Source of the DNA: Rhodothermus marinus
GTDB taxonomy: Bacteria > Bacteroidota > Rhodothermia > Rhodothermales > Rhodothermaceae
Direction: 5' to 3'
DNA: 64,000 nt
Assembly (NCBI RefSeq): GCF_009936275.1
Contig: NZ_AP019797.1
Location: 673,501 to 737,500 of the forward strand
Part shown: piece after piece, positions 1-64,000 of the stretch
How positions within the stretch are numbered: the first letter of the stretch is position 1
Layout of the letters: every line of letters begins with the position of its first letter
Position numbers and translations under genes: made by a program
The notes under the pieces: model-generated
What the model saw: only the letters and a program-made list of their open reading frames with translations
The model's database searches: none
Told to the model about the DNA's origin: nothing

Positions 1-168
1 CGCCGGCTGGACGAGCGGCGAATGGTCTCGCGGCCGGGAACGATTCGAGTAGTGATCGGCGAACCCGTCCCGACAGCGGGACTCCGACGGCGGCATCTGA
101 CCACGCTGATGGAGACCGTGCAGGCCCGCATGCAGGCGCTGCTCCGGGAGGCGGGGAACTCCGCTTAG
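1..168 (+). CDS. PlsC-like acyltransferase, C-terminal fragment
   Basis: The window opens inside a gene. Frame 1 is open from the first base to a TAG at 166-168 and encodes 55 residues. The segment RPGTIRVVIGEPVPTAGL resembles the C-terminal part of 1-acyl-glycerol-3-phosphate acyltransferases (PlsC), where a beta strand ending in IGEP or IGxPI follows the conserved acyltransferase core. The catalytic HX4D motif would lie upstream of the window and cannot be checked. If correct, the protein adds the second acyl chain in phospholipid synthesis at the inner membrane. The gene is followed after 70 bases by gatC, which has its own promoter-like element, so the two may not share a transcript. Confidence 0.6.
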   Translation, partial: RRLDERRMVSRPGTIRVVIGEPVPTAGLRRRHLTTLMETVQARMQALLREAGNSA

Positions 169-201
169 CGCTGCGCGGTAGCGGTCGCGCCCGGCATTTG
201 C

Positions 202-209
202 TATCTTGC
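202..209 (+). promoter_or_regulatory. possible -7 promoter element of gatC
   Basis: TATCTTGC lies 30 bases before the gatC ATG. It resembles the Bacteroidota -7 element (TAnnTTTG) and the -7 elements proposed for tRNA-Val and aroF in this window. No good TTG is seen 17-23 bases upstream, so support is only from the one element. Confidence 0.35.
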
Positions 210-238
210 GACATCCACAACCTGACGATCGGCAAGCG

Positions 239-526
239 ATGGCGATCTCCGTCGAAGAAGTCCGCTATATTGCCCGGCTGGCCCGCCTGGAGTTCTCGGA
301 AGAAGAGGAGCGGATGCTGGCCGAACAGATGGGCGAGGTCCTGGACTACGTGGCCAAGCTGAACGAGCTGGATACGCGCGACGTCCCGCCCATGTCGCAC
401 GTGCTGGACCTGTACAACGTCTTCCGGGAGGACGTCGTCGAACAGCGCATTTCGCACGAGGACGCGCTGCGCAACGCACCCGATGCCGACAGCGACTACT
501 TCCGGGTGCCCAAGGTGATCGAATAA
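239..526 (+). CDS. gatC: Asp-tRNA(Asn)/Glu-tRNA(Gln) amidotransferase subunit C
   Basis: This 95-residue protein has the usual GatC length and layout: SVEEVRYIARLARLEFSEEE near the N-terminus, then MGEVLDYVAKLNELDT and the extended segment with PMSHVLDLYNVFREDV, ending in YFRVPKVIE. GatC is the small belt-like subunit that holds GatA and GatB together. The complex converts misacylated Glu-tRNA(Gln) or Asp-tRNA(Asn) to the correct amide form. The ATG at 239 is chosen because it gives the standard MAISVEEV start; a TTG at 206 would add 11 unconserved residues. gatA and gatB are not in the window, which is common because these genes are often dispersed. Confidence 0.95.
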   Translation: MAISVEEVRYIARLARLEFSEEEERMLAEQMGEVLDYVAKLNELDTRDVPPMSHVLDLYNVFREDVVEQRISHEDALRNAPDADSDYFRVPKVIE

Positions 527-543
527 CCCGTCGCGCTGCATCT

Positions 544-3054
544 ATGGCTGCTTCGGCCCGCTCGTCCCGCTCCCGGAAGGCGTCCACGGTCGCCCTGCCG
601 GCCTGGCATGGCCTCTGGGATCGCCTTCCGGAACGGCATCGGCATCTGATCTGCCTGCTGTTGCTGCTGGCGCTCTCGCTGGCCTTTTTTGCGCCGATTC
701 ATTTCGGGGGTAAGCGGCTGATCGGCAGCGATACGGTCAACTGGCGGGCCATGGCCCAGTCGGTCATCGCCTATCGCGATTCGACGGGCACCGAACCGCT
801 CTGGGCCACGAATGCGTTCGCCGGCATGCCGGCCTATATGATTTCCTATCCGGCAAAGGTGCCCCAGGTCGATAGCCTGCTGAACTGGCTGCGAGGCTTT
901 CTGTGGCCGACCTCCCATTTCTTCTTTCTGCTGGCCGGTACCTACTGGCTGGTGGTCTATCTGACGCGCCGACAATGGGCGGGCATGCTGGCGGCCGTGG
1001 CCTACGGACTGACCACCTACATTCCGATCATTCTGAAAGCAGGACACAACTCGAAATTCATCGCGCTCTGTTTTGCGCCCTGGCTGGTGCTGGCTTTTGT
1101 GCATGGGTTGCGGCGGCCCCGGTTGCTGTCGGGCCTGTTGTTTGCCGTGGTGCTGGCCGCCAACCTGCGGGCCGGGCACGTGCAGATCACGTACTACGTG
1201 GCGTTTCTGCTGGGGCTCTGGTGGCTGGTGGAAGGCGTGGCCGCCTGGCGCGAAGGACGTCTGGCCGTATTCGGACAGGCGACGGGCTGGCTCGCGCTGG
1301 GAAGCATGCTGGCGCTGCTGATGATTGCCCAGCCCTACTGGCCGGTCTACGAGTACAAACAGTACACGATCCGGGGTGGAAGCGAAGCCACCGGAGGGGG
1401 CGACGGGCTGGACTGGGACTATGCGATGGGCTGGAGCCAGGCGCCCGGCGAACTCGTCACGCTGCTGATTGCCGACGCCTACGGGGGCGGCAGCCCCACC
1501 TACTGGGGGCCCAAGCCGTTCACCGAGGGGCCGCACTACGTGGGCGGTATCGTGCTCTGGCTGGCCCTGCTGGCGCTCTGGCGTCGGCGGGGGCGCACCG
1601 CCTGGATCCTGGGCGCCGGCACGCTGCTGATGATCCTGTTCTCGCTGGGCAGCTACTTTCCGCTGCTCAACCGCTTCATGTTCGAGTATTTCCCGCTGTT
1701 CGATGCCTTTCGGGTGCCGGAAACCTGGCTGAGCACGGCGGCTCTGGGACTGGCCCTGCTGGCCGCACTGGGCGGCGGCTGGCTGCTCGAACAGCAGCCG
1801 GAGCGGTCGCGGACGCTGCGGCCGGCCTATCAGGTGTGGCTGGGACTGGTCGGGCTGGTACTGGTGCTCTGGCTGGCGCGGGGCAGCCTGTTTTCCTTTG
1901 AGCGACCGGGCGAAGTGGAACAGATCGCCCGGCAGGTGGCCGCCGCCAACAACGTGGCCCCGGACGATCCGCGCCTGCTGCAGGCGGTGCGACAGTACGT
2001 GGCCGAGCAGCGGACGGTACGCTCCAACCTGTTCGGTCGCGATGCACAGCGCACGCTGGTATTTCTGCTGCTGGCCGGCGGATTGCTCTGGCTCTACGAC
2101 CGGCAGCGGCTGCCCGGCTGGGGGCTGATGGCCGGACTGACCCTGCTGGTAACGATCGACCTGTGGGGCGTGGGGCGACGCCACCTGAACGAGGAGGTGC
2201 TGACGGACGCCCGGGAAGCCACCGATCTGATCCCCACCTATTCGTTCGATCGTTTTCTGCTGGAGCGGCAACGGGAGGCCGGAGGACCGGGCCACTTCCG
2301 GGTGCTGTCGCTCGAAAGCGGTAACCCCATGACGAACGCCCGGCCGTCCTACTATCACGAGTCGATCGGCGGCTACCACGGCGCCAAGCTGCGGCTGTTT
2401 CAGGATTACATCGACCACCTGTTCGTCGATCCGGCGACCGGACTGCCGCGGTCGCGGGCACTGGATCTGTTGAGCGTGCGCTACGTGGTGGTACCGGCCG
2501 GCGCCTCGCTGCCCGGCATGCGCGTGGTGTTCGAGGACGAGCGCTGGCGCGTGCTGGAGAACCCCTCGGCGCTACCCCGGGCGTTTCTGGTGGGGCGGTA
2601 TGAAGTGGTACCCGATCTGACAGCCCACCGGCAGCGGCTCTTGGATCCGGCGCTGGATCTGCGCCAGACCGTGCTGCTGCGCGAGGACCCCGGGATCGAA
2701 GTGACGCCCATCGATTCGACCAGCACGGCTTCGGTGCGGCTGGTGCGCTTCGGTCCCCGCGAGATCGTCTGGGAGGTGGCCACCGACGCGCCGCGGCTGC
2801 TGGTGGTGGACGAGGTGTATTATCCGGCCGGGTGGCATGCCACGGTAGACGGCCAGCCCGCCCCGATCCTGCAGGCCAACTATCTGCTTCGGGCCGTGCC
2901 GGTGCCGGCCGGCACGCACACCGTGGTGATGCGCTTCGATCCGGCCAGTCACGTCTGGGGCGTGCGAATCGCCGCGCTGGCGACCCTGCTGGCGTACGGG
3001 GGCGTCCTGTTGCTGCTGGGACTGGGCTGGTATCGACAGAGGCGGAAAGGATGA
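544..3054 (+). CDS. YfhO-family polytopic membrane protein
   Basis: This 836-residue integral membrane protein has a positively charged N-terminus, a first hydrophobic segment at about residues 35-55, and many further segments through about residue 560. A large extracytoplasmic domain follows, and a last membrane helix sits near the C-terminus. The layout and motifs (SDTVNWRAMAQS, LWATNAFAGMPAYM, VYYPAGWHATVDG) are those of the YfhO family. These are GT-C-fold-like proteins thought to glycosylate wall or surface polymers using lipid-linked sugars. It is the first gene of an overlapping glycan cluster: its TGA overlaps the ATG of the next glycosyltransferase. The acceptor is unknown and the role in surface glycan assembly is inferred from family and neighbours. 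Confidence 0.8.
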   Translation: MAASARSSRSRKASTVALPAWHGLWDRLPERHRHLICLLLLLALSLAFFAPIHFGGKRLIGSDTVNWRAMAQSVIAYRDSTGTEPLWATNAFAGMPAYMISYPAKVPQVDSLLNWLRGFLWPTSHFFFLLAGTYWLVVYLTRRQWAGMLAAVAYGLTTYIPIILKAGHNSKFIALCFAPWLVLAFVHGLRRPRLLSGLLFAVVLAANLRAGHVQITYYVAFLLGLWWLVEGVAAWREGRLAVFGQATGWLALGSMLALLMIAQPYWPVYEYKQYTIRGGSEATGGGDGLDWDYAMGWSQAPGELVTLLIADAYGGGSPTYWGPKPFTEGPHYVGGIVLWLALLALWRRRGRTAWILGAGTLLMILFSLGSYFPLLNRFMFEYFPLFDAFRVPETWLSTAALGLALLAALGGGWLLEQQPERSRTLRPAYQVWLGLVGLVLVLWLARGSLFSFERPGEVEQIARQVAAANNVAPDDPRLLQAVRQYVAEQRTVRSNLFGRDAQRTLVFLLLAGGLLWLYDRQRLPGWGLMAGLTLLVTIDLWGVGRRHLNEEVLTDAREATDLIPTYSFDRFLLERQREAGGPGHFRVLSLESGNPMTNARPSYYHESIGGYHGAKLRLFQDYIDHLFVDPATGLPRSRALDLLSVRYVVVPAGASLPGMRVVFEDERWRVLENPSALPRAFLVGRYEVVPDLTAHRQRLLDPALDLRQTVLLREDPGIEVTPIDSTSTASVRLVRFGPREIVWEVATDAPRLLVVDEVYYPAGWHATVDGQPAPILQANYLLRAVPVPAGTHTVVMRFDPASHVWGVRIAALATLLAYGGVLLLLGLGWYRQRRKG

Positions 3055-4382
3055 GTCGGTCGGGGAAGCGGTGGGTGCTGCTGGTCACGTATTACTTTCC
3101 GCCGGCGGGTGGGGCGGCCGTGCAGCGGTTTTTGAAGTTCGCGCGCTATCTGCCGCAGCATGGCTGGCAGCCGGTGGTGCTGACCGTTCGCCCCGAGGAC
3201 GCCGCCTATCCGTCGCGCGACCCGGAATTGCTGGAGGAAGTGCCGCCCGACGTGCCGGTGATCCGTACGCGTGCCTGGGATCCGTATGCCGCCTACGCGC
3301 GCCTGCTGGGCCAGCGTAAGGAGGAAGCGGTAAGCGTGGGCTTTGCCGGACGGCCCCACCGGAGCTGGAAGGAACGACTGGCCCGCTGGATCCGGGCGAA
3401 TCTGTTTCTGCCGGACGCCCGCGTGGGCTGGGTGCCGTTTGCCCTGCGGGCGCTGCCCCGGCTGCTCCGGCGGTATCCGATCGAAGCCGTGGTGACGACC
3501 GGGCCGCCGCATTCGACGCATCTGATCGGCTACCGGGCACACCGGCGCTACGGGCTACCCTGGGTGGCCGACCTGCGCGATCCCTGGACCGGGATCGATT
3601 ATTACGAAATGCTTCCCATGACGCGCTGGGCGCGTCGGATCGATGCCTGGCTGGAACGTCGGGTGCTACAGGCCGCCTCGCATCGGGTGGTGGTAACCCC
3701 GGCCATGCAGCGGGCCCTGGAAGCCCGGGGACTGCCGGCCGTGTTGATCCCGAACGGCTTTGATCCGGCCGACTTCGAGGGGTTGCAGCCGCGGCCGTCC
3801 GAACACTTCTGGGTGACCTACGCCGGCAGCATGAATCCGGCGCGCAATCCGGAGGCGCTCTGGCAGGCACTGCGAAGCCTGAACGACGCCACGCAGCTTC
3901 GGGTGCGGTTGATCGGCACGGTGGATGCGTCCGTCCACCGGGCTATCGCGCAACATGGACTGACGGACAGGGTGGAGGTGCTGCCTTTTCTTCCGCATCG
4001 GCAGGTGCTCCAGTACCTGCTCGACAGCGCCTTGCTGCTGCTCGTGGTCAACCGCGTGGCCGGGAATGCCTGGATAATTACGAGCAAGTTGTACGAATAC
4101 CTGGGAGCCGGACGGCCCGTGCTGGGCATCGGTCCGGTAGCGGGCGACGCGGCGGCCGTGCTGCGCGAAACGAAAGCTGGCGAGATGTTCGACTACGACG
4201 ACGTGGAAGGCATCGCCGCCTACCTGCGCCGGCATTACGAAGCGTGGGCGGCCGGGCGACCGCTGCCGGGCGCCCCGCCCGAGCTGGCCCGACGCTACAG
4301 CCGCCCCTATCTTGCCGGCGAACTGGCCCGCCTGCTGGAAGAAGTAACCCACGCCGAGCCATGCGTGTCTGCAGCATCGTAG
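3051..4382 (+). CDS. family 4-type glycosyltransferase
   Basis: This 443-residue protein has a GT-B fold. The N-terminal domain carries YYFPPAGGAAVQRFLKFA, typical of GT4 enzymes. A middle stretch VVTTGPPHSTHLIGYRAHRR and VADLRDPW also match this subgroup of wall or O-antigen glycosyltransferases. The C-terminal domain has the nucleotide-sugar binding pattern, with SKLYEYLGAGRPVLGIGP near the end. It probably transfers a sugar from a nucleotide donor to a lipid-linked acceptor on the cytoplasmic face. The start is the ATG that overlaps the TGA of the YfhO gene (ATGA, 3051-3054), which suggests translational coupling. Its 3' end overlaps wecB by 22 bases. The sugar and linkage cannot be deduced. 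Confidence 0.85.
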   Translation: MSRSGKRWVLLVTYYFPPAGGAAVQRFLKFARYLPQHGWQPVVLTVRPEDAAYPSRDPELLEEVPPDVPVIRTRAWDPYAAYARLLGQRKEEAVSVGFAGRPHRSWKERLARWIRANLFLPDARVGWVPFALRALPRLLRRYPIEAVVTTGPPHSTHLIGYRAHRRYGLPWVADLRDPWTGIDYYEMLPMTRWARRIDAWLERRVLQAASHRVVVTPAMQRALEARGLPAVLIPNGFDPADFEGLQPRPSEHFWVTYAGSMNPARNPEALWQALRSLNDATQLRVRLIGTVDASVHRAIAQHGLTDRVEVLPFLPHRQVLQYLLDSALLLLVVNRVAGNAWIITSKLYEYLGAGRPVLGIGPVAGDAAAVLRETKAGEMFDYDDVEGIAAYLRRHYEAWAAGRPLPGAPPELARRYSRPYLAGELARLLEEVTHAEPCVSAAS

Positions 4383-5422
4383 GAGCACGTCCCCAGTTCA
4401 TCAAAGCGGCCATGGTGAGCCGGGCGCTGGCCGAAGCCGGCATCGAAGAGGTGTTGATCCACACGGGTCAGCACTACGACGTGAACATGGACCGCGTCTT
4501 TTTCGAAGAGCTGGGGCTGCCGGCGCCCCGGGTGCATCTGGGGGTGGGCTCCGGTACGCATGCCGAGCAGACCGGACTGATGATGATCCGGCTGGAGGCG
4601 GCCTTGCGCGCCATGCGTCCGGCGCCCGACTGGGTGCTGATCTATGGCGACACGAACAGCACGCTGGCCGGTGCCCTCGTGGCGGCCAAGCTGCAGCTGC
4701 CGCTGGCTCATGTGGAGGCCGGACTGCGCTCGTTCAACCGGGCCATGCCCGAAGAGATCAACCGCGTGGTGGCCGATCATCTGTCGCAGCTGCTGTTTGC
4801 ACCGACGCCCACGGCCGTCGAGAACCTGCGGCGCGAGGGCATTACGCAGGGCGTACACCTGACCGGCGACGTGATGGAAGAGGCCGTCCGCTGCTATGCC
4901 GAAGTTGCACGCCGCCGGGTGCCGCTGGCGTCGCTGACCGCTCATGCGCCGGGCACCTACTACGTGGCGACCGTGCACCGCGCCGAGAACACGGACGATC
5001 CGGTCCGGCTGCAGGGAATCTTTGAGGGCCTGGGGCGGCTCGCGCTGCCCGTTATTCTTCCACTGCATCCGCGCACACGCGCCCGTCTGAATGGCGGCAT
5101 CCGGGTGCCGGCCAATGTCGAACTCCGGGAGCCGGTGGGCTATCTGGCCATGCTGACGCTCGTGCAACACGCCCGTGCCGTGCTGACCGACTCGGGCGGT
5201 CTGCAGAAGGAAGCCGTCTGGCTGGGCGTGCCCTGCATCACGCTGCGCGACGAAACCGAATGGGTGGAAACACTCGAAGGTGGCTGGAATCAACTGGTCG
5301 GGGCCGACCCGGATCGCATTGTGGCCGCCGTCCAGCGCCGTCCCGAAGGGCCTTCCGCTTTCTGCCGGGACCAATCCGCCAGCCAGCGCATTGCCGAACT
5401 GCTGCAGCAGGTTGACGGATGA
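4361..5422 (+). CDS. wecB: UDP-N-acetylglucosamine 2-epimerase (non-hydrolysing)
   Basis: The 353-residue product matches the non-hydrolysing UDP-GlcNAc 2-epimerases that make UDP-ManNAc. Family motifs are in order: GARPQFIK (8-15), HTGQHYD (34-40), YGDTNSTLAG, HVEAGLRSFNRAMPEEINR with the catalytic acidic residues, the conserved TVHRAEN, and TDSGGLQKEA with VTLRDETEW-like text (ITLRDETEW) near the end. Length is slightly below the usual 370-380. It starts at an ATG 22 bases inside the previous gene and its TGA overlaps the next ATG. The product, UDP-ManNAc, would feed the surface glycan built by the surrounding glycosyltransferases. No UDP-ManNAc dehydrogenase is present in the window. Confidence 0.93.
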   Translation: MRVCSIVGARPQFIKAAMVSRALAEAGIEEVLIHTGQHYDVNMDRVFFEELGLPAPRVHLGVGSGTHAEQTGLMMIRLEAALRAMRPAPDWVLIYGDTNSTLAGALVAAKLQLPLAHVEAGLRSFNRAMPEEINRVVADHLSQLLFAPTPTAVENLRREGITQGVHLTGDVMEEAVRCYAEVARRRVPLASLTAHAPGTYYVATVHRAENTDDPVRLQGIFEGLGRLALPVILPLHPRTRARLNGGIRVPANVELREPVGYLAMLTLVQHARAVLTDSGGLQKEAVWLGVPCITLRDETEWVETLEGGWNQLVGADPDRIVAAVQRRPEGPSAFCRDQSASQRIAELLQQVDG

Positions 5423-6498
5423 AGCCCCGTCTTCTCTTCATCTATCTGCATCCGAGCCCGTTCGTGCTGGACGATCTGGCGGTGCTGGAGGCACATTACG
5501 AGGTGCGTCCGTTTCATTTCGACGTACGGCGGGTGCGTACTCCGGGTGGGATGTTGCGCATGCTACGCGCCCAGCGGGCGTGGCTGCGGCGTGAGCTGCC
5601 CGAAGCAGCGCTGGTGCTGGGCTGGTTTGTGGACTACCACATGGTGCTACCGGTACGGATGGCCCGGCGCCGAAAGATTCCGGTGGCCGTTGTGCTGGGG
5701 GGATTCGACAGCCGCTGCCTGCCAGAGCTGAACGACGGGGTATTCTGCAGTCGCTGGCGGGCGCCGCTGGCCCGATACGTCTATCGCAACGCGTCGCTGC
5801 TGCTGCCGGTCGCCGCTTCGCTCATGGAAATGCCGGCCACGCCCTGGACCGGCAATCGGCTGCAGGGCGTGCGGGCCTGGGTGCCCGGGCTGAGGACGCC
5901 GTTCCAGGTCGTCCCCACCGGTTACGATCCGGAGCAGTGGCCGCCCGGTCCCGCGGAGCGCCCGCCGGTGGTGCGGACCGTTGCTTTTGTCGGCTCGGAG
6001 CGGGTGCTGCGCTGTAAGGGAATCGATCTGCTGCTGGCGGCCGCGACGCATCTGCCGGAGGTGCAGTTTGAGGTGGTGGGCGTGACGGCCGAGATGCAGC
6101 GGATCATTCGGGAGCGGTATGCTCCGTCGCCGAATGTCCGACTCCGGGAGCCGGTCCCGCGTGCGGAGCTTCCGGCCATCTACGGGGAGACGTCCGTGTA
6201 CGCGCAGCTTTCCCGCGCCGAAGGATTGCCCAATGCGCTGTGCGAGGCCATGCTGTGCGGGTGCATTCCGGTGGGCAGTCCGGTGTTCGGAATCCCGGAA
6301 GCCATCGGCGACGCCGGCTTTATCGTGGAGCGTCCGGAGGTCGGGGCCGTGGTGGACGCCCTCCGTCGGGCGTTGCAGTGCGATGCGCGCTGGCGAACGC
6401 GAGCCCGGACACGCATCCTGCAGTTGTACCCGAAGGATCGAAGAATCCATGAGTTAATAGCCGCCCTGGAGTCGCTTCGGCAGAGCCAGAATGGTTGA
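5419..6498 (+). CDS. family 4 glycosyltransferase
   Basis: This 359-residue GT-B glycosyltransferase has the retaining GT4 C-terminal signature with the E-x7-E pattern: RAEGLPNALCEAMLCGCIPV, followed by GIPEAIGDAGFIV. The middle has FVGSERVLRCKGIDLLLAA, a typical start of the second Rossmann domain. The first domain is less conserved, as is usual for the acceptor side. It starts at an ATG overlapping the wecB stop (ATGA at 5419-5422). It is likely to add a sugar to a growing lipid-linked oligosaccharide together with the neighbouring GT4 and GT2 enzymes. Donor and acceptor are unknown. Confidence 0.85.
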   Translation: MKPRLLFIYLHPSPFVLDDLAVLEAHYEVRPFHFDVRRVRTPGGMLRMLRAQRAWLRRELPEAALVLGWFVDYHMVLPVRMARRRKIPVAVVLGGFDSRCLPELNDGVFCSRWRAPLARYVYRNASLLLPVAASLMEMPATPWTGNRLQGVRAWVPGLRTPFQVVPTGYDPEQWPPGPAERPPVVRTVAFVGSERVLRCKGIDLLLAAATHLPEVQFEVVGVTAEMQRIIRERYAPSPNVRLREPVPRAELPAIYGETSVYAQLSRAEGLPNALCEAMLCGCIPVGSPVFGIPEAIGDAGFIVERPEVGAVVDALRRALQCDARWRTRARTRILQLYPKDRRIHELIAALESLRQSQNG

Positions 6499-6501
6499 AC
6501 A

Positions 6502-7464
6502 ATGGCGGACGAGCGGCCCACAGTCAGCGTGGTGATTGCGGCCTACAATGCCGAGCGCTGGATAGCTGAAACGATCCAGAGTGTACTCGGGCAGGATTAC
6601 CCGGTGCTGGAGGTGATCGTGGTGGACGACGGTTCGACGGACGCGACGCGCGAAGTGGTCGCGCCGTTTCAGGGGCCGGTCCGCTACGTGTTTCAGGAAA
6701 ATGCAGGCTCGGCGGCCGCCCGCAACCATGGCATTCGACTGGCCCGTGGGGAACTGGTGGCCTTCCTGGATGCCGACGACCTCTGGTTGCCGGGCAAGCT
6801 CGCCGCCCAGGTAGCCTGCCTGCAGGCACACCCGGATTGTGGCTGGTGCTACACGGATGCCTGGCTGGTGGACGCATCGACCCGGAGCAAAAAAGTGCGG
6901 CTCAGCCAGCTTGCCGCCATGCCCGAGGGAAGGGTGCTGGAGGCGCTGTTGCTGAGCAACTTCGTGCCGTTTTCCAGCGCGCTGGTGCGCCGGGAAGCGC
7001 TGGAGGCGGTCGATGGCTTTCGTGAAGGGCCGGATCGGCGGATCAGTGAAGACTGGGACCTCTGGCTGCGCATCGCAGCTCACTACCCCGTCTGTCGTGT
7101 AGCGGAGCCGCTGGTACTGATCCGGGATCATCCCGCCCGTAAGACCGGTACGGCTGCGCTGGACGAGCTGGTGCGTGCCCGTGTGCGCATCGTGGAAGAA
7201 GCGGTGGCACGCCATCCCGAGTTGCGACGGCTCCGGCGGGTGGCCCTGGCCGGCATCTACGAGGGAGCCGGGCGCAAAGCGCTGGTTCGGGGACACCGGG
7301 CGCAGGCCAGACGGCTGCTGGGGCGCGCCGTGCGAATGGATCCGGGCAGGCTCCGTCGCTGGGGCTACTGGCTGGCCGCCTGGATGCCGGCCGCGGTGCG
7401 GCGTCTGGCCGGACGGCTCCGATCGTGGTGGTGGCAACGAACACATGCAGACGAGAACGCATGA
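6502..7464 (+). CDS. family 2 glycosyltransferase
   Basis: The 320-residue product is an inverting GT-A glycosyltransferase. Motifs include VSVVIAAYNAERWIAETIQS at the start, VIVVDDGSTDATRE around residues 38-51, ENAGSAAARNHGI, and the metal and nucleotide binding FLDADDLW with D90-A-D92-D93. Later SEDWDLWLRIA supplies the ED pair that usually contains the catalytic base. The C-terminal part from about residue 230 is basic and helical, perhaps for membrane contact. It starts three bases after the previous stop and its own TGA overlaps the next ATG. It belongs to the same glycan cluster; sugar and acceptor are unknown. Confidence 0.87.
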   Translation: MADERPTVSVVIAAYNAERWIAETIQSVLGQDYPVLEVIVVDDGSTDATREVVAPFQGPVRYVFQENAGSAAARNHGIRLARGELVAFLDADDLWLPGKLAAQVACLQAHPDCGWCYTDAWLVDASTRSKKVRLSQLAAMPEGRVLEALLLSNFVPFSSALVRREALEAVDGFREGPDRRISEDWDLWLRIAAHYPVCRVAEPLVLIRDHPARKTGTAALDELVRARVRIVEEAVARHPELRRLRRVALAGIYEGAGRKALVRGHRAQARRLLGRAVRMDPGRLRRWGYWLAAWMPAAVRRLAGRLRSWWWQRTHADENA

Positions 7465-8156
7465 GGCTTCCCAACTGGCCGTTACTGATGCCGGCGCGCA
7501 AGCTATACCGGGTGGCCGACCGGTTGTATCGCCGGGAACTGCTCGCCTGGAGCATGCGGGCCTTTCGGCGACAACCACCCGGGACGTTGCCATCCCGCCG
7601 GTTGCTACGCGCCCTGCGTAAAGGCTGGGGCAACGAAATCTGGTCGGTCAGCGAAGAATTACTGATCGGTCTGATTCGGGAAGCCTGGAGGACACCGGGA
7701 CCGGTGCTGGAGTGCGGTTCGGGACTGAGTACGCTGCTGCTGGGAGCGATCGGGATGCAGGTCGGCTGGGAAGTGTGGACGCTGGAGCACGATGCCTTCT
7801 GGGCCGAACATGTGCGGTGGGCGCTACGCCGCTTCGGGATTACGAACGTTCATCTCCTGCATGCGCCGCTTCGCGATTACGGGGCCTTTCACTGGTATGA
7901 TATAAAGCCCGAAATGCTGCCCGCCCGTTTTTCGCTGGTGCTATGCGATGGGCCGCCGGGCAACACGCCAGGCGGCCGCTATGGGCTGCTGCCGGTGCTG
8001 GGCCACCGGCTCAGTCCTTCGGTCATCATTTTGCTGGACGATGCCGGGCGTCCGGAGGAACAGGCCATTGCACATCGCTGGACGGCCGAACTCGGCGGCA
8101 CGATGACCATTGAAGGCGTGCAGAAACCCTACGCCCGGATTGAAGGCCCCGGATGA
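7461..8156 (+). CDS. class I methyltransferase-like protein of the glycan cluster
   Basis: This 231-residue protein has a Rossmann-type S-adenosylmethionine motif, GPVLECGSGLSTLLLGA, and further text that fits the fold: WTLEHDAFWAEHVRWAL (motif II acidic residue) and FSLVLCDGPPGNTPGG (motif IV region). LGHRLSPSVIILLDDAGR resembles a motif V-VI strand. The basic N-terminus to about residue 60 has no recognised domain. It could methylate a sugar to terminate or decorate the glycan, or be a degenerate relative. The start is the ATG overlapping the GT2 stop. Function is inferred only from fold motifs and neighbours. Confidence 0.6.
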   Translation: MRLPNWPLLMPARKLYRVADRLYRRELLAWSMRAFRRQPPGTLPSRRLLRALRKGWGNEIWSVSEELLIGLIREAWRTPGPVLECGSGLSTLLLGAIGMQVGWEVWTLEHDAFWAEHVRWALRRFGITNVHLLHAPLRDYGAFHWYDIKPEMLPARFSLVLCDGPPGNTPGGRYGLLPVLGHRLSPSVIILLDDAGRPEEQAIAHRWTAELGGTMTIEGVQKPYARIEGPG

Positions 8157-9655
8157 GTCGTACCGCTTCGCAGAGCACGCTGAACCGCCTGCTCCGGCAG
8201 GGCAGCGTTTATGCGCTGGGGAATCTGCTGCTGAAGGCCAGCGGACTGCTCCTGGCGCCGCTCTACCTCGACACCACGCTGCTTCCGCAGGCGGCCTATG
8301 GCTATCTGGTGCTGCTGGAGGCCACGGCACAGCTGCTGCTGCCGCTGCTGGGACTGGGACTGACTACGGGGCTGCTCAAGTTCGCCACCGATCCGGTGCA
8401 GCGCGACCGACAGGAAGCCGTGCCCTTCACCGTGCTGAGCGTCTCGCTGGGAGTAGCGCTGCTGGTGCTCGGGCTGAGCTGGCTGGTGGCACCCCGGTTG
8501 GGCACGCTGCTGGGCTGGACCGACGGTGAGATCATCCTGCGCCTGTTCGGGGGGTACCTGGCCGCGAAGCTTCTGAGCAGCGTTCCGCTGGCGTTTCTGC
8601 GGCTTCGGGAGCGGGCGGCGCTTTACACGACGGCCATATTGCTTGAGACGGCGCTGCTTATCGGCGGCGTGTACTACTTTCTGGCGCATGCGCAGCTGGG
8701 CCTCCGGGGCGTCGTGCAGGCCATGGCACTGGCCTCCGGTAGCAGTGCGCTGGTGCTGGTGGGCGGTATGCTGCGCGTGGTACCCCGGCGCTGGGATCCG
8801 CATCTAGTGGGGGCGCTCATGCGCTTCGGGCTGCCGCTTGCGCTGGCCGGCGTGGCGCTGCCCGTGCTGCACGTGGGCGACCGCTACCTGCTGGGCTGGC
8901 TTGCCGATCCCGAGACGGTGGCCGTCTATGGCTGGGCGGCCCGCCTGAGCGGCGTGCTCAACATGCTGCTCGTGCAGAGCTTCCAGCTGGCCTTCGCCGT
9001 GATCGGCCTGAAAGCGCTGGGTGAGCAGCCGGAAGGTGAGGCGGCGCTGCACCGCCGGACGTTCCGGCACTACACGATCTGGGGCGGCTGGATTGCGCTG
9101 GCGCTCTCGCTGGGCGCCTACGACGTGACGGCGTTGCTGGCCTCGGATGCGGCCTACCTGAAGGCCGATTCGCTGGTACTGCCGCTGAGCCTGGGCTACC
9201 TGCTGTTCGGGCTGTACAATATTTTCGTGAACGTGCTCTATGCGGCCGGAGAAAGTCGCTTTATCGCCTGGAATGTCGTGGCGGCCGGGCTGCTGAATGT
9301 CGCACTGAACCTGTGGTGGATTCCGAAGCTGGGGGCCATGGGGGCCGCACTGGCCACCGTCGTGGCCTACGGCGTACTGGCCGGAGGAACTGCCTGGCGC
9401 GCTCTCCGGGTACGTCCCACGACCTATCCCTGGCGGGTGCTGGGGCTCGTTCTGGTGCTGGTAACGGGACTGGCGCTGGTGGGATACCTGACGGCAACGC
9501 TGCCGACGGCCGTCCGGTTGGCGGTGCGCGCGCTGCTGGTGCTGCTCTATGGACCGCTGGTGGTGGCTTTGCGGCTCTATCGCCCGGAAGAGCTCCGGGA
9601 AGGCTGGCGGTGGCTGCGCCGACGATGGGAGCAGATGCGCACGCCCACCGGATGA
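8153..9655 (+). CDS. Wzx/MATE-type polysaccharide flippase
   Basis: This 500-residue protein has about 12-14 hydrophobic segments spread evenly, as in the oligosaccharide flippases of the MOP superfamily. Family-like text includes GSVYALGNLLLKASGLLLAPLYL at the start (about residues 15-37), YGYLVLLEATAQLLLPLLG, and the central AVYGWAARLSGVLNMLLVQS. Such proteins flip lipid-linked oligosaccharides to the outer face of the inner membrane. It begins at an ATG overlapping the methyltransferase-like gene and closes the cluster. No Wzy polymerase or ligase is visible nearby. Confidence in the family is high; the substrate is unknown. Confidence 0.85.
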   Translation: MSRTASQSTLNRLLRQGSVYALGNLLLKASGLLLAPLYLDTTLLPQAAYGYLVLLEATAQLLLPLLGLGLTTGLLKFATDPVQRDRQEAVPFTVLSVSLGVALLVLGLSWLVAPRLGTLLGWTDGEIILRLFGGYLAAKLLSSVPLAFLRLRERAALYTTAILLETALLIGGVYYFLAHAQLGLRGVVQAMALASGSSALVLVGGMLRVVPRRWDPHLVGALMRFGLPLALAGVALPVLHVGDRYLLGWLADPETVAVYGWAARLSGVLNMLLVQSFQLAFAVIGLKALGEQPEGEAALHRRTFRHYTIWGGWIALALSLGAYDVTALLASDAAYLKADSLVLPLSLGYLLFGLYNIFVNVLYAAGESRFIAWNVVAAGLLNVALNLWWIPKLGAMGAALATVVAYGVLAGGTAWRALRVRPTTYPWRVLGLVLVLVTGLALVGYLTATLPTAVRLAVRALLVLLYGPLVVALRLYRPEELREGWRWLRRRWEQMRTPTG

Positions 9656-9656
9656 A

Positions 9657-9688
9657 TTGCAAAAAGCCGGCGGGGCACTCTATATTGC
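9657..9688 (+). promoter_or_regulatory. predicted promoter of the YbbR gene
   Basis: TTGC at 9657-9660 is followed after 20 bases by TATATTGC at 9681-9688. This fits the Bacteroidota pattern TTG, 17-23 bases, TAnnTTTG reasonably well. It lies immediately after the flippase stop and 41 bases before the GTG start of the YbbR gene, so a new transcript probably begins here. Confidence 0.5.
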
Positions 9689-9729
9689 GAAGCCTGAACA
9701 TTGAAAGGACGCCCTGAGCCCGATCGACC

Positions 9730-10725
9730 GTGTGGAGCGAAATCGCCCAGCGTTTCCCGCTGCTTCAGCAACTCTTCAGCCGCCGTGCGCCCGTTGGCGA
9801 CGGACGCCGTCCGGAAGGCGGGCCGTCGAAGGGCACGGTCATCACCATCTGCATTCTGATCTCCACCTTGCTCTGGTTCACCTTTACGCTTCAGGAGACC
9901 TACACGGCCACGCTGGATCTGCCGGTGCGCGTGGTCAACGTGCCGCCTGATCAGGCGCTGGCCGTTCCACCGCCGCCTTTTGTGCGCGTGCAGCTCCGTG
10001 GCGAGGGCTATCCGCTCGTGCAGCTTTATTTCAACCCACCGACCATTACGCTGGACGCCCGGCAGGACGTGATCGATCTGACCACCCTTGATCTGAATCT
10101 GCCCCGGGGGGTGGTCGTGGAAAGTGTCGTGCCACAGGTGGTGGAATTGCGAAAAGAACCGCGCGTGACGCGTCGGCTGCCGGTCGAGCTGCGCGTGGTC
10201 ATCGAAACGCCGCCCACGCACGACCTGCTCTACCCTCCGCGTGTCGAACCCGACAGCGTGCAGGTTTCGGGAGCTGTTTCGATTGTGAACAAGCTGAGCG
10301 CCTGGCCGACCGTGTCCATGCGGATGCGCGACGTGCGCGACTCGATCGCGATCCGGGTCCCCCTTTCCGACACGCTGCGGCCGCTGGTGACCGTCACGCC
10401 TGAAGCGGTGCAGTTGTACGCCCGCGTGGTTCCCTTTACCGAAGGGGTCCGCGAGCTACCGGTCCGCGTGACGGGGGTCCCCTCCACCGAGCGTGTGGTG
10501 ACGCTGGAGCCGGCCACCGTGCGCGTGCGCTTCCGTGTGCCCTTAGACCAGTACGAGGCGGCCATGACGGCGCCCGACTTCTTCGCGACCGTTCCCTACG
10601 AGGCCATCCGTGCCGACACGACCGGCCGCGTGCGCCCCATCATTCACCTGCCCGATGGCATCGCCGTGCGCGACATCGTGGTCATTCCACCGGCCCTTCG
10701 CTACTACAACGTGCTGATTCAGTAG
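9730..10725 (+). CDS. YbbR-domain membrane-anchored protein
   Basis: This 331-residue protein has a short cytoplasmic N-terminus and one membrane helix at about residues 36-52 (VITICILISTLLWFTFTL). A long beta-rich extracytoplasmic part follows with repeated YbbR units, such as LDLPVRVVNVPPDQ, VSGAVSIVNKLSAWPTV and ELPVRVTGVPSTERVV. In Firmicutes the YbbR protein CdaR regulates the diadenylate cyclase CdaA. In Bacteroidota a YbbR protein often neighbours a cyclase gene, but no cyclase gene is in the window. The start is a GTG; no ATG exists in the first 80 codons. It probably has its own promoter. Confidence 0.8.
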   Translation: MWSEIAQRFPLLQQLFSRRAPVGDGRRPEGGPSKGTVITICILISTLLWFTFTLQETYTATLDLPVRVVNVPPDQALAVPPPPFVRVQLRGEGYPLVQLYFNPPTITLDARQDVIDLTTLDLNLPRGVVVESVVPQVVELRKEPRVTRRLPVELRVVIETPPTHDLLYPPRVEPDSVQVSGAVSIVNKLSAWPTVSMRMRDVRDSIAIRVPLSDTLRPLVTVTPEAVQLYARVVPFTEGVRELPVRVTGVPSTERVVTLEPATVRVRFRVPLDQYEAAMTAPDFFATVPYEAIRADTTGRVRPIIHLPDGIAVRDIVVIPPALRYYNVLIQ

Positions 10726-10774
10726 GCGGTCGGGTACGCAGCGGCATATCGTCTGGCGATACGACTCCGCATAA

Positions 10775-10795
10775 AAAAAGGCCACAAACCTTTTT
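10775..10795 (+). terminator. weak terminator-like hairpin
   Basis: AAAAAGG at 10775-10781 pairs with CCTTTTT at 10789-10795 across a 7-base loop. Only two GC pairs are present, so it is a weak candidate for ending the YbbR transcript, 50 bases after its stop. Confidence 0.3.
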
Positions 10796-10835
10796 CGCAG
10801 GAACGTTTGTCGCTTTTTGCTGAAGCCGAAACAAG

Positions 10836-10885
10836 GGCCGGGGCCTCTCGTTGGAGCGAGCGGCGCTGAAACCGAGAGGCGGCCC
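10836..10885 (+). promoter_or_regulatory. inverted repeat enclosing the ribosome binding site
   Basis: GCCTCTCG at 10843-10850 is perfectly complementary to CGAGAGGC at 10873-10880. The pairing extends outward to about 13 pairs if a GGG bulge is allowed (GGGCCG against CGGCCC). The 3' arm holds the GAGAGGCGG purine tract just before the ATG at 10886, so the folded RNA would hide the ribosome binding site. No ligand or protein can be assigned. Confidence 0.4.
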
Positions 10886-11530
10886 ATGACTTCCGCTGCC
10901 GGGCAACGTACGGAGTACTACGTGGACACGCCGCGCGGGCTGTTTACGGCGGCCGGCCACTGGTTTCGCACGACCGAGGCGTTGCTCCAGGCTTATGCCG
11001 GGCCGCTTCTCGAAAAAGAGCCGCTGGACCGGCTGCTGCGCCAGGCCGACGCGTGGCTGGCGCTCCCTTCGTTACTGATGCTCTGGCCACTGCTTCCGCT
11101 GCTGTGGGGAGGCGGGCCCGCCGTGGCTGTCGGCGTTGCGCTGGCGCTGTACCTGCTGGGGCATCTGCTTCTGCCCCTGTTGATTCTTCGGCCGCTGACC
11201 CCGATACTGACGTTGCTGGCCAATCCCTGGCTGCAGGGGGCGGCCTACGTGGCGGGGTTGACTGCGCTGGCCTGGAGCGGACGGCTACCGGCCGTATGGA
11301 TGGGACTGGCCGGTTTTGTGCTGGTGCGCTGGGGACTGCTCGACCGGCTGCTCCGGCCTCTGCTGGATCGGCTGCATGCGGCGCTGTATCCGTTGCCGCT
11401 GCCCGATCAGGTGTTGCGCACGCTGATCCTCCGTGCAGCGCTGGCCCACCGCGTTGCGCTCCCCGAACTGCAGGCGATGGAGCAGGAGGTGCTTCGACGC
11501 CTGCGTCAGCTTCCCTGGAACCGAAACTGA
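10886..11530 (+). CDS. hypothetical membrane protein
   Basis: I do not recognise this 214-residue protein. It starts MTSAAGQRTEYYVDTPRGLF and has four or five hydrophobic segments between about residues 50 and 150 (LPSLLMLWPLLPLL, VAVGVALALYLLGHLL, LLANPWLQGAAYVAGL). A charged helical tail follows with LPELQAMEQEVLRRLRQL. The ATG at 10886 has a good purine-rich site (GAGAGGCGG), whereas an in-frame upstream codon at 10817 would run through a strong inverted repeat. It lies between the YbbR gene and a histidine phosphatase only 9 bases downstream, probably in one transcript with the latter. No function is proposed. Confidence 0.65.
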   Translation: MTSAAGQRTEYYVDTPRGLFTAAGHWFRTTEALLQAYAGPLLEKEPLDRLLRQADAWLALPSLLMLWPLLPLLWGGGPAVAVGVALALYLLGHLLLPLLILRPLTPILTLLANPWLQGAAYVAGLTALAWSGRLPAVWMGLAGFVLVRWGLLDRLLRPLLDRLHAALYPLPLPDQVLRTLILRAALAHRVALPELQAMEQEVLRRLRQLPWNRN

Positions 11531-11539
11531 ATCGAATGC

Positions 11540-12205
11540 ATGCCTGCGACCACGTTGTACTTTGTGCGGCACGGCGAGACCGATTATAACCGCAACAGTA
11601 TCGTGCAGGGACGCGGCGTCGATGCGCCGCTCAACGATCGGGGACGACGCCAGGCCGAAGCGCTCGCGCGGCGCTTTGCCGCGGTTCCGCTGGATGCCAT
11701 CTACGCCAGCCCGCTGCGACGCGCGCTGGAGACGGCCGAGGCCGTGCGTCGGTATCATCCTGCGGTGCCGTTCTACCAGCTGGCCGATCTGGAAGAAATG
11801 GACTGGGGCGAGCTGGAAGGAAAACCCTATGCGCCCCCTTACGACGCGAAGATTCGTGCCATTTACGAGCGCTGGCGGGCCGGCGACTACGACTATCCGG
11901 TACCCGGCGGTGAGTCCATCCTGGACGTGCAGCGCCGTGCGCTGCGGGCGCTGGAAACCATCCTGAGCCGCCATGAGGGAGAGACCGTGCTGATCGTCGC
12001 GCACGGCCGGTTTCTGCGCATTCTGCTGGCTTCTGTACTGCCCGAGTACGGACTGGCCCGCATGGAGGCCCTTCCACACACGAACACGGCCGTCAATCAT
12101 CTGGTCTATGAAAACGGCCGTTTCCGGGCGCTCCGGTTGAACTGTACGGCACACCTGGAGGAAGCGGCGGTGGACGACGGACTTCCGACGGAGGTGGCGG
12201 CATGA
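11540..12205 (+). CDS. histidine phosphatase superfamily protein
   Basis: The 221-residue product has the RHG motif LYFVRHGETDYN at residues 6-17, with His11 as the phosphate acceptor. The second histidine motif is TVLIVAHGRFLRILL, and the acid-base glutamate lies near DLEEMDWGELEG. This is the branch containing phosphoglycerate mutase-like and CobC-like phosphatases; the sequence does not settle the substrate. Its stop overlaps the menF start (ATGA at 12202-12205), so it is translationally coupled to menaquinone synthesis. It could act on a pathway intermediate or be unrelated. Assignment as a metabolic phosphatase is safe; a specific substrate is not. Confidence 0.85.
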   Translation: MPATTLYFVRHGETDYNRNSIVQGRGVDAPLNDRGRRQAEALARRFAAVPLDAIYASPLRRALETAEAVRRYHPAVPFYQLADLEEMDWGELEGKPYAPPYDAKIRAIYERWRAGDYDYPVPGGESILDVQRRALRALETILSRHEGETVLIVAHGRFLRILLASVLPEYGLARMEALPHTNTAVNHLVYENGRFRALRLNCTAHLEEAAVDDGLPTEVAA

Positions 12206-13602
12206 GGCGCATGGATCCATCGGCGGTGGAAGGGGCGTTGCCCGTATGTGCCCCGGAGGAGCTGCCCCGGGTGCTGGGGAGCCGCATCCGGCGGGCCCTG
12301 CGTCAGCCCACCGCGGAAATTGTCCAACTGCGCTGTCCCGTCGCGCCGCTCGATCTGCTGGCTTGGCTGGCCGCCCAGCCGGAGCCTGTCAGATTCTACT
12401 GGGCCGATCGTGAAAACGCCGAGGCCGTGGCCGCACTGGGTGCGGTTCTGCTGCACGAAGCCACGCATCCGCTTACCCGCGAGGCGATCGCGCCCGTGGA
12501 AGACCGACTCCGACGGGCCGACCCTGGTGTGCGGTTTTACGGCGGAGGACGTTTCGACAGCCGGGCGCCGGTGGCACCGCACTGGGAACCGTTCGGTGCC
12601 GGGCGCTTCTGGCTTCCCCGCTTCGAACTCCGGCGCGAAGCGAACCGCTACTGGCTGATCTGCAACCTGGTGTCCGAACTGGATCGGGAGCACCCTGAAG
12701 CAGTGATCGAAGCGCTGGAGAAGCTTCGCTGGCCCGAGGTGCCGCTGACTCCCGAGCTGCCATTGCCGCTGGATCGCCGGGACACGCCGGATCAGACGGG
12801 CTGGACGCGCAACGTCGAGCGTGCGCTGGACGCCTTCCGCCGGGGTCAGATGGAAAAAGTCGTACTGGCCCGTCAGGTACAGTACGCTTTTGGCGAGGTG
12901 CTCGATGGACTGGCCCTGCTGCAGCGCTTGCAGGAAGCCACGCCGGGCTGCTTCCACTTTTACTACCAGCCTGAGCCTGGAATGGCCTTTCTGGGCGCCT
13001 CGCCGGAGCGGCTGTTCCGACGCGCCGACGGGCACGTCTGGAGCGAGGCCGTCGCCGGCACCCGTCCCCGTGGCCGCACGGAAGCCGACGACGCCCGGCT
13101 GGCCGCCGAGCTGCTCCAGAGCGAAAAAGATCGGCGCGAGCAGTATTACGTCCAGCAGAGCATCGTCGAAGAGCTGCGGCCGCTGTGCGAGGCGCTGGAC
13201 GCCGATCCGCAGCTTTCCGAAATGACGCTGGCCCGCGGGCGGCATCTGTACACGGGCATTCGCGGGCGACTGCGGCCCAATGTGCCTACCGGCGCGTTGC
13301 TGGAGGCCTTGCATCCCACGCCGGCCGTCGGCGGCTACCCGCGGGCTGCGGCCATGGAGGCCATCCGCACCTGGGAGCCGTTCGACCGTGGCTGGTACAC
13401 CGGTCCCATCGGCTGGCTGGGCGCCGACGCGGCCGAATTTGCCGTGGCCATTCGCTGCGGACTGGTGGCCGGACGCCATCTGTATCTTTATTCCGGCGCC
13501 GGAATCGTGGAGGGTTCGGTGCCGGCGCTGGAGTGGGACGAGATCGAACACAAGATCAGTGATTTTGTGAACGTGCTGGGCCTTGAGCTTCGACGTTCGT
13601 AA
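12202..13602 (+). CDS. menF: isochorismate synthase
   Basis: This 466-residue enzyme converts chorismate to isochorismate, the first step of menaquinone synthesis. The chorismate-binding domain fills the C-terminal half: VVLARQVQYAFGEVLDGLAL, FLGASPERLFRR, VAGTRPRGRTEADDARLAAE, HLYTGIRGRLRPN, LHPTPAVGGYPRAAA and GAEFAVAIRCGL-like text (AAEFAVAIRCGLVAG), with the metal-binding glutamates of the family. The N-terminal 180 residues are less conserved. It starts at the ATG overlapping the phosphatase stop and its end overlaps menD by 20 bases. An entC-type role in siderophore synthesis is the alternative, but menD next to it favours MenF. Confidence 0.92.
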   Translation: MRRMDPSAVEGALPVCAPEELPRVLGSRIRRALRQPTAEIVQLRCPVAPLDLLAWLAAQPEPVRFYWADRENAEAVAALGAVLLHEATHPLTREAIAPVEDRLRRADPGVRFYGGGRFDSRAPVAPHWEPFGAGRFWLPRFELRREANRYWLICNLVSELDREHPEAVIEALEKLRWPEVPLTPELPLPLDRRDTPDQTGWTRNVERALDAFRRGQMEKVVLARQVQYAFGEVLDGLALLQRLQEATPGCFHFYYQPEPGMAFLGASPERLFRRADGHVWSEAVAGTRPRGRTEADDARLAAELLQSEKDRREQYYVQQSIVEELRPLCEALDADPQLSEMTLARGRHLYTGIRGRLRPNVPTGALLEALHPTPAVGGYPRAAAMEAIRTWEPFDRGWYTGPIGWLGADAAEFAVAIRCGLVAGRHLYLYSGAGIVEGSVPALEWDEIEHKISDFVNVLGLELRRS

Positions 13603-15331
13603 CCAGCAATACTGGGCCGATCGGCTCATTGACGAGCTGGTGCGCTGCGGTGTGACGCACTTCTACATCGCGCCCGGCTCGCGCTCCACGCCGCTGGTCA
13701 CGGCGGTGGCCCGCCACCCGGAAGCCCGCGCCATCGTCCACTACGACGAACGGGGCACGGCCTTTCTGGCGCTGGGCTACGGCCGCGCTACCGGACGCCC
13801 CGCCGCCTGGATCACCACTTCGGGGACGGCCGTCGCCAACGGCTTTCCCGCCGTCGTCGAAGCCAGCCAGGACGAAATCCCGCTGCTGCTGCTCACGGCC
13901 GACCGTCCGCCGGAGCTGCGCGACACGGGCGCCAATCAGACGATCGATCAGGTCAAGCTCTTCGGAAGCTACGTGCGCTGGCACTTCGAGCTGCCCGTGC
14001 CCGACCCCGATCTGGACATGGCGCTGGTGCAGACCACGATAGCTCAGGCCGTTTATCGAAGCGTGCGGCCGCCGGCCGGCCCCGTGCATCTGAACTGTCC
14101 GTTCCGTGAGCCGCTGATTCCAGCACCCGGCGCGCTTCCTCCGCTTGAAGCCGCCGGGGCGCCTCGCACGCGCTATGTGGCGCCCGTCATGGCGCCCGAT
14201 CCGCAAGCTGTCGCCGAGCTGGCCGCCATGCTGCGGTCCGTGGCGCGTGGATTGATCGTGGCGGGCAGGCTGCGCACGGTCGAAGCGGCGGCTGCCGTCG
14301 AGAAGCTGGCCGAACGTCTGGGCTGGCCGCTATTGCCCGACGTGACCTCCGGGCTGCGGCTGGGCGAGGGAGCCTTCCCGCGAGTGCCGTTTGCCGAGCT
14401 GCTGCTGGCCGAGCCGGAGCGGGCGGCCCGCATGCTGCAGCCGGAAGTCGTGCTGCACGTGGGCGGGCGCTTCGTCTCCAAACGCCTGCTGCAATTCGTG
14501 CAGGCCGCCCGGCTACGCGCGTACGTCCACGTGCACGACAGTCCGATCCGGCTCGACCCGGCGCATCGCGTGACGCTTCGGCTGGAGGCGGACGTCGCCC
14601 GCACCTGCGCGGCGCTGTGCGAGGCGTTGCCGGAGGCGACCGAGCCATCCCCCTGGGCGTGGCGCTGGAAGCAGGCCGACGAAGCCGTTCGGGAACGGCT
14701 GCAGCAGCAATTCCAGACGGAGGAGCTTGCCGAGCCGGACGTCGCCTGGCATCTGGCCCGGTGGATGCCCTCCACGCACGGGCTGGTGCTGGCCAGCAGC
14801 CTGCCCGTGCGGCTCGTACACGCCTGGGCCGCACCCGACGGCGCCCGACCGCCGGTGGCCGCCAACCGGGGCGCCAGCGGCATCGACGGCACGGTGGCCA
14901 CGGCGGCCGGCTTTGCGCTGGGACTGGCGCGCCCCGTCACGCTGCTCATCGGCGATCTGGCGCTGCTGCACGATCTGAACAGCCTGGCACTGCTGCGCGA
15001 ACGGCCCGTCGTGGTGGTGGCATTGAACAACGACGGCGGGGGTATCTTTTCATTTCTACCGATTGCCCGCCATGCCGAAGTGTTCGAACCGTTCTTCGGG
15101 ACGCCGCACGGCCTGCAGTTCGCGCACGCGGCCCGTCTGTTCGGTCTGAACTACGAGGCCCCCCGGACGCTGACGGAACTGGCGCAGGCCTATCGGGCCG
15201 CCTGCGCGCGTCCGAGCGCTACGTTGATCGAAGTGCGCACCGAGCGCGCCCGCACCCACGCCCGCTGGCAGGAGCTGGAAGCGGCGCTGGCCGACCTGCG
15301 CGAAGCCTTCTACGAGCCGCTCAGCTCCTGA
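13583..15331 (+). CDS. menD: SEPHCHC synthase
   Basis: This 582-residue thiamine diphosphate enzyme condenses isochorismate with 2-oxoglutarate. The N-terminal domain has FYIAPGSRSTPLVTAV, HYDERGTAFLALGYGRATGR with the ThDP-activating glutamate, and WITTSGTAVANGFPAVVEAS. The C-terminal domain has the cofactor motif GDLALLHDLNSLALL through NNDGGGIFSFLP. Length is normal for MenD. Translation seems to start at TTG 13583, giving SFDVRNQQYWADRLIDEL, a standard MenD start; no in-frame ATG lies nearby. The gene overlaps menF by 20 bases, and its 3' end overlaps by 22 bases the convergent hydrolase gene, so neither has room for a separate terminator. Confidence 0.94.
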   Translation: MSFDVRNQQYWADRLIDELVRCGVTHFYIAPGSRSTPLVTAVARHPEARAIVHYDERGTAFLALGYGRATGRPAAWITTSGTAVANGFPAVVEASQDEIPLLLLTADRPPELRDTGANQTIDQVKLFGSYVRWHFELPVPDPDLDMALVQTTIAQAVYRSVRPPAGPVHLNCPFREPLIPAPGALPPLEAAGAPRTRYVAPVMAPDPQAVAELAAMLRSVARGLIVAGRLRTVEAAAAVEKLAERLGWPLLPDVTSGLRLGEGAFPRVPFAELLLAEPERAARMLQPEVVLHVGGRFVSKRLLQFVQAARLRAYVHVHDSPIRLDPAHRVTLRLEADVARTCAALCEALPEATEPSPWAWRWKQADEAVRERLQQQFQTEELAEPDVAWHLARWMPSTHGLVLASSLPVRLVHAWAAPDGARPPVAANRGASGIDGTVATAAGFALGLARPVTLLIGDLALLHDLNSLALLRERPVVVVALNNDGGGIFSFLPIARHAEVFEPFFGTPHGLQFAHAARLFGLNYEAPRTLTELAQAYRAACARPSATLIEVRTERARTHARWQELEAALADLREAFYEPLSS

Positions 15332-16203
15332 TAGACGGCCCGGATGGCGTTCGGAATGCCCTGCGGCCAGCTCTCGACGTAATGCTCCGGGAAGTCCGGC
15401 AGCCGATCCACGGCCAGCTCATCGGCCGTCTTTCCGGCCCTGATCCCGGCTTCGACGTAGCGCCGCAATCCCTCCAGAAAGTCGCGCATCACCAGCAGGT
15501 CGGCGCGGCCGCCCACCACGCCGTACTTCGGATTACCGTGGCCGAAGATGAATTGCGTCTCGTTGTCATAGGTGGCATGCAGGCGCTCCAGCGCGGCGAT
15601 CCAGCCCTCGGTGGTGGCACCACCCGGCAGGTCGATGAAGCAGGGCATCCGGTTGAAGACCAGGTCGCCCACGTGTACGATGTTGGCCTTTTCAAAATGG
15701 ATGATGGCGTCGCCGCCGGTGTGGGCCGGGCCGTAATAGACAATGTGCACGCGCTCGTCGCCGGCTTCGAGCGTGAGCGATGTGTCGAACGTCCGGTCGG
15801 CGTAGGCCTGCTGGTCGAGCGTGCCCTGCTGCTCGGCGGCGCGGCGCTGCAGCTCCGGCACGTTTCGATGGGCGATGATCTGGCGTGCATGGGGCTTCAG
15901 CGCGATGTTGCCGGCCGTGTGATCCCGGTGGTGGTGCGTGTTGATCAGCGCGTCGATCATGCGCTCGGTGCGGGCGTGCAGCCCTTCCCAGCACTGCGTG
16001 GCCGTCTCGGGAAACTGGGCATCGACCACGATGAGCGCATCGGCCGTGGCCAGCCAGCCGATCGTGCCGCCGCGTCCGGTGAAAATGCCCACGTTGCGGC
16101 GAAGCAGGCGAAACGGATCTTCCTGGAGGCGAAAAACCCGGGGCGAAACAAGCGGCAGGAGCGCGGCGGCCAGCGTCTGCTGTAGAAACGTGCGGCGATT
16201 CAT
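15310..16203 (-). CDS. Tat-exported metallo-beta-lactamase-fold hydrolase
   Basis: The 297-residue product starts MNRRTFLQQTLAAALLPLVS, a twin-arginine-like signal, so it is probably periplasmic. The metallo-beta-lactamase fold motifs are complete: NTHHHRDHTAGN (HxHxDH type), a later histidine in PAHTGGDAII, the aspartate in NIVHVGDLVFNR and the last histidine in IFGHGNPKY. Two zinc ions are therefore expected. Family members include lactamases, glyoxalase II-like and quinoprotein-associated hydrolases; the substrate is unknown. The start at 16203 gives the Tat signal; longer openings upstream do not. It is divergent from the molybdenum hydroxylase genes, and both proteins appear to be exported. 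Confidence 0.8.
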   Translation of the reverse strand: MNRRTFLQQTLAAALLPLVSPRVFRLQEDPFRLLRRNVGIFTGRGGTIGWLATADALIVVDAQFPETATQCWEGLHARTERMIDALINTHHHRDHTAGNIALKPHARQIIAHRNVPELQRRAAEQQGTLDQQAYADRTFDTSLTLEAGDERVHIVYYGPAHTGGDAIIHFEKANIVHVGDLVFNRMPCFIDLPGGATTEGWIAALERLHATYDNETQFIFGHGNPKYGVVGGRADLLVMRDFLEGLRRYVEAGIRAGKTADELAVDRLPDFPEHYVESWPQGIPNAIRAVYQELSGS

Positions 16204-16282
16204 GGCGATGGTCTCCGTCCGGTGTCGTTCATGTCTTCCAGCGTGCCACTGGCAAAATAAGGCTTGCGCGGCACATGATGAT

Positions 16283-16300
16283 TTTGTAAAAATGTACAAA
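16283..16300. promoter_or_regulatory. inverted repeat, possible operator
   Basis: TTTGTA (16283-16288) and TACAAA (16295-16300) form a perfect inverted repeat with a 6-base spacer, in the 273-base divergent region between the hydrolase and the molybdenum hydroxylase. Its position fits a regulator binding site serving one or both directions. No matching regulator gene is adjacent. Otherwise this region is AT-richer than its surroundings and shows no gene. Confidence 0.35.
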
Positions 16301-16476
16301 GAAAATGGAAAAGTCGCACTTGACCGCGTGCGGCGGTCGGGGTAAAATCCTGAAGGGTAGTGGCGTTACGCGGGAAGCACGGAAGCACGCCGCCTCGTTT
16401 CGTGCCTGACTGCAAGCGCCGAGGCGATTGGCATGAAAATAAGCTCCGGTAGCGGGGAAGAAAACCTACAGCGATC

Positions 16477-16953
16477 ATGGCACGCTTTGAACTGCTGGTC
16501 AACGGAACCCGTCACACGGTCGACGTGCCGCCGGACATGCCGCTGCTCTGGGTGCTGCGGGATGTGCTGGGGCTCACGGGCACCAAGTTCGGCTGCGGCA
16601 AGGCGCTCTGTGGCGCCTGCACGGTGCATCTGAGCGGCACGCCGGTGCGCTCGTGTGTGCTGCCGGTCTCGGCCGTGGTCGGGCAGCCCATTACGACGAT
16701 CGAAGGGCTGGATCCGGAAGGGAATCACCCGCTGCAGCGGGCCTGGCGCGAGCTGAACGTGCCGCAATGCGGCTATTGCCAGGCCGGTCAGCTCATGACG
16801 GCCGCCGCGCTGCTGCGGCAGAACCCGAATCCCACCGACGAAGACATCATCGCCGCCATGGGCGGCAATCTGTGCCGTTGCGGCACCTATCATCGGATCC
16901 GTCGGGCGATTCATCGGGCCGCGGAACTCATGCGGCAGGAGGGTACGCAATGA
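16477..16953 (+). CDS. (2Fe-2S) subunit of a molybdenum hydroxylase (IorA-like)
   Basis: This 158-residue protein has both iron-sulfur domains of the xanthine oxidase family. The plant-ferredoxin-type cluster is formed by [15 protein letters not shown] and the cysteine in VRSCVLPV. The second cluster is formed by [16 protein letters not shown] and [17 protein letters not shown]. It passes electrons from the molybdenum centre to an acceptor. Two-subunit forms lacking the FAD protein are typical of isoquinoline 1-oxidoreductase-like and periplasmic aldehyde dehydrogenases. The stop overlaps the next start (ATGA at 16950-16953), so both subunits are coupled. The protein has no signal and probably travels out with its Tat-bearing partner. 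Confidence 0.92.
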
Positions 16954-19184
16954 GTGGCTTCGACCTCTGGGAATACATCGAGGCGCGACGCAATCCATTC
17001 AAGCTCAGCCGTCGCGCGTTTTTGAAGGTGGGGGTGGCCGCTACGGGCGGACTGCTCGTCGGCGGACTGGTCCCGCGTATCGGCAGCGGGAAGGAAGACG
17101 ATACCCCGGTCGAACTGAACCCGTACGTGCAGGTCGATCCGGACGGGACGGTACGCATCTACGTGCCCAAGTCGGAGATGGGCCAGGGTGTGCGCACCTC
17201 GCTGGCCATGCTGGTGGCCGAGGAGCTGGACGCCGACTGGGCGCAGGTGCGCGTGGAGCAGGCCCCGCTCGATCCGAAATACGGCAGCCTGGGAACGGGC
17301 GGCAGTAGCAGCGTGCGCACGCGCTGGCGGGAGCTGCGCGAGGCCGGCGCCATGGCCCGGGCGCTGCTCGTCGAGGCAGCCGCCCGGCGCTGGGGCGTCG
17401 ATCCGGCCCGCTGTCGCACGGAGCAGGGACGGGTGTTGCACCCGAACGGGCGCGAGGCACTGCCCTATGGCGAACTGGCCGCCGAGGCGGCCCGCCTGGA
17501 GCCGCCGGCTTCGGTGCGTCTGAAAGACCCGGCCAGCTTTCGGCTGATCGGGCGGCCTCAGCGCGGCGTGGACGTTCCCGACATCGTCACGGGACGGGCC
17601 ACCTACGGCATTGATGTGCGCGTGCCGGGTATGCTCGTGGCCAGCATCGAGCACTGTCCGTACATTGGCGGACGGCTGCTGCGCTACGACGATACGGCCG
17701 CCCGTCAGGTGCCGGGCGTGCGTGCCGTCGTCGAGGTGCCGGCGCTCGGATCGGGCGTCTACCGGGTGCGGCCGGGCGTGGCGGTAATCGCCGAAAACAC
17801 CTGGGCGGCCTTCCGGGGGCGGCAGGCGCTGCGCATCGAGTGGGAACCGGGCGACGCCGAACGGCACAGCTCGGCGGCTTACCTGGAGCAAATGCAGGCC
17901 ATGGCCGCCGAACCGGGTCAGGTCGTGGGCGAGCGCGGTTCGGTCGAAACGGCCCTGTCGCAGGGAAGCCGCCGCGTCGAAGCGACCTACGTGCTGCCCT
18001 TCCTGGCGCATGCGCCCATGGAGCCGGTCAATGCGGTGGCGCACGTCGAAGGCGACCGTTGCACGATCTGGGCACCTACGCAGACGCCCGAATGGGCGGC
18101 CCGGGGCGTTGCCGAGGTGCTGGGCATCCCCGAGCGCAACGTGCGCGTCTTCATCACGCTGCTGGGGGGTGGTTTCGGTCGGCGGCTCATGGACGATTAC
18201 GCCGTCGAAGCGGCCTATCTCTCGAAAGCCGTGGGCACGCCCGTGCAGGTGGTCTGGACCCGCGAGGACGATCTGCAATTCGATTTCTACCGGCCCATGG
18301 CCGTGCACCGCATCGAGGCGGCGCTCGACGCCGAGGGCAGGCCGCTGGCCTGGTACCATCGACTGGTGTCTACATCGATCCGGGCGGCGCTGGAGGGGCC
18401 CGATGCGCCCGATCAGCACCGCTCGGAAGTCGGCGGGGCGGACCGGTTGCCCTATCGCGTGCCGAACTGGCGCCTGGAGTACCGCCCGTTCCAGAGTCCG
18501 ATCTTTCGCGGCTGGTGGCGCTCGGTCGAGCACACGCACACGGCTTTTGCCGTCGAAAGCTTCATCGACGAGCTGGCGGCGGCCGCCGGACGCGATCCGC
18601 TGGCCTATCGCTTGGAGCTGTTCGACATGGAGGCGCGAAGCGAAGGAGGCGGCTGGGCACCCCCTTACGAGCCGGCCCGCCTGCGGCGCGTGCTGGAACT
18701 GGCGGCCGAGAAGGCCGGCTGGGGACGCCGGCTGCCCGAAGGCCACGGGCTGGGCATCGCCTGCCACTGGGCATTTGCCAGCTATGCGGCGGAGGTGGTC
18801 GAAGCCTCCGTGGACGACGACGGTCAGGTGCGCGTGCATCGCGTCGTGGCCGTGCTGGACTGCGGCCGCGTCGTCAACCCGAGCGGGGCCGAGGCGCAGG
18901 TGATCAGCGGGGTGCTCGATGGCCTGTGGACAGCGCTTCGGGCCGAGATCGTGCTGGACGGCGGCCGGGTCGTCTCGTCCAACTTCGACAATTATCCGCT
19001 TTTGCGACAGCCTGAGGTGCCGCCGGTGATCGAAGTCCACTTTGTGGAGAGCGAGGTGGATCCGACCGGCCTGGGCGAACCGCCCGTGCCCCCTGTGGCG
19101 CCCGCGCTGGCCAACGCAATCTTTGCCGCCACAGGCCGCCGCGTACGGCAGCTACCCATCCGGCCCGAAATGCTCCGCGGCTGA
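16950..19184 (+). CDS. molybdopterin-binding large subunit of a xanthine oxidase-family hydroxylase (IorB-like)
   Basis: The 744-residue protein begins with a cytoplasmic stretch followed by [20 protein letters not shown], a twin-arginine signal at about residues 19-40. Catalytic-subunit motifs follow: [44 protein letters not shown]-like text ([13 protein letters not shown]), WAPTQTPEW and [34 protein letters not shown] occurs near the end and includes the glutamate usually needed for catalysis. The cofactor is probably molybdopterin cytosine dinucleotide. Likely substrates are aldehydes or N-heterocycles in the periplasm; the physiological one is unknown. It is coupled to the iron-sulfur subunit. 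No cofactor insertion (XdhC-like) gene is in the window. Confidence 0.88.
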
Positions 19185-19268
19185 CGTTCCTTCCTGAGCA
19201 GCCCGGAACGGACGAGCGGCTGCGGCGTGAAGGAGGCCGTCCCCGAAAAGCAGGAAGGCAAACGCATC

Positions 19269-20189
19269 ATGCCGGACGGATTCGGTTCGACGGCCTCGGT
19301 GCCGGCGCTGCCGCGCTGGCGCATCTGGGTGCTGGCTGCCCGCCCCAAAACGCTGGCGGCGGCCGTCGCGCCCGTGCTCATGGGTACGGCCATGGCCTGG
19401 GCTGACGGCGGTTTTCACCTGCCCTCGGCGCTCTTTGCATTGATCGGCGCCCTGCTGATCCAGATCGGGACGAACTTCGCCAACGACTATGCCGACTACC
19501 TGAAGGGCGCCGATACGGCCACGCGCAAAGGACCGTTGCGGGTGACGGCGGCCGGGCTGGTGACGCCCGAGGCCATGCGGCGTGCCACCGCGCTGACGTT
19601 CGCGCTGGCCGTCGTGGCCGGCCTTTACCTGATCTGGCGGGGCGGCTGGCCCGTGCTGGCCATCGGGCTGCTTTCGATCCTGTTCGGCATCCTGTATACG
19701 AGCGGTCGCTATGCGCTGGCCTATCTGGGGCTGGGCGAGCTTTTCGTGCTCATCTTCTTCGGTCCGGTGGCCGTGGGCGGCACCTACTACGTGCAGACGC
19801 TCACGATCACGCAGGAAGTGCTGCTGATGGGCCTGGCGCCGGGGTTGATCTCGACGGGCATCCTGCTGGTGAACAACGTCCGGGACATCGAGGAAGACCG
19901 TCAGGCCGGCAAGCGGACGCCCGTGGTGCGCTTTGGGCGGGCGTTTGGCGTGGGACTCTATGCCTGCTGCCTGCTCGGCGCGTTGCTGCTTCCGGTCGTC
20001 TGGTATCTGTTCACCTACCGACATGGCGGGGCGATGGCCGTGCTGGCGCTGCTGCCGGCCAGCGTGCGCGCCATCCGGACGCTGGCGCTCGAGCGGGACG
20101 GTGCCGTGCTGAACGCGTTGCTGGCGGCCACCGGACGTCTGCTCCTGCTCTACAGCCTGCTGTTCTCGATTGGGTGGATCCTGACCTGA
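19269..20189 (+). CDS. menA: 1,4-dihydroxy-2-naphthoate polyprenyltransferase
   Basis: This 306-residue UbiA-family prenyltransferase has about eight or nine membrane segments. The start AARPKTLAAAVAPVLMGTA, the first aspartate-rich motif NFANDYADYLKGADT and RKGPLRVTAAGLVTPE are diagnostic of MenA. The second aspartate motif is NNVRDIEEDRQAGKRT. It joins the polyprenyl chain to dihydroxynaphthoate in the membrane. The ATG at 19269 has an AGGAAGG site about 9 bases upstream; a GTG at 19227 would add 14 residues. It is followed after 6 bases by menC, so menA, menC and menE form one transcript. Confidence 0.93.
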   Translation: MPDGFGSTASVPALPRWRIWVLAARPKTLAAAVAPVLMGTAMAWADGGFHLPSALFALIGALLIQIGTNFANDYADYLKGADTATRKGPLRVTAAGLVTPEAMRRATALTFALAVVAGLYLIWRGGWPVLAIGLLSILFGILYTSGRYALAYLGLGELFVLIFFGPVAVGGTYYVQTLTITQEVLLMGLAPGLISTGILLVNNVRDIEEDRQAGKRTPVVRFGRAFGVGLYACCLLGALLLPVVWYLFTYRHGGAMAVLALLPASVRAIRTLALERDGAVLNALLAATGRLLLLYSLLFSIGWILT

Positions 20190-20195
20190 GCGGCC

Positions 20196-21275
20196 ATGCC
20201 CGAACGCACCTGGCGCCTGTTTCGCTTCAGCGTGCCGCTGGCGATGCCGCTGCCGTCCGGTGCGTCGGTGCGCCGGGGCTGGCTGGTGCAGGTGCAGGGA
20301 AGCGGGGCGGTCGGCTGGGGCGAGGTGGCGCCGCTGCCGGGCTTCAGCCGCGAGACGCCGGAAGCAGCCTTTCAGGCGCTGCAGGCATTGCTTCCACGTC
20401 TGACTTCCGTACCGGAAACGTCCACGTTTGCAGAATGGGCCGAAACCGTGGCGCCGCTGCTGGCCGACGCGCCGGCTTCGGTGCGGTGGGGCCTGGAGCT
20501 GGCGCTTGCCAGCTGGCAGGCCGCCCGCGCGGGAAAACGACTGGACACCTGGCTGGCGTCCGATCCGTTGCCTGTGGTCTCAATCAACGCACTGGTGTCG
20601 ACGGACTGGCGTGAGCGTCCCGCGTGCCTGGCGGCGATTCGGACGGCCGGATACCGGACGGTCAAAGTCAAGGTAAGCGGCCGCCCCCCGGACGAAGCGG
20701 CGCGGTGCGTGCGGCGGCTCCGGGACGTGCTGGGCCGAGAAATGACGCTGCGGGTGGACGCAAACCGGGCCTGGACGCTGCGCGAAGCGCTGGCGTTCGC
20801 CGAAGCGGTGGCCGATCTGGAGATTGCCTACGTCGAGGAGCCGCTGCGTGACCCGGAGAAGCTCCGGGAATTTGTGCAGCGGAGTCCGCTGCCGGTGGCG
20901 CTCGACGAGACGCTGGCCGAGCAGCCGGAGCGGCCCCTGAGCTACTGGGAAGGGGTGACCGCTGTGGTGCTGAAGCCGGCGCAGCTGGGGGGACTGCTAC
21001 ACGCCTGGCGCCGTGCGGAGGAGGCGCGTGCGCTGGGGATGACGGTGGTCTGGAGCGCGGCTTTCGAGACCGGCGTCGGCACGCGCGGGTTGCTGGCACT
21101 GGCGGCCGCTTCTCGGAGCACGGCGGCGGCCGGACTGGATCCTTATCGCTGGCTGGCCGACGACGTGCTGCATCCCCGACTGGCATGGCAGCCGGAAATG
21201 TCGGTGCGCGAAGCGTTAGCCGGTCCCTGGCATCCCAACCTGACCGTACTGGAGACGATCGATGTCGTCGCGTGA
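20196..21275 (+). CDS. menC: o-succinylbenzoate synthase
   Basis: This 359-residue enolase-superfamily enzyme dehydrates SHCHC to o-succinylbenzoate. Catalytic features are in place: the KxK acid-base pair in YRTVKVKVSG, metal ligands in LRVDANRAWTL, AYVEEPLRDPE and VALDETLAE, and the second lysine in VVLKPAQLGGL. The N-terminal capping domain includes WGEVAPLPGFSRET. It lies 6 bases after menA and overlaps menE by 14 bases. Related enzymes can act as N-succinylamino acid racemases, but the menaquinone neighbours make MenC the clear choice. Confidence 0.92.
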   Translation: MPERTWRLFRFSVPLAMPLPSGASVRRGWLVQVQGSGAVGWGEVAPLPGFSRETPEAAFQALQALLPRLTSVPETSTFAEWAETVAPLLADAPASVRWGLELALASWQAARAGKRLDTWLASDPLPVVSINALVSTDWRERPACLAAIRTAGYRTVKVKVSGRPPDEAARCVRRLRDVLGREMTLRVDANRAWTLREALAFAEAVADLEIAYVEEPLRDPEKLREFVQRSPLPVALDETLAEQPERPLSYWEGVTAVVLKPAQLGGLLHAWRRAEEARALGMTVVWSAAFETGVGTRGLLALAAASRSTAAAGLDPYRWLADDVLHPRLAWQPEMSVREALAGPWHPNLTVLETIDVVA

Positions 21276-22701
21276 GACAGTCTGCCCGCTGTTTCGCTGG
21301 AGCCGGGAGACGCCGGACCGTCCGCTGGTGCGGCTCCCGTCCGGGCCGATCATGGCGGCCGCGCTGGAGGAACGGGTCCGGCGTGCCGTCGCGCGTCTTC
21401 GGACCGAAGGTGTGGGATCGGGGGATCGGATCGGGCTCTGGCTGGACGATCCCGTCGCCACGCTGACGATCCTGCTGGCGCTCTGGCGCCTGCGGGCCGT
21501 GGCCTGTCTGCTGAGCACACGCCTGCCGGCCGCCGGGCTCGAAGCTCCGATCCGCCAGGTCGGTCTGCAGGCATTGATCACCGATCGGCCGTGCGCGACG
21601 ACGTTGCTCTGCTGGCACCCGGAGGCGCTGCAGGACGCGCCACCGACTGCTCCGGAAGCACCGCCCCGGCTGGCCATGGAGCAGCACGCCACCGTCTTTT
21701 TCACCTCAGGCAGTACCGGCGCGCCCAAAGGGGTGCTGCACACGATCGGCAACCTCATCGACAGCGCGCGTGGGGTGGCGGCGCATCTGCATCTGCAGCC
21801 GGGCGATCGGTGGCTGCTGGTGCTGCCGCTCTATCATGTGGGCGGCATGGGGGTGCTCATGCGCTGTCTGCTGGTCGGTGCGGAAGTCGTGATTCCGGAG
21901 CGACGGGAGCCGCTCGGCCGGGCGCTGGTGCACTATGCGCCCACGCACGTTTCGCTGGTGCATACGCAACTCTGGCGGCTGCTGCGCGACACCGAAGGGC
22001 CGCCGCCCCGGACGCTCCGGGCGGTGTTGCTGGGCGGCAGCGCCATCCCGGAGGAGGTGCTGCAGGAGGGGGCGGCGCGGGGCTGGCCGCTGCATACCAG
22101 CTACGGCCTGACCGAAATGGCTTCGACCGTCACGGCTACGCCGCCCGGTGCTTCGCTGGAGTTGCTGCGAACCTCCGGACGCGTGCTGCCCTATCGGGAG
22201 CTGACGATCGGCCCGGACGGGTCCATCCTGGTGCGCGGGCCGGTGCGGTTTGTCGGCTATCTGGAAAACGGTCGGCTGCGCCGACCCTTCGACGAGGCCG
22301 GCTGGTTCGACACGGGCGATCTGGGATGGCTGGACGAAGCAGGCTACCTGCACGTCGAAGGGCGGCGCGACAACCGGTTCATCTCCGGTGGCGAAAACAT
22401 TCAGCCCGAAGCGATCGAGCGCGCTCTGCTGCGCCTTCCCGGCGTTGCCGAGGCCGTCGTCGTACCCGTGCCCGATCCGGAATTCGGCGAGCGTCCGGCC
22501 GCCTTCGTGCGAACAGAGGAGAAGCGGTGGGAGCCCGACCGCTGGCGCGCGGAGCTGCGCCGGGCGCTGCCGGGTTTCATGGTGCCGGTGGCGTTCTGGC
22601 CCTGGCCCGCGTTGCCGGACGGAGGCATCAAGGCTTCTCGACGGCTTCTGAAAGAAGAAGCCCGACGGCGCTGGTCTCCGGCCGAAAGGGAAGACAGGTG
22701 A
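21262..22701 (+). CDS. menE: o-succinylbenzoate-CoA ligase
   Basis: The 479-residue product is an adenylate-forming enzyme that activates o-succinylbenzoate with CoA. The AMP-binding loop is VFFTSGSTGAPKGVLHT, followed by LLVLPLYHVGGMGVL, AVLLGGSAIPEEVL, TSYGLTEMAST and the hinge region WFDTGDLGWLDE with RRDNRFISGGENIQPEAIE. The C-terminal lysine motif is GGIKASRRLL. It starts inside menC and is the last gene of the plus-strand menaquinone group. menB and the thioesterase or menH functions are not in the window. It ends 18 bases before the convergent phosphatase gene. Confidence 0.92.
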   Translation: MSSRETVCPLFRWSRETPDRPLVRLPSGPIMAAALEERVRRAVARLRTEGVGSGDRIGLWLDDPVATLTILLALWRLRAVACLLSTRLPAAGLEAPIRQVGLQALITDRPCATTLLCWHPEALQDAPPTAPEAPPRLAMEQHATVFFTSGSTGAPKGVLHTIGNLIDSARGVAAHLHLQPGDRWLLVLPLYHVGGMGVLMRCLLVGAEVVIPERREPLGRALVHYAPTHVSLVHTQLWRLLRDTEGPPPRTLRAVLLGGSAIPEEVLQEGAARGWPLHTSYGLTEMASTVTATPPGASLELLRTSGRVLPYRELTIGPDGSILVRGPVRFVGYLENGRLRRPFDEAGWFDTGDLGWLDEAGYLHVEGRRDNRFISGGENIQPEAIERALLRLPGVAEAVVVPVPDPEFGERPAAFVRTEEKRWEPDRWRAELRRALPGFMVPVAFWPWPALPDGGIKASRRLLKEEARRRWSPAEREDR

Positions 22702-22719
22702 GCGCCCGTGCGTAGCTGC

Positions 22720-23835
22720 TCAGCTCAGGCGCTCCATCCAGAAGAAGAGGATGTCGTCGTCGAAGGTGTCGGTGTTGCAGCGGCTCAGAATGCCCTGCAG
22801 GAGCGTCTGGACGGGATCTTCGGCACCGACCATCTTCGGAGCCAGCTCGCACAGGCCCTGTTCGCCGATCATTTCCCCGGAAGCCGTGCGCTGCTCCATC
22901 AGGCCGTCTGTGTAGAGCAGCAGGCCGCCGCCCGCCGGGATGGTGATCGTCGCATCCTGGAACGTGGCATTGGAATCGAGCCCCAGGATCAGATCGCTGT
23001 ATTCGACCACTTCGGCCGTCTGGCGGTCTTTGACCAGAATGGGACGGCAGTGGCCCGCGTTGGCGTAGGTGATCTCGTGTGTGGTGGGATCCCAGCGGAG
23101 GATCAGCAGCGAGGCGAACGTTTCCTCCATGACGGTGTCCTGCATCAGCACGTGGTTGACCCGTCGGAGGAGTTCGGCGGGCGACTGTGCGGTCTGGAGC
23201 ATGGCGTAGAGCGTGCCCCGGATGTAGCTGAGAAAGCTGAACGCATAGAACTTGGCCTGCAGGCCTTTGCCCATCACGTCGCCGATCGTGATGAAGAACG
23301 AGCCGCTCGGGTGCTGCGTCCAGTCGAAAAAGTCGCCGCCGCCGTATTCCTTGGGGCTGTTGTGAAAGTAGAGTCGGTAGCCCGGAACGGACGGGAGCTG
23401 TTTGGGCATGAGCTTTTTGGAGAAGTCCTGTCCGATGCGGGCATCGAGCTGCGTCTGGAAGTACTTGGTGCGTTCCAGCAGGCGTTCGATGCGGGCCAGT
23501 AGCTGGTCGATGTCGAAGGGTTTGGTGATGTAGTCGTCGACGCCCATGCGCATGCCGCGCATGCGGCTGTGCTCGTCGGCCTTGGCCGTCAGAAAGATGA
23601 ACGGGATGGCCCGGGTTTCTTTGCGGCTCTGCAGGGCCTGCTGCAGGGCAAACCCGTCCATCTTCGGCATCATGATGTCCGAGATGATCAGGTCGGGGAT
23701 CTCCTCCAGCACGAGCTGGAGGGCCTCCTCGCCGTTGGCGGCCGAGCGCACCCGGTAGTATTTGCTCAGCCGGTACTCGAGCAGGCGGCGGAGCGTGTGC
23801 TCGTCCTCGACCACTAAAATGGAATATCGAGCCAT
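22720..23835 (-). CDS. response regulator with PP2C-type (RsbU/SpoIIE-like) phosphatase
   Basis: This 371-residue protein joins two domains. Residues 1-120 are a receiver with the acidic pair E10-D11, phosphoacceptor D53 (LIISDIMMPKMDG) and Lys105 in DDYITKPF. After a short helical linker, residues 160-370 are a PP2C/SpoIIE phosphatase with its metal-binding aspartates: EYGGGDFFDW, IGDVMGKGLQAKFYAF, LLLYTDGLMEQ and DTFDDDILFFW. Such proteins dephosphorylate a STAS-domain antagonist when the receiver is phosphorylated. Its start overlaps the HATPase gene by 22 bases, and a STAS gene lies further upstream, giving a complete partner-switching module. The histidine kinase that controls it is not in the window. 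Confidence 0.9.
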   Translation of the reverse strand: MARYSILVVEDEHTLRRLLEYRLSKYYRVRSAANGEEALQLVLEEIPDLIISDIMMPKMDGFALQQALQSRKETRAIPFIFLTAKADEHSRMRGMRMGVDDYITKPFDIDQLLARIERLLERTKYFQTQLDARIGQDFSKKLMPKQLPSVPGYRLYFHNSPKEYGGGDFFDWTQHPSGSFFITIGDVMGKGLQAKFYAFSFLSYIRGTLYAMLQTAQSPAELLRRVNHVLMQDTVMEETFASLLILRWDPTTHEITYANAGHCRPILVKDRQTAEVVEYSDLILGLDSNATFQDATITIPAGGGLLLYTDGLMEQRTASGEMIGEQGLCELAPKMVGAEDPVQTLLQGILSRCNTDTFDDDILFFWMERLS

Positions 23836-24266
23836 GGATCTTCGTCGTTGGCCAGCGTAAAGACCAGACGGTGTCTTCCGTCCTTCAGGCGGATGTAGTT
23901 GAGTTTTTTCGTACAGGCGCGAATAAAATGGAGGCCCATGCCCCGCTCGGGAAAAGCTTCCTGAATCGACGGATTGGACTCCAGCCGTCCGTTCAGGTCG
24001 AAGCCTTCCGAATTGTCATCGATAAAGCATTCGACGATGCGACCGTTGCTGCGGATCGTTAACTCGATGGATGGCGCGCGGTTGCCAAAATGTGCGTGTT
24101 GAATTAAATTGGCCAACCACTCATGGACGGTCAGCTGGACGCGATAACGCAGGTCTTCATTTTCCGGAGGCAGCGGAAGGCCGGCATCCGGCTTCGCAAA
24201 AAGGGCGTGCACCCGGTCGATCAGATCCTCCAGGTTGTTGAATCGGTAGCGCACTTCTTTCATCAT
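23814..24266 (-). CDS. RsbW-like serine kinase / anti-sigma-type HATPase
   Basis: The 150-residue product has a GHKL ATPase fold of the RsbW type. The N-box is HEWLANLIQHAHFGN, the G1 region FIDDNSEGFDLNGR, and the G2 region FPERGMGLHFIRACT. These proteins bind and phosphorylate a STAS antagonist and bind a target, classically a sigma factor. The MMKEVRYRF start at 24266 is preferred; a TTG at 24302 could add 12 residues, and no ribosome site decides between them. It lies between the STAS gene and the phosphatase gene on the minus strand. The true target is unknown, since no sigma factor is adjacent. Confidence 0.85.
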   Translation of the reverse strand: MMKEVRYRFNNLEDLIDRVHALFAKPDAGLPLPPENEDLRYRVQLTVHEWLANLIQHAHFGNRAPSIELTIRSNGRIVECFIDDNSEGFDLNGRLESNPSIQEAFPERGMGLHFIRACTKKLNYIRLKDGRHRLVFTLANDEDPWLDIPF

Positions 24267-24329
24267 GGATTCGGGCCACGTCCAGGTAAGGGGCAGGATC
24301 AACCCGGCAGCCGGAGCCTGTCGTGCCCG

Positions 24330-24674
24330 TCAGGTTTGCTGCAGCGCCTCCTGCGCCGCTTCGACCGTGGGAAACTGCCGGAAAACCTTGTACGTTCGCG
24401 TCAACTGCACGACCACCTGTACGGGCCGCGAGACCGACGCGAAAACAACCTGGCCGTTGCGCGGCGAAACCTGCCGGTACAGGGAAAAAATGGCGCCCAG
24501 TCCTGTGGAGTCCAGGATGCCCGTTTCGGAAAAATCCAGAATGAAGTTGCGGACGCCGGTCTGCACCTGTTCCTGGCAGATGGCCTTGAATTCCGCCGCG
24601 TTGCGAAAGTCCAGCGCCTTGCCGACGCGAATGACGACGGTTTCCGCATTCAGGGGTTCGACCGAGAAACTCAT
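24330..24674 (-). CDS. STAS-domain antagonist (RsbV-like)
   Basis: This 114-residue single-domain protein has the STAS fold: a strand-rich start MSFSVEPLNAETVVIRVGK, then FILDFSETGILDSTGLGAI, in which Ser56 next to Asp55 is the expected phosphorylation site. The helix after it, FSLYRQVSPRNGQVVFASVS, is also typical. Unphosphorylated antagonist would sequester the HATPase partner encoded 63 bases downstream; the receiver-PP2C protein would regenerate it. The start ATG at 24674 is clear from the family. It is the first gene of the minus-strand module. Confidence 0.88.
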   Translation of the reverse strand: MSFSVEPLNAETVVIRVGKALDFRNAAEFKAICQEQVQTGVRNFILDFSETGILDSTGLGAIFSLYRQVSPRNGQVVFASVSRPVQVVVQLTRTYKVFRQFPTVEAAQEALQQT

Positions 24675-24722
24675 GACCGACGGGTTGTGCATCACACGTT
24701 TGGGGGCTGGTTCCGGGTGGTT

Positions 24723-24729
24723 CAAAGTA
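24723..24729 (-). promoter_or_regulatory. possible promoter element for the STAS module
   Basis: On the minus strand TACTTTG lies 49 bases before the STAS ATG, close to the Bacteroidota TAnnTTTG element but one base short. The upstream element is only TTTA at a suitable distance, so this is weak. Confidence 0.3.
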
Positions 24730-24846
24730 TCGTCCGGTCCAGGCGTGGCTAAAGCGCACGTTTCCGGACTGGACGGTTGCGACTTCAAACACCATACCAC
24801 CCGGGGCACTATATAGTACAACCTTTTCATGCAAAAGGAAAGTCCG

Positions 24847-25551
24847 ATGCCCATGCAGATTCATGTTGAAAATCAGATTCCGCGGAGCGATGCGCTGCTC
24901 GGCCTGATCCGTGCAGAAGGCGTGCATGTCGCGACCGAGCCGGAAGGGTTGGCCGAAGCGCTGCAACAGTTGCTTGCCGGGCGGCAACAATTGCCGCCCG
25001 AGCTGGAAGCGCGCCGGCAGGCCGTGCGCGATCTGCTCCGCAACGGCCGCTACAAACCCACCGGTCGCGCCAAACCGGCCAGCGAATACCTGCTCCGGGA
25101 GGCGCAGGCTGGCGGCTTCCCCCGCATCAATGGCCCCGTGGACGTGGCCAACTATATCAGCCTGCTGCACATGCTGCCGGTGTCGCTCTGGGACCTGGAC
25201 CGCGCCGCCAGCACGCGTTTTCGCTTTCGACTGGGGCGTGCCGGCGAGGCCTACGTGTTCAACACGGCCGGGCAGCAGATCGATCTGACGGACCTGATCG
25301 TCGGTTGCCGTGTGGATCCGGACTCCGGTGCAGACGAACCCATCGTCAATCCGGTCAAGGACAGCCTGGCCACCAAGACGGACGCGACGACCACGCGCGT
25401 CATGGCGTGCGTCTATGCGCCCGCCGCGGCGGTTTCTGTGGAAGCGCTGGAGGCCATCTGCCGGGACTTTGCGGACTGGCTGGCCCGCTGCGGTGATCGC
25501 GTGGAGACGGCCTGGGCCGTGTTGCCGCCGGAGCAGACCGTGACGGTATGA
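24847..25551 (+). CDS. stand-alone B3/B4 domain protein
   Basis: This 234-residue protein matches the free-standing B3/B4 family, named after the editing domain of the phenylalanyl-tRNA synthetase beta subunit. Supporting text includes RYKPTGRAKPASEYLLREAQ, FPRINGPVDVANYISLLHML, a basic-hydrophobic middle, and a C-terminal DATTTRVMACVYAPAAAVS. A role in tRNA or amino-acid editing has been suggested for the family but is not settled. The ATG at 24847 is chosen because AAAGGAAAG lies 5-6 bases before it; an ATG at 24829 would add six residues. Its TGA overlaps the lptC start (25548-25551), so it is coupled to lipopolysaccharide export genes without an obvious functional link. Confidence 0.75.
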   Translation: MPMQIHVENQIPRSDALLGLIRAEGVHVATEPEGLAEALQQLLAGRQQLPPELEARRQAVRDLLRNGRYKPTGRAKPASEYLLREAQAGGFPRINGPVDVANYISLLHMLPVSLWDLDRAASTRFRFRLGRAGEAYVFNTAGQQIDLTDLIVGCRVDPDSGADEPIVNPVKDSLATKTDATTTRVMACVYAPAAAVSVEALEAICRDFADWLARCGDRVETAWAVLPPEQTVTV

Positions 25552-26117
25552 AACGCCTGCTACAGGGCATTCTGCTGGTGGGTTGCCTGCTGGTAGCCGC
25601 CTGCCGACAGTCGCCTGCGCCCGAGGTGGTGGCGGCCGTGCAGGCCGAGCAGGAGCCCGAGCAGGAGAGCTGGCAGGTGGACTACCGGCTTTCGCTGGAG
25701 GGACGACCCCGGGCACGCCTGCTGGCCGCCCACCTGATCCGCCAGGAATTCCCTGAAAGCACCTACGTGGTGCTTGAAGGAACGGCCGAGGAGCCGGTCC
25801 GGGGATGGCTTTTCACGCCGGAGGGAGACTCGAGCGCAACCCTCCGGGCGCAACGGGTCGTGTACTACGAAAACGCCCGCCGCTTCGAGGCCGAAGGTGA
25901 GGTGGAGGTGGTCACCCGGAAAGGGCGCCGGCTCCTGACCGATCGGCTGCGCTGGTTCGAGGATCGGCAACGGCTTTATGCGCCGGGCTTTGTGCGTCTG
26001 CTGGCGCCCGACGAGCAGGTGGAAGGGTTCGAACTGGACGCCGACGAACAGCTTACGAGCTACCGGCTGCGCCGCGTGACCGGCCGCGTCGTTATCGAAG
26101 AGGAAACGTCCGAATGA
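25548..26117 (+). CDS. lptC: LptC-like lipopolysaccharide export lipoprotein
   Basis: The 189-residue product has a lipoprotein signal, LLVGCLLVAACRQ, with the lipidated cysteine at about residue 19. The remaining part is beta-rich with SLEGRPRARLLAAHLIRQEF, FEAEGEVEVVTRKGRRLLTD and RLRWFEDRQRLYAPGFVRLL. This is the LptC/OstA pattern of transport proteins that carry lipopolysaccharide across the periplasm. Classical LptC has an N-terminal membrane helix, while the lipoprotein form is common in Bacteroidota. It is coupled at both ends by ATGA overlaps: with the B3/B4 gene before it and the OstA-domain gene after it. Confidence 0.82.
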   Translation: MKRLLQGILLVGCLLVAACRQSPAPEVVAAVQAEQEPEQESWQVDYRLSLEGRPRARLLAAHLIRQEFPESTYVVLEGTAEEPVRGWLFTPEGDSSATLRAQRVVYYENARRFEAEGEVEVVTRKGRRLLTDRLRWFEDRQRLYAPGFVRLLAPDEQVEGFELDADEQLTSYRLRRVTGRVVIEEETSE

Positions 26118-27604
26118 GCGCACGTCTGCTCCTGCTATTGCTGATGGGATGGGGGCTTGCCCCGGCGCTCCTGGCGCAGCCGGCCGACACGAGCCGTCGC
26201 CCGGTATCGCTCCAGGCCGATTCGCTGGTCGGAGGTGTAGATGCGGCCGGCCGGCGCTTCCGTGAGCTGATCGGACGTGTTTTTCTCCAACAGGATTCGA
26301 CACGACTTTGGGCCGAGCGCGCCACGCAATGGCCCGAGGAGCGGCGCATTCGCTTCGTGGGAAACGTGCGCATCGTGGAGCGCGGCGACTCGCTCCGGGC
26401 CGACACGATCTACTACGACAGTCGCCAGAAGGTCGGGCGCGCCATCGGGCGTGTGCGGCTCTGGGATGGCACGGTAACGGTGGAGGCCCCGCTGGGCTGG
26501 TACTACACCCGGGAGAAACGGGCGGTCTTTGAAGCCGGCGTACGGCTGGCCGACAGTGCCGCCGTGCTCACCAGCCAGCGGGGCGTGTACTGGTCCGACG
26601 AAAAGCGGGCGGAATTCCATGGAAACGTGCGGCTTACAGGCGAAAACCGTTATCTGGAGGCCGACACGGTCGTCTACTTTCGCGACACCAAAGTAGCGCT
26701 GGCGCAGGGGCGTGTCTTTATCGAACAGCAGGACACGTCCGAAGACGGTACGGTCACGCGCACGCTGCTTTTTGGGCGCCAGGCCTTTAACAACGAGCAG
26801 ACCGGCTACAGTCGGATGACGGGCCGGCCGCTGCTGGTGCTGTTGCGGCCGGATTCCACCGGCCGAGTCGATACGCTGCTCGTGCGGGCTGGCCAGTTGC
26901 ACTTTACGCGACAGGATTCGTTGCGACGACTGGTGGCCGTCGATTCCGTGCAACTCTGGCAGCGACGGCTGGCCGCCCGCGCCGACTCGCTGGTGTACGA
27001 CCGTATCGTCCGGAATGGCGAAGTGGTGTGGGAGGAAGTGCGTCTGTTCGGTGATCCGATCGCCTGGTTCGAGGAAACCCAGGTCTTCGGCGATACGCTC
27101 TGGCTGCACGGTAGCGGCGAGCGCGACACGCTCCGGGTGTTTCCGAATGCCTTTGTCGTGCAGCGCGACACGGTACTCGACCGCCTCCAGCAGCTCAAAG
27201 GGCGGCGACTGGTAGGCTATTTCGAGCAGGATTCGCTCCGCCAGCTTGTGGTCGGTCCCAACGCCGAGGCGATCTACTACCTGCGCGATCGGAACGACTC
27301 GCTCCGGGGAGCCGTGCGCGTCTCCGGCGACGAGATCACCTTCTGGTTTGCTGGCGACCGGGTGCGGCGGGTGCGGGTGCAGGGGGGCGTGCAGGGCGTG
27401 CAGTACGACCGTGACCGAATTCCGGAGCCCTTCCAGCTCGAGGGCTTTCGCTGGGTGCCGGAACTTCGGCCCGATCCGGCCGATTTGCTTCGGGAAAGCT
27501 GGATCCGGCAGCGGCTGCGCACCGCACCGGAGTGGCGGCGGCCTTCGCCGCCGGTGATGCCGGCCTCGAACCCTACCGCCTATGAACGCGCCGGAAACCA
27601 CTGA
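26114..27604 (+). CDS. OstA/LptA-domain periplasmic protein
   Basis: This 496-residue protein starts with a signal peptide ([18 protein letters not shown], about residues 5-22). It is followed by repeated beta units typical of the OstA/LptA jelly-roll, for example [55 protein letters not shown] and [16 protein letters not shown]. LptA forms the periplasmic bridge for lipopolysaccharide. This protein is more than twice the length of a typical LptA and lacks an LptD barrel, so it may span the periplasm as a single long chain. This long form with lptB downstream is plausible for Bacteroidota. It overlaps lptB by 23 bases. Confidence 0.75.
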
Positions 27605-28331
27605 GCTGCGGGCCGAAGGGCTTTTCAAGCGCTATCGCAAGCGCTTTGTCGTGCAGGACGTCAGCCTGCGGGTCCGCCAGGGCGAAATCGTGGGACTGCT
27701 CGGTCCGAACGGGGCCGGCAAGACGACCACTTTTTACATGATCGTGGGCATGGTGCGGCCCAACGCCGGCAAAATTTTCCTGGGCGACCGGGAGATCACG
27801 CACCTGCCCATGTACCGACGGGCGCGGCTGGGCGTGGGCTATCTGGCCCAGGAGGCGTCGATCTTTCGTCAGCTGACCGTCGAAGAAAATCTGGAGGCCG
27901 TGCTGGAATTCCAGCCGCTGAGCCGCGCCGAACGGCGGGCTCGGGTAGAGCAGTTACTGCAGGAATTCGGGCTGGAGCGCGTGCGTCGTTCGAAGGGCTA
28001 CATGCTCTCGGGCGGGGAGCGGCGGCGGACGGAAATCGCCCGGGCGCTGGCCACCCGGCCCCGTTTTCTGCTGCTGGATGAGCCTTTCGCCGGAATCGAC
28101 CCGATCGCCGTCGAAGAACTCATGGCGCTGGTGGCCGATCTGCGGGCGCGCGGCATCGGCGTGCTCATCACCGATCACAACGTGCACGAGACGCTGGCCA
28201 TCACCGACCGCGCCTATCTGCTCTACGAAGGACACATCTTTCAACACGGCACCGCCGAAGAACTGGCCGCCGATCCCGAAGTGCGCCGCCGCTATCTGGG
28301 CGAAAAGTTCACGCTGGAACGCTACCGCTGA
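27582..28331 (+). CDS. lptB: lipopolysaccharide export ABC transporter ATPase
   Basis: The 249-residue product is an ABC ATPase with Walker A in [18 protein letters not shown], the Q-loop region in [17 protein letters not shown], signature [16 protein letters not shown], Walker [14 protein letters not shown] and the H-loop [30 protein letters not shown] is the hallmark of LptB. It powers extraction of lipopolysaccharide from the inner membrane with LptF and LptG, whose genes are not in the window. It overlaps the upstream OstA gene and ends at a hairpin facing the convergent thiI gene. Confidence 0.93.
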
Positions 28332-28367
28332 ATACACTTCGGGATCGCAGTGAAGGGCTGTATTCAG
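28328..28367. terminator. hairpin between convergent lptB and thiI
   Basis: CTGAATAC at 28328-28335 pairs perfectly with GTATTCAG at 28360-28367, with a second internal pairing CTTC/GAAG. It sits between two convergent genes and could end both transcripts. There is no clear T-run on either strand, so it may act with Rho or as a barrier. Confidence 0.45.
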
Positions 28368-28370
28368 CCG

Positions 28371-29873
28371 TTAAAGCTCAGGGACCTCGATGCCCCGCGC
28401 CTGGGCGTAGGCCTTAAGGGCCGGCACCCCGCCCTTGAACGAGTAGGCCTCGTACCCTTCGCGCTGCATGACCTCGGCCACGTAAGCTGATTGCAAGCCA
28501 CGCGGGCAATAGAGCACATAGACGCGATCGCGGTCCAGGTGCCGGAACTGCTGGAGGAGCTGCCAGGGATCCATGTGAAGGGCGCCCGGATAGTGCCAGT
28601 GTTCGTAGAGTGCCTCGCTCTGGCAATCGATGACCACGGCGCCTTCCGGGATTTCTTCGATGAACAGGTAGGGGGTCACCAGCTCCGAGGCCGACAGCGC
28701 GCGCAGATCGTACACTTCGGCCGAGGCGACGGCCTGGTCGAGCACCGACAGGTCGAGCTTGGCCAGCTCGGCATCGACGGCTTCGGGACGCGTGGCCGTT
28801 ACGGGCCGATCGGGGGTCAGCGCACAGTATTCGCGCACGCGTTCCGAGAGCGTGGCCGTACCGATCTGCCGGGCCAGATTGATGATCTCCTCCTTGTCAT
28901 AGGTCAGCAGCGGGCGCAATACGGGCAGCGAGGTGCCCGCCTCGATGGCCTGCAGGTTTTTGAGCGTCTGTGAGGAGACCTGACCGAGCGATTCACCGGT
29001 GATGAGCGCCAGCGCTTCGGTCCGGCGGGCCACGGCCTCGCCGGCCCGGTACATCAACCGCTTGAGTACCACCTGCCAGTAGGCGGGGCGCACGTGGCGG
29101 CGCATTTCATCGACAACCGGCCCGAAGTCCACCGAGTAGAAACGGGGCCGTGTGCCGAAGCTCCAGGCGTCGGCCAGCACCTTGGCCACCTGCAGCACGG
29201 CGCGTTCGTAGGCTTTGCCGCCCAGGTTGCAGAACAGGTAATCGACGGCCACGCCACGCCGCATGGCCAGCCAGGCTGCCACGGCCGAGTCGAAGCCGCC
29301 GGAGATGAGCACCAGCGCCTGTCCCTGGCTTCCGATCGGGAGGCCACCCAGGCCTTTGATGATCGTGGTGTAGAAGTAGGCACGGTCTTCCCGCACCTCC
29401 ACATACACCGTCACTTCCGGATTGGTCAGATCGACCCGCTCCGCGAAGGGGCGCAGTGCCGCGCCGAGCTCGACTTCGATGTCCCGCGAGCGGTAGGGGT
29501 GGTTGCCCCGCCGCCGGGCGCGCACGGCGAAGCGACGGCCGCGCACGCGCTCGGCAAACGCCTCGGCCCCGCGCTGCACGATCTCCTCCAGCGACGTGCC
29601 GGTGACCAGTTCGATCGGCATGATCGGTCCGATGCCCGGCACGTGGCGCAGTGCCTCGATGGCCTGAAGCGGCGCCTCCGTCTCGATCAGAAACCAGCTC
29701 CAGGAGCCCACGAAGCGAAACGGAATCTCTTGGCTGCGCAGCGCGTCTTTCAGGTTGCGCACCAGCAGTTGCTGGAAGCGCCGGCGCGTCCGGCTCGATT
29801 TGAGCGTCAGCTCCGAAGCCGGCCGCAGAAACAGCAGCGTCCGGGAACGTTCGCCGGTGGTTTGCTCGACCAT
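28371..29873 (-). CDS. thiI: tRNA 4-thiouridine synthase with rhodanese domain
   Basis: This 500-residue ThiI carries a THUMP-containing N-terminal half (to about residue 170). The PP-loop ATP-pyrophosphatase motif is LVLISGGFDSAVAAWL with SGGFDS at 191-196, and the conserved cysteine lies in REYCALTPDRPVTA. A fused rhodanese domain fills residues 395-500, with the persulfide cysteine at about 456 in YVLYCPRGLQSAY. It makes 4-thiouridine in tRNA and may supply sulfur for thiamine. The start is the ATG at 29873, followed by VEQTTGERS; the frame stays open far upstream but crosses the aroF promoter and has no homology there. It is probably a single-gene transcript. Confidence 0.93.
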   Translation of the reverse strand: MVEQTTGERSRTLLFLRPASELTLKSSRTRRRFQQLLVRNLKDALRSQEIPFRFVGSWSWFLIETEAPLQAIEALRHVPGIGPIMPIELVTGTSLEEIVQRGAEAFAERVRGRRFAVRARRRGNHPYRSRDIEVELGAALRPFAERVDLTNPEVTVYVEVREDRAYFYTTIIKGLGGLPIGSQGQALVLISGGFDSAVAAWLAMRRGVAVDYLFCNLGGKAYERAVLQVAKVLADAWSFGTRPRFYSVDFGPVVDEMRRHVRPAYWQVVLKRLMYRAGEAVARRTEALALITGESLGQVSSQTLKNLQAIEAGTSLPVLRPLLTYDKEEIINLARQIGTATLSERVREYCALTPDRPVTATRPEAVDAELAKLDLSVLDQAVASAEVYDLRALSASELVTPYLFIEEIPEGAVVIDCQSEALYEHWHYPGALHMDPWQLLQQFRHLDRDRVYVLYCPRGLQSAYVAEVMQREGYEAYSFKGGVPALKAYAQARGIEVPEL

Positions 29874-29946
29874 GAATCTTTCTCGTTTATTTGAAATAAA
29901 GTAAATGGTCAAGGCGGCTTCAGGTTCGGCAAAAAACGCGCATAGA

Positions 29947-29978
29947 TTTTTGAAGCGCCCGGAACTTTCGTATCTTTG
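29947..29978 (+). promoter_or_regulatory. promoter of the DAHP synthase gene, near-leaderless
   Basis: TTTTTG at 29947-29952, an 18-base spacer and TATCTTTG at 29971-29978 match the Bacteroidota promoter consensus TTTG / TAnnTTTG. The last base of the -7 element is only 3 bases from the ATG at 29982, so transcription should begin at or within a few bases of the start codon. No ribosome binding site is visible, which agrees with leaderless translation. Confidence 0.65.
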
Positions 29979-29981
29979 CGC

Positions 29982-31058
29982 ATGAAATCCCTCTCTCACA
30001 ACGAGCAATGGCAAGGGGATATGGTTGTCGTGATGCAGCCCGGGGCCACCGAAGCCCAGATTCAAGCCGTGATCGAGCGACTGAACGCCTACGGGTTCGA
30101 CGTGCACCGTTCGACCGGGGTCAACCAGACTGTGCTGGGCGCGATCGGGGTCAAGCCGGACTTTGACATTCGTCACATCAAAGTGCTCGATGGCGTGGCG
30201 GACGTTTACCGGGTGACCGAACCGTACAAGTTTGCCAGCCGTACCTGGAAGAAGACGGACACCCAGATCGAAGTCAACGGTGTGGTGATCGGCGGGCCCG
30301 AGGTGGTGGTGATGGCGGGGCCGTGCTCCGTCGAAAGCGAGGAGCAGATCATGGCGACGGCGGCGCACGTGGCCGCGCAGGGCGCGACCTTCCTGCGAGG
30401 GGGGGCCTTCAAGCCGCGCACCTCTCCTTATTCCTTCCAGGGACTCGGCGAAGTAGGGCTCAAGCTGCTGCGTGAGGCGGCCGACCGCTACGGCCTCCGG
30501 GTTATCACGGAGGTGATGGAAGTCAACCAGATTGAGCTGATCTATCCGTACACCGACATTTTCCAGGTGGGCGCCCGCAACATGCAGAACTTCGCCCTGC
30601 TCAAGGAGCTGGGCAAGGTGGACAAGCCGGTTTTCCTGAAGCGGGGCCCGGCGGCCACCATCGAAGAGTGGCTGATGAGCGCCGAGTACGTGATCGCGCA
30701 CGGCAACCCGCAGGTGATCCTCTGCGAGCGCGGCATCCGTACGTTCGAGACGCAGACGCGCAACACGCTCGACCTTTCGGCCATCCCGGTGGTCAAGCAG
30801 AAGAGTCATCTGCCCATCGTGGCCGATCCCAGCCACGGGACGGGCCTGCGCGACAAGGTGATCCCGATGGCGCGGGCGGCCGTGGCGGCGGGCGCCGACG
30901 GCATCATGGTGGAGGTTCACCCGGATCCGCCTTCGGCCAAAAGCGACGGGCCACAGTCGCTCTATTTCGACCAGTTTACCGAGTTGATGCGTCAGATCCG
31001 GCTCATTGCCCAGGTGATCGGGCGGACGGTCCGTGAGCCGCTCTCGGAAACCGTCTGA
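29982..31058 (+). CDS. aroF: 3-deoxy-7-phosphoheptulonate synthase (DAHP synthase)
   Basis: This 358-residue type I-beta DAHP synthase catalyses the first step of the shikimate pathway. Residues 1-85 form the ferredoxin-like regulatory domain seen in Thermotoga-type enzymes ([20 protein letters not shown] onward). The barrel carries [90 protein letters not shown] and [15 protein letters not shown] with the metal ligands. The ATG at 29982 is used; a TTG six bases upstream overlaps the promoter. The shikimate pathway also supplies chorismate to the menaquinone genes earlier in the window. Confidence 0.95.
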
Positions 31059-31195
31059 CGCGTTCGCGGTTGCCTTCCAGGTGTTGCCGGTCCGGTGGGG
31101 AAGAGGTCGCTTCACCGCCGGGCCGGCAAGCATTTTGCAGGGAGGGGCCGCGCGGCACCCGACCAGGTTTTTGAAACGCAAGCCTTTCTTCGCCT

Positions 31196-33031
<1,836 letters not shown>

Positions 33032-33089
33032 CCTACAGGCACCTACAGGCCGATCGCGGCGTTAGCAGCGGAAACGAAGCGCTGCGCTT

Positions 33090-34172
33090 ATGATCCCGAA
33101 AGAGCCGCTGGAGGAAATCAAACGCCGTTACGAGGAAGTCACGCAGGCGCTGTCGGACCCGGAGGTGGCCGCCGATCCGAAGCGGCTGGCCGAGCTCGGA
33201 CGCGAACATGCCAGCCTGCGCGCCGTCGTCGAGGCCATCGAAGCCTACGAGCGCCTGCTGGCCGAGCAGGAAAGCCTGCGCGAGCTGATCCGCACCGAGT
33301 CGGACCCGGAATTGATCCGCATGGCCCGGCATGAGCTGGAAGAACTGGAGGAGCGGTTACCGGCCGTCGAGGAAGACCTGCGGCTGCGCCTGATTCCGCA
33401 GGACGAAATGGACCGGCGCAACGCCATCGTGGAGATCCGGGCCGGCACGGGCGGCGACGAAGCGGCGCTGTTTGCCGGCGATCTGTTCCGCATGTACAGC
33501 CGCTTTGCCGAGCGAAAGGGCTGGAAGCTGGAAGTGCTCGACGCTTCGCCGGGCACGGTGGGCGGCTTCAAGGAGATCATCTTCAGCCTGAAGGGGCCGG
33601 ACGTTTACGGCACCATGAAGTACGAAAGCGGGGTGCATCGCGTGCAGCGTGTGCCCGCCACGGAATCGCAGGGACGCATCCACACTTCGGCCGCCAGCGT
33701 GGTCGTGCTGCCCGAGGCCGAGGAAGTGGACGTGGAGATCCGGCCCGAAGACCTGCGCATCGACGTGTTCCGGGCCAGCGGTGCCGGTGGGCAGCACGTC
33801 AACCGCACCGAGTCGGCCGTCCGCATTACACATATCCCTACCGGCATTGTCGTCTCCTGTCAGGACGAAAAGAGTCAACATCAGAACAGAGAACGCGCCA
33901 TGCGCATCCTGCGCGCGCGCCTGTATGAACTGGAGCAGGAGCGCCAGCGGGCCGAACGCGACGCGGTGCGACGGGCTTCCATCAAAACCGGTGACCGCTC
34001 GGCCAAAATCCGCACCTACAACTTCCCGCAGGACCGGGTGACCGACCACCGCCTCGAAGGTGAGCTGAAAAACTGGCCGCTGCACCGCATCATCGAAGGC
34101 GAGCTGGACGAACTGATCAACGCGCTGCGCACGGCCGAACACGCCGAGCGTCTGGCTCAGCTCAAGGCCTAA
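33090..34172 (+). CDS. prfA: peptide chain release factor 1
   Basis: This 360-residue class I release factor has the catalytic GGQ in [19 protein letters not shown]. The [14 protein letters not shown] start, [20 protein letters not shown] and [20 protein letters not shown] are characteristic of RF1. The decoding loop region contains the PATESQGR stretch expected for stop-codon recognition of UAA and UAG. It follows glmS after 58 bases containing a short repeated CTACAGGC. The C-terminal helical part ends [15 protein letters not shown]. Confidence 0.96.
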
Positions 34173-34196
34173 TTTTCCGCAAAGAAGAACCACCCC

Positions 34197-34299
34197 TTTG
34201 CCTCCGGCGTTGAAGCGCCGTACCTTACGTACCTCCCTGCTCCCGTCCGTCGGCGGGGGCATGAACCGAAACCGGTAATCATTCCACAGGGAAGGGATC
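34197..34299 (+). promoter_or_regulatory. rpsF promoter and structured leader
   Basis: TTTG at 34197-34200, 20 bases, then TACCTTAC at 34221-34228 is a fair promoter match. The leader has a stable hairpin at 34242-34257 (CCCGTC/GGCGGG) and a small one, ACCG/CGGT, at 34264-34276 before GAAGGGATC and the ATG. An S6:S18-type autoregulatory leader is known upstream of rpsF in many bacteria; whether this is one needs a covariance model. Confidence 0.4.
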
Positions 34300-34725
34300 A
34301 TGTCGGAAGTGAAGAACTTCTACGAGCTGACCTACATCATCAACGCGGCGCTCAGCGACGACCAGATCAAGGAAGTCATCCGCCGCGTCAACCAGTACAT
34401 CGAAGAGCACGGCGGCGAGATCGTTGAAGTCGACGAGTGGGGCACGCGGCGCCTGGCCTATCCGATCCAGAAGCGGCGGAACGGCTACTACGTGAACATG
34501 TACTTCCGGGCGCCCGCCTCGTTGATCGCCGCCCTGGAGCGCTTCCTGGAGATCGACGAGCAGGTGCTGCGTTACCTGACGCTGCGCATGGACGCGAAGA
34601 TGCTGCGTCACTACGAGCGGCGTAAGCAGCAGGCCGTCGAGGCGGCGCGGCCGCGTCCGAAAGACGTAGCGGTGGAAGAAGAGGAGGATGTCGAAGTGGA
34701 GGATGAGGAAGAAGAAGAGGAATAA
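34300..34725 (+). CDS. rpsF: 30S ribosomal protein S6
   Basis: This 141-residue protein has the S6 fold: NFYELTYIINAALSDDQIK, a helix, then GEIVEVDEWGTRRLAYPIQK and YVNMYFRAPASLIAALERFL, with LRYLTLRMD near the end. S6 binds the central domain of 16S rRNA with S18. After residue 115 there is a very acidic tail (EEEEDVEVEDEEEEEE), longer than in Escherichia coli, where S6 is post-translationally polyglutamylated. The start has a GAAGGGATC site. It leads the rpsF-rpsR-rplI operon. Confidence 0.97.
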   Translation: MSEVKNFYELTYIINAALSDDQIKEVIRRVNQYIEEHGGEIVEVDEWGTRRLAYPIQKRRNGYYVNMYFRAPASLIAALERFLEIDEQVLRYLTLRMDAKMLRHYERRKQQAVEAARPRPKDVAVEEEEDVEVEDEEEEEE

Positions 34726-34761
34726 TCGTCGATCTTCACCAAAACGAAGCGAAATCGAGCC

Positions 34762-34959
34762 ATGGCACGCAAGCGCGATCTGGAATACGTCGATTACAAG
34801 GACGTCGAGTTTCTGAAGCAGTTTATCAACGAGCAGGGTAAGATCCTGCCGCGTCGGATTACCGGCGTGTCGGCCAAGACGCAGCGGCAGATCGCCCGGG
34901 CCATCAAGCGGGCGCGCCACCTGGCGTTGCTGCCGTTTGTGGCCGAAGCGGTCAAGTAA
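34762..34959 (+). CDS. rpsR: 30S ribosomal protein S18
   Basis: This 65-residue basic protein has the S18 core, with [40 protein letters not shown] and [17 protein letters not shown]18 forms a heterodimer with S6 on the small subunit platform. It lies 36 bases after rpsF and 44 before rplI in the usual operon order. No gene for a single-stranded DNA-binding protein lies between rpsF and rpsR, unlike in many Firmicutes. Confidence 0.97.
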
Positions 34960-35003
34960 GCCGCTGCCGATCTGGACGCATGACCCATAACCGCGATTTT
35001 GCC

Positions 35004-35459
35004 ATGAAAGTACTCTTGTTGCAGGACGTAGAGAAGCTGGGTCTGGAGGGGGAGGTGGTTACCGTCAAAGACGGTTACGGACGGAACTACCTGATTCCGA
35101 AGGGCCTGGCCATCGAGGCGACGCCGAGCGTGCTCAAGGACCTGGAAGAGCGGCGCCGCCAGCAGGCGCGTAAGCTGGCCCGCCAGCGGGAAGAAGCCCA
35201 GCGCATGGCCGAGGAGCTGGCGAAGACCGAAGTGGTCATTCGCGCCAAGGTCGGCGAGGAGAACCGCATCTTCGGGACGGTTACCTCGACGCAGGTGGCC
35301 GACTATCTGGCGCAGAAAGGCTTCAGGATCGACCGGCGTCGCATCGAGATGCCCGAAGATATCCGTATGCTGGGCGTCTACACGGCCCGCGTCAAGCTCC
35401 ATCCCGAAGTGGTGGCGCAGATCAAGATCCGCGTCGAGCCGGAGACGGCCGAAGGCTGA
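35004..35459 (+). CDS. rplI: 50S ribosomal protein L9
   Basis: This 151-residue protein is a complete L9. The N-terminal rRNA-binding domain begins MKVLLLQDVEKLGLEGEVVT and includes VKDGYGRNYLIPKGLAIEAT. A long charged connecting helix (RRRQQARKLARQREEAQRMA) leads to the C-terminal domain, which ends RVKLHPEVVAQIKIRVEPE. The ATG at 35004 gives the standard MKVLLL start; an in-frame ATG at 34980 would add eight unconserved residues. A strong terminator follows 30 bases after the stop, ending the operon. Confidence 0.96.
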   Translation: MKVLLLQDVEKLGLEGEVVTVKDGYGRNYLIPKGLAIEATPSVLKDLEERRRQQARKLARQREEAQRMAEELAKTEVVIRAKVGEENRIFGTVTSTQVADYLAQKGFRIDRRRIEMPEDIRMLGVYTARVKLHPEVVAQIKIRVEPETAEG

Positions 35460-35489
35460 CGCCCCGCAACCAGCGGCAACAATTGTTCG

Positions 35490-35521
35490 AGGCGTTCGTT
35501 TTCCCGACGAACGCCTTTTTT
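35490..35521 (+). terminator. intrinsic terminator of the rpsF-rpsR-rplI operon
   Basis: AGGCGTTCGT at 35490-35499 pairs perfectly with ACGAACGCCT at 35507-35516 across a 7-base loop, followed by a run of T through 35521. This is a textbook Rho-independent terminator. The dsbD ATG follows 20 bases later, so its promoter must overlap or lie within this region. Confidence 0.88.
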
Positions 35522-35540
35522 GTTGGCTTTCGGTCGAGCC

Positions 35541-37559
35541 ATGAAGATCTGCAGGCGGTCGCGATACACAGGGCTTCTGATCTTACTCGCGCTGCTGGCG
35601 TCGCCGGCCCGGGCGCAGCGGGCGACCGAGATCGTGCAGTGGCGCGCCCGTACGCAGCCCGAGCGTGTGGCGCCGGGCGACTCGCTCTGGCTCCGCCTGG
35701 AGGCGACGATCGCCGAGGGGTGGAAGGTCTATGCGCTCGACTCGCCGCCGCCCACGCGGGGCGTCCGGGTGCGTCTCGACACGCTCCCCGACCTCCGACA
35801 GGCCGGATCGCCACGCCAGCAGACGCCGCTGGAAAGCTACGATCCTTTCTTTGAGAAAGTCGTCCGCTATTTCCTGAACCGGGCCGCGCTGGCGGTGCCG
35901 CTGGTGGTGACGGCGGACGCCACGCCCGGCACGCGCACGCTGCGTGCCCGGGTGGCGTTTATGACCTGCAACGATCGGGTCTGCCTGCCGCCCACCGAAG
36001 TGCCGGTCGAAGCGACCGTACAGATCGACCCGCAGGCCACCTCCAAGACTGCGCCGCCACGTTTCGAGCCGGCCGTGCCGCCCATCGAGCCGGAGGCTGC
36101 ACCGCCGACGTCCGACGAGACCCCGGCTTTGACCGACGCCGCCGCGCAGGACCTGGTGCGGGCCCGTTCGGGCGGCCTCTGGGGCTTTTTGCTGCTGGCC
36201 GTAGGCGCCGGACTGGCCGCGCTGCTCACGCCCTGCGTCTTTCCCATGATTCCGCTGACCGTCTCGTTCTTCACGCGGCAGAGCGGCAGCCGCGCACAGG
36301 CCGTCCGCATGGCGCTCGTCTACGGTCTGGCCATCGTCGTGACCTTCACGGGACTGGGCGTGCTGACGGCCCTGCTCGTGGGCGCTTCCGGTGCACAGAC
36401 CATCGCGGCCAATCCCTGGGTCAACCTGTTCATCGGGCTGGTTTTCATCCTGTTTGCGCTGTCGTTGCTCGGACTCTACGAGCTGCGCCTGCCCTCCGGG
36501 CTCGTCAACTACTTCAACCGCCAGAGCCAGACGCACGGCGGCTACCTGGGCGTGCTCTTCATGGGGCTGACGCTCACGCTCGTATCGTTTTCCTGCACGG
36601 CCCCCTTTGTCGGCGGACTGCTGGCCGCTACGGCGCTGGGCGAGTGGGGCTATCCTGTGCTGGGCATGGTGGCCTTCAGCCTGACGTTCGCGACGCCGTT
36701 CGTGCTGTTTGCGCTGTTTCCGCGGGCGCTCGAAGCGCTGCCGCGATCGGGCGCCTGGATGCAGACGATCAAGGTGGTGCTGGGCTTCGTGGAGCTGGCC
36801 GCCGCGCTGAAGTTTCTCTCGAACGCCGATCTGGTCTGGGGCTGGGGGCTGCTTTCCCGGCCGCTGGTGATCGCGCTGGTCTCGGTGCTGTTTTTCCTGA
36901 CGGGCCTGTACCTGATCGGCAAGTTGCGACTGCCCCATGAGCCGCCCGTCGAGACCGTGGGCGTCGGGCGTCTACTGGTGGCCGTGCTGTTCTTCGGCCT
37001 GTCGCTCTACATGCTGCCCGGACTGCTGGGCGCGCCGCTGGGGAACCTGGACGCCTACCTGCCGCCGCGCCGTGCCACCGATGTGGGGCTGGTGGCGCTG
37101 CTTCAGGGAAGCGGAAACGGCGAAAATGGGGCAGAGATGAGCTGGCACGAAGACCCGGACGCCGCCTTTGCGGAAGCGCAGGCGACGGGCCGACCTGTGT
37201 TCATCGACTTTACAGGCTACACCTGCACGAATTGTCGCCAGATGGAGGCCACCGTCTTCCCGCATCCGGAAGTCGCAAAGCGGCTGCAGAACGACTTCGT
37301 GCGGCTCCGGCTCTATACCGACGATGCTTCGGTGGGGCCGGAGTGGCAGCGGTATCAGCTCCAGTTGACCGGTACGGTGGCTTTGCCGACCTACGCGATC
37401 GTGGCGCCGGAAGGCGGGCCGTTGCTGGCTCGACACACCGGGATGGCTTCGGTGGAAGAATTTTTGGCGTTTCTGGAAGAAGGAACCCGGGTTTTTCAGC
37501 AACGGCTGGCCCGGCAGCAACGCACGCAGACCGCCGAACCCACCGCCGCCCTGCGTTGA
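35541..37559 (+). CDS. dsbD: thiol:disulfide interchange protein DsbD
   Basis: This 672-residue protein has all three DsbD parts. After a signal peptide (LLILLALLASPARAQ), a periplasmic domain ends with FMTCNDRVCLPPTEV, the alpha-domain cysteine pair. A membrane domain of about eight helices carries one cysteine in LLTPCVFPMIPLTVSF and its partner in VSFSCTAPFVGGLL. A C-terminal thioredoxin domain has CTNC in FIDFTGYTCTNCRQME. It carries electrons from cytoplasmic thioredoxin to periplasmic proteins, including cytochrome c maturation partners. The start ATG lies 20 bases after the ribosomal terminator. The adjacent MFS gene follows after 9 bases, so they may be co-transcribed. Confidence 0.93.
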   Translation: MKICRRSRYTGLLILLALLASPARAQRATEIVQWRARTQPERVAPGDSLWLRLEATIAEGWKVYALDSPPPTRGVRVRLDTLPDLRQAGSPRQQTPLESYDPFFEKVVRYFLNRAALAVPLVVTADATPGTRTLRARVAFMTCNDRVCLPPTEVPVEATVQIDPQATSKTAPPRFEPAVPPIEPEAAPPTSDETPALTDAAAQDLVRARSGGLWGFLLLAVGAGLAALLTPCVFPMIPLTVSFFTRQSGSRAQAVRMALVYGLAIVVTFTGLGVLTALLVGASGAQTIAANPWVNLFIGLVFILFALSLLGLYELRLPSGLVNYFNRQSQTHGGYLGVLFMGLTLTLVSFSCTAPFVGGLLAATALGEWGYPVLGMVAFSLTFATPFVLFALFPRALEALPRSGAWMQTIKVVLGFVELAAALKFLSNADLVWGWGLLSRPLVIALVSVLFFLTGLYLIGKLRLPHEPPVETVGVGRLLVAVLFFGLSLYMLPGLLGAPLGNLDAYLPPRRATDVGLVALLQGSGNGENGAEMSWHEDPDAAFAEAQATGRPVFIDFTGYTCTNCRQMEATVFPHPEVAKRLQNDFVRLRLYTDDASVGPEWQRYQLQLTGTVALPTYAIVAPEGGPLLARHTGMASVEEFLAFLEEGTRVFQQRLARQQRTQTAEPTAALR

Positions 37560-37568
37560 CGTAGCATC

Positions 37569-38750
37569 ATGACACGTCCCGCCACGACGCCAACCACGCG
37601 ACGGGCCTTCTGGCTGATCGTGCTGTTCGGGCTGGTCAGCCTGCTGGCTGATCTCACCTACGAGAGCGCCCGGAGCCTGATCGGTCCCTACCTGGGCTGG
37701 CTGGGCGCCTCGGCCACGGCGGTGGGCGTGGTGGCCGGTGCAGGTGAGCTGGTGGGCTACGGGCTGCGGCTTGTCAGCGGCTATCTGAGCGACCGGACGC
37801 GCCGCTACTGGACGCTTACGCTGCTGGGCTATGCGGTGAACCTGCTGGCCGTGCCGGCGCTGGCGCTGGTCGGTCGCTGGGAGGTGGCGGCCGCGCTGAT
37901 CATTGCCGAACGCGCCGGCAAGGCGCTGCGCACCCCGGCGCGCGACGTGCTGCTCTCGCACGCCACAGCCCAGATAGGCCACGGCCGGGGATTCGGACTG
38001 CACGAAGCGCTCGATCAGATCGGGGCCGTGGCCGGACCGCTCCTGATGGCCGGTGTGCTGCTGCAGGGCGGCGACTACCGGACGGCCTTCGCGCTGCTGC
38101 TGGTGCCGGCGCTGCTCGCGCTGGGACTGCTCGGCGTGGCCCGGCTACGCTACCCGCGACCGCAGGAGCTGGAAGCAACCCCCACGGTGGCTCCGGCGGA
38201 TCGGACGTTTCCACGCACGTTCTGGATCTACCTGATCGGAGCCGGCCTGCTGGCCGCCGGATACGCAGACTTTCCGCTGATCGCCTATCACTTCCGGGAG
38301 GCCGGCGTATTGCCCGAAGCCTGGATTCCCCTGAGCTATGCGCTGGCGATGGGCGTCGATGCAGGAGCGGCCCTGCTGCTGGGGCGCTGGTTCGACCGCT
38401 TCGGCCCGATCACGCTGGCGCTGGCCGTGGCGCTGACGTCCGCCTTCGCACCGCTGGTGTTTCTGGGAGGCGCGGCGGCCGCCTGGACGGGTATGGCGCT
38501 CTGGGGCGTGGGCATGGGCGCGCAGGAGTCCATCCTGCGGGCCACGCTGGCCCGGATGATCGCGCCGGAACGGCGGGGTACCGCCTTCGGACTGTTTCAC
38601 GCGGTCTTCGGCGTGTGCTGGTTTGCGGGGAGCGCGCTGCTGGGCGTGCTCTACGACATCTCGATTCCGGCGCTGGTCGGGGTGGCCGTGACGCTGCAGG
38701 TGCTGGCCGCGCTGGTTCTGGGCTGGATGAGTCGTCAGCCGAAGCGATAG
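37569..38750 (+). CDS. MFS transporter
   Basis: The 393-residue protein has 12 predicted membrane segments in two halves. MFS text includes the loop motif GYLSDRTRRYWTLTLLGYAV between helices 2 and 3 (the GxxxDRxGRR-like pattern). ERAGKALRTPARDVLLSHA and GFGLHEALDQIGAVAGPLLM in the first half are typical of a subgroup of bacterial MFS proteins of unknown substrate. AFGLFHAVFGVCWFAGSALL closes the second half. It follows dsbD by 9 bases. Its 3' end overlaps the convergent permease gene by 16 bases. The substrate cannot be inferred. Confidence 0.85.
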   Translation: MTRPATTPTTRRAFWLIVLFGLVSLLADLTYESARSLIGPYLGWLGASATAVGVVAGAGELVGYGLRLVSGYLSDRTRRYWTLTLLGYAVNLLAVPALALVGRWEVAAALIIAERAGKALRTPARDVLLSHATAQIGHGRGFGLHEALDQIGAVAGPLLMAGVLLQGGDYRTAFALLLVPALLALGLLGVARLRYPRPQELEATPTVAPADRTFPRTFWIYLIGAGLLAAGYADFPLIAYHFREAGVLPEAWIPLSYALAMGVDAGAALLLGRWFDRFGPITLALAVALTSAFAPLVFLGGAAAAWTGMALWGVGMGAQESILRATLARMIAPERRGTAFGLFHAVFGVCWFAGSALLGVLYDISIPALVGVAVTLQVLAALVLGWMSRQPKR

Positions 38751-39757
38751 TGGCTGCGGCGCAGCAGCATCAGAAAGAACGGCACGCCACAGAGGGCGGT
38801 GACGACGCCCACCGGTAGTTCGGTGCCGGGAAGCAGCAGGCGGGCGACCAGATCGGCCCAGATCAGAAAGGCGGCGCCCAGCAGGAAGCTCAGCGGCACC
38901 ACCCGCCGGTGCGGCACGCCCGTCAGGGCGCGGACGGCATGCGGAATGATCAGCCCGACGAAGCCGATCGTTCCGGAAAACGCCACGAGCGTACCGGTGA
39001 CCAGTGCCGAGATCAGGATCAGCAGGCGTTTGGCCAGTTCGACAGGGATGCCGAGCTGGGCGGCCGGCTCCTCGCCCAGCAGCAGCAGGTCCATAGGCCG
39101 CGTGAGCGCCAGCATGCCGAGCAGCCCCAGCAGCGTGGCCAGAGCGGGCAACGGTAGCAGCGACCAGCGGGCCCCGCTGAACGAACCCATCAGCCAGAAC
39201 AGTACGGCGCGGAGCTTGTCGGGACTGGGCGAGGCGAACGTGACGAACGACGTGATCGAAGCCATGAGCGCCGAGATCGCCACGCCGCCCAGCAGCAGCC
39301 GTGTGACCGAAAGCACACCGTTCTGTCGCGCCACGAGATAGACGAGCGTCAGCGCCAGCAGGGCGCCCAGAAAAGCCGCCAGCGGCATCGAGAGCGTGCG
39401 CGACAGCAGCGGTGGGAGAAAGCCCAGGTAGAACAGCGAAGCGCCGGCACTGGCCCCGCTCGAAAGCCCCAGAATGTAGGGCTCGGCCAGCGGGTTGCGC
39501 ACCAGCGTCTGCATGGCCACGCCCACGATGGCCAGCCCGCCACCGGTCAGCAGGGCCATCAGCACGCGGGGCAGCCGGAGTTGCCAGACGATCCGTTCGG
39601 CCACCGGATCGACCGCCGCGCCGGTCATGCGTCCGAGCAGCACGCGCACCACCACGTCCGGCGCCAGCGAGACGCTTCCGAGCGCAACCCCGGCCACCAC
39701 CGAGGCGAGCAGTAGCCCGAGCAGCCAGCAGCTCAGCGTGAGCGGACGCAGCCTCAT
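38735..39757 (-). CDS. FecCD/BtuC-family ABC transporter permease
   Basis: This 340-residue permease has about ten membrane helices and the motifs of iron-siderophore and cobalamin permeases. Examples are RLPRVLMALLTGGGLAIVGVAMQTLVRNPLAEPYILGLS (the family ALxGxxLxxxGxxxQxxxRNPLAxPxxLGxS stretch, split here) and GTIGFVGLIIPHAVRALTGVPHR, which contacts the ATPase. Its start overlaps the substrate-binding protein gene (39754-39757). No ATPase gene follows: the 3' end meets the convergent MFS gene. The substrate is either an iron chelate or a corrinoid. Confidence 0.88.
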   Translation of the reverse strand: MRLRPLTLSCWLLGLLLASVVAGVALGSVSLAPDVVVRVLLGRMTGAAVDPVAERIVWQLRLPRVLMALLTGGGLAIVGVAMQTLVRNPLAEPYILGLSSGASAGASLFYLGFLPPLLSRTLSMPLAAFLGALLALTLVYLVARQNGVLSVTRLLLGGVAISALMASITSFVTFASPSPDKLRAVLFWLMGSFSGARWSLLPLPALATLLGLLGMLALTRPMDLLLLGEEPAAQLGIPVELAKRLLILISALVTGTLVAFSGTIGFVGLIIPHAVRALTGVPHRRVVPLSFLLGAAFLIWADLVARLLLPGTELPVGVVTALCGVPFFLMLLRRSHYRFG

Positions 39758-40665
39758 GGCGACAGCTTGCGGGCCAGCTCCGGGTGCAGGCAGTGCAGCA
39801 GGGCCTCCAGACCGGCCACCAGGCGCGGACCGGGCCGCAGGATCAGCGAGGGTTCGACGCCACAGATGCGCCGGTTGCGAACGGCCGGCAGCAGGTCCCA
39901 GGACGGGTGGTGCCGGAGCAGCCGGGCCGGGTCATAGTCGGCGCCGGCCGTCACGACGATCACCTCGGGCTGAAGCTGCAGCACCAGCTCGTCGCTCAGC
40001 ACCGGGGCCGGATTGGACAGCGAGTCCGTCAGGCTTTTGCCTCCGGCCCGCGCCACCAGGTCGTGTACGTAGCTACCCTGACCGAAGGCGTAGAGCGTTT
40101 CGTCACTGATCAGCACCAGCACGGTGGGGCGGTGGCGCAGCGTATCGACGGCCGCCGCCAGCTTCGCCAGACGTGCCCGTAGCGAATCGACGGTGCGACG
40201 GGCGGCTGCTTCGGTGCCCAGCAATTTTCCGGTGGTCAGGATCGCTTCCAGCACGTCCTCCAGCGAATGGTATGAGAAGAAATACACGGGAAGACCGAGC
40301 GCCTCGAAGGTGGCCGCATCGCGCGGATTGTTCACCTGATCGGTGGCCAGCACCAGGTCCGGTTGCAGGGCGACGATCGCCTCGAAGTTGACCGGCAGCG
40401 CACCGAAGCGCGGCAACGTATCGACGGCCGGCGGATAATCGTCGGCCGTGGTGACGCCCACCAGCTTGGGCCCGGCCCCGGCGGCAAAGACAATCTCGGT
40501 CAGGCTCGGTGCCAGCGTCACGACGCGCTCCGGCACGTGCGGCAGTGTGATCGTGCGGCCCAGATCGTCGGTAACCGTCAGCGCACCGCTGGCAGGCCCG
40601 GACGCCTGCTGGCAGGCGCCGAGCCCCAGCAACAACAGCAGCAGGAGCAACCGGACAGGCTTCAT
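39754..40665 (-). CDS. BtuF-like substrate-binding lipoprotein
   Basis: This 303-residue protein begins with a lipoprotein signal, LLLLLLLLGLGACQQ, with the cysteine near residue 18. The helical-backbone binding protein fold follows: VTDDLGRTITLPHVPERVVTLAPSLTEIVFA, LVGVTTADDYP, RFGALPVNFEAIVALQPDLV, and a later VIVVTAGADYD. This is close to the BtuF and iron-chelate group. It is the first gene of a two-gene minus operon with the permease. The start at 40665 gives MKPVRLL and a good signal; nine upstream residues are possible. I see no cobalamin riboswitch upstream, so a corrinoid substrate is not proven. Confidence 0.85.
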   Translation of the reverse strand: MKPVRLLLLLLLLGLGACQQASGPASGALTVTDDLGRTITLPHVPERVVTLAPSLTEIVFAAGAGPKLVGVTTADDYPPAVDTLPRFGALPVNFEAIVALQPDLVLATDQVNNPRDAATFEALGLPVYFFSYHSLEDVLEAILTTGKLLGTEAAARRTVDSLRARLAKLAAAVDTLRHRPTVLVLISDETLYAFGQGSYVHDLVARAGGKSLTDSLSNPAPVLSDELVLQLQPEVIVVTAGADYDPARLLRHHPSWDLLPAVRNRRICGVEPSLILRPGPRLVAGLEALLHCLHPELARKLSP

Positions 40666-40958
40666 CTTTTTGAAGGCTGGCGTGCAGGTCATCTAAAATA
40701 GAGACGGCTCGTGAAAACAGCCCGAATTCCCGGAGAGTTTCGTTTTTACTTTGCATCGAAGAAGCACACACCGAATGCCCCTTCTTTTTTACAAAACGAA
40801 GTAAAATCCGAAGAAAGCGGAAAAAGGCACGTTCAGGGGCAGCCGCAAATTTTCCGAACGGAATCGCTTGAGTTCGAAACTACTCGGCCGATACTAAAGA
40901 GGAGCTCGGCAAAAGCAAGTAGAGGCGACGGAATTTACCAATCTACACCCCCCGCGCT
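40666..40958. other. AT-richer intergenic region between divergent genes
   Basis: These 293 bases separate the btuF-like gene (minus) from the NtrC-type regulator (plus). The region is clearly less GC-rich than its neighbours, with several A and T runs. A minus-strand TATTTTAG (40693-40700) and a plus-strand TACTTTG (40747-40753) resemble -7 elements but lack well-spaced partners. An open frame crosses part of it and continues out of frame into the regulator, but its sequence looks like chance. No RNA gene or riboswitch is recognised. Confidence 0.5.
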
Positions 40959-42356
40959 ATGTCGAAGGCCTGTGTGTTTGTGGTGGATGACGAGCCCAAG
41001 CTGGGCGAGCTGTTTGCCAACGTGCTCCGGCGGGACGGTTACGAGGTGCATGCCTTCGTGCATCCCCAGGCAATGCTGGAAGCCATCGAAGACGGGCAGC
41101 AGCCCGACGTGGTGCTGGCCGATCTGATGATGCCGGAGATCAACGGCATCGAATTGCTGGAACGGCTTCGCAAACGTCGGCTTCACGTGCCGGTCATTAT
41201 CATGACGGCGCATTCGTCGGTGCAGACGGCCGTCGAGGCCATGCGCCGGGGTGCCTTTCACTATCTGCAGAAGCCGGTCAATCTGGAAGAAATGCGCATG
41301 CTGCTCAAGAAGGCCATCGGCCGGAATGAGCGCACGTCGGTTTCACAGCCCTCGCCGCAGGGGGAAGCGGCCGCCTATCCGATCGAAGGCATTCTGGGCG
41401 ACAGCGAGCCGATTCGTCGGGTGCGCCAGACCATCGAGATGCTCCGGGACGTGCCGGGTACGATCGTACTGATCCGGGGCGAAACCGGCACCGGCAAAAA
41501 CCTGGTGGCCCGCACCATTCACGCCAACTCCTGCTACAGCAGCGGGCGTTTTGTGGAGATCAACTGTGCGGCGCTGCCCGACAACCTGCTGGAGGCCGAA
41601 CTGTTCGGCTATGAAAAAGGCGCCTTCACCGATGCACGCACCTCCAAGCCGGGTCTGCTCGAAGTGGCCGACGGGGGGACCGTCTTTCTGGACGAGATCG
41701 ACTCGATGAGTCTGGCGCTGCAGGCCAAATTGCTTTCGTTTCTGGAAAGCCGGACGTTCCGGCGTCTGGGCGGTATCGACGACATTCAGGTCAACGTGCG
41801 TATTCTGTGCGCCACCAACGTCAACCTGGAGCAGCTGGTGGCCGAGCGGAAGTTCCGGCAGGACCTCTTCTACCGGATCAACGTGGTCAATATCTACCTG
41901 CCGGCGCTGCGGGAGATGGGCCGCGACGTGCTTCTGATCGCCCGGCATTTCATCGAGCAGTTCAACAGAGAACTGGGCCGGCAGGTGAAGGGCCTGACGC
42001 CCGAAGCGGAAAAGAAGCTGCTGGACTATCACTGGCCCGGCAACGTGCGTGAGCTGCGCAACGTGCTCGAACGGGCCATGATTTTCAACAGAAAGGAGTG
42101 GATCGACGCCGACGATCTGCACCTGCTGCCTGCTACTGCGTCTTCCAACGGAGTGGCCCTGCCGCCTTCCAACGGTGTGTTCTACTTCCCCAGCGGGAGC
42201 ACGCTGGAAGAGCTGGAAAAAGCCTATATCCTGCACACGCTCAAGCACTACAAGGCCAGCTTCACCGAAGCCGCCCGCATGCTGGGCATTTCCAAAAAGA
42301 CGCTCTGGGAGAAGCGCAAACGCTACAATCTGGATCGCGAGCTGGCGCGCTCCTGA
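40959..42356 (+). CDS. NtrC-family sigma-54-type response regulator
   Basis: The 465-residue regulator has a receiver with D10-D11, phosphoacceptor D55 (VVLADLMMPEING) and Lys105 in YLQKPVN. The AAA+ domain has Walker A GETGTGKN near residue 175-181, GAFTDA at 221-226, Walker B VFLDEID and the arginine-finger region FRQDLFYRINVVNIYLPAL. The C-terminal helix-turn-helix is FTEAARMLGISKKTLWEKRK. Such proteins activate RNA polymerase with sigma-54, contacting it through the GAFTGA loop; here the fifth residue is Asp, a known variant. No histidine kinase is adjacent. Targets are unknown; the antiporter downstream starts 36-54 bases later on the same strand. Confidence 0.92.
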   Translation: MSKACVFVVDDEPKLGELFANVLRRDGYEVHAFVHPQAMLEAIEDGQQPDVVLADLMMPEINGIELLERLRKRRLHVPVIIMTAHSSVQTAVEAMRRGAFHYLQKPVNLEEMRMLLKKAIGRNERTSVSQPSPQGEAAAYPIEGILGDSEPIRRVRQTIEMLRDVPGTIVLIRGETGTGKNLVARTIHANSCYSSGRFVEINCAALPDNLLEAELFGYEKGAFTDARTSKPGLLEVADGGTVFLDEIDSMSLALQAKLLSFLESRTFRRLGGIDDIQVNVRILCATNVNLEQLVAERKFRQDLFYRINVVNIYLPALREMGRDVLLIARHFIEQFNRELGRQVKGLTPEAEKKLLDYHWPGNVRELRNVLERAMIFNRKEWIDADDLHLLPATASSNGVALPPSNGVFYFPSGSTLEELEKAYILHTLKHYKASFTEAARMLGISKKTLWEKRKRYNLDRELARS

Positions 42357-42410
42357 GGCACAAACGCTGAGCAGCGGCGTTGGCGATGCCAAATGTTCGG
42401 GCATGGATCG

Positions 42411-43355
42411 ATGGGCGACGCGCTGCTCTGGATCGTCCTGGGTCTGGGAGGGCTCTATCTCGGGGCGGAGGGGCTGGTGCGGGGAAGTGCGGCACTGGCC
42501 CTTCGGCTGGGCGTCTCGCCGCTGGTCATCGGGCTGACGATCGTGGCCTGGGGGACCAGTAGTCCGGAAATTGTCGTGAGTGTGCAGGCCGCGCTGAGGG
42601 GAAGTGCGGATGTGGCTGTGGGCAATGTGGTGGGGTCCAACATCTGCAACATTGCACTGATTCTCGGTCTGGCGTCGGTCTTGCAGCCGCTCAGGGTACA
42701 GGCGCGTCTGCTCCGGCTGGACGTACCGCTGCTGATCGGGGTTTCGCTGCTGAGCGGAGGGCTGCTGTGGGATGGGCGGCTGGGATGGCAGGGCGGGGTG
42801 TTGTTGCTGGGACTGCTGGGTTGTTACACGGGGCTCAACTTCTACCTGAGTCGCAAAGAAAGCCCGGAACTGTTGCAGGAGGGGACCGCCACCCTGCCGC
42901 ATCCGTTGCGTCATCCGTGGATCGAAGGTGCGATCGTTGTGCTCGGACTGGGGTTACTGGTGGTGGGCGGGCACTGGTTTCTGGAAGGAGCGGTAACGCT
43001 CGCTCGCTGGCTGGGATTGTCGGAGGCCTTTATTGGCTTGAGCGTGGTGGCGGTGGGTACGAGCTTGCCGGAACTGGCTACCTCGGTGGTGGCCGCGCTG
43101 CGCCGCGAAGCCGATATTGCCGTGGGGAATGTGGTGGGTTCCAATCTGTTCAATCTACTGGCCATTCTGGGACTTTCGGCCGTGGTGCGTCCGCTGCAGA
43201 CCACGGACGTGCAGCATCTGGACCTGCTGGTCATGAACGCACTGACCTGGGTCCTGCTGCCGCTGATGTGGAGTGGCCACCGCATCCATCGAGGTGAAGG
43301 CCTGTTGTTGCTGGGTCTGTACGGCGCCTATCTGTTGGGGCGGGCAGCGCTTTAA
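42411..43355 (+). CDS. calcium/cation antiporter (CaCA family)
   Basis: This 314-residue protein has two homologous halves, each with an alpha repeat: GLTIVAWGTSSPEIVVSVQAAL followed by AVGNVVGSNICNIALILGL, and GLSVVAVGTSLPELATSVVA followed by AVGNVVGSNLFNLLAILGLS. The glutamates in SSPE and SLPE are the ion-binding residues of the YrbG and NCX family. It exchanges calcium for sodium or protons across the inner membrane. An ATG at 42393 would add six residues; neither start has a convincing ribosome site. It lies just downstream of the NtrC-type regulator. Confidence 0.9.
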   Translation: MGDALLWIVLGLGGLYLGAEGLVRGSAALALRLGVSPLVIGLTIVAWGTSSPEIVVSVQAALRGSADVAVGNVVGSNICNIALILGLASVLQPLRVQARLLRLDVPLLIGVSLLSGGLLWDGRLGWQGGVLLLGLLGCYTGLNFYLSRKESPELLQEGTATLPHPLRHPWIEGAIVVLGLGLLVVGGHWFLEGAVTLARWLGLSEAFIGLSVVAVGTSLPELATSVVAALRREADIAVGNVVGSNLFNLLAILGLSAVVRPLQTTDVQHLDLLVMNALTWVLLPLMWSGHRIHRGEGLLLLGLYGAYLLGRAAL

Positions 43356-43356
43356 G

Positions 43357-43391
43357 CCACTTTTAATCGATCCAAGCTCCACTTTTAATCG
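43357..43391 (+). repeat. two direct repeats, 22-base period
   Basis: CCACTTTTAATCG occurs at 43357-43369 and again at 43379-43391. The 22-base period is close to two helical turns, so both copies face the same side of DNA, as in operator pairs. They lie 115-150 bases before the lipoprotein gene that opens the L,D-transpeptidase cluster. Confidence 0.55.
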
Positions 43392-43505
43392 CACATAGAA
43401 AGAAGCGGCGGCCGACCTGGCGTATAAAGCGCCGCGTTTGGATGATGGCGGTTGGCGTCATCGTCGGCGTAAGGCTCACCCGATAAACCAACCAGGAGGC
43501 AGCGT

Positions 43506-44111
43506 ATGAAGACGCGTTGGACATGGGGCGGACTGCTGGCTATCGGCCTGTTATGGGCGGGCTGTGCCAGTGCCCCGAACGAACAACTTGAAGCGGCGCA
43601 GCGTGCGCTTCAGGCCGCAGACAGTGCCGAAGCGGACGTTTATGTGGCCGATCTCTACCGGGCTGCGCAGGATTCACTGGCTGCGGCCCAGGCCGAAATT
43701 GAGGCGCAGAATGCCCGCTTCGCACTGGCCCGGGACTACAAGCGGGCCGAGCAACTCCTGCAGTTTGTAACGGAGACGGCGCAGCAGGCGACCCAGCAGG
43801 TCGCCGAACGCAAGGAGGCGCTCCGGGCAGAGACCGAGGCGCTCATTGCCGAGGCGCGTCAGGCGCTGATGCAGACGCATGAGCTGCTGGGACGGGCGCC
43901 GCGTGGCAAAGAGGGCGCCATCGCGCTGGTGTCGATCCGGGAAGATGCCACCAGCGTGGAAGGCCTGCTGAACGAAGCCGCGGCGGCGCTGGAGCGCGGT
44001 GACGTTTTCCAGGCGCATCAGCTGGCGCAGCAAGCCCGCGATCGTGCCGCCGGCCTGGTCAACGAACTGAATGAGGCCATTGCCAAGACGCGTCCGGGAC
44101 AGGGAAGCTGA
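43506..44111 (+). CDS. DUF4398-like coiled-coil lipoprotein
   Basis: This 201-residue protein has a lipoprotein signal with LLWAGCAS and the lipidated Cys20. The rest is almost entirely helical and rich in Ala, Glu and Gln, for example APNEQLEAAQRALQAADSAE, YKRAEQLLQFVTETAQQATQ and EAAAALERGDVFQAHQLAQQ. This matches the general pattern of DUF4398 proteins, which have TPR-like or coiled helices. A strong AGGAGG site precedes the ATG. It sits directly before a membrane-anchored L,D-transpeptidase with a 1-base gap, so a joint role at the peptidoglycan or outer membrane is likely but not proven. Confidence 0.75.
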   Translation: MKTRWTWGGLLAIGLLWAGCASAPNEQLEAAQRALQAADSAEADVYVADLYRAAQDSLAAAQAEIEAQNARFALARDYKRAEQLLQFVTETAQQATQQVAERKEALRAETEALIAEARQALMQTHELLGRAPRGKEGAIALVSIREDATSVEGLLNEAAAALERGDVFQAHQLAQQARDRAAGLVNELNEAIAKTRPGQGS

Positions 44112-44112
44112 C

Positions 44113-45321
44113 GTGTCGGATCGCCGGTCATGGCGGAAGGCCTCCGGTGCTTCCCATCGGATGGGAAGGCCGGAGGCCTTCCGCACATCTGGACGTCGCT
44201 GGGGGTATCGGCTGGGCCTGATCGGTCTGTTTCTGATGCCGCTGGCCGGCCTGACGTATGGCTACTTTGCCCTGCGCCAGAGCCCTCGAACGGCGGTCGA
44301 AGCTGCGCAGCAAGCGCTGGCGCAGGCGCGCGCCGTAGCCGCCGAGCAGTATGCGCCCACGCACTGGCGAAAGGCCGAGCAGGTCTGGGAGGAGGTGCTC
44401 CGGCGGTGGCGGCTTGCCAACCAGCGCTGGTGGAGCCTCCCGGACGACTATGCGCAGATAACCGCGCTGGCCCGGCAGGCGCAGCACGAGGCGATCGTGG
44501 CCGCCGCACAGGCCGCGCAGGTGCGCGACTCGCTCCACCGGGAAAGTCGTCAGATGCTGGCGGCCCTTGCACCGCGTCTGGATTCGCTACAGCGGTGGCT
44601 GCGGCTGCTGCCGTATCGCCCGGCCTGGCTCCAGCAGCTACAGGTCGCGCAACAGCAATATCAGGCGGCCCAGTATGCCTTTGAGCAACAGGCGCTCTGG
44701 GAGGCCGCCCGAAAGGCCCGGCAGGCCCACCTGCAAACGCTGGCCCTGACGCAACAGGTAAGCGATTATGTGCGCGATTACCTGGCCCAGGTACCGCGCT
44801 GGCGGCAATGGGTGGCCGAAGCCCGCGCCGAAGCCCGACGCCAGAACCAGTGGCTGATTGTCGTGGACAAAATGGCCCGACGATGCCTGGTCTATCGGGG
44901 CGACCGACAGGTGGCCGTCTTTCCCATAGAGCTCGGGCCCAACTGGATGGGCTCCAAACACTACGCAGGCGATCGGGCCACGCCCGAGGGACGTTATCGC
45001 GTGGTGCGCAAGCTGGGGCCGGGCGAAACCCGGTACTACCGGGCGCTCCTTCTGGATTATCCCAATGCCGAGGATCGGGCACGTTTTGCCCGAGCCCGGC
45101 GGGAAGGATTGCTGCCTCCCGGGGCAAAAATCGGGGGCCTGATTGAAATCCATGGCGAAGGGGGGCGCGGGGCCGACTGGACGGAAGGCTGCGTGGCCCT
45201 GCACAATCAGGACATGCGTCGCCTCTATGAAATGATTCCGGTGGGTACACCGGTCGTGATCGTCGGCACACTGGATCCGCCGTCGTGGGTCCAACAAATG
45301 ATTGCGGTGCATGCACGATGA
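44113..45321 (+). CDS. membrane-anchored L,D-transpeptidase (YkuD) with coiled-coil stalk
   Basis: The 402-residue product has a membrane helix at about residues 33-53 and a long helical stalk with many Ala, Gln and Arg (residues 58-245). A C-terminal YkuD domain follows, with LIVVDKMARRCLVYRGDRQV at its start and catalytic IEIHGEGGRGADWTEGCVAL, where His347 and Cys360 are the active-site residues. It would make 3-3 cross-links or attach proteins to peptidoglycan in the periplasm. Translation must begin at GTG 44113, because the previous stop ends at 44111 and the ATG-type starts further in would remove the helix. Codons 7-24 consist of a long palindrome. It overlaps the next transpeptidase gene by four bases. 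Confidence 0.85.
   Translation: MSDRRSWRKASGASHRMGRPEAFRTSGRRWGYRLGLIGLFLMPLAGLTYGYFALRQSPRTAVEAAQQALAQARAVAAEQYAPTHWRKAEQVWEEVLRRWRLANQRWWSLPDDYAQITALARQAQHEAIVAAAQAAQVRDSLHRESRQMLAALAPRLDSLQRWLRLLPYRPAWLQQLQVAQQQYQAAQYAFEQQALWEAARKARQAHLQTLALTQQVSDYVRDYLAQVPRWRQWVAEARAEARRQNQWLIVVDKMARRCLVYRGDRQVAVFPIELGPNWMGSKHYAGDRATPEGRYRVVRKLGPGETRYYRALLLDYPNAEDRARFARARREGLLPPGAKIGGLIEIHGEGGRGADWTEGCVALHNQDMRRLYEMIPVGTPVVIVGTLDPPSWVQQMIAVHAR
44133..44184. repeat. 52-base palindromic element inside a coding sequence
   Basis: GCGGAAGGCCTCCGG (44133-44147) is perfectly complementary to CCGGAGGCCTTCCGC (44170-44184). Inside it, CTTCCCAT (44150-44157) pairs with ATGGGAAG (44161-44168). Only three loop bases and a small asymmetric bulge are unpaired. 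It encodes residues 7-24 of the transpeptidase, in the cytoplasmic segment before the membrane helix. Confidence 0.9.
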
Positions 45322-45965
45322 ACATTGCGCGGATGGCAAGATGGGGCGGGTGGATGGCCGGCCTTCTGCTGTCGCTGGGATGCGTCGGCATGGCGCCGGT
45401 GCTGCGCAGCGCATTGCTATCGCTCGAGACCGCGCCGGTCTATGCCGAGGCGGCTTCGGTCGATGAGGCTACGCTCCGGCGAAGCATTGCGCGTCTGGAA
45501 CGACGACTGGCAGCCCGGCGTCCCGCTGGCGCCTATCTGGTCGTCAGTACTACGGAAAACCACTTCTGGCTCTACGTGGGAGGGCGGCTGATTCGAGAAG
45601 GCCGCTGCTCGACCGGCAGTTATGTGTACCTGAAAGGAAGTGGGGGACGCAGCTGGCTTTTTCAAACGCCCCGTGGTCAGTTTTTCGTGCAGTCCAAAAT
45701 CGTCAATCCCGTCTGGCATAAGCCGGACTGGGCCTTTGTCGAAGAAGGCAAACCCATTCCGCCGCCTGGTTCTCCCGAGCGGTACGAGTACGGGGTGCTC
45801 GGGCGGTATGCACTGGCCATTGGCAACGGATACCTGATCCACGGGACCCTGTATCAGCGCCTGCTGGGACTTCCGGTAACCCACGGATGTGTGCGCCTGG
45901 GCGATGCCGATCTGGAAGTTGTTTATCGAACGCTTCCCCTGGGCGCACCCGTGTACATCTACTGA
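45318..45965 (+). CDS. exported L,D-transpeptidase (YkuD)
   Basis: This 215-residue protein has an N-terminal hydrophobic segment (about residues 8-34) that serves as signal or anchor. The YkuD domain includes LVVSTTENHFWLYVGGRLIR, the conserved TPRGQFFVQSK, NGYLIHGTLYQ with His175 and LPVTHGCVRLGDADLEVVY with His189 and Cys191, the nucleophile. All active-site residues are present, so it should be active in peptidoglycan cross-linking or protein attachment. Its ATG overlaps the stop of the larger transpeptidase (45318-45321), giving coupled expression of two enzymes with different N-terminal anchors. A repeat copy follows its stop. Confidence 0.88.
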   Translation: MNIARMARWGGWMAGLLLSLGCVGMAPVLRSALLSLETAPVYAEAASVDEATLRRSIARLERRLAARRPAGAYLVVSTTENHFWLYVGGRLIREGRCSTGSYVYLKGSGGRSWLFQTPRGQFFVQSKIVNPVWHKPDWAFVEEGKPIPPPGSPERYEYGVLGRYALAIGNGYLIHGTLYQRLLGLPVTHGCVRLGDADLEVVYRTLPLGAPVYIY

Positions 45966-46074
45966 TATGGGATCGATGATTTACCGGTGCATGATGGCAC
46001 AACCCTCTGTGCACCGGACATAATCCAGTGTGATGGGACGGACACAGTGGTCCGCCCCTACGGGATAAGGAAAA
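45966..46074 (-). repeat. dispersed repeat, copy A
   Basis: Read on the minus strand this begins TTTTCCTTATCCCGTAGGGG and continues with GCGGACCACTGTGTCC. It corresponds along about 110 bases to the segment at 63271-63395 (plus), including GTTGTGCC, TCATG and ACCGG in the same order. It contains an internal hairpin CCGGTGCA/TGCACCGG (45984-45991 and 46010-46017). It lies between the second transpeptidase and the next gene. Confidence 0.7.
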
Positions 46075-46088
46075 CATCAATAATCTGG

Positions 46089-46113
46089 TAGGGGCGCACC
46101 GCAGTGTGCGCCC
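46089..46113 (+). repeat. GTAGGGGCG-type hairpin repeat
   Basis: GTAGGGGCGCACC at 46089-46101 is followed by GTGTGCGCCC, giving a perfect 8-base stem GGGCGCAC/GTGCGCCC (46092-46099 and 46106-46113). It shares the GTAGGGGCG core with copies A and B but points the opposite way to copy A, 15 bases from it. Confidence 0.7.
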
Positions 46114-46162
46114 GTGCTTTCTCACATGCAAAATGATTGCCCGGAAATCGTATGAGCAGCCG

Positions 46163-46924
46163 ATGAAGACGCAGGTTACTGAAAGATTGCGGAGGCTCCG
46201 GGAGCTGAGCAGGCAGGTGTTGGGGCAGCGCAGTTTCTGGATACGAGCACTGCTGCTTCCGGGATTGGTTTTGCTCCTGCTGGTCGTGCTGCCCGTGTTG
46301 CTTGCCCAGACCCCCGTACCGTCGAGCCGTACCGGAGACGGCACCATCGATTCTCTTCGGCTGCTCCAGGCTTTTTTGCAGCAGCGGCTCGAAATGGCTC
46401 GCTCTCGGCAGGTAGGGCTGGTGGTCGATCTGCCGGCCCGACGCCTGACGCTGGAGATTGCCGGCTTGCCGGTACGTGAAGTGTCGATTCAACGACTGAG
46501 TGTACCGACAACGCTTCGAAAAATGGAAGCAACGGCCCATCCGTTCGTGTGGCGGGCTTATCGCGCTTCCATTCCACGTTATCCCATTACCGAGGTAGAG
46601 GCACCGGCCGATACGCTCGAAGCGCAGCAGCGGCCACCGATCCTGCCCCCGCGGGAGGATTCCGGGGGCGTCTGGGTCTACCTGGCATTCGATCGGGGTC
46701 TGGAGCTCTGGCTGCTGTCGCCGCCGACCAGCCTGAGCGAACGATTGGAACGCTGGTTTTTTGTCGGGCGCACGCACCTGTGGCGCGAAGCCCGACTTAT
46801 CGCCGCGTTGTTGCAAGGCGACGCCACGATCCCGGTGCCCATCGTGCTGGAACTGCCGCCTGGTGATATTCGGGCGGTTTTCCGGGCCCTTCCGGACAGT
46901 GCCCGGTTGGCATTGCGTTACTGA
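46163..46924 (+). CDS. membrane-anchored protein, possible degenerate YkuD relative
   Basis: I do not recognise this 253-residue protein with certainty. A basic N-terminus is followed by a membrane helix at about residues 29-48. The periplasmic part begins VGLVVDLPARRLTLEIAGLP, which resembles the first strands of a YkuD domain, and ends IPVPIVLELPPGDIRAVFRA, resembling its last strand. No H-x-C motif is present, so it would be catalytically inactive. It is fourth in line after the two active transpeptidases, separated by repeats. The start at 46163 gives MKTQVTERLRR; an ATG at 46133 would add 10 residues. Its 3' end overlaps the convergent membrane protein gene by seven bases. Confidence 0.6.
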   Translation: MKTQVTERLRRLRELSRQVLGQRSFWIRALLLPGLVLLLLVVLPVLLAQTPVPSSRTGDGTIDSLRLLQAFLQQRLEMARSRQVGLVVDLPARRLTLEIAGLPVREVSIQRLSVPTTLRKMEATAHPFVWRAYRASIPRYPITEVEAPADTLEAQQRPPILPPREDSGGVWVYLAFDRGLELWLLSPPTSLSERLERWFFVGRTHLWREARLIAALLQGDATIPVPIVLELPPGDIRAVFRALPDSARLALRY

Positions 46925-47685
46925 GGCGACTCCGGCGTTCGAGCCACCGGCGTGCGCCGCAGATGCAGGCGGCGTCCCAGAGCCTCCGCCTTGCGCCGCA
47001 TGTGCGCAAAGGAAGGCGCCAGCACCGGAATTGGATGGAGCAGAAAGAGCCCCAGTCGCAATAGCCAGAAGGGCCAGAGGATCAGATAGTTCAGCAGGCC
47101 AAACACCTGCAGGAACGTGAAGCCGGTGGTGGCGCCCAGGGCGATACAGGCCATCGCCGCTCCCAGCACCAGGCCACTCTGAGTCAGGCTGGTGGGCCAG
47201 ACGGGCAGGCGATGCGCGATCCAGCTTACCACAAAAATCCACAGTCCGACTCCGGCCGTCTCCAGCCAGCCCCGGGGCATGCGTTCCAGCAGCAGCTGCA
47301 ACCAGCCGCTCCAGCCACCCTGTAGCAGTCCCAGCGATCCGGAGGCCTCGCTGGCGGCTTCGCGCCACAGGCTGGTTTCGTAGTCAGCCTGCCAGAGACT
47401 GACAATAGCCGTCAGGGCAAAACCTACCTGTGCGACGCCGGCACTCCAGGTCAGGAGAGGGGAACTGGCCTGCAGGCGTTGATGAACCGCCGGGATCAGG
47501 GCCAGTCCCAGCAGCGCCATCAGGGCGAACAGGTAGTCAAACAGTAAGTGGGGCCAGAAAGGGATCGGAGATTGCTCATCCAGGGGCGGCATCCAAGCCG
47601 TCAGGGAGACACTGGCCACAAACAGCGCAGCCATAAGCAACGCACTATACCCACCCCACCGCTCCATACGCGCCGCGTACGTCAT
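46918..47685 (-). CDS. hypothetical polytopic membrane protein
   Basis: This 255-residue protein has six or seven hydrophobic segments: YSALLMAALFVASVSLTAWM, LLFDYLFALMALLGLALIP, VAQVGFALTAIVSLWQ, a short amphipathic region with SLGLLQGGWSGWLQ, then LWIFVVSWIAHRLPVW, VLGAAMACIALGATTG and LLNYLILWPFWLLRLGLFLL. The C-terminal tail is basic. The arrangement is reminiscent of small DUF4386-like proteins, but I cannot confirm this. The start ATG at 47685 follows AGGAGG-like text (AGGCAGGAGGTGTACGC on the minus strand), a good site. No function is proposed. Confidence 0.65.
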   Translation of the reverse strand: MTYAARMERWGGYSALLMAALFVASVSLTAWMPPLDEQSPIPFWPHLLFDYLFALMALLGLALIPAVHQRLQASSPLLTWSAGVAQVGFALTAIVSLWQADYETSLWREAASEASGSLGLLQGGWSGWLQLLLERMPRGWLETAGVGLWIFVVSWIAHRLPVWPTSLTQSGLVLGAAMACIALGATTGFTFLQVFGLLNYLILWPFWLLRLGLFLLHPIPVLAPSFAHMRRKAEALGRRLHLRRTPVARTPESPQ

Positions 47686-47880
47686 AGAAGCGTACACCTC
47701 CTGCCTTAAATGAATGCCTTCCGGCCGGGCCGTCCCTTGGTCCGTCTTCCCGAACGGACGCCGCACGTTGCCGCCCGGCGGGCCTTGTGCAGGCCGGGAT
47801 CAGCCAACCGGAATCCTGCGGCAAGTACTGCAACCGCTGAAACGCGTACCCCCGGTGAAAGTTGAGCCGAGATTGCTCCG
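47686..47880. other. 195-base intergenic region
   Basis: Both neighbours are on the minus strand. The region is GC-rich with short inverted repeats such as GGCC/GGCC around 47793 and GCCCG/CGGGC nearby, and it carries the ribosome site of the membrane protein gene. No promoter of the type seen elsewhere and no RNA gene is recognised. Confidence 0.5.
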
Positions 47881-48678
47881 TTACGTGTTTTTTTCCGGCG
47901 GTTCGGCGGGCAAATCCAACCGATAGCCATATCCACGAATGGTGCGGATCACATTCTTGAGGCCATGTGCTTCCAGTTTCCGCCGCAGAAAATACATGTA
48001 AACGTCCACCATGTTGGTGCCGGTGTCGAATGTGATACCCCAGACGTGGGCCAGAATCTCGTGGCGAGAGCAGGCGACCCCGGGGCGCGAGAGCAAAAAG
48101 TCCAGCAGGGCAAATTCCCGGGGTGTTACCTCCACTTCTTGATCATCAATAAAGAAGCGATGGGCGGTGCGGTCAAGCCGCAGGCGTCCCACCTGTCGTA
48201 CATCATGGGGAAGGGTGGCGGCTGTGGCTTCCAAACGAAGGTCGCGCACCAGCCGCTGATAGGCTACCTGGTGTGCCTGGATCAAAGCAGGCTGGAGGGG
48301 AAAGGTCAGGGCGGCGTCGGCGCCGGCTACCAGGGCGGCAATCTGGGCTTCCGGGCCGGTTCGGCACAGAGCAATCAGGGGAGCAGTAGCCTGACGACGC
48401 AGGTAAAAGCCCAGCGTGTTGATCAGCGGTGCCTGCGCCAGTTGCCAGTCCACCAGCACAGCACTGGCCTGTCGGGCGGTTTCCAGCAGCTGCTGCCCCT
48501 GTTCCGACAGAGTATGTTGTGGGCCGCCCAGCGCCTGCCATCCGAACACCCACAGTTCGTGCGGAGGCGGACAACTCAACTGGACCGCTGTTACCAGCAG
48601 CGGATCATCGGTGATCAAACACAGCCGAAGTGGGGCTGCAGGCGGGGTGGTCGTGGACCCGGTAACATTACTTGGCAT
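47881..48678 (-). CDS. atypical OmpR-type response regulator
   Basis: This 265-residue protein ends in a clear winged helix DNA-binding domain: [40 protein letters not shown] and the recognition region [20 protein letters not shown] with [13 protein letters not shown]. The N-terminal 130 residues look like a receiver: an acidic pair D24-D25 and Asp77 in [10 protein letters not shown]. However, the switch lysine expected near residue 126 is absent ([11 protein letters not shown]), so phosphorylation-dependent switching may be lost. It overlaps the end of rny by 11 bases and is probably translated from the rny transcript. No kinase is adjacent. Confidence 0.85.
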
Positions 48679-50344
48679 AGGCGACCGAGCGCACCTCGCG
48701 AATGACCGTCACTTTGATCTGGCCCGGATACTGCATCTCGCTCTGGATCTTTTTCGAAATGTCGATCGCCAGCTGCTCGGCCTGGGCGTCGGAGACCAGG
48801 CTGTGGTTGACGATCACGCGCACCTCGCGTCCGGCCTGGATCGCGTAGACGCGCTCGACGCCCGGGAACGAGGCGGCCAATGCCTCGAGCTTTTCCAGCC
48901 GCTTGATATAGGCTTCCAGCGCCTCGCGACGGGCACCCGGACGTGCACCCGAAATGGCGTCGGCTGCCTGTACGATGGGCGCGATCAGCGTGGTCATTTC
49001 GATCTCGTCGTGGTGGGCACCCACCGCGTTGCACACCTCCGGATCTTCCTTGTACTTGCGGCAGAGTTCCATGCCCACCAGCGCATGCGGGCGGTCGATC
49101 TCTTCCTCGACGACCTTGCCGATGTCGTGCAGCAGCCCGGCACGGCGGGCTTTGTCGGCATCCAGACCCAGCTCGGCGGCGATCAGCGAGGCGATGCGGG
49201 CCGTCTCGATGGAGTGGGCCAGCAGGTTCTGGCCGTAGCTCGTGCGGTAGCGCATCCGGCCGATCAGTCGAATCAGCTCCGGATGCATGCCGTGCAGGTT
49301 CAGATCGATGACGGTCCGCTCGCCCGTCTCCATGATCTCTTCTTCGATCTCGGCCGTGGCCTTTTCGACCACTTCCTCGATGCGGGCCGGGTGGATGCGG
49401 CCGTCCTGGATCAGCTTGGTCAGCGCCAGGCGGGCGATCTCGCGACGGATCGGGTTGAAGGCCGAAAGGATCACCGCCTCGGGCGTGTCGTCGACGATCA
49501 CCTCGACGCCGGTGGCCGCCTCGAAGGCGCGAATGTTACGACCCTCGCGCCCGATGATGCGGCCCTTCATCTCGTCAGACTGGATGTTGACCACCGAGAC
49601 GGTGTTTTCGATGGCGTGGCTGGCGGCCGTCCGCTGAATGGCCGTCAGGATGATCTTGCGAGCCTCGCGGTTGGCTTTCATCCGGGCCTCGTCGCGGATT
49701 TCTTTGATCATGGAGGCCGCTTCCAGCTTGGCTTCTTCGACCATCTGCGCCATGAGCGCTTCCTTGGCCTCCTGGCGCGACATGCCCGCGATCTGCTCCA
49801 GCCGACGCAACTGCTCCTCCAGCGTCCGGTCCAGTTCGGCCTGTTTGACCGTCAGTTCTTCCTGCAGGCGGTTGACCTCGGCTTCCCGTTGCGCGAGCGC
49901 CTCCTGTTGGCGGCGCAGCGACTCGAACAGCGCCTGTGCCTGCTGATGAAGCGCTTCGGCCTGGCGGAAGTTGGCATCGGCCTCCCGGCGCAGTGCTTCG
50001 ATGGCTTCGGCGGCCTTGGCCAGCGTTTTCTCGCGCTCGTTGACGCGGAACGTGCGGCGGTTCAGCGCCTCCTGGCGTTCGGCAAGGCGCTCCTGCGCCT
50101 GCTGCAGCGCCTTGCGGGCTTCGGCCTGTTCCTGCTCGAACGCCTGGCGTTCCCGCCGGAGCGCCTCTTGCGCTTTTTCCAGATGTTCCTGCTGGTAGGC
50201 CTGGGCTTGGGCCTCCGCTTCGGCCAGGATTTTTCGAGCCTGCTCCCGGGCGGATTGCAGGGAACGGGTCAGCAGCCATCTATCCAGTGCAATGCCGGCC
50301 CCTACAGCCAGAAGCGCCAGGCCGGCTATCCATAACAGTTCCAT
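48668..50344 (-). CDS. rny: ribonuclease Y
   Basis: The 558-residue endoribonuclease has an N-terminal membrane helix ([20 protein letters not shown]). A coiled coil to about residue 230 is very rich in Glu, Gln and Ala. A KH domain ([20 protein letters not shown]) is followed by an HD domain with metal ligands in [27 protein letters not shown] and GAHHDEIE. It initiates mRNA decay at the membrane. The ATG at 50344 is chosen since it gives the anchor at the start; the frame upstream would read into the RNA gene terminator. The predicted 6S RNA and zapA lie upstream on the same strand. Confidence 0.95.
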
Positions 50345-50392
50345 AGTCGTCCGGATTAAGCGTGAAGACGTCTGATAACGGTTAAGAAGGAT

Positions 50393-50435
50393 TAAAAAAA
50401 GACGCCCCGACAGGTTCCGTAACCCTGCCGGGGCG
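50393..50435 (-). terminator. intrinsic terminator downstream of the 6S RNA candidate
   Basis: On the minus strand a stem closed by CGCCCCG/CGGGGCG, with an inner CAGGG/CCTG pairing, is followed by a run of seven T at 50394-50400. It lies after the RNA candidate and about 50 bases before rny, so it should end the zapA-6S transcript and separate it from rny. Confidence 0.82.
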
Positions 50436-50469
50436 TGGAAAAAATCCGGCCACAAACCTGCAGCCCGGG

Positions 50470-50630
50470 TTCAAGGAACCCCCTCATCGACACAGTGGGT
50501 GCCGCTCCGATCGTTCCGACTTCCTCGGCCCCTTCCGGTGCGGAAGGAGATCCCGACGAGGTCGGGACTGAGGCCTGTCGTCCGGATCGGAAGGAAGGCT
50601 CCCTCGCGTACAGGTGTTAGGTCCCTTTAT
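50470..50630 (-). ncRNA. ssrS: 6S RNA candidate
   Basis: This stretch between zapA and rny on the minus strand folds as a long imperfect hairpin. AAGGGACC at its 5' end (50627-50620) pairs with GGTTCCTT at its 3' end (50480-50473), then ACAC/GTGT, an open central region, and TCCGATC/GATCGGA, CGAC/GTCG and CCTC/GAGG. Two small terminal hairpins finish it. A closing stem, a central bubble and a terminal stem are the 6S RNA layout, which mimics an open promoter and binds RNA polymerase. The neighbourhood after zapA is the usual place for 6S, and an intrinsic terminator follows. Exact ends are uncertain by perhaps 15 bases. Confidence 0.6.
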
Positions 50631-50679
50631 TACGCGTGACTGCAGGCTTGCGCCGGCCTGCCTGATGCAGGCAGCGCCT

Positions 50680-51009
50680 TTATATTGCATCGCTGGCAGG
50701 CTGTTCCGGCGGGGTTGCGGAAGATTCCGGATGTTCCAGCAGCTCCAGCAGCTCCTGGATCGTTTCGTAGAGCGTTTCGTCCAGCTCCCGGAGCGCCTTC
50801 TGCGCTTCATGCAGCGCTTCGGCCAGCGAAAGCGCTACGATCACGGCGGCGGTCAGTTCGGACTGCTCCGGGTGTGCTTCCCGGAAGGCCCGCATTTTTT
50901 CCTCGACCATGGCGGCCAGGCGATACATCAACGCCTCGTCCTCCGCGCGCACCCGCAGCGGGTACCTGCGTCCCAGAATGGAGATCTGGATGGATTTTTC
51001 CAGCGCCAT
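50680..51009 (-). CDS. zapA: cell division protein ZapA
   Basis: This 109-residue protein has the ZapA pattern: IQISILGRRYPLRVRAEDEA at the start, then YRLAAMVEEKMRAFREAHPE and a long helix with VIVALSLAEALHEAQKALRE forming the coiled-coil dimer. The last 15 residues are variable. ZapA bundles FtsZ filaments at the division site. It follows a small coiled-coil gene by 15 bases on the minus strand and precedes the 6S RNA candidate, the familiar zapA-ssrS arrangement. Confidence 0.88.
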   Translation of the reverse strand: MALEKSIQISILGRRYPLRVRAEDEALMYRLAAMVEEKMRAFREAHPEQSELTAAVIVALSLAEALHEAQKALRELDETLYETIQELLELLEHPESSATPPEQPASDAI

Positions 51010-51024
51010 GGCCGCGCTTTTTGA

Positions 51025-51372
51025 TCAGGAAGCCGCAGGCGGCGGGGTGCCGGCCGCACCGAGATCCTGCTCCAGGTAATAATCGACGGCCTCGATGAAG
51101 GCCTGTACCTTCTGACGGAGCACTTCCGGATCTTCCGGAAAGACGATGCGCGCGCCACCACCGCCCGGTGGCAGGGCCGGCATTTCGGCGGCCAGCGCGC
51201 CGAGCTGCTCGCGCAGTGCGTGCTGTGCTTCGCGCAGACGGGCCAGCTCGCGGGCCGTTTCCACGACGCGGTCGCGCAACTGCTCCAGCGCCTCCAGACT
51301 CCGCAGGTGAACCGGCCCGCTCCGGTGGGGCCGCCGATGCCGCCGTGATTTTTTGTTTTTGCGGTTGCCCAT
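51025..51372 (-). CDS. small coiled-coil protein next to zapA
   Basis: This 115-residue protein has a very basic N-terminus (NRKNKKSRRHRRPHRS) followed by a coiled coil with LEALEQLRDRVVETARELAR and LREAQHALREQLGALAAEMP, and then VLRQKVQAFIEAVDYYLEQD. It has the size and character of small division-associated coiled-coil proteins that often sit between pheT and zapA in Bacteroidota, but no family is certain. The ATG at 51372 is preferred; nine residues could be added by a codon upstream. A TATATTGT element lies 24 bases before it, inside the end of pheT. Confidence 0.65.
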   Translation of the reverse strand: MGNRKNKKSRRHRRPHRSGPVHLRSLEALEQLRDRVVETARELARLREAQHALREQLGALAAEMPALPPGGGGARIVFPEDPEVLRQKVQAFIEAVDYYLEQDLGAAGTPPPAAS

Positions 51373-51395
51373 AGTTGCAGCCTGTTTCAACAGGC

Positions 51396-51403
51396 ACAAT
51401 ATA
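51396..51403 (-). promoter_or_regulatory. possible internal promoter before the zapA pair
   Basis: On the minus strand TATATTGT resembles the -7 elements of this window and lies about 24 bases before the coiled-coil gene, between it and pheT. No TTG element is found at the right distance, so support is weak. Confidence 0.3.
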
Positions 51404-51408
51404 CGATC

Positions 51409-53886
51409 TCAACGGCGCAGTTGTGCACTGAAGCGGCGCTCGAGCTCGCGGACGATCGCCTCGACGCGGGCATCCACCTCTTCGTCGGTCAGTGTCCGGT
51501 CGGCGCCGAAGCGCAGCGAGAAGGCCACGCTCTTTTTGCCGGACGGGATGCGCTCGCCCTCGTACAGGTCGAAGACGCCCACGTGACGGAGCAGTTCGCC
51601 GCCGGCTTCCCGGATGGTTTCGAGCAGGGGACCGACCGGCTGGTCGCGATCGACGAGCACGGCCAGGTCGCGATCCACCTCGGGGAAGCGGCTGAAGGGC
51701 CGGTAGCGGCGCTGCTGGGCTGGGTGGGCGATCTCGGCAAAGGCATCCCAGTTCAGTTCGGCGTAGTAGAGCGGGGCACGCAGTTCATAGGCCTCCTGAA
51801 GCGCGTCCGAAAGGCGGGCCAGCGTGCCCAGCACACGCCCGTCGGCCACCAGGTTCATCTGATAGGCGGCCGTCGGCTCGGGCGATTCGGCCGGGACCAG
51901 CGCGATGCGGTCGCTCAGGTGCAGCGTGTCCAGCAGCGTTTCGACCAGCCCTTTGAGGTCGAAGAAGTCCGTCAGGCGCGGCTGCACGTCCCAGCCTTCG
52001 GGAGCGTGCGGGCCACTCAGTCCGATGATGAGCGCTTCGTGCTCGGCGAAGCCGGGCACGGGCGTGTCGGTGCGGTCCGTGCGGGCAAAGACGCGCCCGA
52101 ACTCGAAGAAGCGCAGCACCTGCTGACCCCGGTTCTGGTTGTAGACGAGGGTCTGCACCAGACCGGGCAGGAGCGACGGTCGCAGCACGGCCATCTCGGC
52201 CGAGATGGGGTTGAGCGTTTCGACCAGATGCGGCGCGTCGGTCTGGTGGTCGGAACCCGAGGCGGGCACGAAGCGGCGCACCACCTCGCGTGGCAGCAGG
52301 CTGTTCGTGTAGATTTCCCGCAGGCCGAAGCCGGTCAGCAGTGTGCGCACGCGGCGACGCAGCGCCTGGGCCGGCGGCTCTTCGGGCACGCGCGCCGGTA
52401 CGGAGAACGCCTCGGGCATGGGCAGCCGGTCGTAGCCGTGCACGCGGGCCACCTCTTCGATCAGATCGATCTCCTCGTGCACGTCCGGACGGTAGAGCGG
52501 CACCGTGCAGCGGAAGGCCTCGCCTTCCGGCTTCGGCTCGAAGCCCAGCCGATCCAGAATGCGTCGCACCTCGTCGGACGGGATCTCGGTGCCCAGCACG
52601 CGGGCCAGACGCGGCAGGCGCAGCGTCACGGTGCGCGGCTCGAACGACCGCACCTGCACGTCCACCACGCCGGGCACGATCTCGCCACCGGCCACCTCCA
52701 CGATGAGTTGCGCGGCACGGGCGGCCGCCCAGCGCTGCAGGCCGGCATCGACCCCACGCTCGAAGCGGTAGGACGAATCCGTCTGCAGACCCAGCGCCTT
52801 CGAAGTGCGCCGGATGGTGGACGGATCGAAATAGGCGCTTTCGATGAGAATGTTCGTCGTGGTGTCGGTCACTTCGGAGTTTTCGCCGCCCATGATGCCG
52901 GCCAGCGCCACCGGCCGCTCGGCATCGCAGATCAGCAAAGCGCCTTCGGGAAGCTGACGGGTCTTGCCATCGAGCGTGGTGAACTGCTCGCCCGCGCGGG
53001 CCAGCCGCACGTGAATGCGCCCGCCGATCAGCCGGTCGAAGTCGAAGGCGTGCAGGGGCTGGCCGCACTCGTGCAGCACGTAGTTGGTCACGTCCACTAC
53101 GTTGTTGATCGAGCGCAGGCCGATGGCGGCCAGGCGCTGGCGCAGCCAGAGCGGCGAGGGACCGATGCGCACGTTGCGCACCAGCAGCGCCACGTAGCGC
53201 GGACAGGCCTCCGGGGCGTCGATGGTCACCTGCACCTGACGGGCGGCCTCGCCGCCGGGTTCGGGCACGGCCACTTCGGGACGGCGCAATGGCCGGTCGA
53301 GCAGGGCCGACAGGTCGCGGGCCACGCCGAGGTGGCTGGCCGCGTCGGCCCGGTTGGGCGTCAGGCTGACTTCGAGCCGGTAGTCCGGTACCGTCAGGCC
53401 CTGTTGCTGCAGGTATTCGACAAAGGGCTGGCCGACGGGCGCATCGTCGGGCAGCACGAGGATCCCGCTGTGGTCGTCCGAGAGGCCGAGTTCGTCCTCG
53501 GCGCAGATCATGCCCTCGGACACCTCGCCCCGGATCTTCGTCTTGCGGATTGTGACAGGCTGGCGGTTGCCCTCGCGGTCGGTCAGCAGCAGCGTGGTGC
53601 CGGGGGTGGCGACGGCCACTTTCTGTCCGGCCGCCACGTTGGGCGCTCCGCAGACGATCGGGACCGGCTCGCCGCTCCCCAGATCGACGCGGCAGAGCGT
53701 CAGACGGTCGGCGTTGGGGTGGGGGCGTACCTCCAGCACCTGGCCGATCACCACGCCCTTAAGGTCGGTGCCCAGCGGCTCGACCTCTTCGACCTCCAGA
53801 CCCAGGCCGATCAGGGCCTCGGCCAGCTCCGAAGGGGACAGGTCCAGGTCGATGTATTGCTGCAGCCAGCGGTAGGAGAGTTTCAT
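51409..53886 (-). CDS. pheT: phenylalanyl-tRNA synthetase beta subunit
   Basis: The full-length 825-residue beta subunit starts MKLSYRWLQQYIDLDLSPSE. An EMAP-type tRNA-binding domain follows (about 40-150, VVIGQVLEVRPHPNADRLTL), then the B3/B4 editing domain with YVALLVRNVRIGPSPLWLRQ and VVDVTNYVLHECGQPLHAFD. B5 and the catalytic-like domain follow, and the C-terminal anticodon-binding FDX domain has RYRPFSRFPEVDRDLAVLVD. With PheS it forms the (alpha-beta)2 enzyme that charges tRNA-Phe and hydrolyses Tyr-tRNA-Phe. It starts 3 bases after the pheS stop codon. Expression of both is governed by an attenuator upstream of pheS. Confidence 0.97.
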   Translation of the reverse strand: MKLSYRWLQQYIDLDLSPSELAEALIGLGLEVEEVEPLGTDLKGVVIGQVLEVRPHPNADRLTLCRVDLGSGEPVPIVCGAPNVAAGQKVAVATPGTTLLLTDREGNRQPVTIRKTKIRGEVSEGMICAEDELGLSDDHSGILVLPDDAPVGQPFVEYLQQQGLTVPDYRLEVSLTPNRADAASHLGVARDLSALLDRPLRRPEVAVPEPGGEAARQVQVTIDAPEACPRYVALLVRNVRIGPSPLWLRQRLAAIGLRSINNVVDVTNYVLHECGQPLHAFDFDRLIGGRIHVRLARAGEQFTTLDGKTRQLPEGALLICDAERPVALAGIMGGENSEVTDTTTNILIESAYFDPSTIRRTSKALGLQTDSSYRFERGVDAGLQRWAAARAAQLIVEVAGGEIVPGVVDVQVRSFEPRTVTLRLPRLARVLGTEIPSDEVRRILDRLGFEPKPEGEAFRCTVPLYRPDVHEEIDLIEEVARVHGYDRLPMPEAFSVPARVPEEPPAQALRRRVRTLLTGFGLREIYTNSLLPREVVRRFVPASGSDHQTDAPHLVETLNPISAEMAVLRPSLLPGLVQTLVYNQNRGQQVLRFFEFGRVFARTDRTDTPVPGFAEHEALIIGLSGPHAPEGWDVQPRLTDFFDLKGLVETLLDTLHLSDRIALVPAESPEPTAAYQMNLVADGRVLGTLARLSDALQEAYELRAPLYYAELNWDAFAEIAHPAQQRRYRPFSRFPEVDRDLAVLVDRDQPVGPLLETIREAGGELLRHVGVFDLYEGERIPSGKKSVAFSLRFGADRTLTDEEVDARVEAIVRELERRFSAQLRR

Positions 53887-53889
53887 CGC

Positions 53890-54915
53890 TTAAAATTGCT
53901 CCAGGAAACGCAGGTCGTTTTCGTAAAACAGCCGGATGTCGTCGATGCCGTAGCGCAGCATGGCGATGCGTTCGACGCCCATGCCGAACGCATAGCCGGT
54001 GTACTGCTCGGGATCGATGCCCACGGCGCGGAACACGTTGGGATGGACCATGCCGCAGCCGAGAATTTCCATCCACTGGCCGCCCTCGGGGTGGTCGGGC
54101 AGCGGCCACCAGATGTCCACCTCCGCGCTCGGCTCGGTGAAGGGGAAGAAGCTGGGGCGGAAGCGCATGCGCACGTCTTCGCCGAAGAGCGCCCGTGCGA
54201 ACAGGTAGAGCACCTGCTTCAGGTCACCCATCGACACGTTTCGATCCACGTAGAGCCCTTCGACCTGGTGAAACAGGCAGAAGGACTTGTAGGAGACGGC
54301 CTCGTTGCGGTAGACGCGGCCCGGAGCGATGATGCGGATGGGCGGGGCCATCCGTTCCATCACGCGAATCTGCACGGGCGAGGTGTGCGTGCGGAGCACG
54401 ACGGCCTCCTGATGGGAAGCGCCCTGGTGCAGGAAGAACGTATCCTGCATGTCGCGGGCCGGGTGGTCCGGCGGGAAGTTCAGCGCCGTGAAGTTGTGCC
54501 AGTCGTCTTCGATTTCCGGGCCTTCGGCCACCGAAAAGCCGAGCTGCTCGAAGACGCGGACGATGGCTTCGAGTGTCCGGGTCAGCGGATGGAGCGATCC
54601 GGTAAACGTGCGGCGGCCCGGTAGCGTCAGGTCGGGCACCTCGGTGCGAGGGCGGGCCGCCCGGCGCAGGCGGGCACGGGCTTCCTCCAGCCGCTGCTCG
54701 GCCAGCCGTTTCAATGCGTTCAGTTGCTGGCCGATGCGGGGACGCTCCTCGGGCGGGGCCTCCCGGATGCGCTTGAACAGGTGCGTGATCTGACCGCTGC
54801 GCTGTCCCAGAAAGCGAATGCGGAAGGCCTCGGCCGCCTCCTCCGAGTCGATGGGTGTGGTTTCGATGGCGTGGCGCAGCGCCTCGAGTTCTTCCTGCAT
54901 GGAAAGCGTAGCCAT
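53890..54915 (-). CDS. pheS: phenylalanyl-tRNA synthetase alpha subunit
   Basis: This 341-residue class II catalytic subunit has an N-terminal coiled-coil for tRNA binding. Motif 1 lies in [20 protein letters not shown], and [20 protein letters not shown] is present. Motif 2 is in [20 protein letters not shown], and motif 3 is [20 protein letters not shown]. The length and order match PheS. It is preceded by a 131-base region with a Phe-rich leader peptide and a terminator/antiterminator pair, which should make its expression depend on charged tRNA-Phe. pheT follows directly. Confidence 0.97.
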
Positions 54916-54924
54916 GGCGTGTCC

Positions 54925-54964
54925 GGAAATAAGAAAGCCCGCCGGCCTGTAACAGGGGCGGGCT
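54925..54964 (-). terminator. attenuator terminator of pheST
   Basis: On the minus strand, AGCCCGCC (54964-54957) pairs with GGCGGGCT (54943-54936), and a T-rich stretch TTCTTATTT follows (to about 54927). It ends just 10-20 bases before the pheS start. The loop contains GTTACAGGCC, which can instead pair with the end of the leader-peptide gene, so termination is conditional. Confidence 0.8.
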
Positions 54965-55005
54965 GGGGATTGCCTGCAGAACGTTCGGCGCCCCGGTTAC
55001 AGGCC
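54944..55005 (-). promoter_or_regulatory. antiterminator pairing of the pheST attenuator
   Basis: On the minus strand GGCCTGTAAC (55005-54996), which contains the last two sense codons and the stop codon of the leader peptide, is a perfect 10-base complement of GTTACAGGCC (54953-54944) in the terminator loop. The two structures are not compatible sterically, since the pairing takes the loop and pulls the terminator stem apart. A ribosome stalled on the Phe codons at 55026-55021 would leave the left arm free. Confidence 0.75.
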
Positions 55006-55050
55006 AGCGGCGCGAACGCGGAAAAATCGGATGGATGCCGACCGCTTCAT
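54997..55050 (-). CDS. pheM: pheST leader peptide (17 residues, tandem Phe codons)
   Basis: The ATG at 55050-55048 overlaps the TGA of rplT (ATGA). The peptide reads [17 protein letters not shown], with Phe codons TTT TTC at positions 9-10 (55026-55021), and ends with TAA at 54999-54997. Its position just before pheS and its stop codon inside the antiterminator arm are those of a classical attenuation leader, such as PheM of Escherichia coli. When charged tRNA-Phe is scarce the ribosome stalls on Phe codons, antitermination occurs and pheST are expressed. Starting at the rplT stop, the peptide is probably translated by ribosomes finishing rplT. Two Phe codons are few, but the geometry is exact. 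Confidence 0.75.
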
Positions 55051-55394
55051 GCCGAAACGGCGCGCACGATCTGGCTGAACGTGTTCGGATCGTTGACGGC
55101 CAGATCGGCCAGCACCTTGCGGTTCAACTGGATGTCCGCCTGGCGAACCGCGCCCATAAAGCGGGAGTAGGTGGTGCCGTTCTGGCGTGCGGCCGCGTTG
55201 ATGCGGATGATCCACAGCCGCCGGAACTGGCGCTTGCGCTGGCGCCGGTCGCGGTAGGCGTACTGGAGCGCCTTTTCGACGGCATGCTTGGCAATCGTGT
55301 AGATCTTGCTCCGCCGGCCCCAGTAGCCCTTCGCCATGTTCAGGATCTTCTTACGCCGGCGGCGTGCCGCGACTTTATTCGTTGCGCGTGGCAT
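55047..55394 (-). CDS. rplT: 50S ribosomal protein L20
   Basis: The 115-residue L20 starts [20 protein letters not shown]. It contains [40 protein letters not shown] and [20 protein letters not shown]. It ends [20 protein letters not shown] plus one residue. L20 is needed early in 50S assembly and in several bacteria represses its own operon. It lies 20 bases after rpmI. Its stop codon overlaps the start of the pheST leader peptide. Confidence 0.97.
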
Positions 55395-55414
55395 GGCTCT
55401 CGTTCCCTCCTGGC

Positions 55415-55621
55415 TTATCCCTTAAGACCGATGTGCAGCAGGCGCCGGACGCGGCGTACATCCGTGGCGTCGACCAGCGCAGGCTGGCGCAGGTGACGCT
55501 TCCGCTTTTTGGACTTTTTGGTGAGCAGGTGGCTGTGAAACGCCCGCCGCCGCTTGATCTTACCGGTGGCGGTCACCTTGAACCGCTTCTTGGCGCCGCT
55601 GTTCGTTTTGACTTTTGGCAT
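55415..55621 (-). CDS. rpmI: 50S ribosomal protein L35
   Basis: This 68-residue basic protein starts [20 protein letters not shown] and has [20 protein letters not shown] and the C-terminal [13 protein letters not shown]. It is a normal L35. The ATG at 55621 is the family start; 26 extra residues encoded upstream are not conserved. It sits between infC and rplT in the conserved operon order, 129 bases after infC, with a hairpin and a promoter-like element in that gap. Confidence 0.97.
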
Positions 55622-55669
55622 GGCTTCCGTACGTGCTGCACGCTTGCGACAGAACCAACAGAGTCGGCC

Positions 55670-55714
55670 ATTATACGATCCAACCCACCGGTTCGGCAAG
55701 CCGACACGCCGAAC
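55670..55714 (-). promoter_or_regulatory. hairpin and promoter-like element before rpmI
   Basis: In the 129-base gap between infC and rpmI, minus strand, GTTCGGC/GCCGAAC (55714-55708 and 55697-55691) forms a 7-base stem. TTGCCG overlaps its 3' arm, and 18 bases later there is TATAAT (55675-55670), a sigma-70-like promoter. Either an extra rpmI-rplT promoter or a leader for L20 or L35 autoregulation is possible. Confidence 0.35.
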
Positions 55715-55750
55715 CTCCCGTGGATGGCCGGGGAATTTTGGGTGAAACCT

Positions 55751-56269
55751 TTACTTTTTCTTCGTGGGTGAAAGAATCACCGTCATGCGCCGGCCCTCCA
55801 TCTTGGGCGGCTGGTCGATTTTGGCAATGTCCTGGAGGGCCTCGATGAACCGGCGCAGCAGATCCAGTCCGGCATCCTGATAGATGATGTCACGCCCGCG
55901 GAACTGCACCCACGCTTTCACCTTGTGCCCGTCTTCCAGAAACTGGCGGGCATGGCGCGTTTTGAACTCGAAGTCGTGGGTGTCCGTGTGCGGACGAAAG
56001 CGGATCTCTTTGATCTGCTGAGCCAGTTGCTTTCGGCGCGCCTCTTTTTCTTTCTTCTGCTGTTCGTAGCGGAATTTTCCGTAGTCGATGATCTTGCAGA
56101 CCGGTGGATTGGCGTTCGGGGCAATCTCCACCAGGTCCAGCCCGCGCTGGCGGGCCATTTCCAGCGCCTTTTTCAGATCGTAGATCCCGTGATTCCCTTC
56201 GGGGTCAACAACACGAACGCGAGGCGCGCGAATCTCCTCGTTGACCCGGAATTTGTCTGCCTTAGCGAT
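55751..56269 (-). CDS. infC: translation initiation factor IF-3, probable ATC start
   Basis: This IF-3 has the N-domain (FRVNEEIRAPRVRVVDPEGN, YDLKKALEMARQRGLDLVEI) and the C-domain (IKEIRFRPHTDTHDFEFKTR, GHKVKAWVQFRGRDI, PPKMEGRRMTVILSPTKKK). IF-3 binds the 30S subunit and rejects non-standard start codons. The first ATG in frame (56158) would remove conserved N-domain residues. Between the in-frame TGA at 56323-56321 and that region no ATG, GTG or TTG exists. The best start is ATC at 56269-56267, which gives MAKADKFRVNEE (172 residues) and has AGGG 8 bases upstream; ATT at 56293 is the alternative. AUU is the well-known infC start in Escherichia coli and serves IF-3 self-repression. Confidence 0.93.
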   Translation of the reverse strand: MAKADKFRVNEEIRAPRVRVVDPEGNHGIYDLKKALEMARQRGLDLVEIAPNANPPVCKIIDYGKFRYEQQKKEKEARRKQLAQQIKEIRFRPHTDTHDFEFKTRHARQFLEDGHKVKAWVQFRGRDIIYQDAGLDLLRRFIEALQDIAKIDQPPKMEGRRMTVILSPTKKK

Positions 56270-56312
56270 AGCTCGTACCCTGGTTTGGTTAATGGATGAA
56301 CAACGCCGATCG

Positions 56313-56350
56313 GGGCGGACTCACGCGCAGCATGTCCGTGAGTTCCGCCC
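56313..56350 (-). promoter_or_regulatory. hairpin between thrS and infC
   Basis: GGGCGGA and CTCACG (56313-56325) pair with CGTGAG and TCCGCCC (56337-56350), with one bulged base, giving a 13-pair stem. It lies 44 bases upstream of the probable infC start, on the minus strand. No T-run follows, so it looks like a leader or processing structure instead of a terminator. Confidence 0.5.
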
Positions 56351-56364
56351 GTGACGGGGCAAAT

Positions 56365-58353
56365 TCACGCGTTTTCCGAAACGGTTGCACGTCGGGTGGC
56401 CGCTTCGATTTCGGCGCGGAGCCGCTCGATGAATTCCTCCACCGTGGCGGGGCCCTGGTCGCCCTCGCCGTGCTTGCGGACGGCCACCGTGCCGGCCTCC
56501 CGCTCGCGACGGCCGACGATCAGCATGTAGGGAATCTTCTGCACCTCGGCCTGGCGGATCTTGTAGCCGATCGTTTCCGTGCGGGTGTCCACCTCCACCC
56601 GGAAGCCAGCCTCCAGCAGCCGGCGGCCCACCGCTTCGGCGTAGTCGTTCAATTCGTCGCTCAGCGGGAGCACGGCCACCTGCACGGGCGCCAGCCAGAG
56701 CGGGAAGTTACCGGCGCAGTGCTCGATGAGCACGCCGATGAACCGCTCCAGCGAGCCGAACGGCGCCCGATGGATCATGACGGGCCGGTGCTTCTGGTTG
56801 TCGGCGCCGATGTAGTACAGGTCGAAGCGTTCCGGCAGGATGTAGTCGAGCTGGACGGTGCCGAGCTGCCAGCGGCGGCCCAGCGCATCGCGCACCATGA
56901 AGTCGAGCTTGGGCCCGTAGAAGGCCGCTTCACCCAGCTCTTCGGTGGCCTGCAGGCCCATTTCGGCGGCCGCCTCGCGGATGGCCTGTTCGGCCTGCGC
57001 CCAGAGCTCGTCGTCGCCCACGTACTTCTCGCGGTTGTTCGGATCGCGGAGCGAGATCTGGGCCTCGAATTCGTCGAAGCCCAGCGACCGGAAGACGTAA
57101 AGCGTCAGGTCGATGACGTTCTTGAATTCGTCCTTGACCTGATCCGGACGGCAGAAGATGTGGGCGTCGTCGATCGTAAAGCCGCGCACGCGCGTCAGGC
57201 CGCTCAGCTCGCCCGTCTGCTCGTAGCGATAGACCTGCCCGAACTCGGCCAGCCGGAGCGGCAGCTCCCGGTAAGAGCGGGGCCGGTCGGCGTAGATCAT
57301 GATGTGGTGCGGGCAGTTCATCGGCTTGAGCAGATAGCCCTCGCCCGTCTCCGGATTTTCGATCATGGGCGGGAACTGGCTATCCTTGTAGTACGGATAG
57401 TGCCCGCTCGTCTTGTACAGCTCCAGCCGGGCGATATGGGGCGTAACCACGGGCTGGTAGCCCCGCCGGATCTGCTCCTCGCGCAGGAAATTGATCAGCG
57501 TCTCGCGCAGCGTGGCCCCGCGGGGTAGCCAGAGCGGCAGGCCCGGACCCACCTTCTGGCTGAAGGTGAACAGCTCCAGCTCGCGGCCCAGCCGGCGGTG
57601 GTCCCGCTTGCGGGCTTCTTCGAGCCGGTGCAGGTATTCGTCGAGTTCTTTTTTCTTGGGGAAGCTGATGCCGTAGATGCGGGTGAGCTGGGGCCGGCGC
57701 TCGTCGCCGCGCCAGTAGGCGCCCGCGACGTTGAGCAGCTTCACGTGCTTGATGTAGCCCGTCGAAGGCAGATGCGGCCCGCGGCACAGGTCGGTGAAGT
57801 TGCCCTGGCGGTAGAAAGTGATCGTGCCGTCTTCGAGTTCTTCGATCAGCTCGACCTTGTAGGGATCGCCTTTCTTTTTGAAGTACTCCAGGGCTTCCTG
57901 TTTGGAGACCGGAATGCGCTCGTAGGGCACGTCGCGGCGGGCCAGCTCCCGCATTTTTTCCTCGATGCGGGCCAGGTCCTCGGCCGAGAGCTTGCGGCCG
58001 CCCAGGTCCACGTCGTAGTAGAAGCCCTGCTCGATGGGCGGGCCGATGCCAAACTTGACGCCTGGGTACAGGGCCTCCAGCGCCTCGGCCATCAGGTGCG
58101 CCGTCGAGTGCCAGTAGACGGCCTTCCCTTCCGGGTCCTCCCAGGTCAGGATGCGCACGCGGGCGTCCTCTTCAATGGGACGGGTCAGGTCGCGTACCTC
58201 GCCGTTGACCTCGATGGCCAGCGCTTCGCGGGCCAGACGCGGTGAGATCTGCTCGGCCAGCTCGCGGCCGGTGATGCCTTTGGGGAAGGTACGCTCCGAT
58301 CCGTCCGGAAACGTGATGCGAATAACCTCGCGCTGTTGTCCGTTGCCTGCCAT
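56365..58353 (-). CDS. thrS: threonyl-tRNA synthetase
   Basis: This full-length 662-residue ThrRS has an N-terminal TGS domain ([20 protein letters not shown]). The editing domain contains [11 protein letters not shown] and the [10 protein letters not shown] zinc or tRNA motif region. The class II core has motif 2 in [20 protein letters not shown] and zinc-ligand text [10 protein letters not shown], and motif 3 lies in [22 protein letters not shown]-terminal anticodon-binding domain follows. The ATG at 58353 has GGAG 5 bases upstream; ATG at 58371 would add six residues. It is the first gene of the minus operon thrS-infC-rpmI-rplT-pheST. Confidence 0.97.
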
Positions 58354-58416
58354 CGTCACTCCGGTTTGCATGGCCTTTTCTACCCGCAACCTTGCAGGGA
58401 TGCTCCCGGCCGCGCT

Positions 58417-58430
58417 CAGGTTGTAACCTG
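58417..58430. promoter_or_regulatory. short inverted repeat between divergent genes
   Basis: CAGGTT (58417-58422) and AACCTG (58425-58430) form an inverted repeat with a 2-base spacer, between divergent thrS and the DUF5916-type gene. It could be an operator; no clear promoter is seen beside it. Confidence 0.3.
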
Positions 58431-58511
58431 TCGGGCAATGCTTCCGTAGACCGGGCCGTTCCTGAAGAGGCCTTCCGATTGGTGCCCACCGTCAACCCGC
58501 CCTCCTTTGCG

Positions 58512-61001
58512 ATGAAGTCCTGCCGTATGCTGGTTGTGGGGCTGTGTTTGGGGCTTGTGGGAGTGTTGCAGGCACAGCCGCGCCAGGCTCCGACGCTTCG
58601 TGCCGTTCGCCTTACGGGTTCCGTAGAACTGGACGGCCACGTCGAAGAAGCCGCCTGGCGACAGGCGCCGGCCGCCACCGACTTCTGGCAGCGTGAGCCG
58701 CACGACGGCCAGCCGGCCACCGAGCGCACCGAGGTGCGTGTGCTCTATGACGACGCGGCGCTGTACGTGGCGTTCGTGTGCTACGACCGCGAGACGGACC
58801 GGATTCTGCGGCGGCTGGCCCGCCGGGATCGTGTCGTGCCCGCCGACTGGGTGGGTGTGCTGATCGACAGCTACCGGGATCGCAAGACCGCCTTTGCCTT
58901 TCTCGTCAATGCGGTCGGCACGAAGGCCGACTTTCTTATTCTGAACGACGGCAACGACGAGGATTTCAACTGGGACGCGCTCTGGGAGGCGCGCGTCGCC
59001 ATGCGACCCGACGGCTGGAGCGCAGAGTTTCGGATTCCGTTCACCGCCCTGCGCTTCAGCCGGTCCGACACGTTGCGCTGGGGAATCAACTTCGGCCGGA
59101 TCATCGGGCGAAAGAACGAGCAGGTCTTCTGGGCCTATGTGCCCCGGACTTCGGGCGGCTTTGTGTCCCGATTCGGCACGCTCGAAGGGCTCGAAGGTAT
59201 TCGACCGTCCCGGGCACTGCTGCTGACGCCGTATGCGGTAGCAGGGGGCACGCACTGGAGCCGTGACCTGACGCCGCGCTATCTGGATCCGATCAGCCCC
59301 ACCTTCCGGCTGGGCGGCGACGTGCAGTACAACCTGACCAACAACACCATCCTGAACCTGACGGTCAATCCGGACTTCGGCCAGGTCGAGCTGGACGAGG
59401 TGGTGCTCAACCTGACGGCCTTCGAGACCTTCTACCCGGAAAAACGGCCCTTTTTTCTCGAAGGCACTTCGATCTTTCAGACGGTAGGAGCGGACGACGA
59501 CGGGGATTTACGAACCTATCTCTTCTACTCGCGGCGGATCGGTCGGCAGCCGCAGGGCTACTACAGCCTGCCCGACACCGGGGACGTCGAGGACTGGCGG
59601 GTGGTGGAGAATCCGTCGGCCGTGCCCCTTCTGGGCGCGGTCAAGCTCACCGGAAAAACGGCCAATGGCTGGGCCTTCGGGTTGCTGGATGCGCTCACGC
59701 AGCGTACCTACGCCACGTTTGCGCACGTCAACGGCGGGCGGCAACGCATTCGCACCGAGCCGCTGGCGAACTACACGGTCGCCCGCATGCAGCGTGAGCT
59801 ACCCGCGCCCGGCTCCTACGTGGGGCTCATCGGCACGGCCACCTGGCGCGAGGCAGGCCCGGTGCGGCAGGCCTACACGAGCGGGCTTGACTGGCGCTGG
59901 AATCCCTGGGACTACGGGCTGGTCACCGAAGGACTCTTCTCCTTCAGCCGCCGTCAGCGCCCGGACGCACCGCCCCGCGTGGGCTACCAGGGGCAGGCAC
60001 GTATCGGATCGCTTCGCCACCCGTACGTCGTGGGCGTGGTGGGCGCCAACTTCGCCACCCGGGACTACGACCCCAACGACGTGGGCTTCCACACGATGAC
60101 CAACGTTGCCATCACCTACATCTGGACGCAGTTTCGCTATCTGCGCCCGTGGGGACCGATGCTCCAGGTGCGCCTGAATCAGAACTACTGGTGGGTGTAC
60201 CGGCTCGATCCCTGGCTGCACCTGAGTCGGGGCATCAGCCCGAACCTGCACCTTCAATGGCGGAATTTCTGGTGGACCCGGCTCGGGCTGAACGTGGAGT
60301 CCGAAGGGTGGGATCTGTACGAATCGCGCGGCGCCGGGCTCTTTCGCCGGGCGTTGAGCTGGAACCTCTGGATGGGGGTTTCGACGGACGAACGCCGACC
60401 GGTGGTGTTGTATGCGAACGGTAACTACCGCGCCGATCGGTATGGCGGGCGGGCCTGGGGCGTCGGACTGGAGGCCGTCGTGCGACTGAGCGAACGCACC
60501 GATCTGGCCGTGAATCCCGGTCTGGGCTTTCGGCGCGGGGAAGTGGCCTGGGCGCGGAACGTCGAAGACCTGGAGGCGCCCGGCGCGCTCACCAGCGTGT
60601 TCGGGCGGCGCGACGTGGACCGCTTCAACCTGAGACTCCGAGGATCGCACACGTTCACGCGCGATCTGACGCTACAGGGTTACCTGCAATGGTTCTGGGC
60701 TCGGGGGCATTACCGGAACTTCCAGAAACTGGGCGATGATGGCCGACTGGCCCCGCTGGCGGTGCCGTACGATCGCACACGCTACGGCAACCCCGATTTC
60801 CAGCAGGGTACGCTGAATGTCAACCTGATCCTGCGCTACGAATATCGGCCGGGCTCGACGCTCTACGTGGTCTGGACCTGGGGCCAGCAGGACTGGAGCG
60901 CGCAGGGCACGATGGACGTCCGGGAGGCTGCGCAGCGACTGCTGGAGCGCTCGCCCACCAGCGTGCTGCTGGTGAAGTGGACCTACACCTGGGGCGCCTG
61001 A
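58512..61001 (+). CDS. large DUF5916-type protein with CBM9-like N-terminus
   Basis: The 829-residue product starts with a signal peptide (LVVGLCLGLVGVLQAQ). Residues 40-200 resemble the CBM9-like domain of this family: LDGHVEEAAWRQAPAATDFW, TEVRVLYDDAALYVAFVCYD, WVGVLIDSYRDRKTAFAFLV, WDALWEARVAMRPDGWSAEF. From about residue 250 it is made of alternating strands rich in aromatic residues (YNLTNNTILNLTVNPDFGQV, YPEKRPFFLEGTSIFQT), ending in FLLVKWTYTWGA-like text, typical of an outer-membrane beta-barrel. DUF5916 proteins are widespread in Bacteroidota and their function is unknown. The start is the ATG at 58512; upstream reading lacks a signal peptide. It ends 8 bases before a hairpin. Confidence 0.85.
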   Translation: MKSCRMLVVGLCLGLVGVLQAQPRQAPTLRAVRLTGSVELDGHVEEAAWRQAPAATDFWQREPHDGQPATERTEVRVLYDDAALYVAFVCYDRETDRILRRLARRDRVVPADWVGVLIDSYRDRKTAFAFLVNAVGTKADFLILNDGNDEDFNWDALWEARVAMRPDGWSAEFRIPFTALRFSRSDTLRWGINFGRIIGRKNEQVFWAYVPRTSGGFVSRFGTLEGLEGIRPSRALLLTPYAVAGGTHWSRDLTPRYLDPISPTFRLGGDVQYNLTNNTILNLTVNPDFGQVELDEVVLNLTAFETFYPEKRPFFLEGTSIFQTVGADDDGDLRTYLFYSRRIGRQPQGYYSLPDTGDVEDWRVVENPSAVPLLGAVKLTGKTANGWAFGLLDALTQRTYATFAHVNGGRQRIRTEPLANYTVARMQRELPAPGSYVGLIGTATWREAGPVRQAYTSGLDWRWNPWDYGLVTEGLFSFSRRQRPDAPPRVGYQGQARIGSLRHPYVVGVVGANFATRDYDPNDVGFHTMTNVAITYIWTQFRYLRPWGPMLQVRLNQNYWWVYRLDPWLHLSRGISPNLHLQWRNFWWTRLGLNVESEGWDLYESRGAGLFRRALSWNLWMGVSTDERRPVVLYANGNYRADRYGGRAWGVGLEAVVRLSERTDLAVNPGLGFRRGEVAWARNVEDLEAPGALTSVFGRRDVDRFNLRLRGSHTFTRDLTLQGYLQWFWARGHYRNFQKLGDDGRLAPLAVPYDRTRYGNPDFQQGTLNVNLILRYEYRPGSTLYVVWTWGQQDWSAQGTMDVREAAQRLLERSPTSVLLVKWTYTWGA

Positions 61002-61037
61002 AAATGAAAAGGGCGGAGGCTTTACGCGTCCGCCCTT
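61001..61037 (-). terminator. terminator of tRNA-Val
   Basis: AAGGGCGGA (61009-61017) pairs with TCCGCCCTT (61029-61037). On the minus strand the stem is followed by a T-rich run (TTTTCATTTT, 61010-61001). It lies 6 bases beyond the tRNA 3' end. On the plus strand there is no T-run, so it ends the DUF5916-type gene less efficiently. Confidence 0.75.
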
Positions 61038-61042
61038 CAGGG

Positions 61043-61116
61043 TGGGTCCTAGTGGATTCGAACCACTGACCTCCACGATGTCAACGTGGCGCTCTAACCA
61101 ACTGAGCTAAGGACCC
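61043..61116 (-). tRNA. tRNA-Val (anticodon GAC)
   Basis: The minus strand folds as a complete 74-base cloverleaf. The acceptor stem is GGGTCCT/AGGACCC, the D-arm contains AGCTCAGTTGGTTAGAGC, the anticodon stem CCACG/CGTGG holds the loop TTGACAT with anticodon GAC, and the T-arm contains GGTTCGAATCC. The discriminator is A. CCA is not encoded, as the following bases are CCC. A promoter and a terminator both fit closely, so it is a single-tRNA transcript. Confidence 0.97.
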
Positions 61117-61127
61117 ACGGCGCACCG

Positions 61128-61159
61128 GAAAGATAGCGTGCCCGGTGCGGGCATTTCAA
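61128..61159 (-). promoter_or_regulatory. promoter of tRNA-Val
   Basis: On the minus strand TTG (61159-61157) is followed after 21 bases by TATCTTTC (61135-61128), 11 bases before the mature tRNA 5' end. This matches the Bacteroidota promoter form well and supports the same motif proposed at other genes in this window. Confidence 0.65.
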
Positions 61160-61310
61160 GCCACAAGTCGGCCGCGAGGTTCCCGGATCGGCTGCTTTCA
61201 CAATAACTCAGACAAGGAAGCCCACGGCTTCAGCCGGGGAGGAATTGCTCCATACCCGTGACATACCGTTGACACCAGCACACAATACCTTCCCACAAAC
61301 GCTCGCCGCC

Positions 61311-62460
<1,150 letters not shown>

Positions 62461-62481
62461 AAGCCTACGCGGGGGCGTTCG

Positions 62482-62489
62482 TATCTTGT
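62482..62489 (+). promoter_or_regulatory. possible -7 element of nfi
   Basis: TATCTTGT lies 24 bases before the nfi ATG and matches the -7 form used by gatC. It is adjacent to the end of the transposon. No TTG is found 17-23 bases upstream, so the element alone supports it. Confidence 0.35.
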
Positions 62490-62513
62490 CGGAAGCGTAG
62501 CAGGCCGAATCGT

Positions 62514-63170
62514 ATGGGACTGACGCCGCGCTTTACGCACCCGTGGAACCTGTCGCCGGCCGAGGCGCAGGCGCTGCAGCGAAAGCTGGCCCGCCGGGTC
62601 CGCTTCGAGGTACCGGAACGGATGGAGACGGTGGCCGGGCTGGACATAAGCGTGCGGGGCGAGCAGGGGCGGGCAGCCGCCGTCGTCTGGCATGTGGCCG
62701 AGCAACAGGTGCTGGAGCGTGCCGTCGCCGAAGGCAGGGTGTCGTTTCCCTACGTGCCCGGACTGCTCAGCTTCCGGGAAGTGCCGTTGCTGCTGGAGGT
62801 ACTGGCGCAGCTCCGCACCACACCGGACGTGCTCATGGTGGACGGACAGGGACTGGCGCATCCCCGCCGATGCGGACTGGCCACCCACCTGGGTGTGCTG
62901 CTCGATCATCCGGCCGTAGGCGTGGCCAAGTCGCGCCTGTTCGGGCGCCACGCAGAGCCCGGTCCAGAGAAGGGAAGCTGGACGCCTCTTTACGACGACG
63001 GCGAGGTGATCGGGGCCGTGGTACGTACACGCACGGGCGTACGGCCCGTGTACGTGAGCGTGGGACACCGCATGACGCTGGAGGCCGCCGTGGCGTTGAC
63101 CCTTCGCTGCACGACCCGCTACCGCCTGCCGGAACCCACCCGTCTGGCCGATCAGCTCAGTAGAGCTTGA
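62514..63170 (+). CDS. nfi: endonuclease V
   Basis: The 218-residue enzyme cuts DNA next to deoxyinosine. The core motifs are all present: METVAGLDISVRGEQGRAAA with the first catalytic aspartate, FPYVPGLLSFREVPLLLEVL, VDGQGLAHPRRCGLATHLGV with the second aspartate and the HPRR-x-G signature, and VYVSVGHRMTLEAAVAL near the end. The wedge Tyr-Pro motif lies in the YVPG stretch. Deamination repair is a natural need for a thermophile. It follows the tnpB element by 57 bases with its own weak promoter motif. Confidence 0.95.
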   Translation: MGLTPRFTHPWNLSPAEAQALQRKLARRVRFEVPERMETVAGLDISVRGEQGRAAAVVWHVAEQQVLERAVAEGRVSFPYVPGLLSFREVPLLLEVLAQLRTTPDVLMVDGQGLAHPRRCGLATHLGVLLDHPAVGVAKSRLFGRHAEPGPEKGSWTPLYDDGEVIGAVVRTRTGVRPVYVSVGHRMTLEAAVALTLRCTTRYRLPEPTRLADQLSRA

Positions 63171-63270
63171 TACGATTGCCCCACTGTCATGGCGCATGTG
63201 TGTGGAGTCTTCGGATCATACCCCATTTCTCGGGCCCAAAGCACACTGCGGCGTGTCCCTAGCAGAGTCA

Positions 63271-63395
63271 TTTTCCCTATCCCGTAGGGGCGGCCCCCTG
63301 TGTCCAACCTGTCGTGCCCGCAGTTCATTTCTCCGACACCTGTGGTGTTGTGCCTCATGTACCGGAGAATGGACGGCCCCATAAGCAAGGACCCT
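63271..63395 (+). repeat. dispersed repeat, copy B
   Basis: The segment opens TTTTCCCTATCCCGTAGGGG and continues CGGCCCCCTGTGTCC. It corresponds to copy A near 46 kb along its length, with later shared blocks GTTGTGCC, TCATG and ACCGG, though with several changes and small indels. It contains the GTAGGGGCG core at 63284-63292. Confidence 0.7.
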
Positions 63396-63547
63396 TCCAG
63401 GTAAAAAGCAGGGGGCTCGGTGAAGGGTTGTCGCTCTTTATGGTAGAAGTCATCCGGAAAATAAGTCCAGGGAATTCGCGATTTCGACTTTGCATAGCGT
63501 TTCGCTGAGCTTTATAGTCTGCCGTTTGAAGCACAACCCACGCGCTT

Positions 63548-63598
63548 GTAGTCCGGCACGGAGCGAAGCGGAGTGCTGTCCCGGGTGGACGCGACTAC
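63548..63598. repeat. imperfect hairpin
   Basis: GTAGTC (63548-63553) pairs with GACTAC (63593-63598), enclosing CGGCAC against GTGCTG with a G-U pair and the GGAGCGAAGCGGAG loop region. The layout suggests a small palindromic repeat element. Its function is unknown. Confidence 0.45.
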
Positions 63599-63666
63599 GG
63601 CTGGCGCCTTCCTGCAAACACGTGCTTCTGAGACACAGCGCAAAGCGCCAGCTTACCGGATCTCCC

Positions 63667-63697
63667 TTTGTTTTCCGGATAAGTTCTACTACATTAA
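63667..63697 (+). promoter_or_regulatory. promoter-like pair before the last small gene
   Basis: TTTG (63667-63670), a 19-base spacer and TACATTAA (63690-63697) match the spacing of Bacteroidota promoters, and the first six bases of the -7 element fit TAnnTT. The GTG start at 63709 lies 11 bases after it. Confidence 0.45.
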
Positions 63698-63708
63698 GTC
63701 TCATAGAC

Positions 63709-63972
63709 GTGCGAACGGGTCAGGAGCAGGGGCCTTACCGGATCGAGGACGGGATGATGTATCCGCGGCGGTGCCGGGTGGAAGGCGGAGAGGTTCGGCT
63801 TTACGGATTGCTTCCGGAGCGGGTGCCGGATCGGGAGCTGGTGGTGCTTCGGGGAGGGAAGGTGGTGGGGCAAATGTACAGAGGGTTTGGGCAGGCGCTG
63901 TCGTTCGGGTATGTGCCGGTGGGCGTCTCTTCGGGTTCGGTGGTGTTGCAGCAGGTGACGGTTACACGTTAA
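63709..63972 (+). CDS. small hypothetical beta-rich protein
   Basis: I do not recognise this 87-residue product. Starting at GTG 63709 it reads as strand-rich: GQEQGPYRIEDGMMYPRRCR, VEGGEVRLYGLLPERVPDRE, LVVLRGGKVVGQMYRG and VGVSSGSVVLQQVTVTR. It has no signal peptide or membrane helix. A GTG at 63709 is chosen because a promoter-like element ends 12 bases upstream; ATG codons at 63754 or 63757 are alternatives. It could be a complete small protein or the remnant of a larger gene. It ends 17 bases before the next start. Confidence 0.4.
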   Translation: MRTGQEQGPYRIEDGMMYPRRCRVEGGEVRLYGLLPERVPDRELVVLRGGKVVGQMYRGFGQALSFGYVPVGVSSGSVVLQQVTVTR

Positions 63973-63989
63973 GCTAATGGAGTAGAGAA

Positions 63990-64000
63990 ATGACGGTTAG
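63990..64000 (+). CDS. start of the next gene, truncated by the window end
   Basis: ATG at 63990 is preceded by GGAG 8 bases upstream (TGGAGTAGAGAA), a suitable ribosome site, and begins with Thr and Val codons. Only 11 bases are visible, so nothing can be said about the product. Confidence 0.4.

Follow-up and report, generated by a model that had tools for sequence, protein, structure and literature searches.

The window analyzed here is a 64,000-nucleotide stretch of a Rhodothermus marinus genome, which was searched as a single contig of 3.43 Mb. On its minus strand the genes pheT, a small SlyX-like gene, zapA and rny follow one another in this order, and the gap between the last two holds a structured RNA. 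Among the loci fetched for comparison, the nearest named relative is Rhodothermus sp. (L031), whose RNase Y is 92% identical. A tRNA at 61043-61116 (minus strand) is the sole match at the Rfam gathering level across the window (cmscan). The features of the locus, in the direction of reading of the minus strand, are as follows.

50680-51009, minus strand: zapA (PF05164, E 1.1e-17)
50680-50707, minus strand: probable promoter, GGAACAGC-N15-ATATAA, overlapping the zapA stop codon; from its recurrence in relatives
50650-50679, minus strand: leader hairpin between the promoter-like element and the closing stem; from sequence and fold
50453-50651, minus strand: almost certain 6S RNA (ssrS-like) gene, 199 nt from closing stem to closing stem; from the R1 match, the fold and alignment A1
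50638-50650, minus strand: closing stem P1, 5' strand, core AGCCUGCAGUC; compensatory changes in 9 of 11 P1 pairs, 91.5% of cells paired
50605-50636, minus strand: predicted alternative hairpin of the 5' bubble, CGCGUA...UACGCG, whose loop contains the P2 5' strand
50620-50627, minus strand: helix P2, 5' strand AAGGGACC; AAGRACY/RGUUCYU kept with double changes, in 3 of 7 modelled pairs
50604-50619, minus strand: central bubble, 5' side, with the P2 5' strand the likely pRNA template; from the homologous position in the RF00013 5' bubble
50497-50603, minus strand: apical (internal) stem ending in two hairpins, with CAGGCCUCA / GAGGAAG as its conserved core; helices 3-6 of the covariation test
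50481-50496, minus strand: central bubble, 3' side, ACUGUGUCGAUGAGGG; CCCAC..GUG kept across Bacteroidota
50473-50480, minus strand: helix P2, 3' strand GGUUCCUU, pairing with AAGGGACC; from covariation
50467-50481, minus strand: predicted alternative 3'-bubble hairpin, GGGUUC-CUU-GAACCC, which takes the P2 3' strand
50453-50465, minus strand: closing stem P1, 3' strand; from covariation and fold
50396-50436 (stem at about 50402-50436), minus strand: intrinsic terminator, 13-pair stem and T-run; from the fold
48668-50344, minus strand: rny, encoding RNase Y (PF12072; RNase Y N-terminal, KH and HD domains)

The 199-nt RNA folds at -97.2 kcal/mol (z -4.5), a value that none of 200 shuffled sequences equalled. 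An earlier note had placed an RNA at 50470-50630, and an RNA is indeed found there; its extent had to be revised, since a further, outer closing stem takes the gene to 50453-50651. The note's picture of a long hairpin with eight pairs, an open bubble, a nested stem and two small hairpins likewise holds except for one label. The eight pairs between AAGGGACC (50620-50627) and GGUUCCUU (50473-50480), including one G-U, are evident in both sequence and folds, but they make up the inner helix P2 and not the closing stem; the true closing stem, P1, lies outside the span first proposed. Beyond the bubble, an interrupted apical stem begins with GGGAGCC (50597-50603) opposite GGCACCC (50497-50503) and finishes in the two small hairpins. 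The strong intrinsic terminator noticed earlier is borne out by a fold of -28.0 kcal/mol (z -5.2), again with none of 200 shuffles equally good.

Comparative evidence for this structure came from the class to which Rhodothermus belongs. Of the 146 genomes of this class, 145 gave a zapA position, and rny was placed in 80 public loci; a conserved RNA was seen downstream of zapA in relatives. When 25 orthologous zapA-downstream gaps from Rhodothermales were aligned (alignment A1), RNAalifold yielded the 6S layout untold. Across the 40 pairs considered, P2 included, 93.9% of cells pair and 23 pairs show double changes; the number of double-changed cells is 143, as against 41.8 in shuffles. The covariation score is 0.437, compared with at most 0.141 when the partners are slid, and shifting them by a single column cuts pairing to about 50%. 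P2 itself covaries: the AAGAACC/GGUUCUU form appears as AAGGGACC/GGUUCCUU in Rhodothermus, by an A-U to G-C change, and as AAGAACU/AGUUCUU in three loci (L010, L021 and L024), by a C-G to U-A change. Over 72 Bacteroidota sequences, in an alignment fitted to the model, 720 double-changed cells were counted versus 201, and the apical core, which corresponds to the GCAAGCC / GGAAGC core of RF00013, is near-invariant. The rod of about 180-200 nt that characterizes 6S RNA, built of a closing stem, a central bubble and an apical stem, is found both in the folds and in the covarying consensus. A mini-helix that RNAalifold placed at 213-222 was discarded as a trace of the 3'-bubble hairpin.

A covariance model, R1, was built from the 25 Rhodothermales gaps alone. 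It scores the window gene at 183 bits (E 1e-43), by construction, as L001 is among its seeds. Within the class, 71 of the 146 genomes yielded one full-length copy each, at E 4e-45 to 1e-8. Sixty of these copies follow zapA on its own strand at a distance of no more than 1 kb, one is about 2 kb off and ten are elsewhere (coordinates compared by eye). Escherichia coli K-12 has the same order, zapA-ssrS. In a sample of the phylum, R1 matches 141 of 296 genomes, about 110 of them outside the class, with one full-length copy each and mostly at E 1e-18 to 1e-5. This pattern of one full-length match per genome is that of a single-copy, vertically conserved gene, with some lineages of the class lacking any match. 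A more sensitive search of 34 unmatched genomes, which doubles as a specificity control, returned nothing except one partial match at E 0.9. Neither R1 nor RF00013 found a 6S RNA in G024, G034, G036, G069, G104, G112, G145 (genus g7) or families f17 and f15, all of which have zapA. In Balneolaceae-like genomes (family f17), a motif search of the DNA that follows zapA gave an incidental match only; two loci of family f18 (L178 and L179) do carry the RNA. Lineages of the class without a recognisable 6S RNA may either have lost the gene or carry one that has diverged beyond reach. The RNA also moves as a unit: one locus (L013) keeps zapA with no rny behind, another (L032) keeps rny at about 2 kb from zapA, and in ten genomes the RNA lies away from zapA (G114, G097, G083, G065, G063, G061, G077, G006, G010 and G020). 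In named Bacteroidota loci, among them L106 and L108, R1 matches directly precede rny, and in L106 zapA comes before the RNA; the order zapA-6S-rny brought up in the earlier note does recur in other Bacteroidota.

The link to the known 6S families is indirect. Scanning the gap with the Rfam 6S models, the check that the earlier note had proposed and whose failure, taken literally, was to count against its reading, gave no 6S match either at gathering or at E<=10. The whole genome contains no RF00013 match (E<=10) and no RF01685 match, and RF01693 (Bacteroidales-1) is absent among the window matches at gathering and at E<=10. We ascribe this silence to sequence that has diverged too far. Weak gap matches to a snoRNA, Burkholderia sRNAs and NsiR1 were dismissed; they are far below the cut-off and most fall on the terminator. 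Class-wide, RF00013 (gathering cut-off 46.4 bits) has matches in 8 of 146 genomes; not one exceeds the cut-off, and all eight coincide with those of R1. The best of them is in L026, a member of A1 from the same order, which RF00013 matches at 46.3 bits (E 1.8e-8) over model positions 1-187 in register; L159, also of this order, scores 40.8 bits. Among 20 R1 intervals from other Bacteroidota families, 12 match RF00013 at E<=1, 11 of them over the full model length; one, from outside the class (L197, 47.1 bits), is the sole one of the 20 above the cut-off. In yet another family of the phylum, L201 has a weak RF01693 match at 149-357 and an R1 match at 148-353, the same interval. Rfam describes RF01693 as a suggested 6S RNA. 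That R1 and RF00013 pick out the same intervals, both in sister genomes and in other families of Bacteroidota, is what supports the 6S identity. The conserved core of A1 (GGGA.C, CAGGCC.CA, GGAAG, CCCA and P2) is common to L026 and the window RNA, and homology to 6S therefore passes to the window RNA, whose membership, as judged from sequence, is transitive, through relatives.

One might argue that the RNA belongs to a different class of trans-acting small RNA or structured RNA, 6S-like in outline only and beside zapA by chance. The empty Rfam scan of the window would fit such a view, as would the failure of R1 to match E. coli ssrS. We consider it very improbable, since RF00013 independently matches the same intervals in sister genomes in register over positions 1-187, and since P2, the bubble, the register of the apical core and the synteny are all shared with 6S RNA. 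The locus encodes a structured RNA of about 199 nt that is single-copy, ends at a strong terminator, is conserved beside zapA and is homologous to Rfam 6S. We are nearly certain that Rhodothermus has its 6S RNA gene (ssrS), in a divergent form, at 50453-50651 on the minus strand; RNA polymerase binding and pRNA synthesis can be inferred for it. Covariation, the coincidence of R1 with RF00013 and synteny together uphold the original reading of a 6S RNA between zapA and rny.

The signals flanking the gene bear on whether the RNA is a free transcript. Of 43 relatives, 14 carry a GGAAC-N18-TRTAA element upstream of the RNA, where 0.045 would be expected, and in 13 of them the spacer measures exactly 18 nt; the 43 include close kin, so the counts are not independent. 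Bearers include the window, L001-L008, L010, L021, L024, L032 and L034. The fuller pattern, GGAACWG-N16-TRTAA, occurs once in the window genome, at the 6S gene. In Rhodothermus the element overlaps the end of zapA, where coding constraint contributes; in L010, L021 and L024 the DNA that holds it is non-coding. Its place is taken in other families by a TTG...-N17-TA...T element. The GGAAC spacing resembles that of promoters read by ECF sigma factors, and the element could possibly be an alternative-sigma promoter, which we offer as a lead only. Hairpins comparable to the leader hairpin are present in L007, L010 and L021; we infer that the leader is probably removed by processing of a 6S precursor.

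RNase Y binds RNA, and the RNA sits between two genes of the same strand. One could accordingly envision a cis-acting element, either an rny leader serving RNase Y autoregulation or part of the zapA 3' UTR. We give this idea hardly any credence: the strong terminator separates the RNA from rny, many relatives have a promoter-like element of its own for the RNA, it follows zapA with no rny behind in L013 and adjoins rny at about 2 kb from zapA in L032, and in 10 genomes of the class it is not near zapA.

In other bacteria, 6S RNA silences RNA polymerase when growth stops. As a 6S RNA, the rod-shaped Rhodothermus molecule would mimic an open promoter and hold the primary-sigma RNA polymerase as growth slows. 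On outgrowth, the 5' side of the central bubble would serve the polymerase as template (AAAGGGACCUAAC) for a short pRNA; from this template the pRNA is expected near GUUAGGUCCCUUU, and it would be antisense to the 5' bubble, near GUUAGGUCCC. Its synthesis would break P2 and leave the 3' strand, GGUUCCUU, free to snap into the GGGUUC-CUU-GAACCC hairpin, which would set the polymerase free in the manner of E. coli-type release. In known 6S RNAs, pRNA synthesis unwinds P2, and both the 5' bubble and the P2 5' strand become paired to the pRNA; in E. coli, the P2 3' strand so freed makes a 3'-bubble hairpin that drives release (PMC8876501). A P2 helix beside the bubble with a rearranged state available to it, whether a 3'-bubble hairpin or a collapse helix, is predicted here as well. 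For nearly all of the 25 relatives, folding predicts a hairpin that contains the GGUUC strand, with pairing partners that vary from family to family: in Rhodothermus it is GGGUUC-CUU-GAACCC, in other families GAUAUGAAG...CUUCAUAUC. This combination of a conserved P2 and a family-varying 3'-bubble hairpin is what a switch would be predicted to look like. The 5'-bubble hairpin outdoes at least 95% of shuffles in about half of the 25 sequences. With free strands that may fold into hairpins on both sides, the open state of the bubble is not certain.

The Rhodothermus RNA shares with RF00013, which covers E. coli ssrS and B. subtilis 6S-1, the closing stem, P2, the central bubble, an apical stem with a GCC / GGAAG core, and the overall layout and register. 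It differs in a sequence too diverged for a direct match, in bigger apical hairpins and in a foldable 5' bubble. With E. coli it further shares the position downstream of zapA, an adjacency described in beta- and gamma-proteobacteria (PMC7641849), and a 3'-bubble hairpin of the E. coli type that uses the P2 strand; the downstream neighbour is rny where the known system has fau. 6S RNA was already known in Bacteroidota (PMC2864571; PMC7366714). That of B. thetaiotaomicron has been detected experimentally, together with its pRNAs (PMC7366714); R1 shares the L201 interval with RF01693, which itself has no match in the window. The 6S-Flavo family RF01685 is a 6S RNA of the same phylum (PMC2864571), yet it has no match in the Rhodothermus genome. 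Ms1 is an RNA polymerase-binding RNA described as structurally related to 6S RNA (PMC9130861). A Ms1-like RNA binding core polymerase rather than holoenzyme would agree with that resemblance, the binding mode being unreadable from sequence, but is barely conceivable here: Ms1 is described in another phylum, Actinobacteria, we found no evidence of kinship, the matches are to RF00013, and P2 and the 3'-bubble hairpin resemble those of 6S RNAs that template pRNAs.

Assignment of the gene to 6S RNA fills an annotation gap, as the Rfam 6S model misses the RNA in the window genome and in nearly all members of the class, and a single Rhodothermales model recovers one copy in about half of the sampled genomes of the phylum. 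The adjacency of zapA and 6S spans Bacteroidota and Proteobacteria, and 6S function becomes testable in a thermophile. It is tempting to speculate, on balance doubtfully, that a Bacteroidota-wide 6S lineage resides in an ancient zapA-6S neighbourhood, with its Rhodothermales branch under a dedicated GGAAC-N18-TRTAA promoter driven by a stress sigma factor. If this were true, a stress sigma factor would activate the very RNA by which the housekeeping polymerase is silenced.
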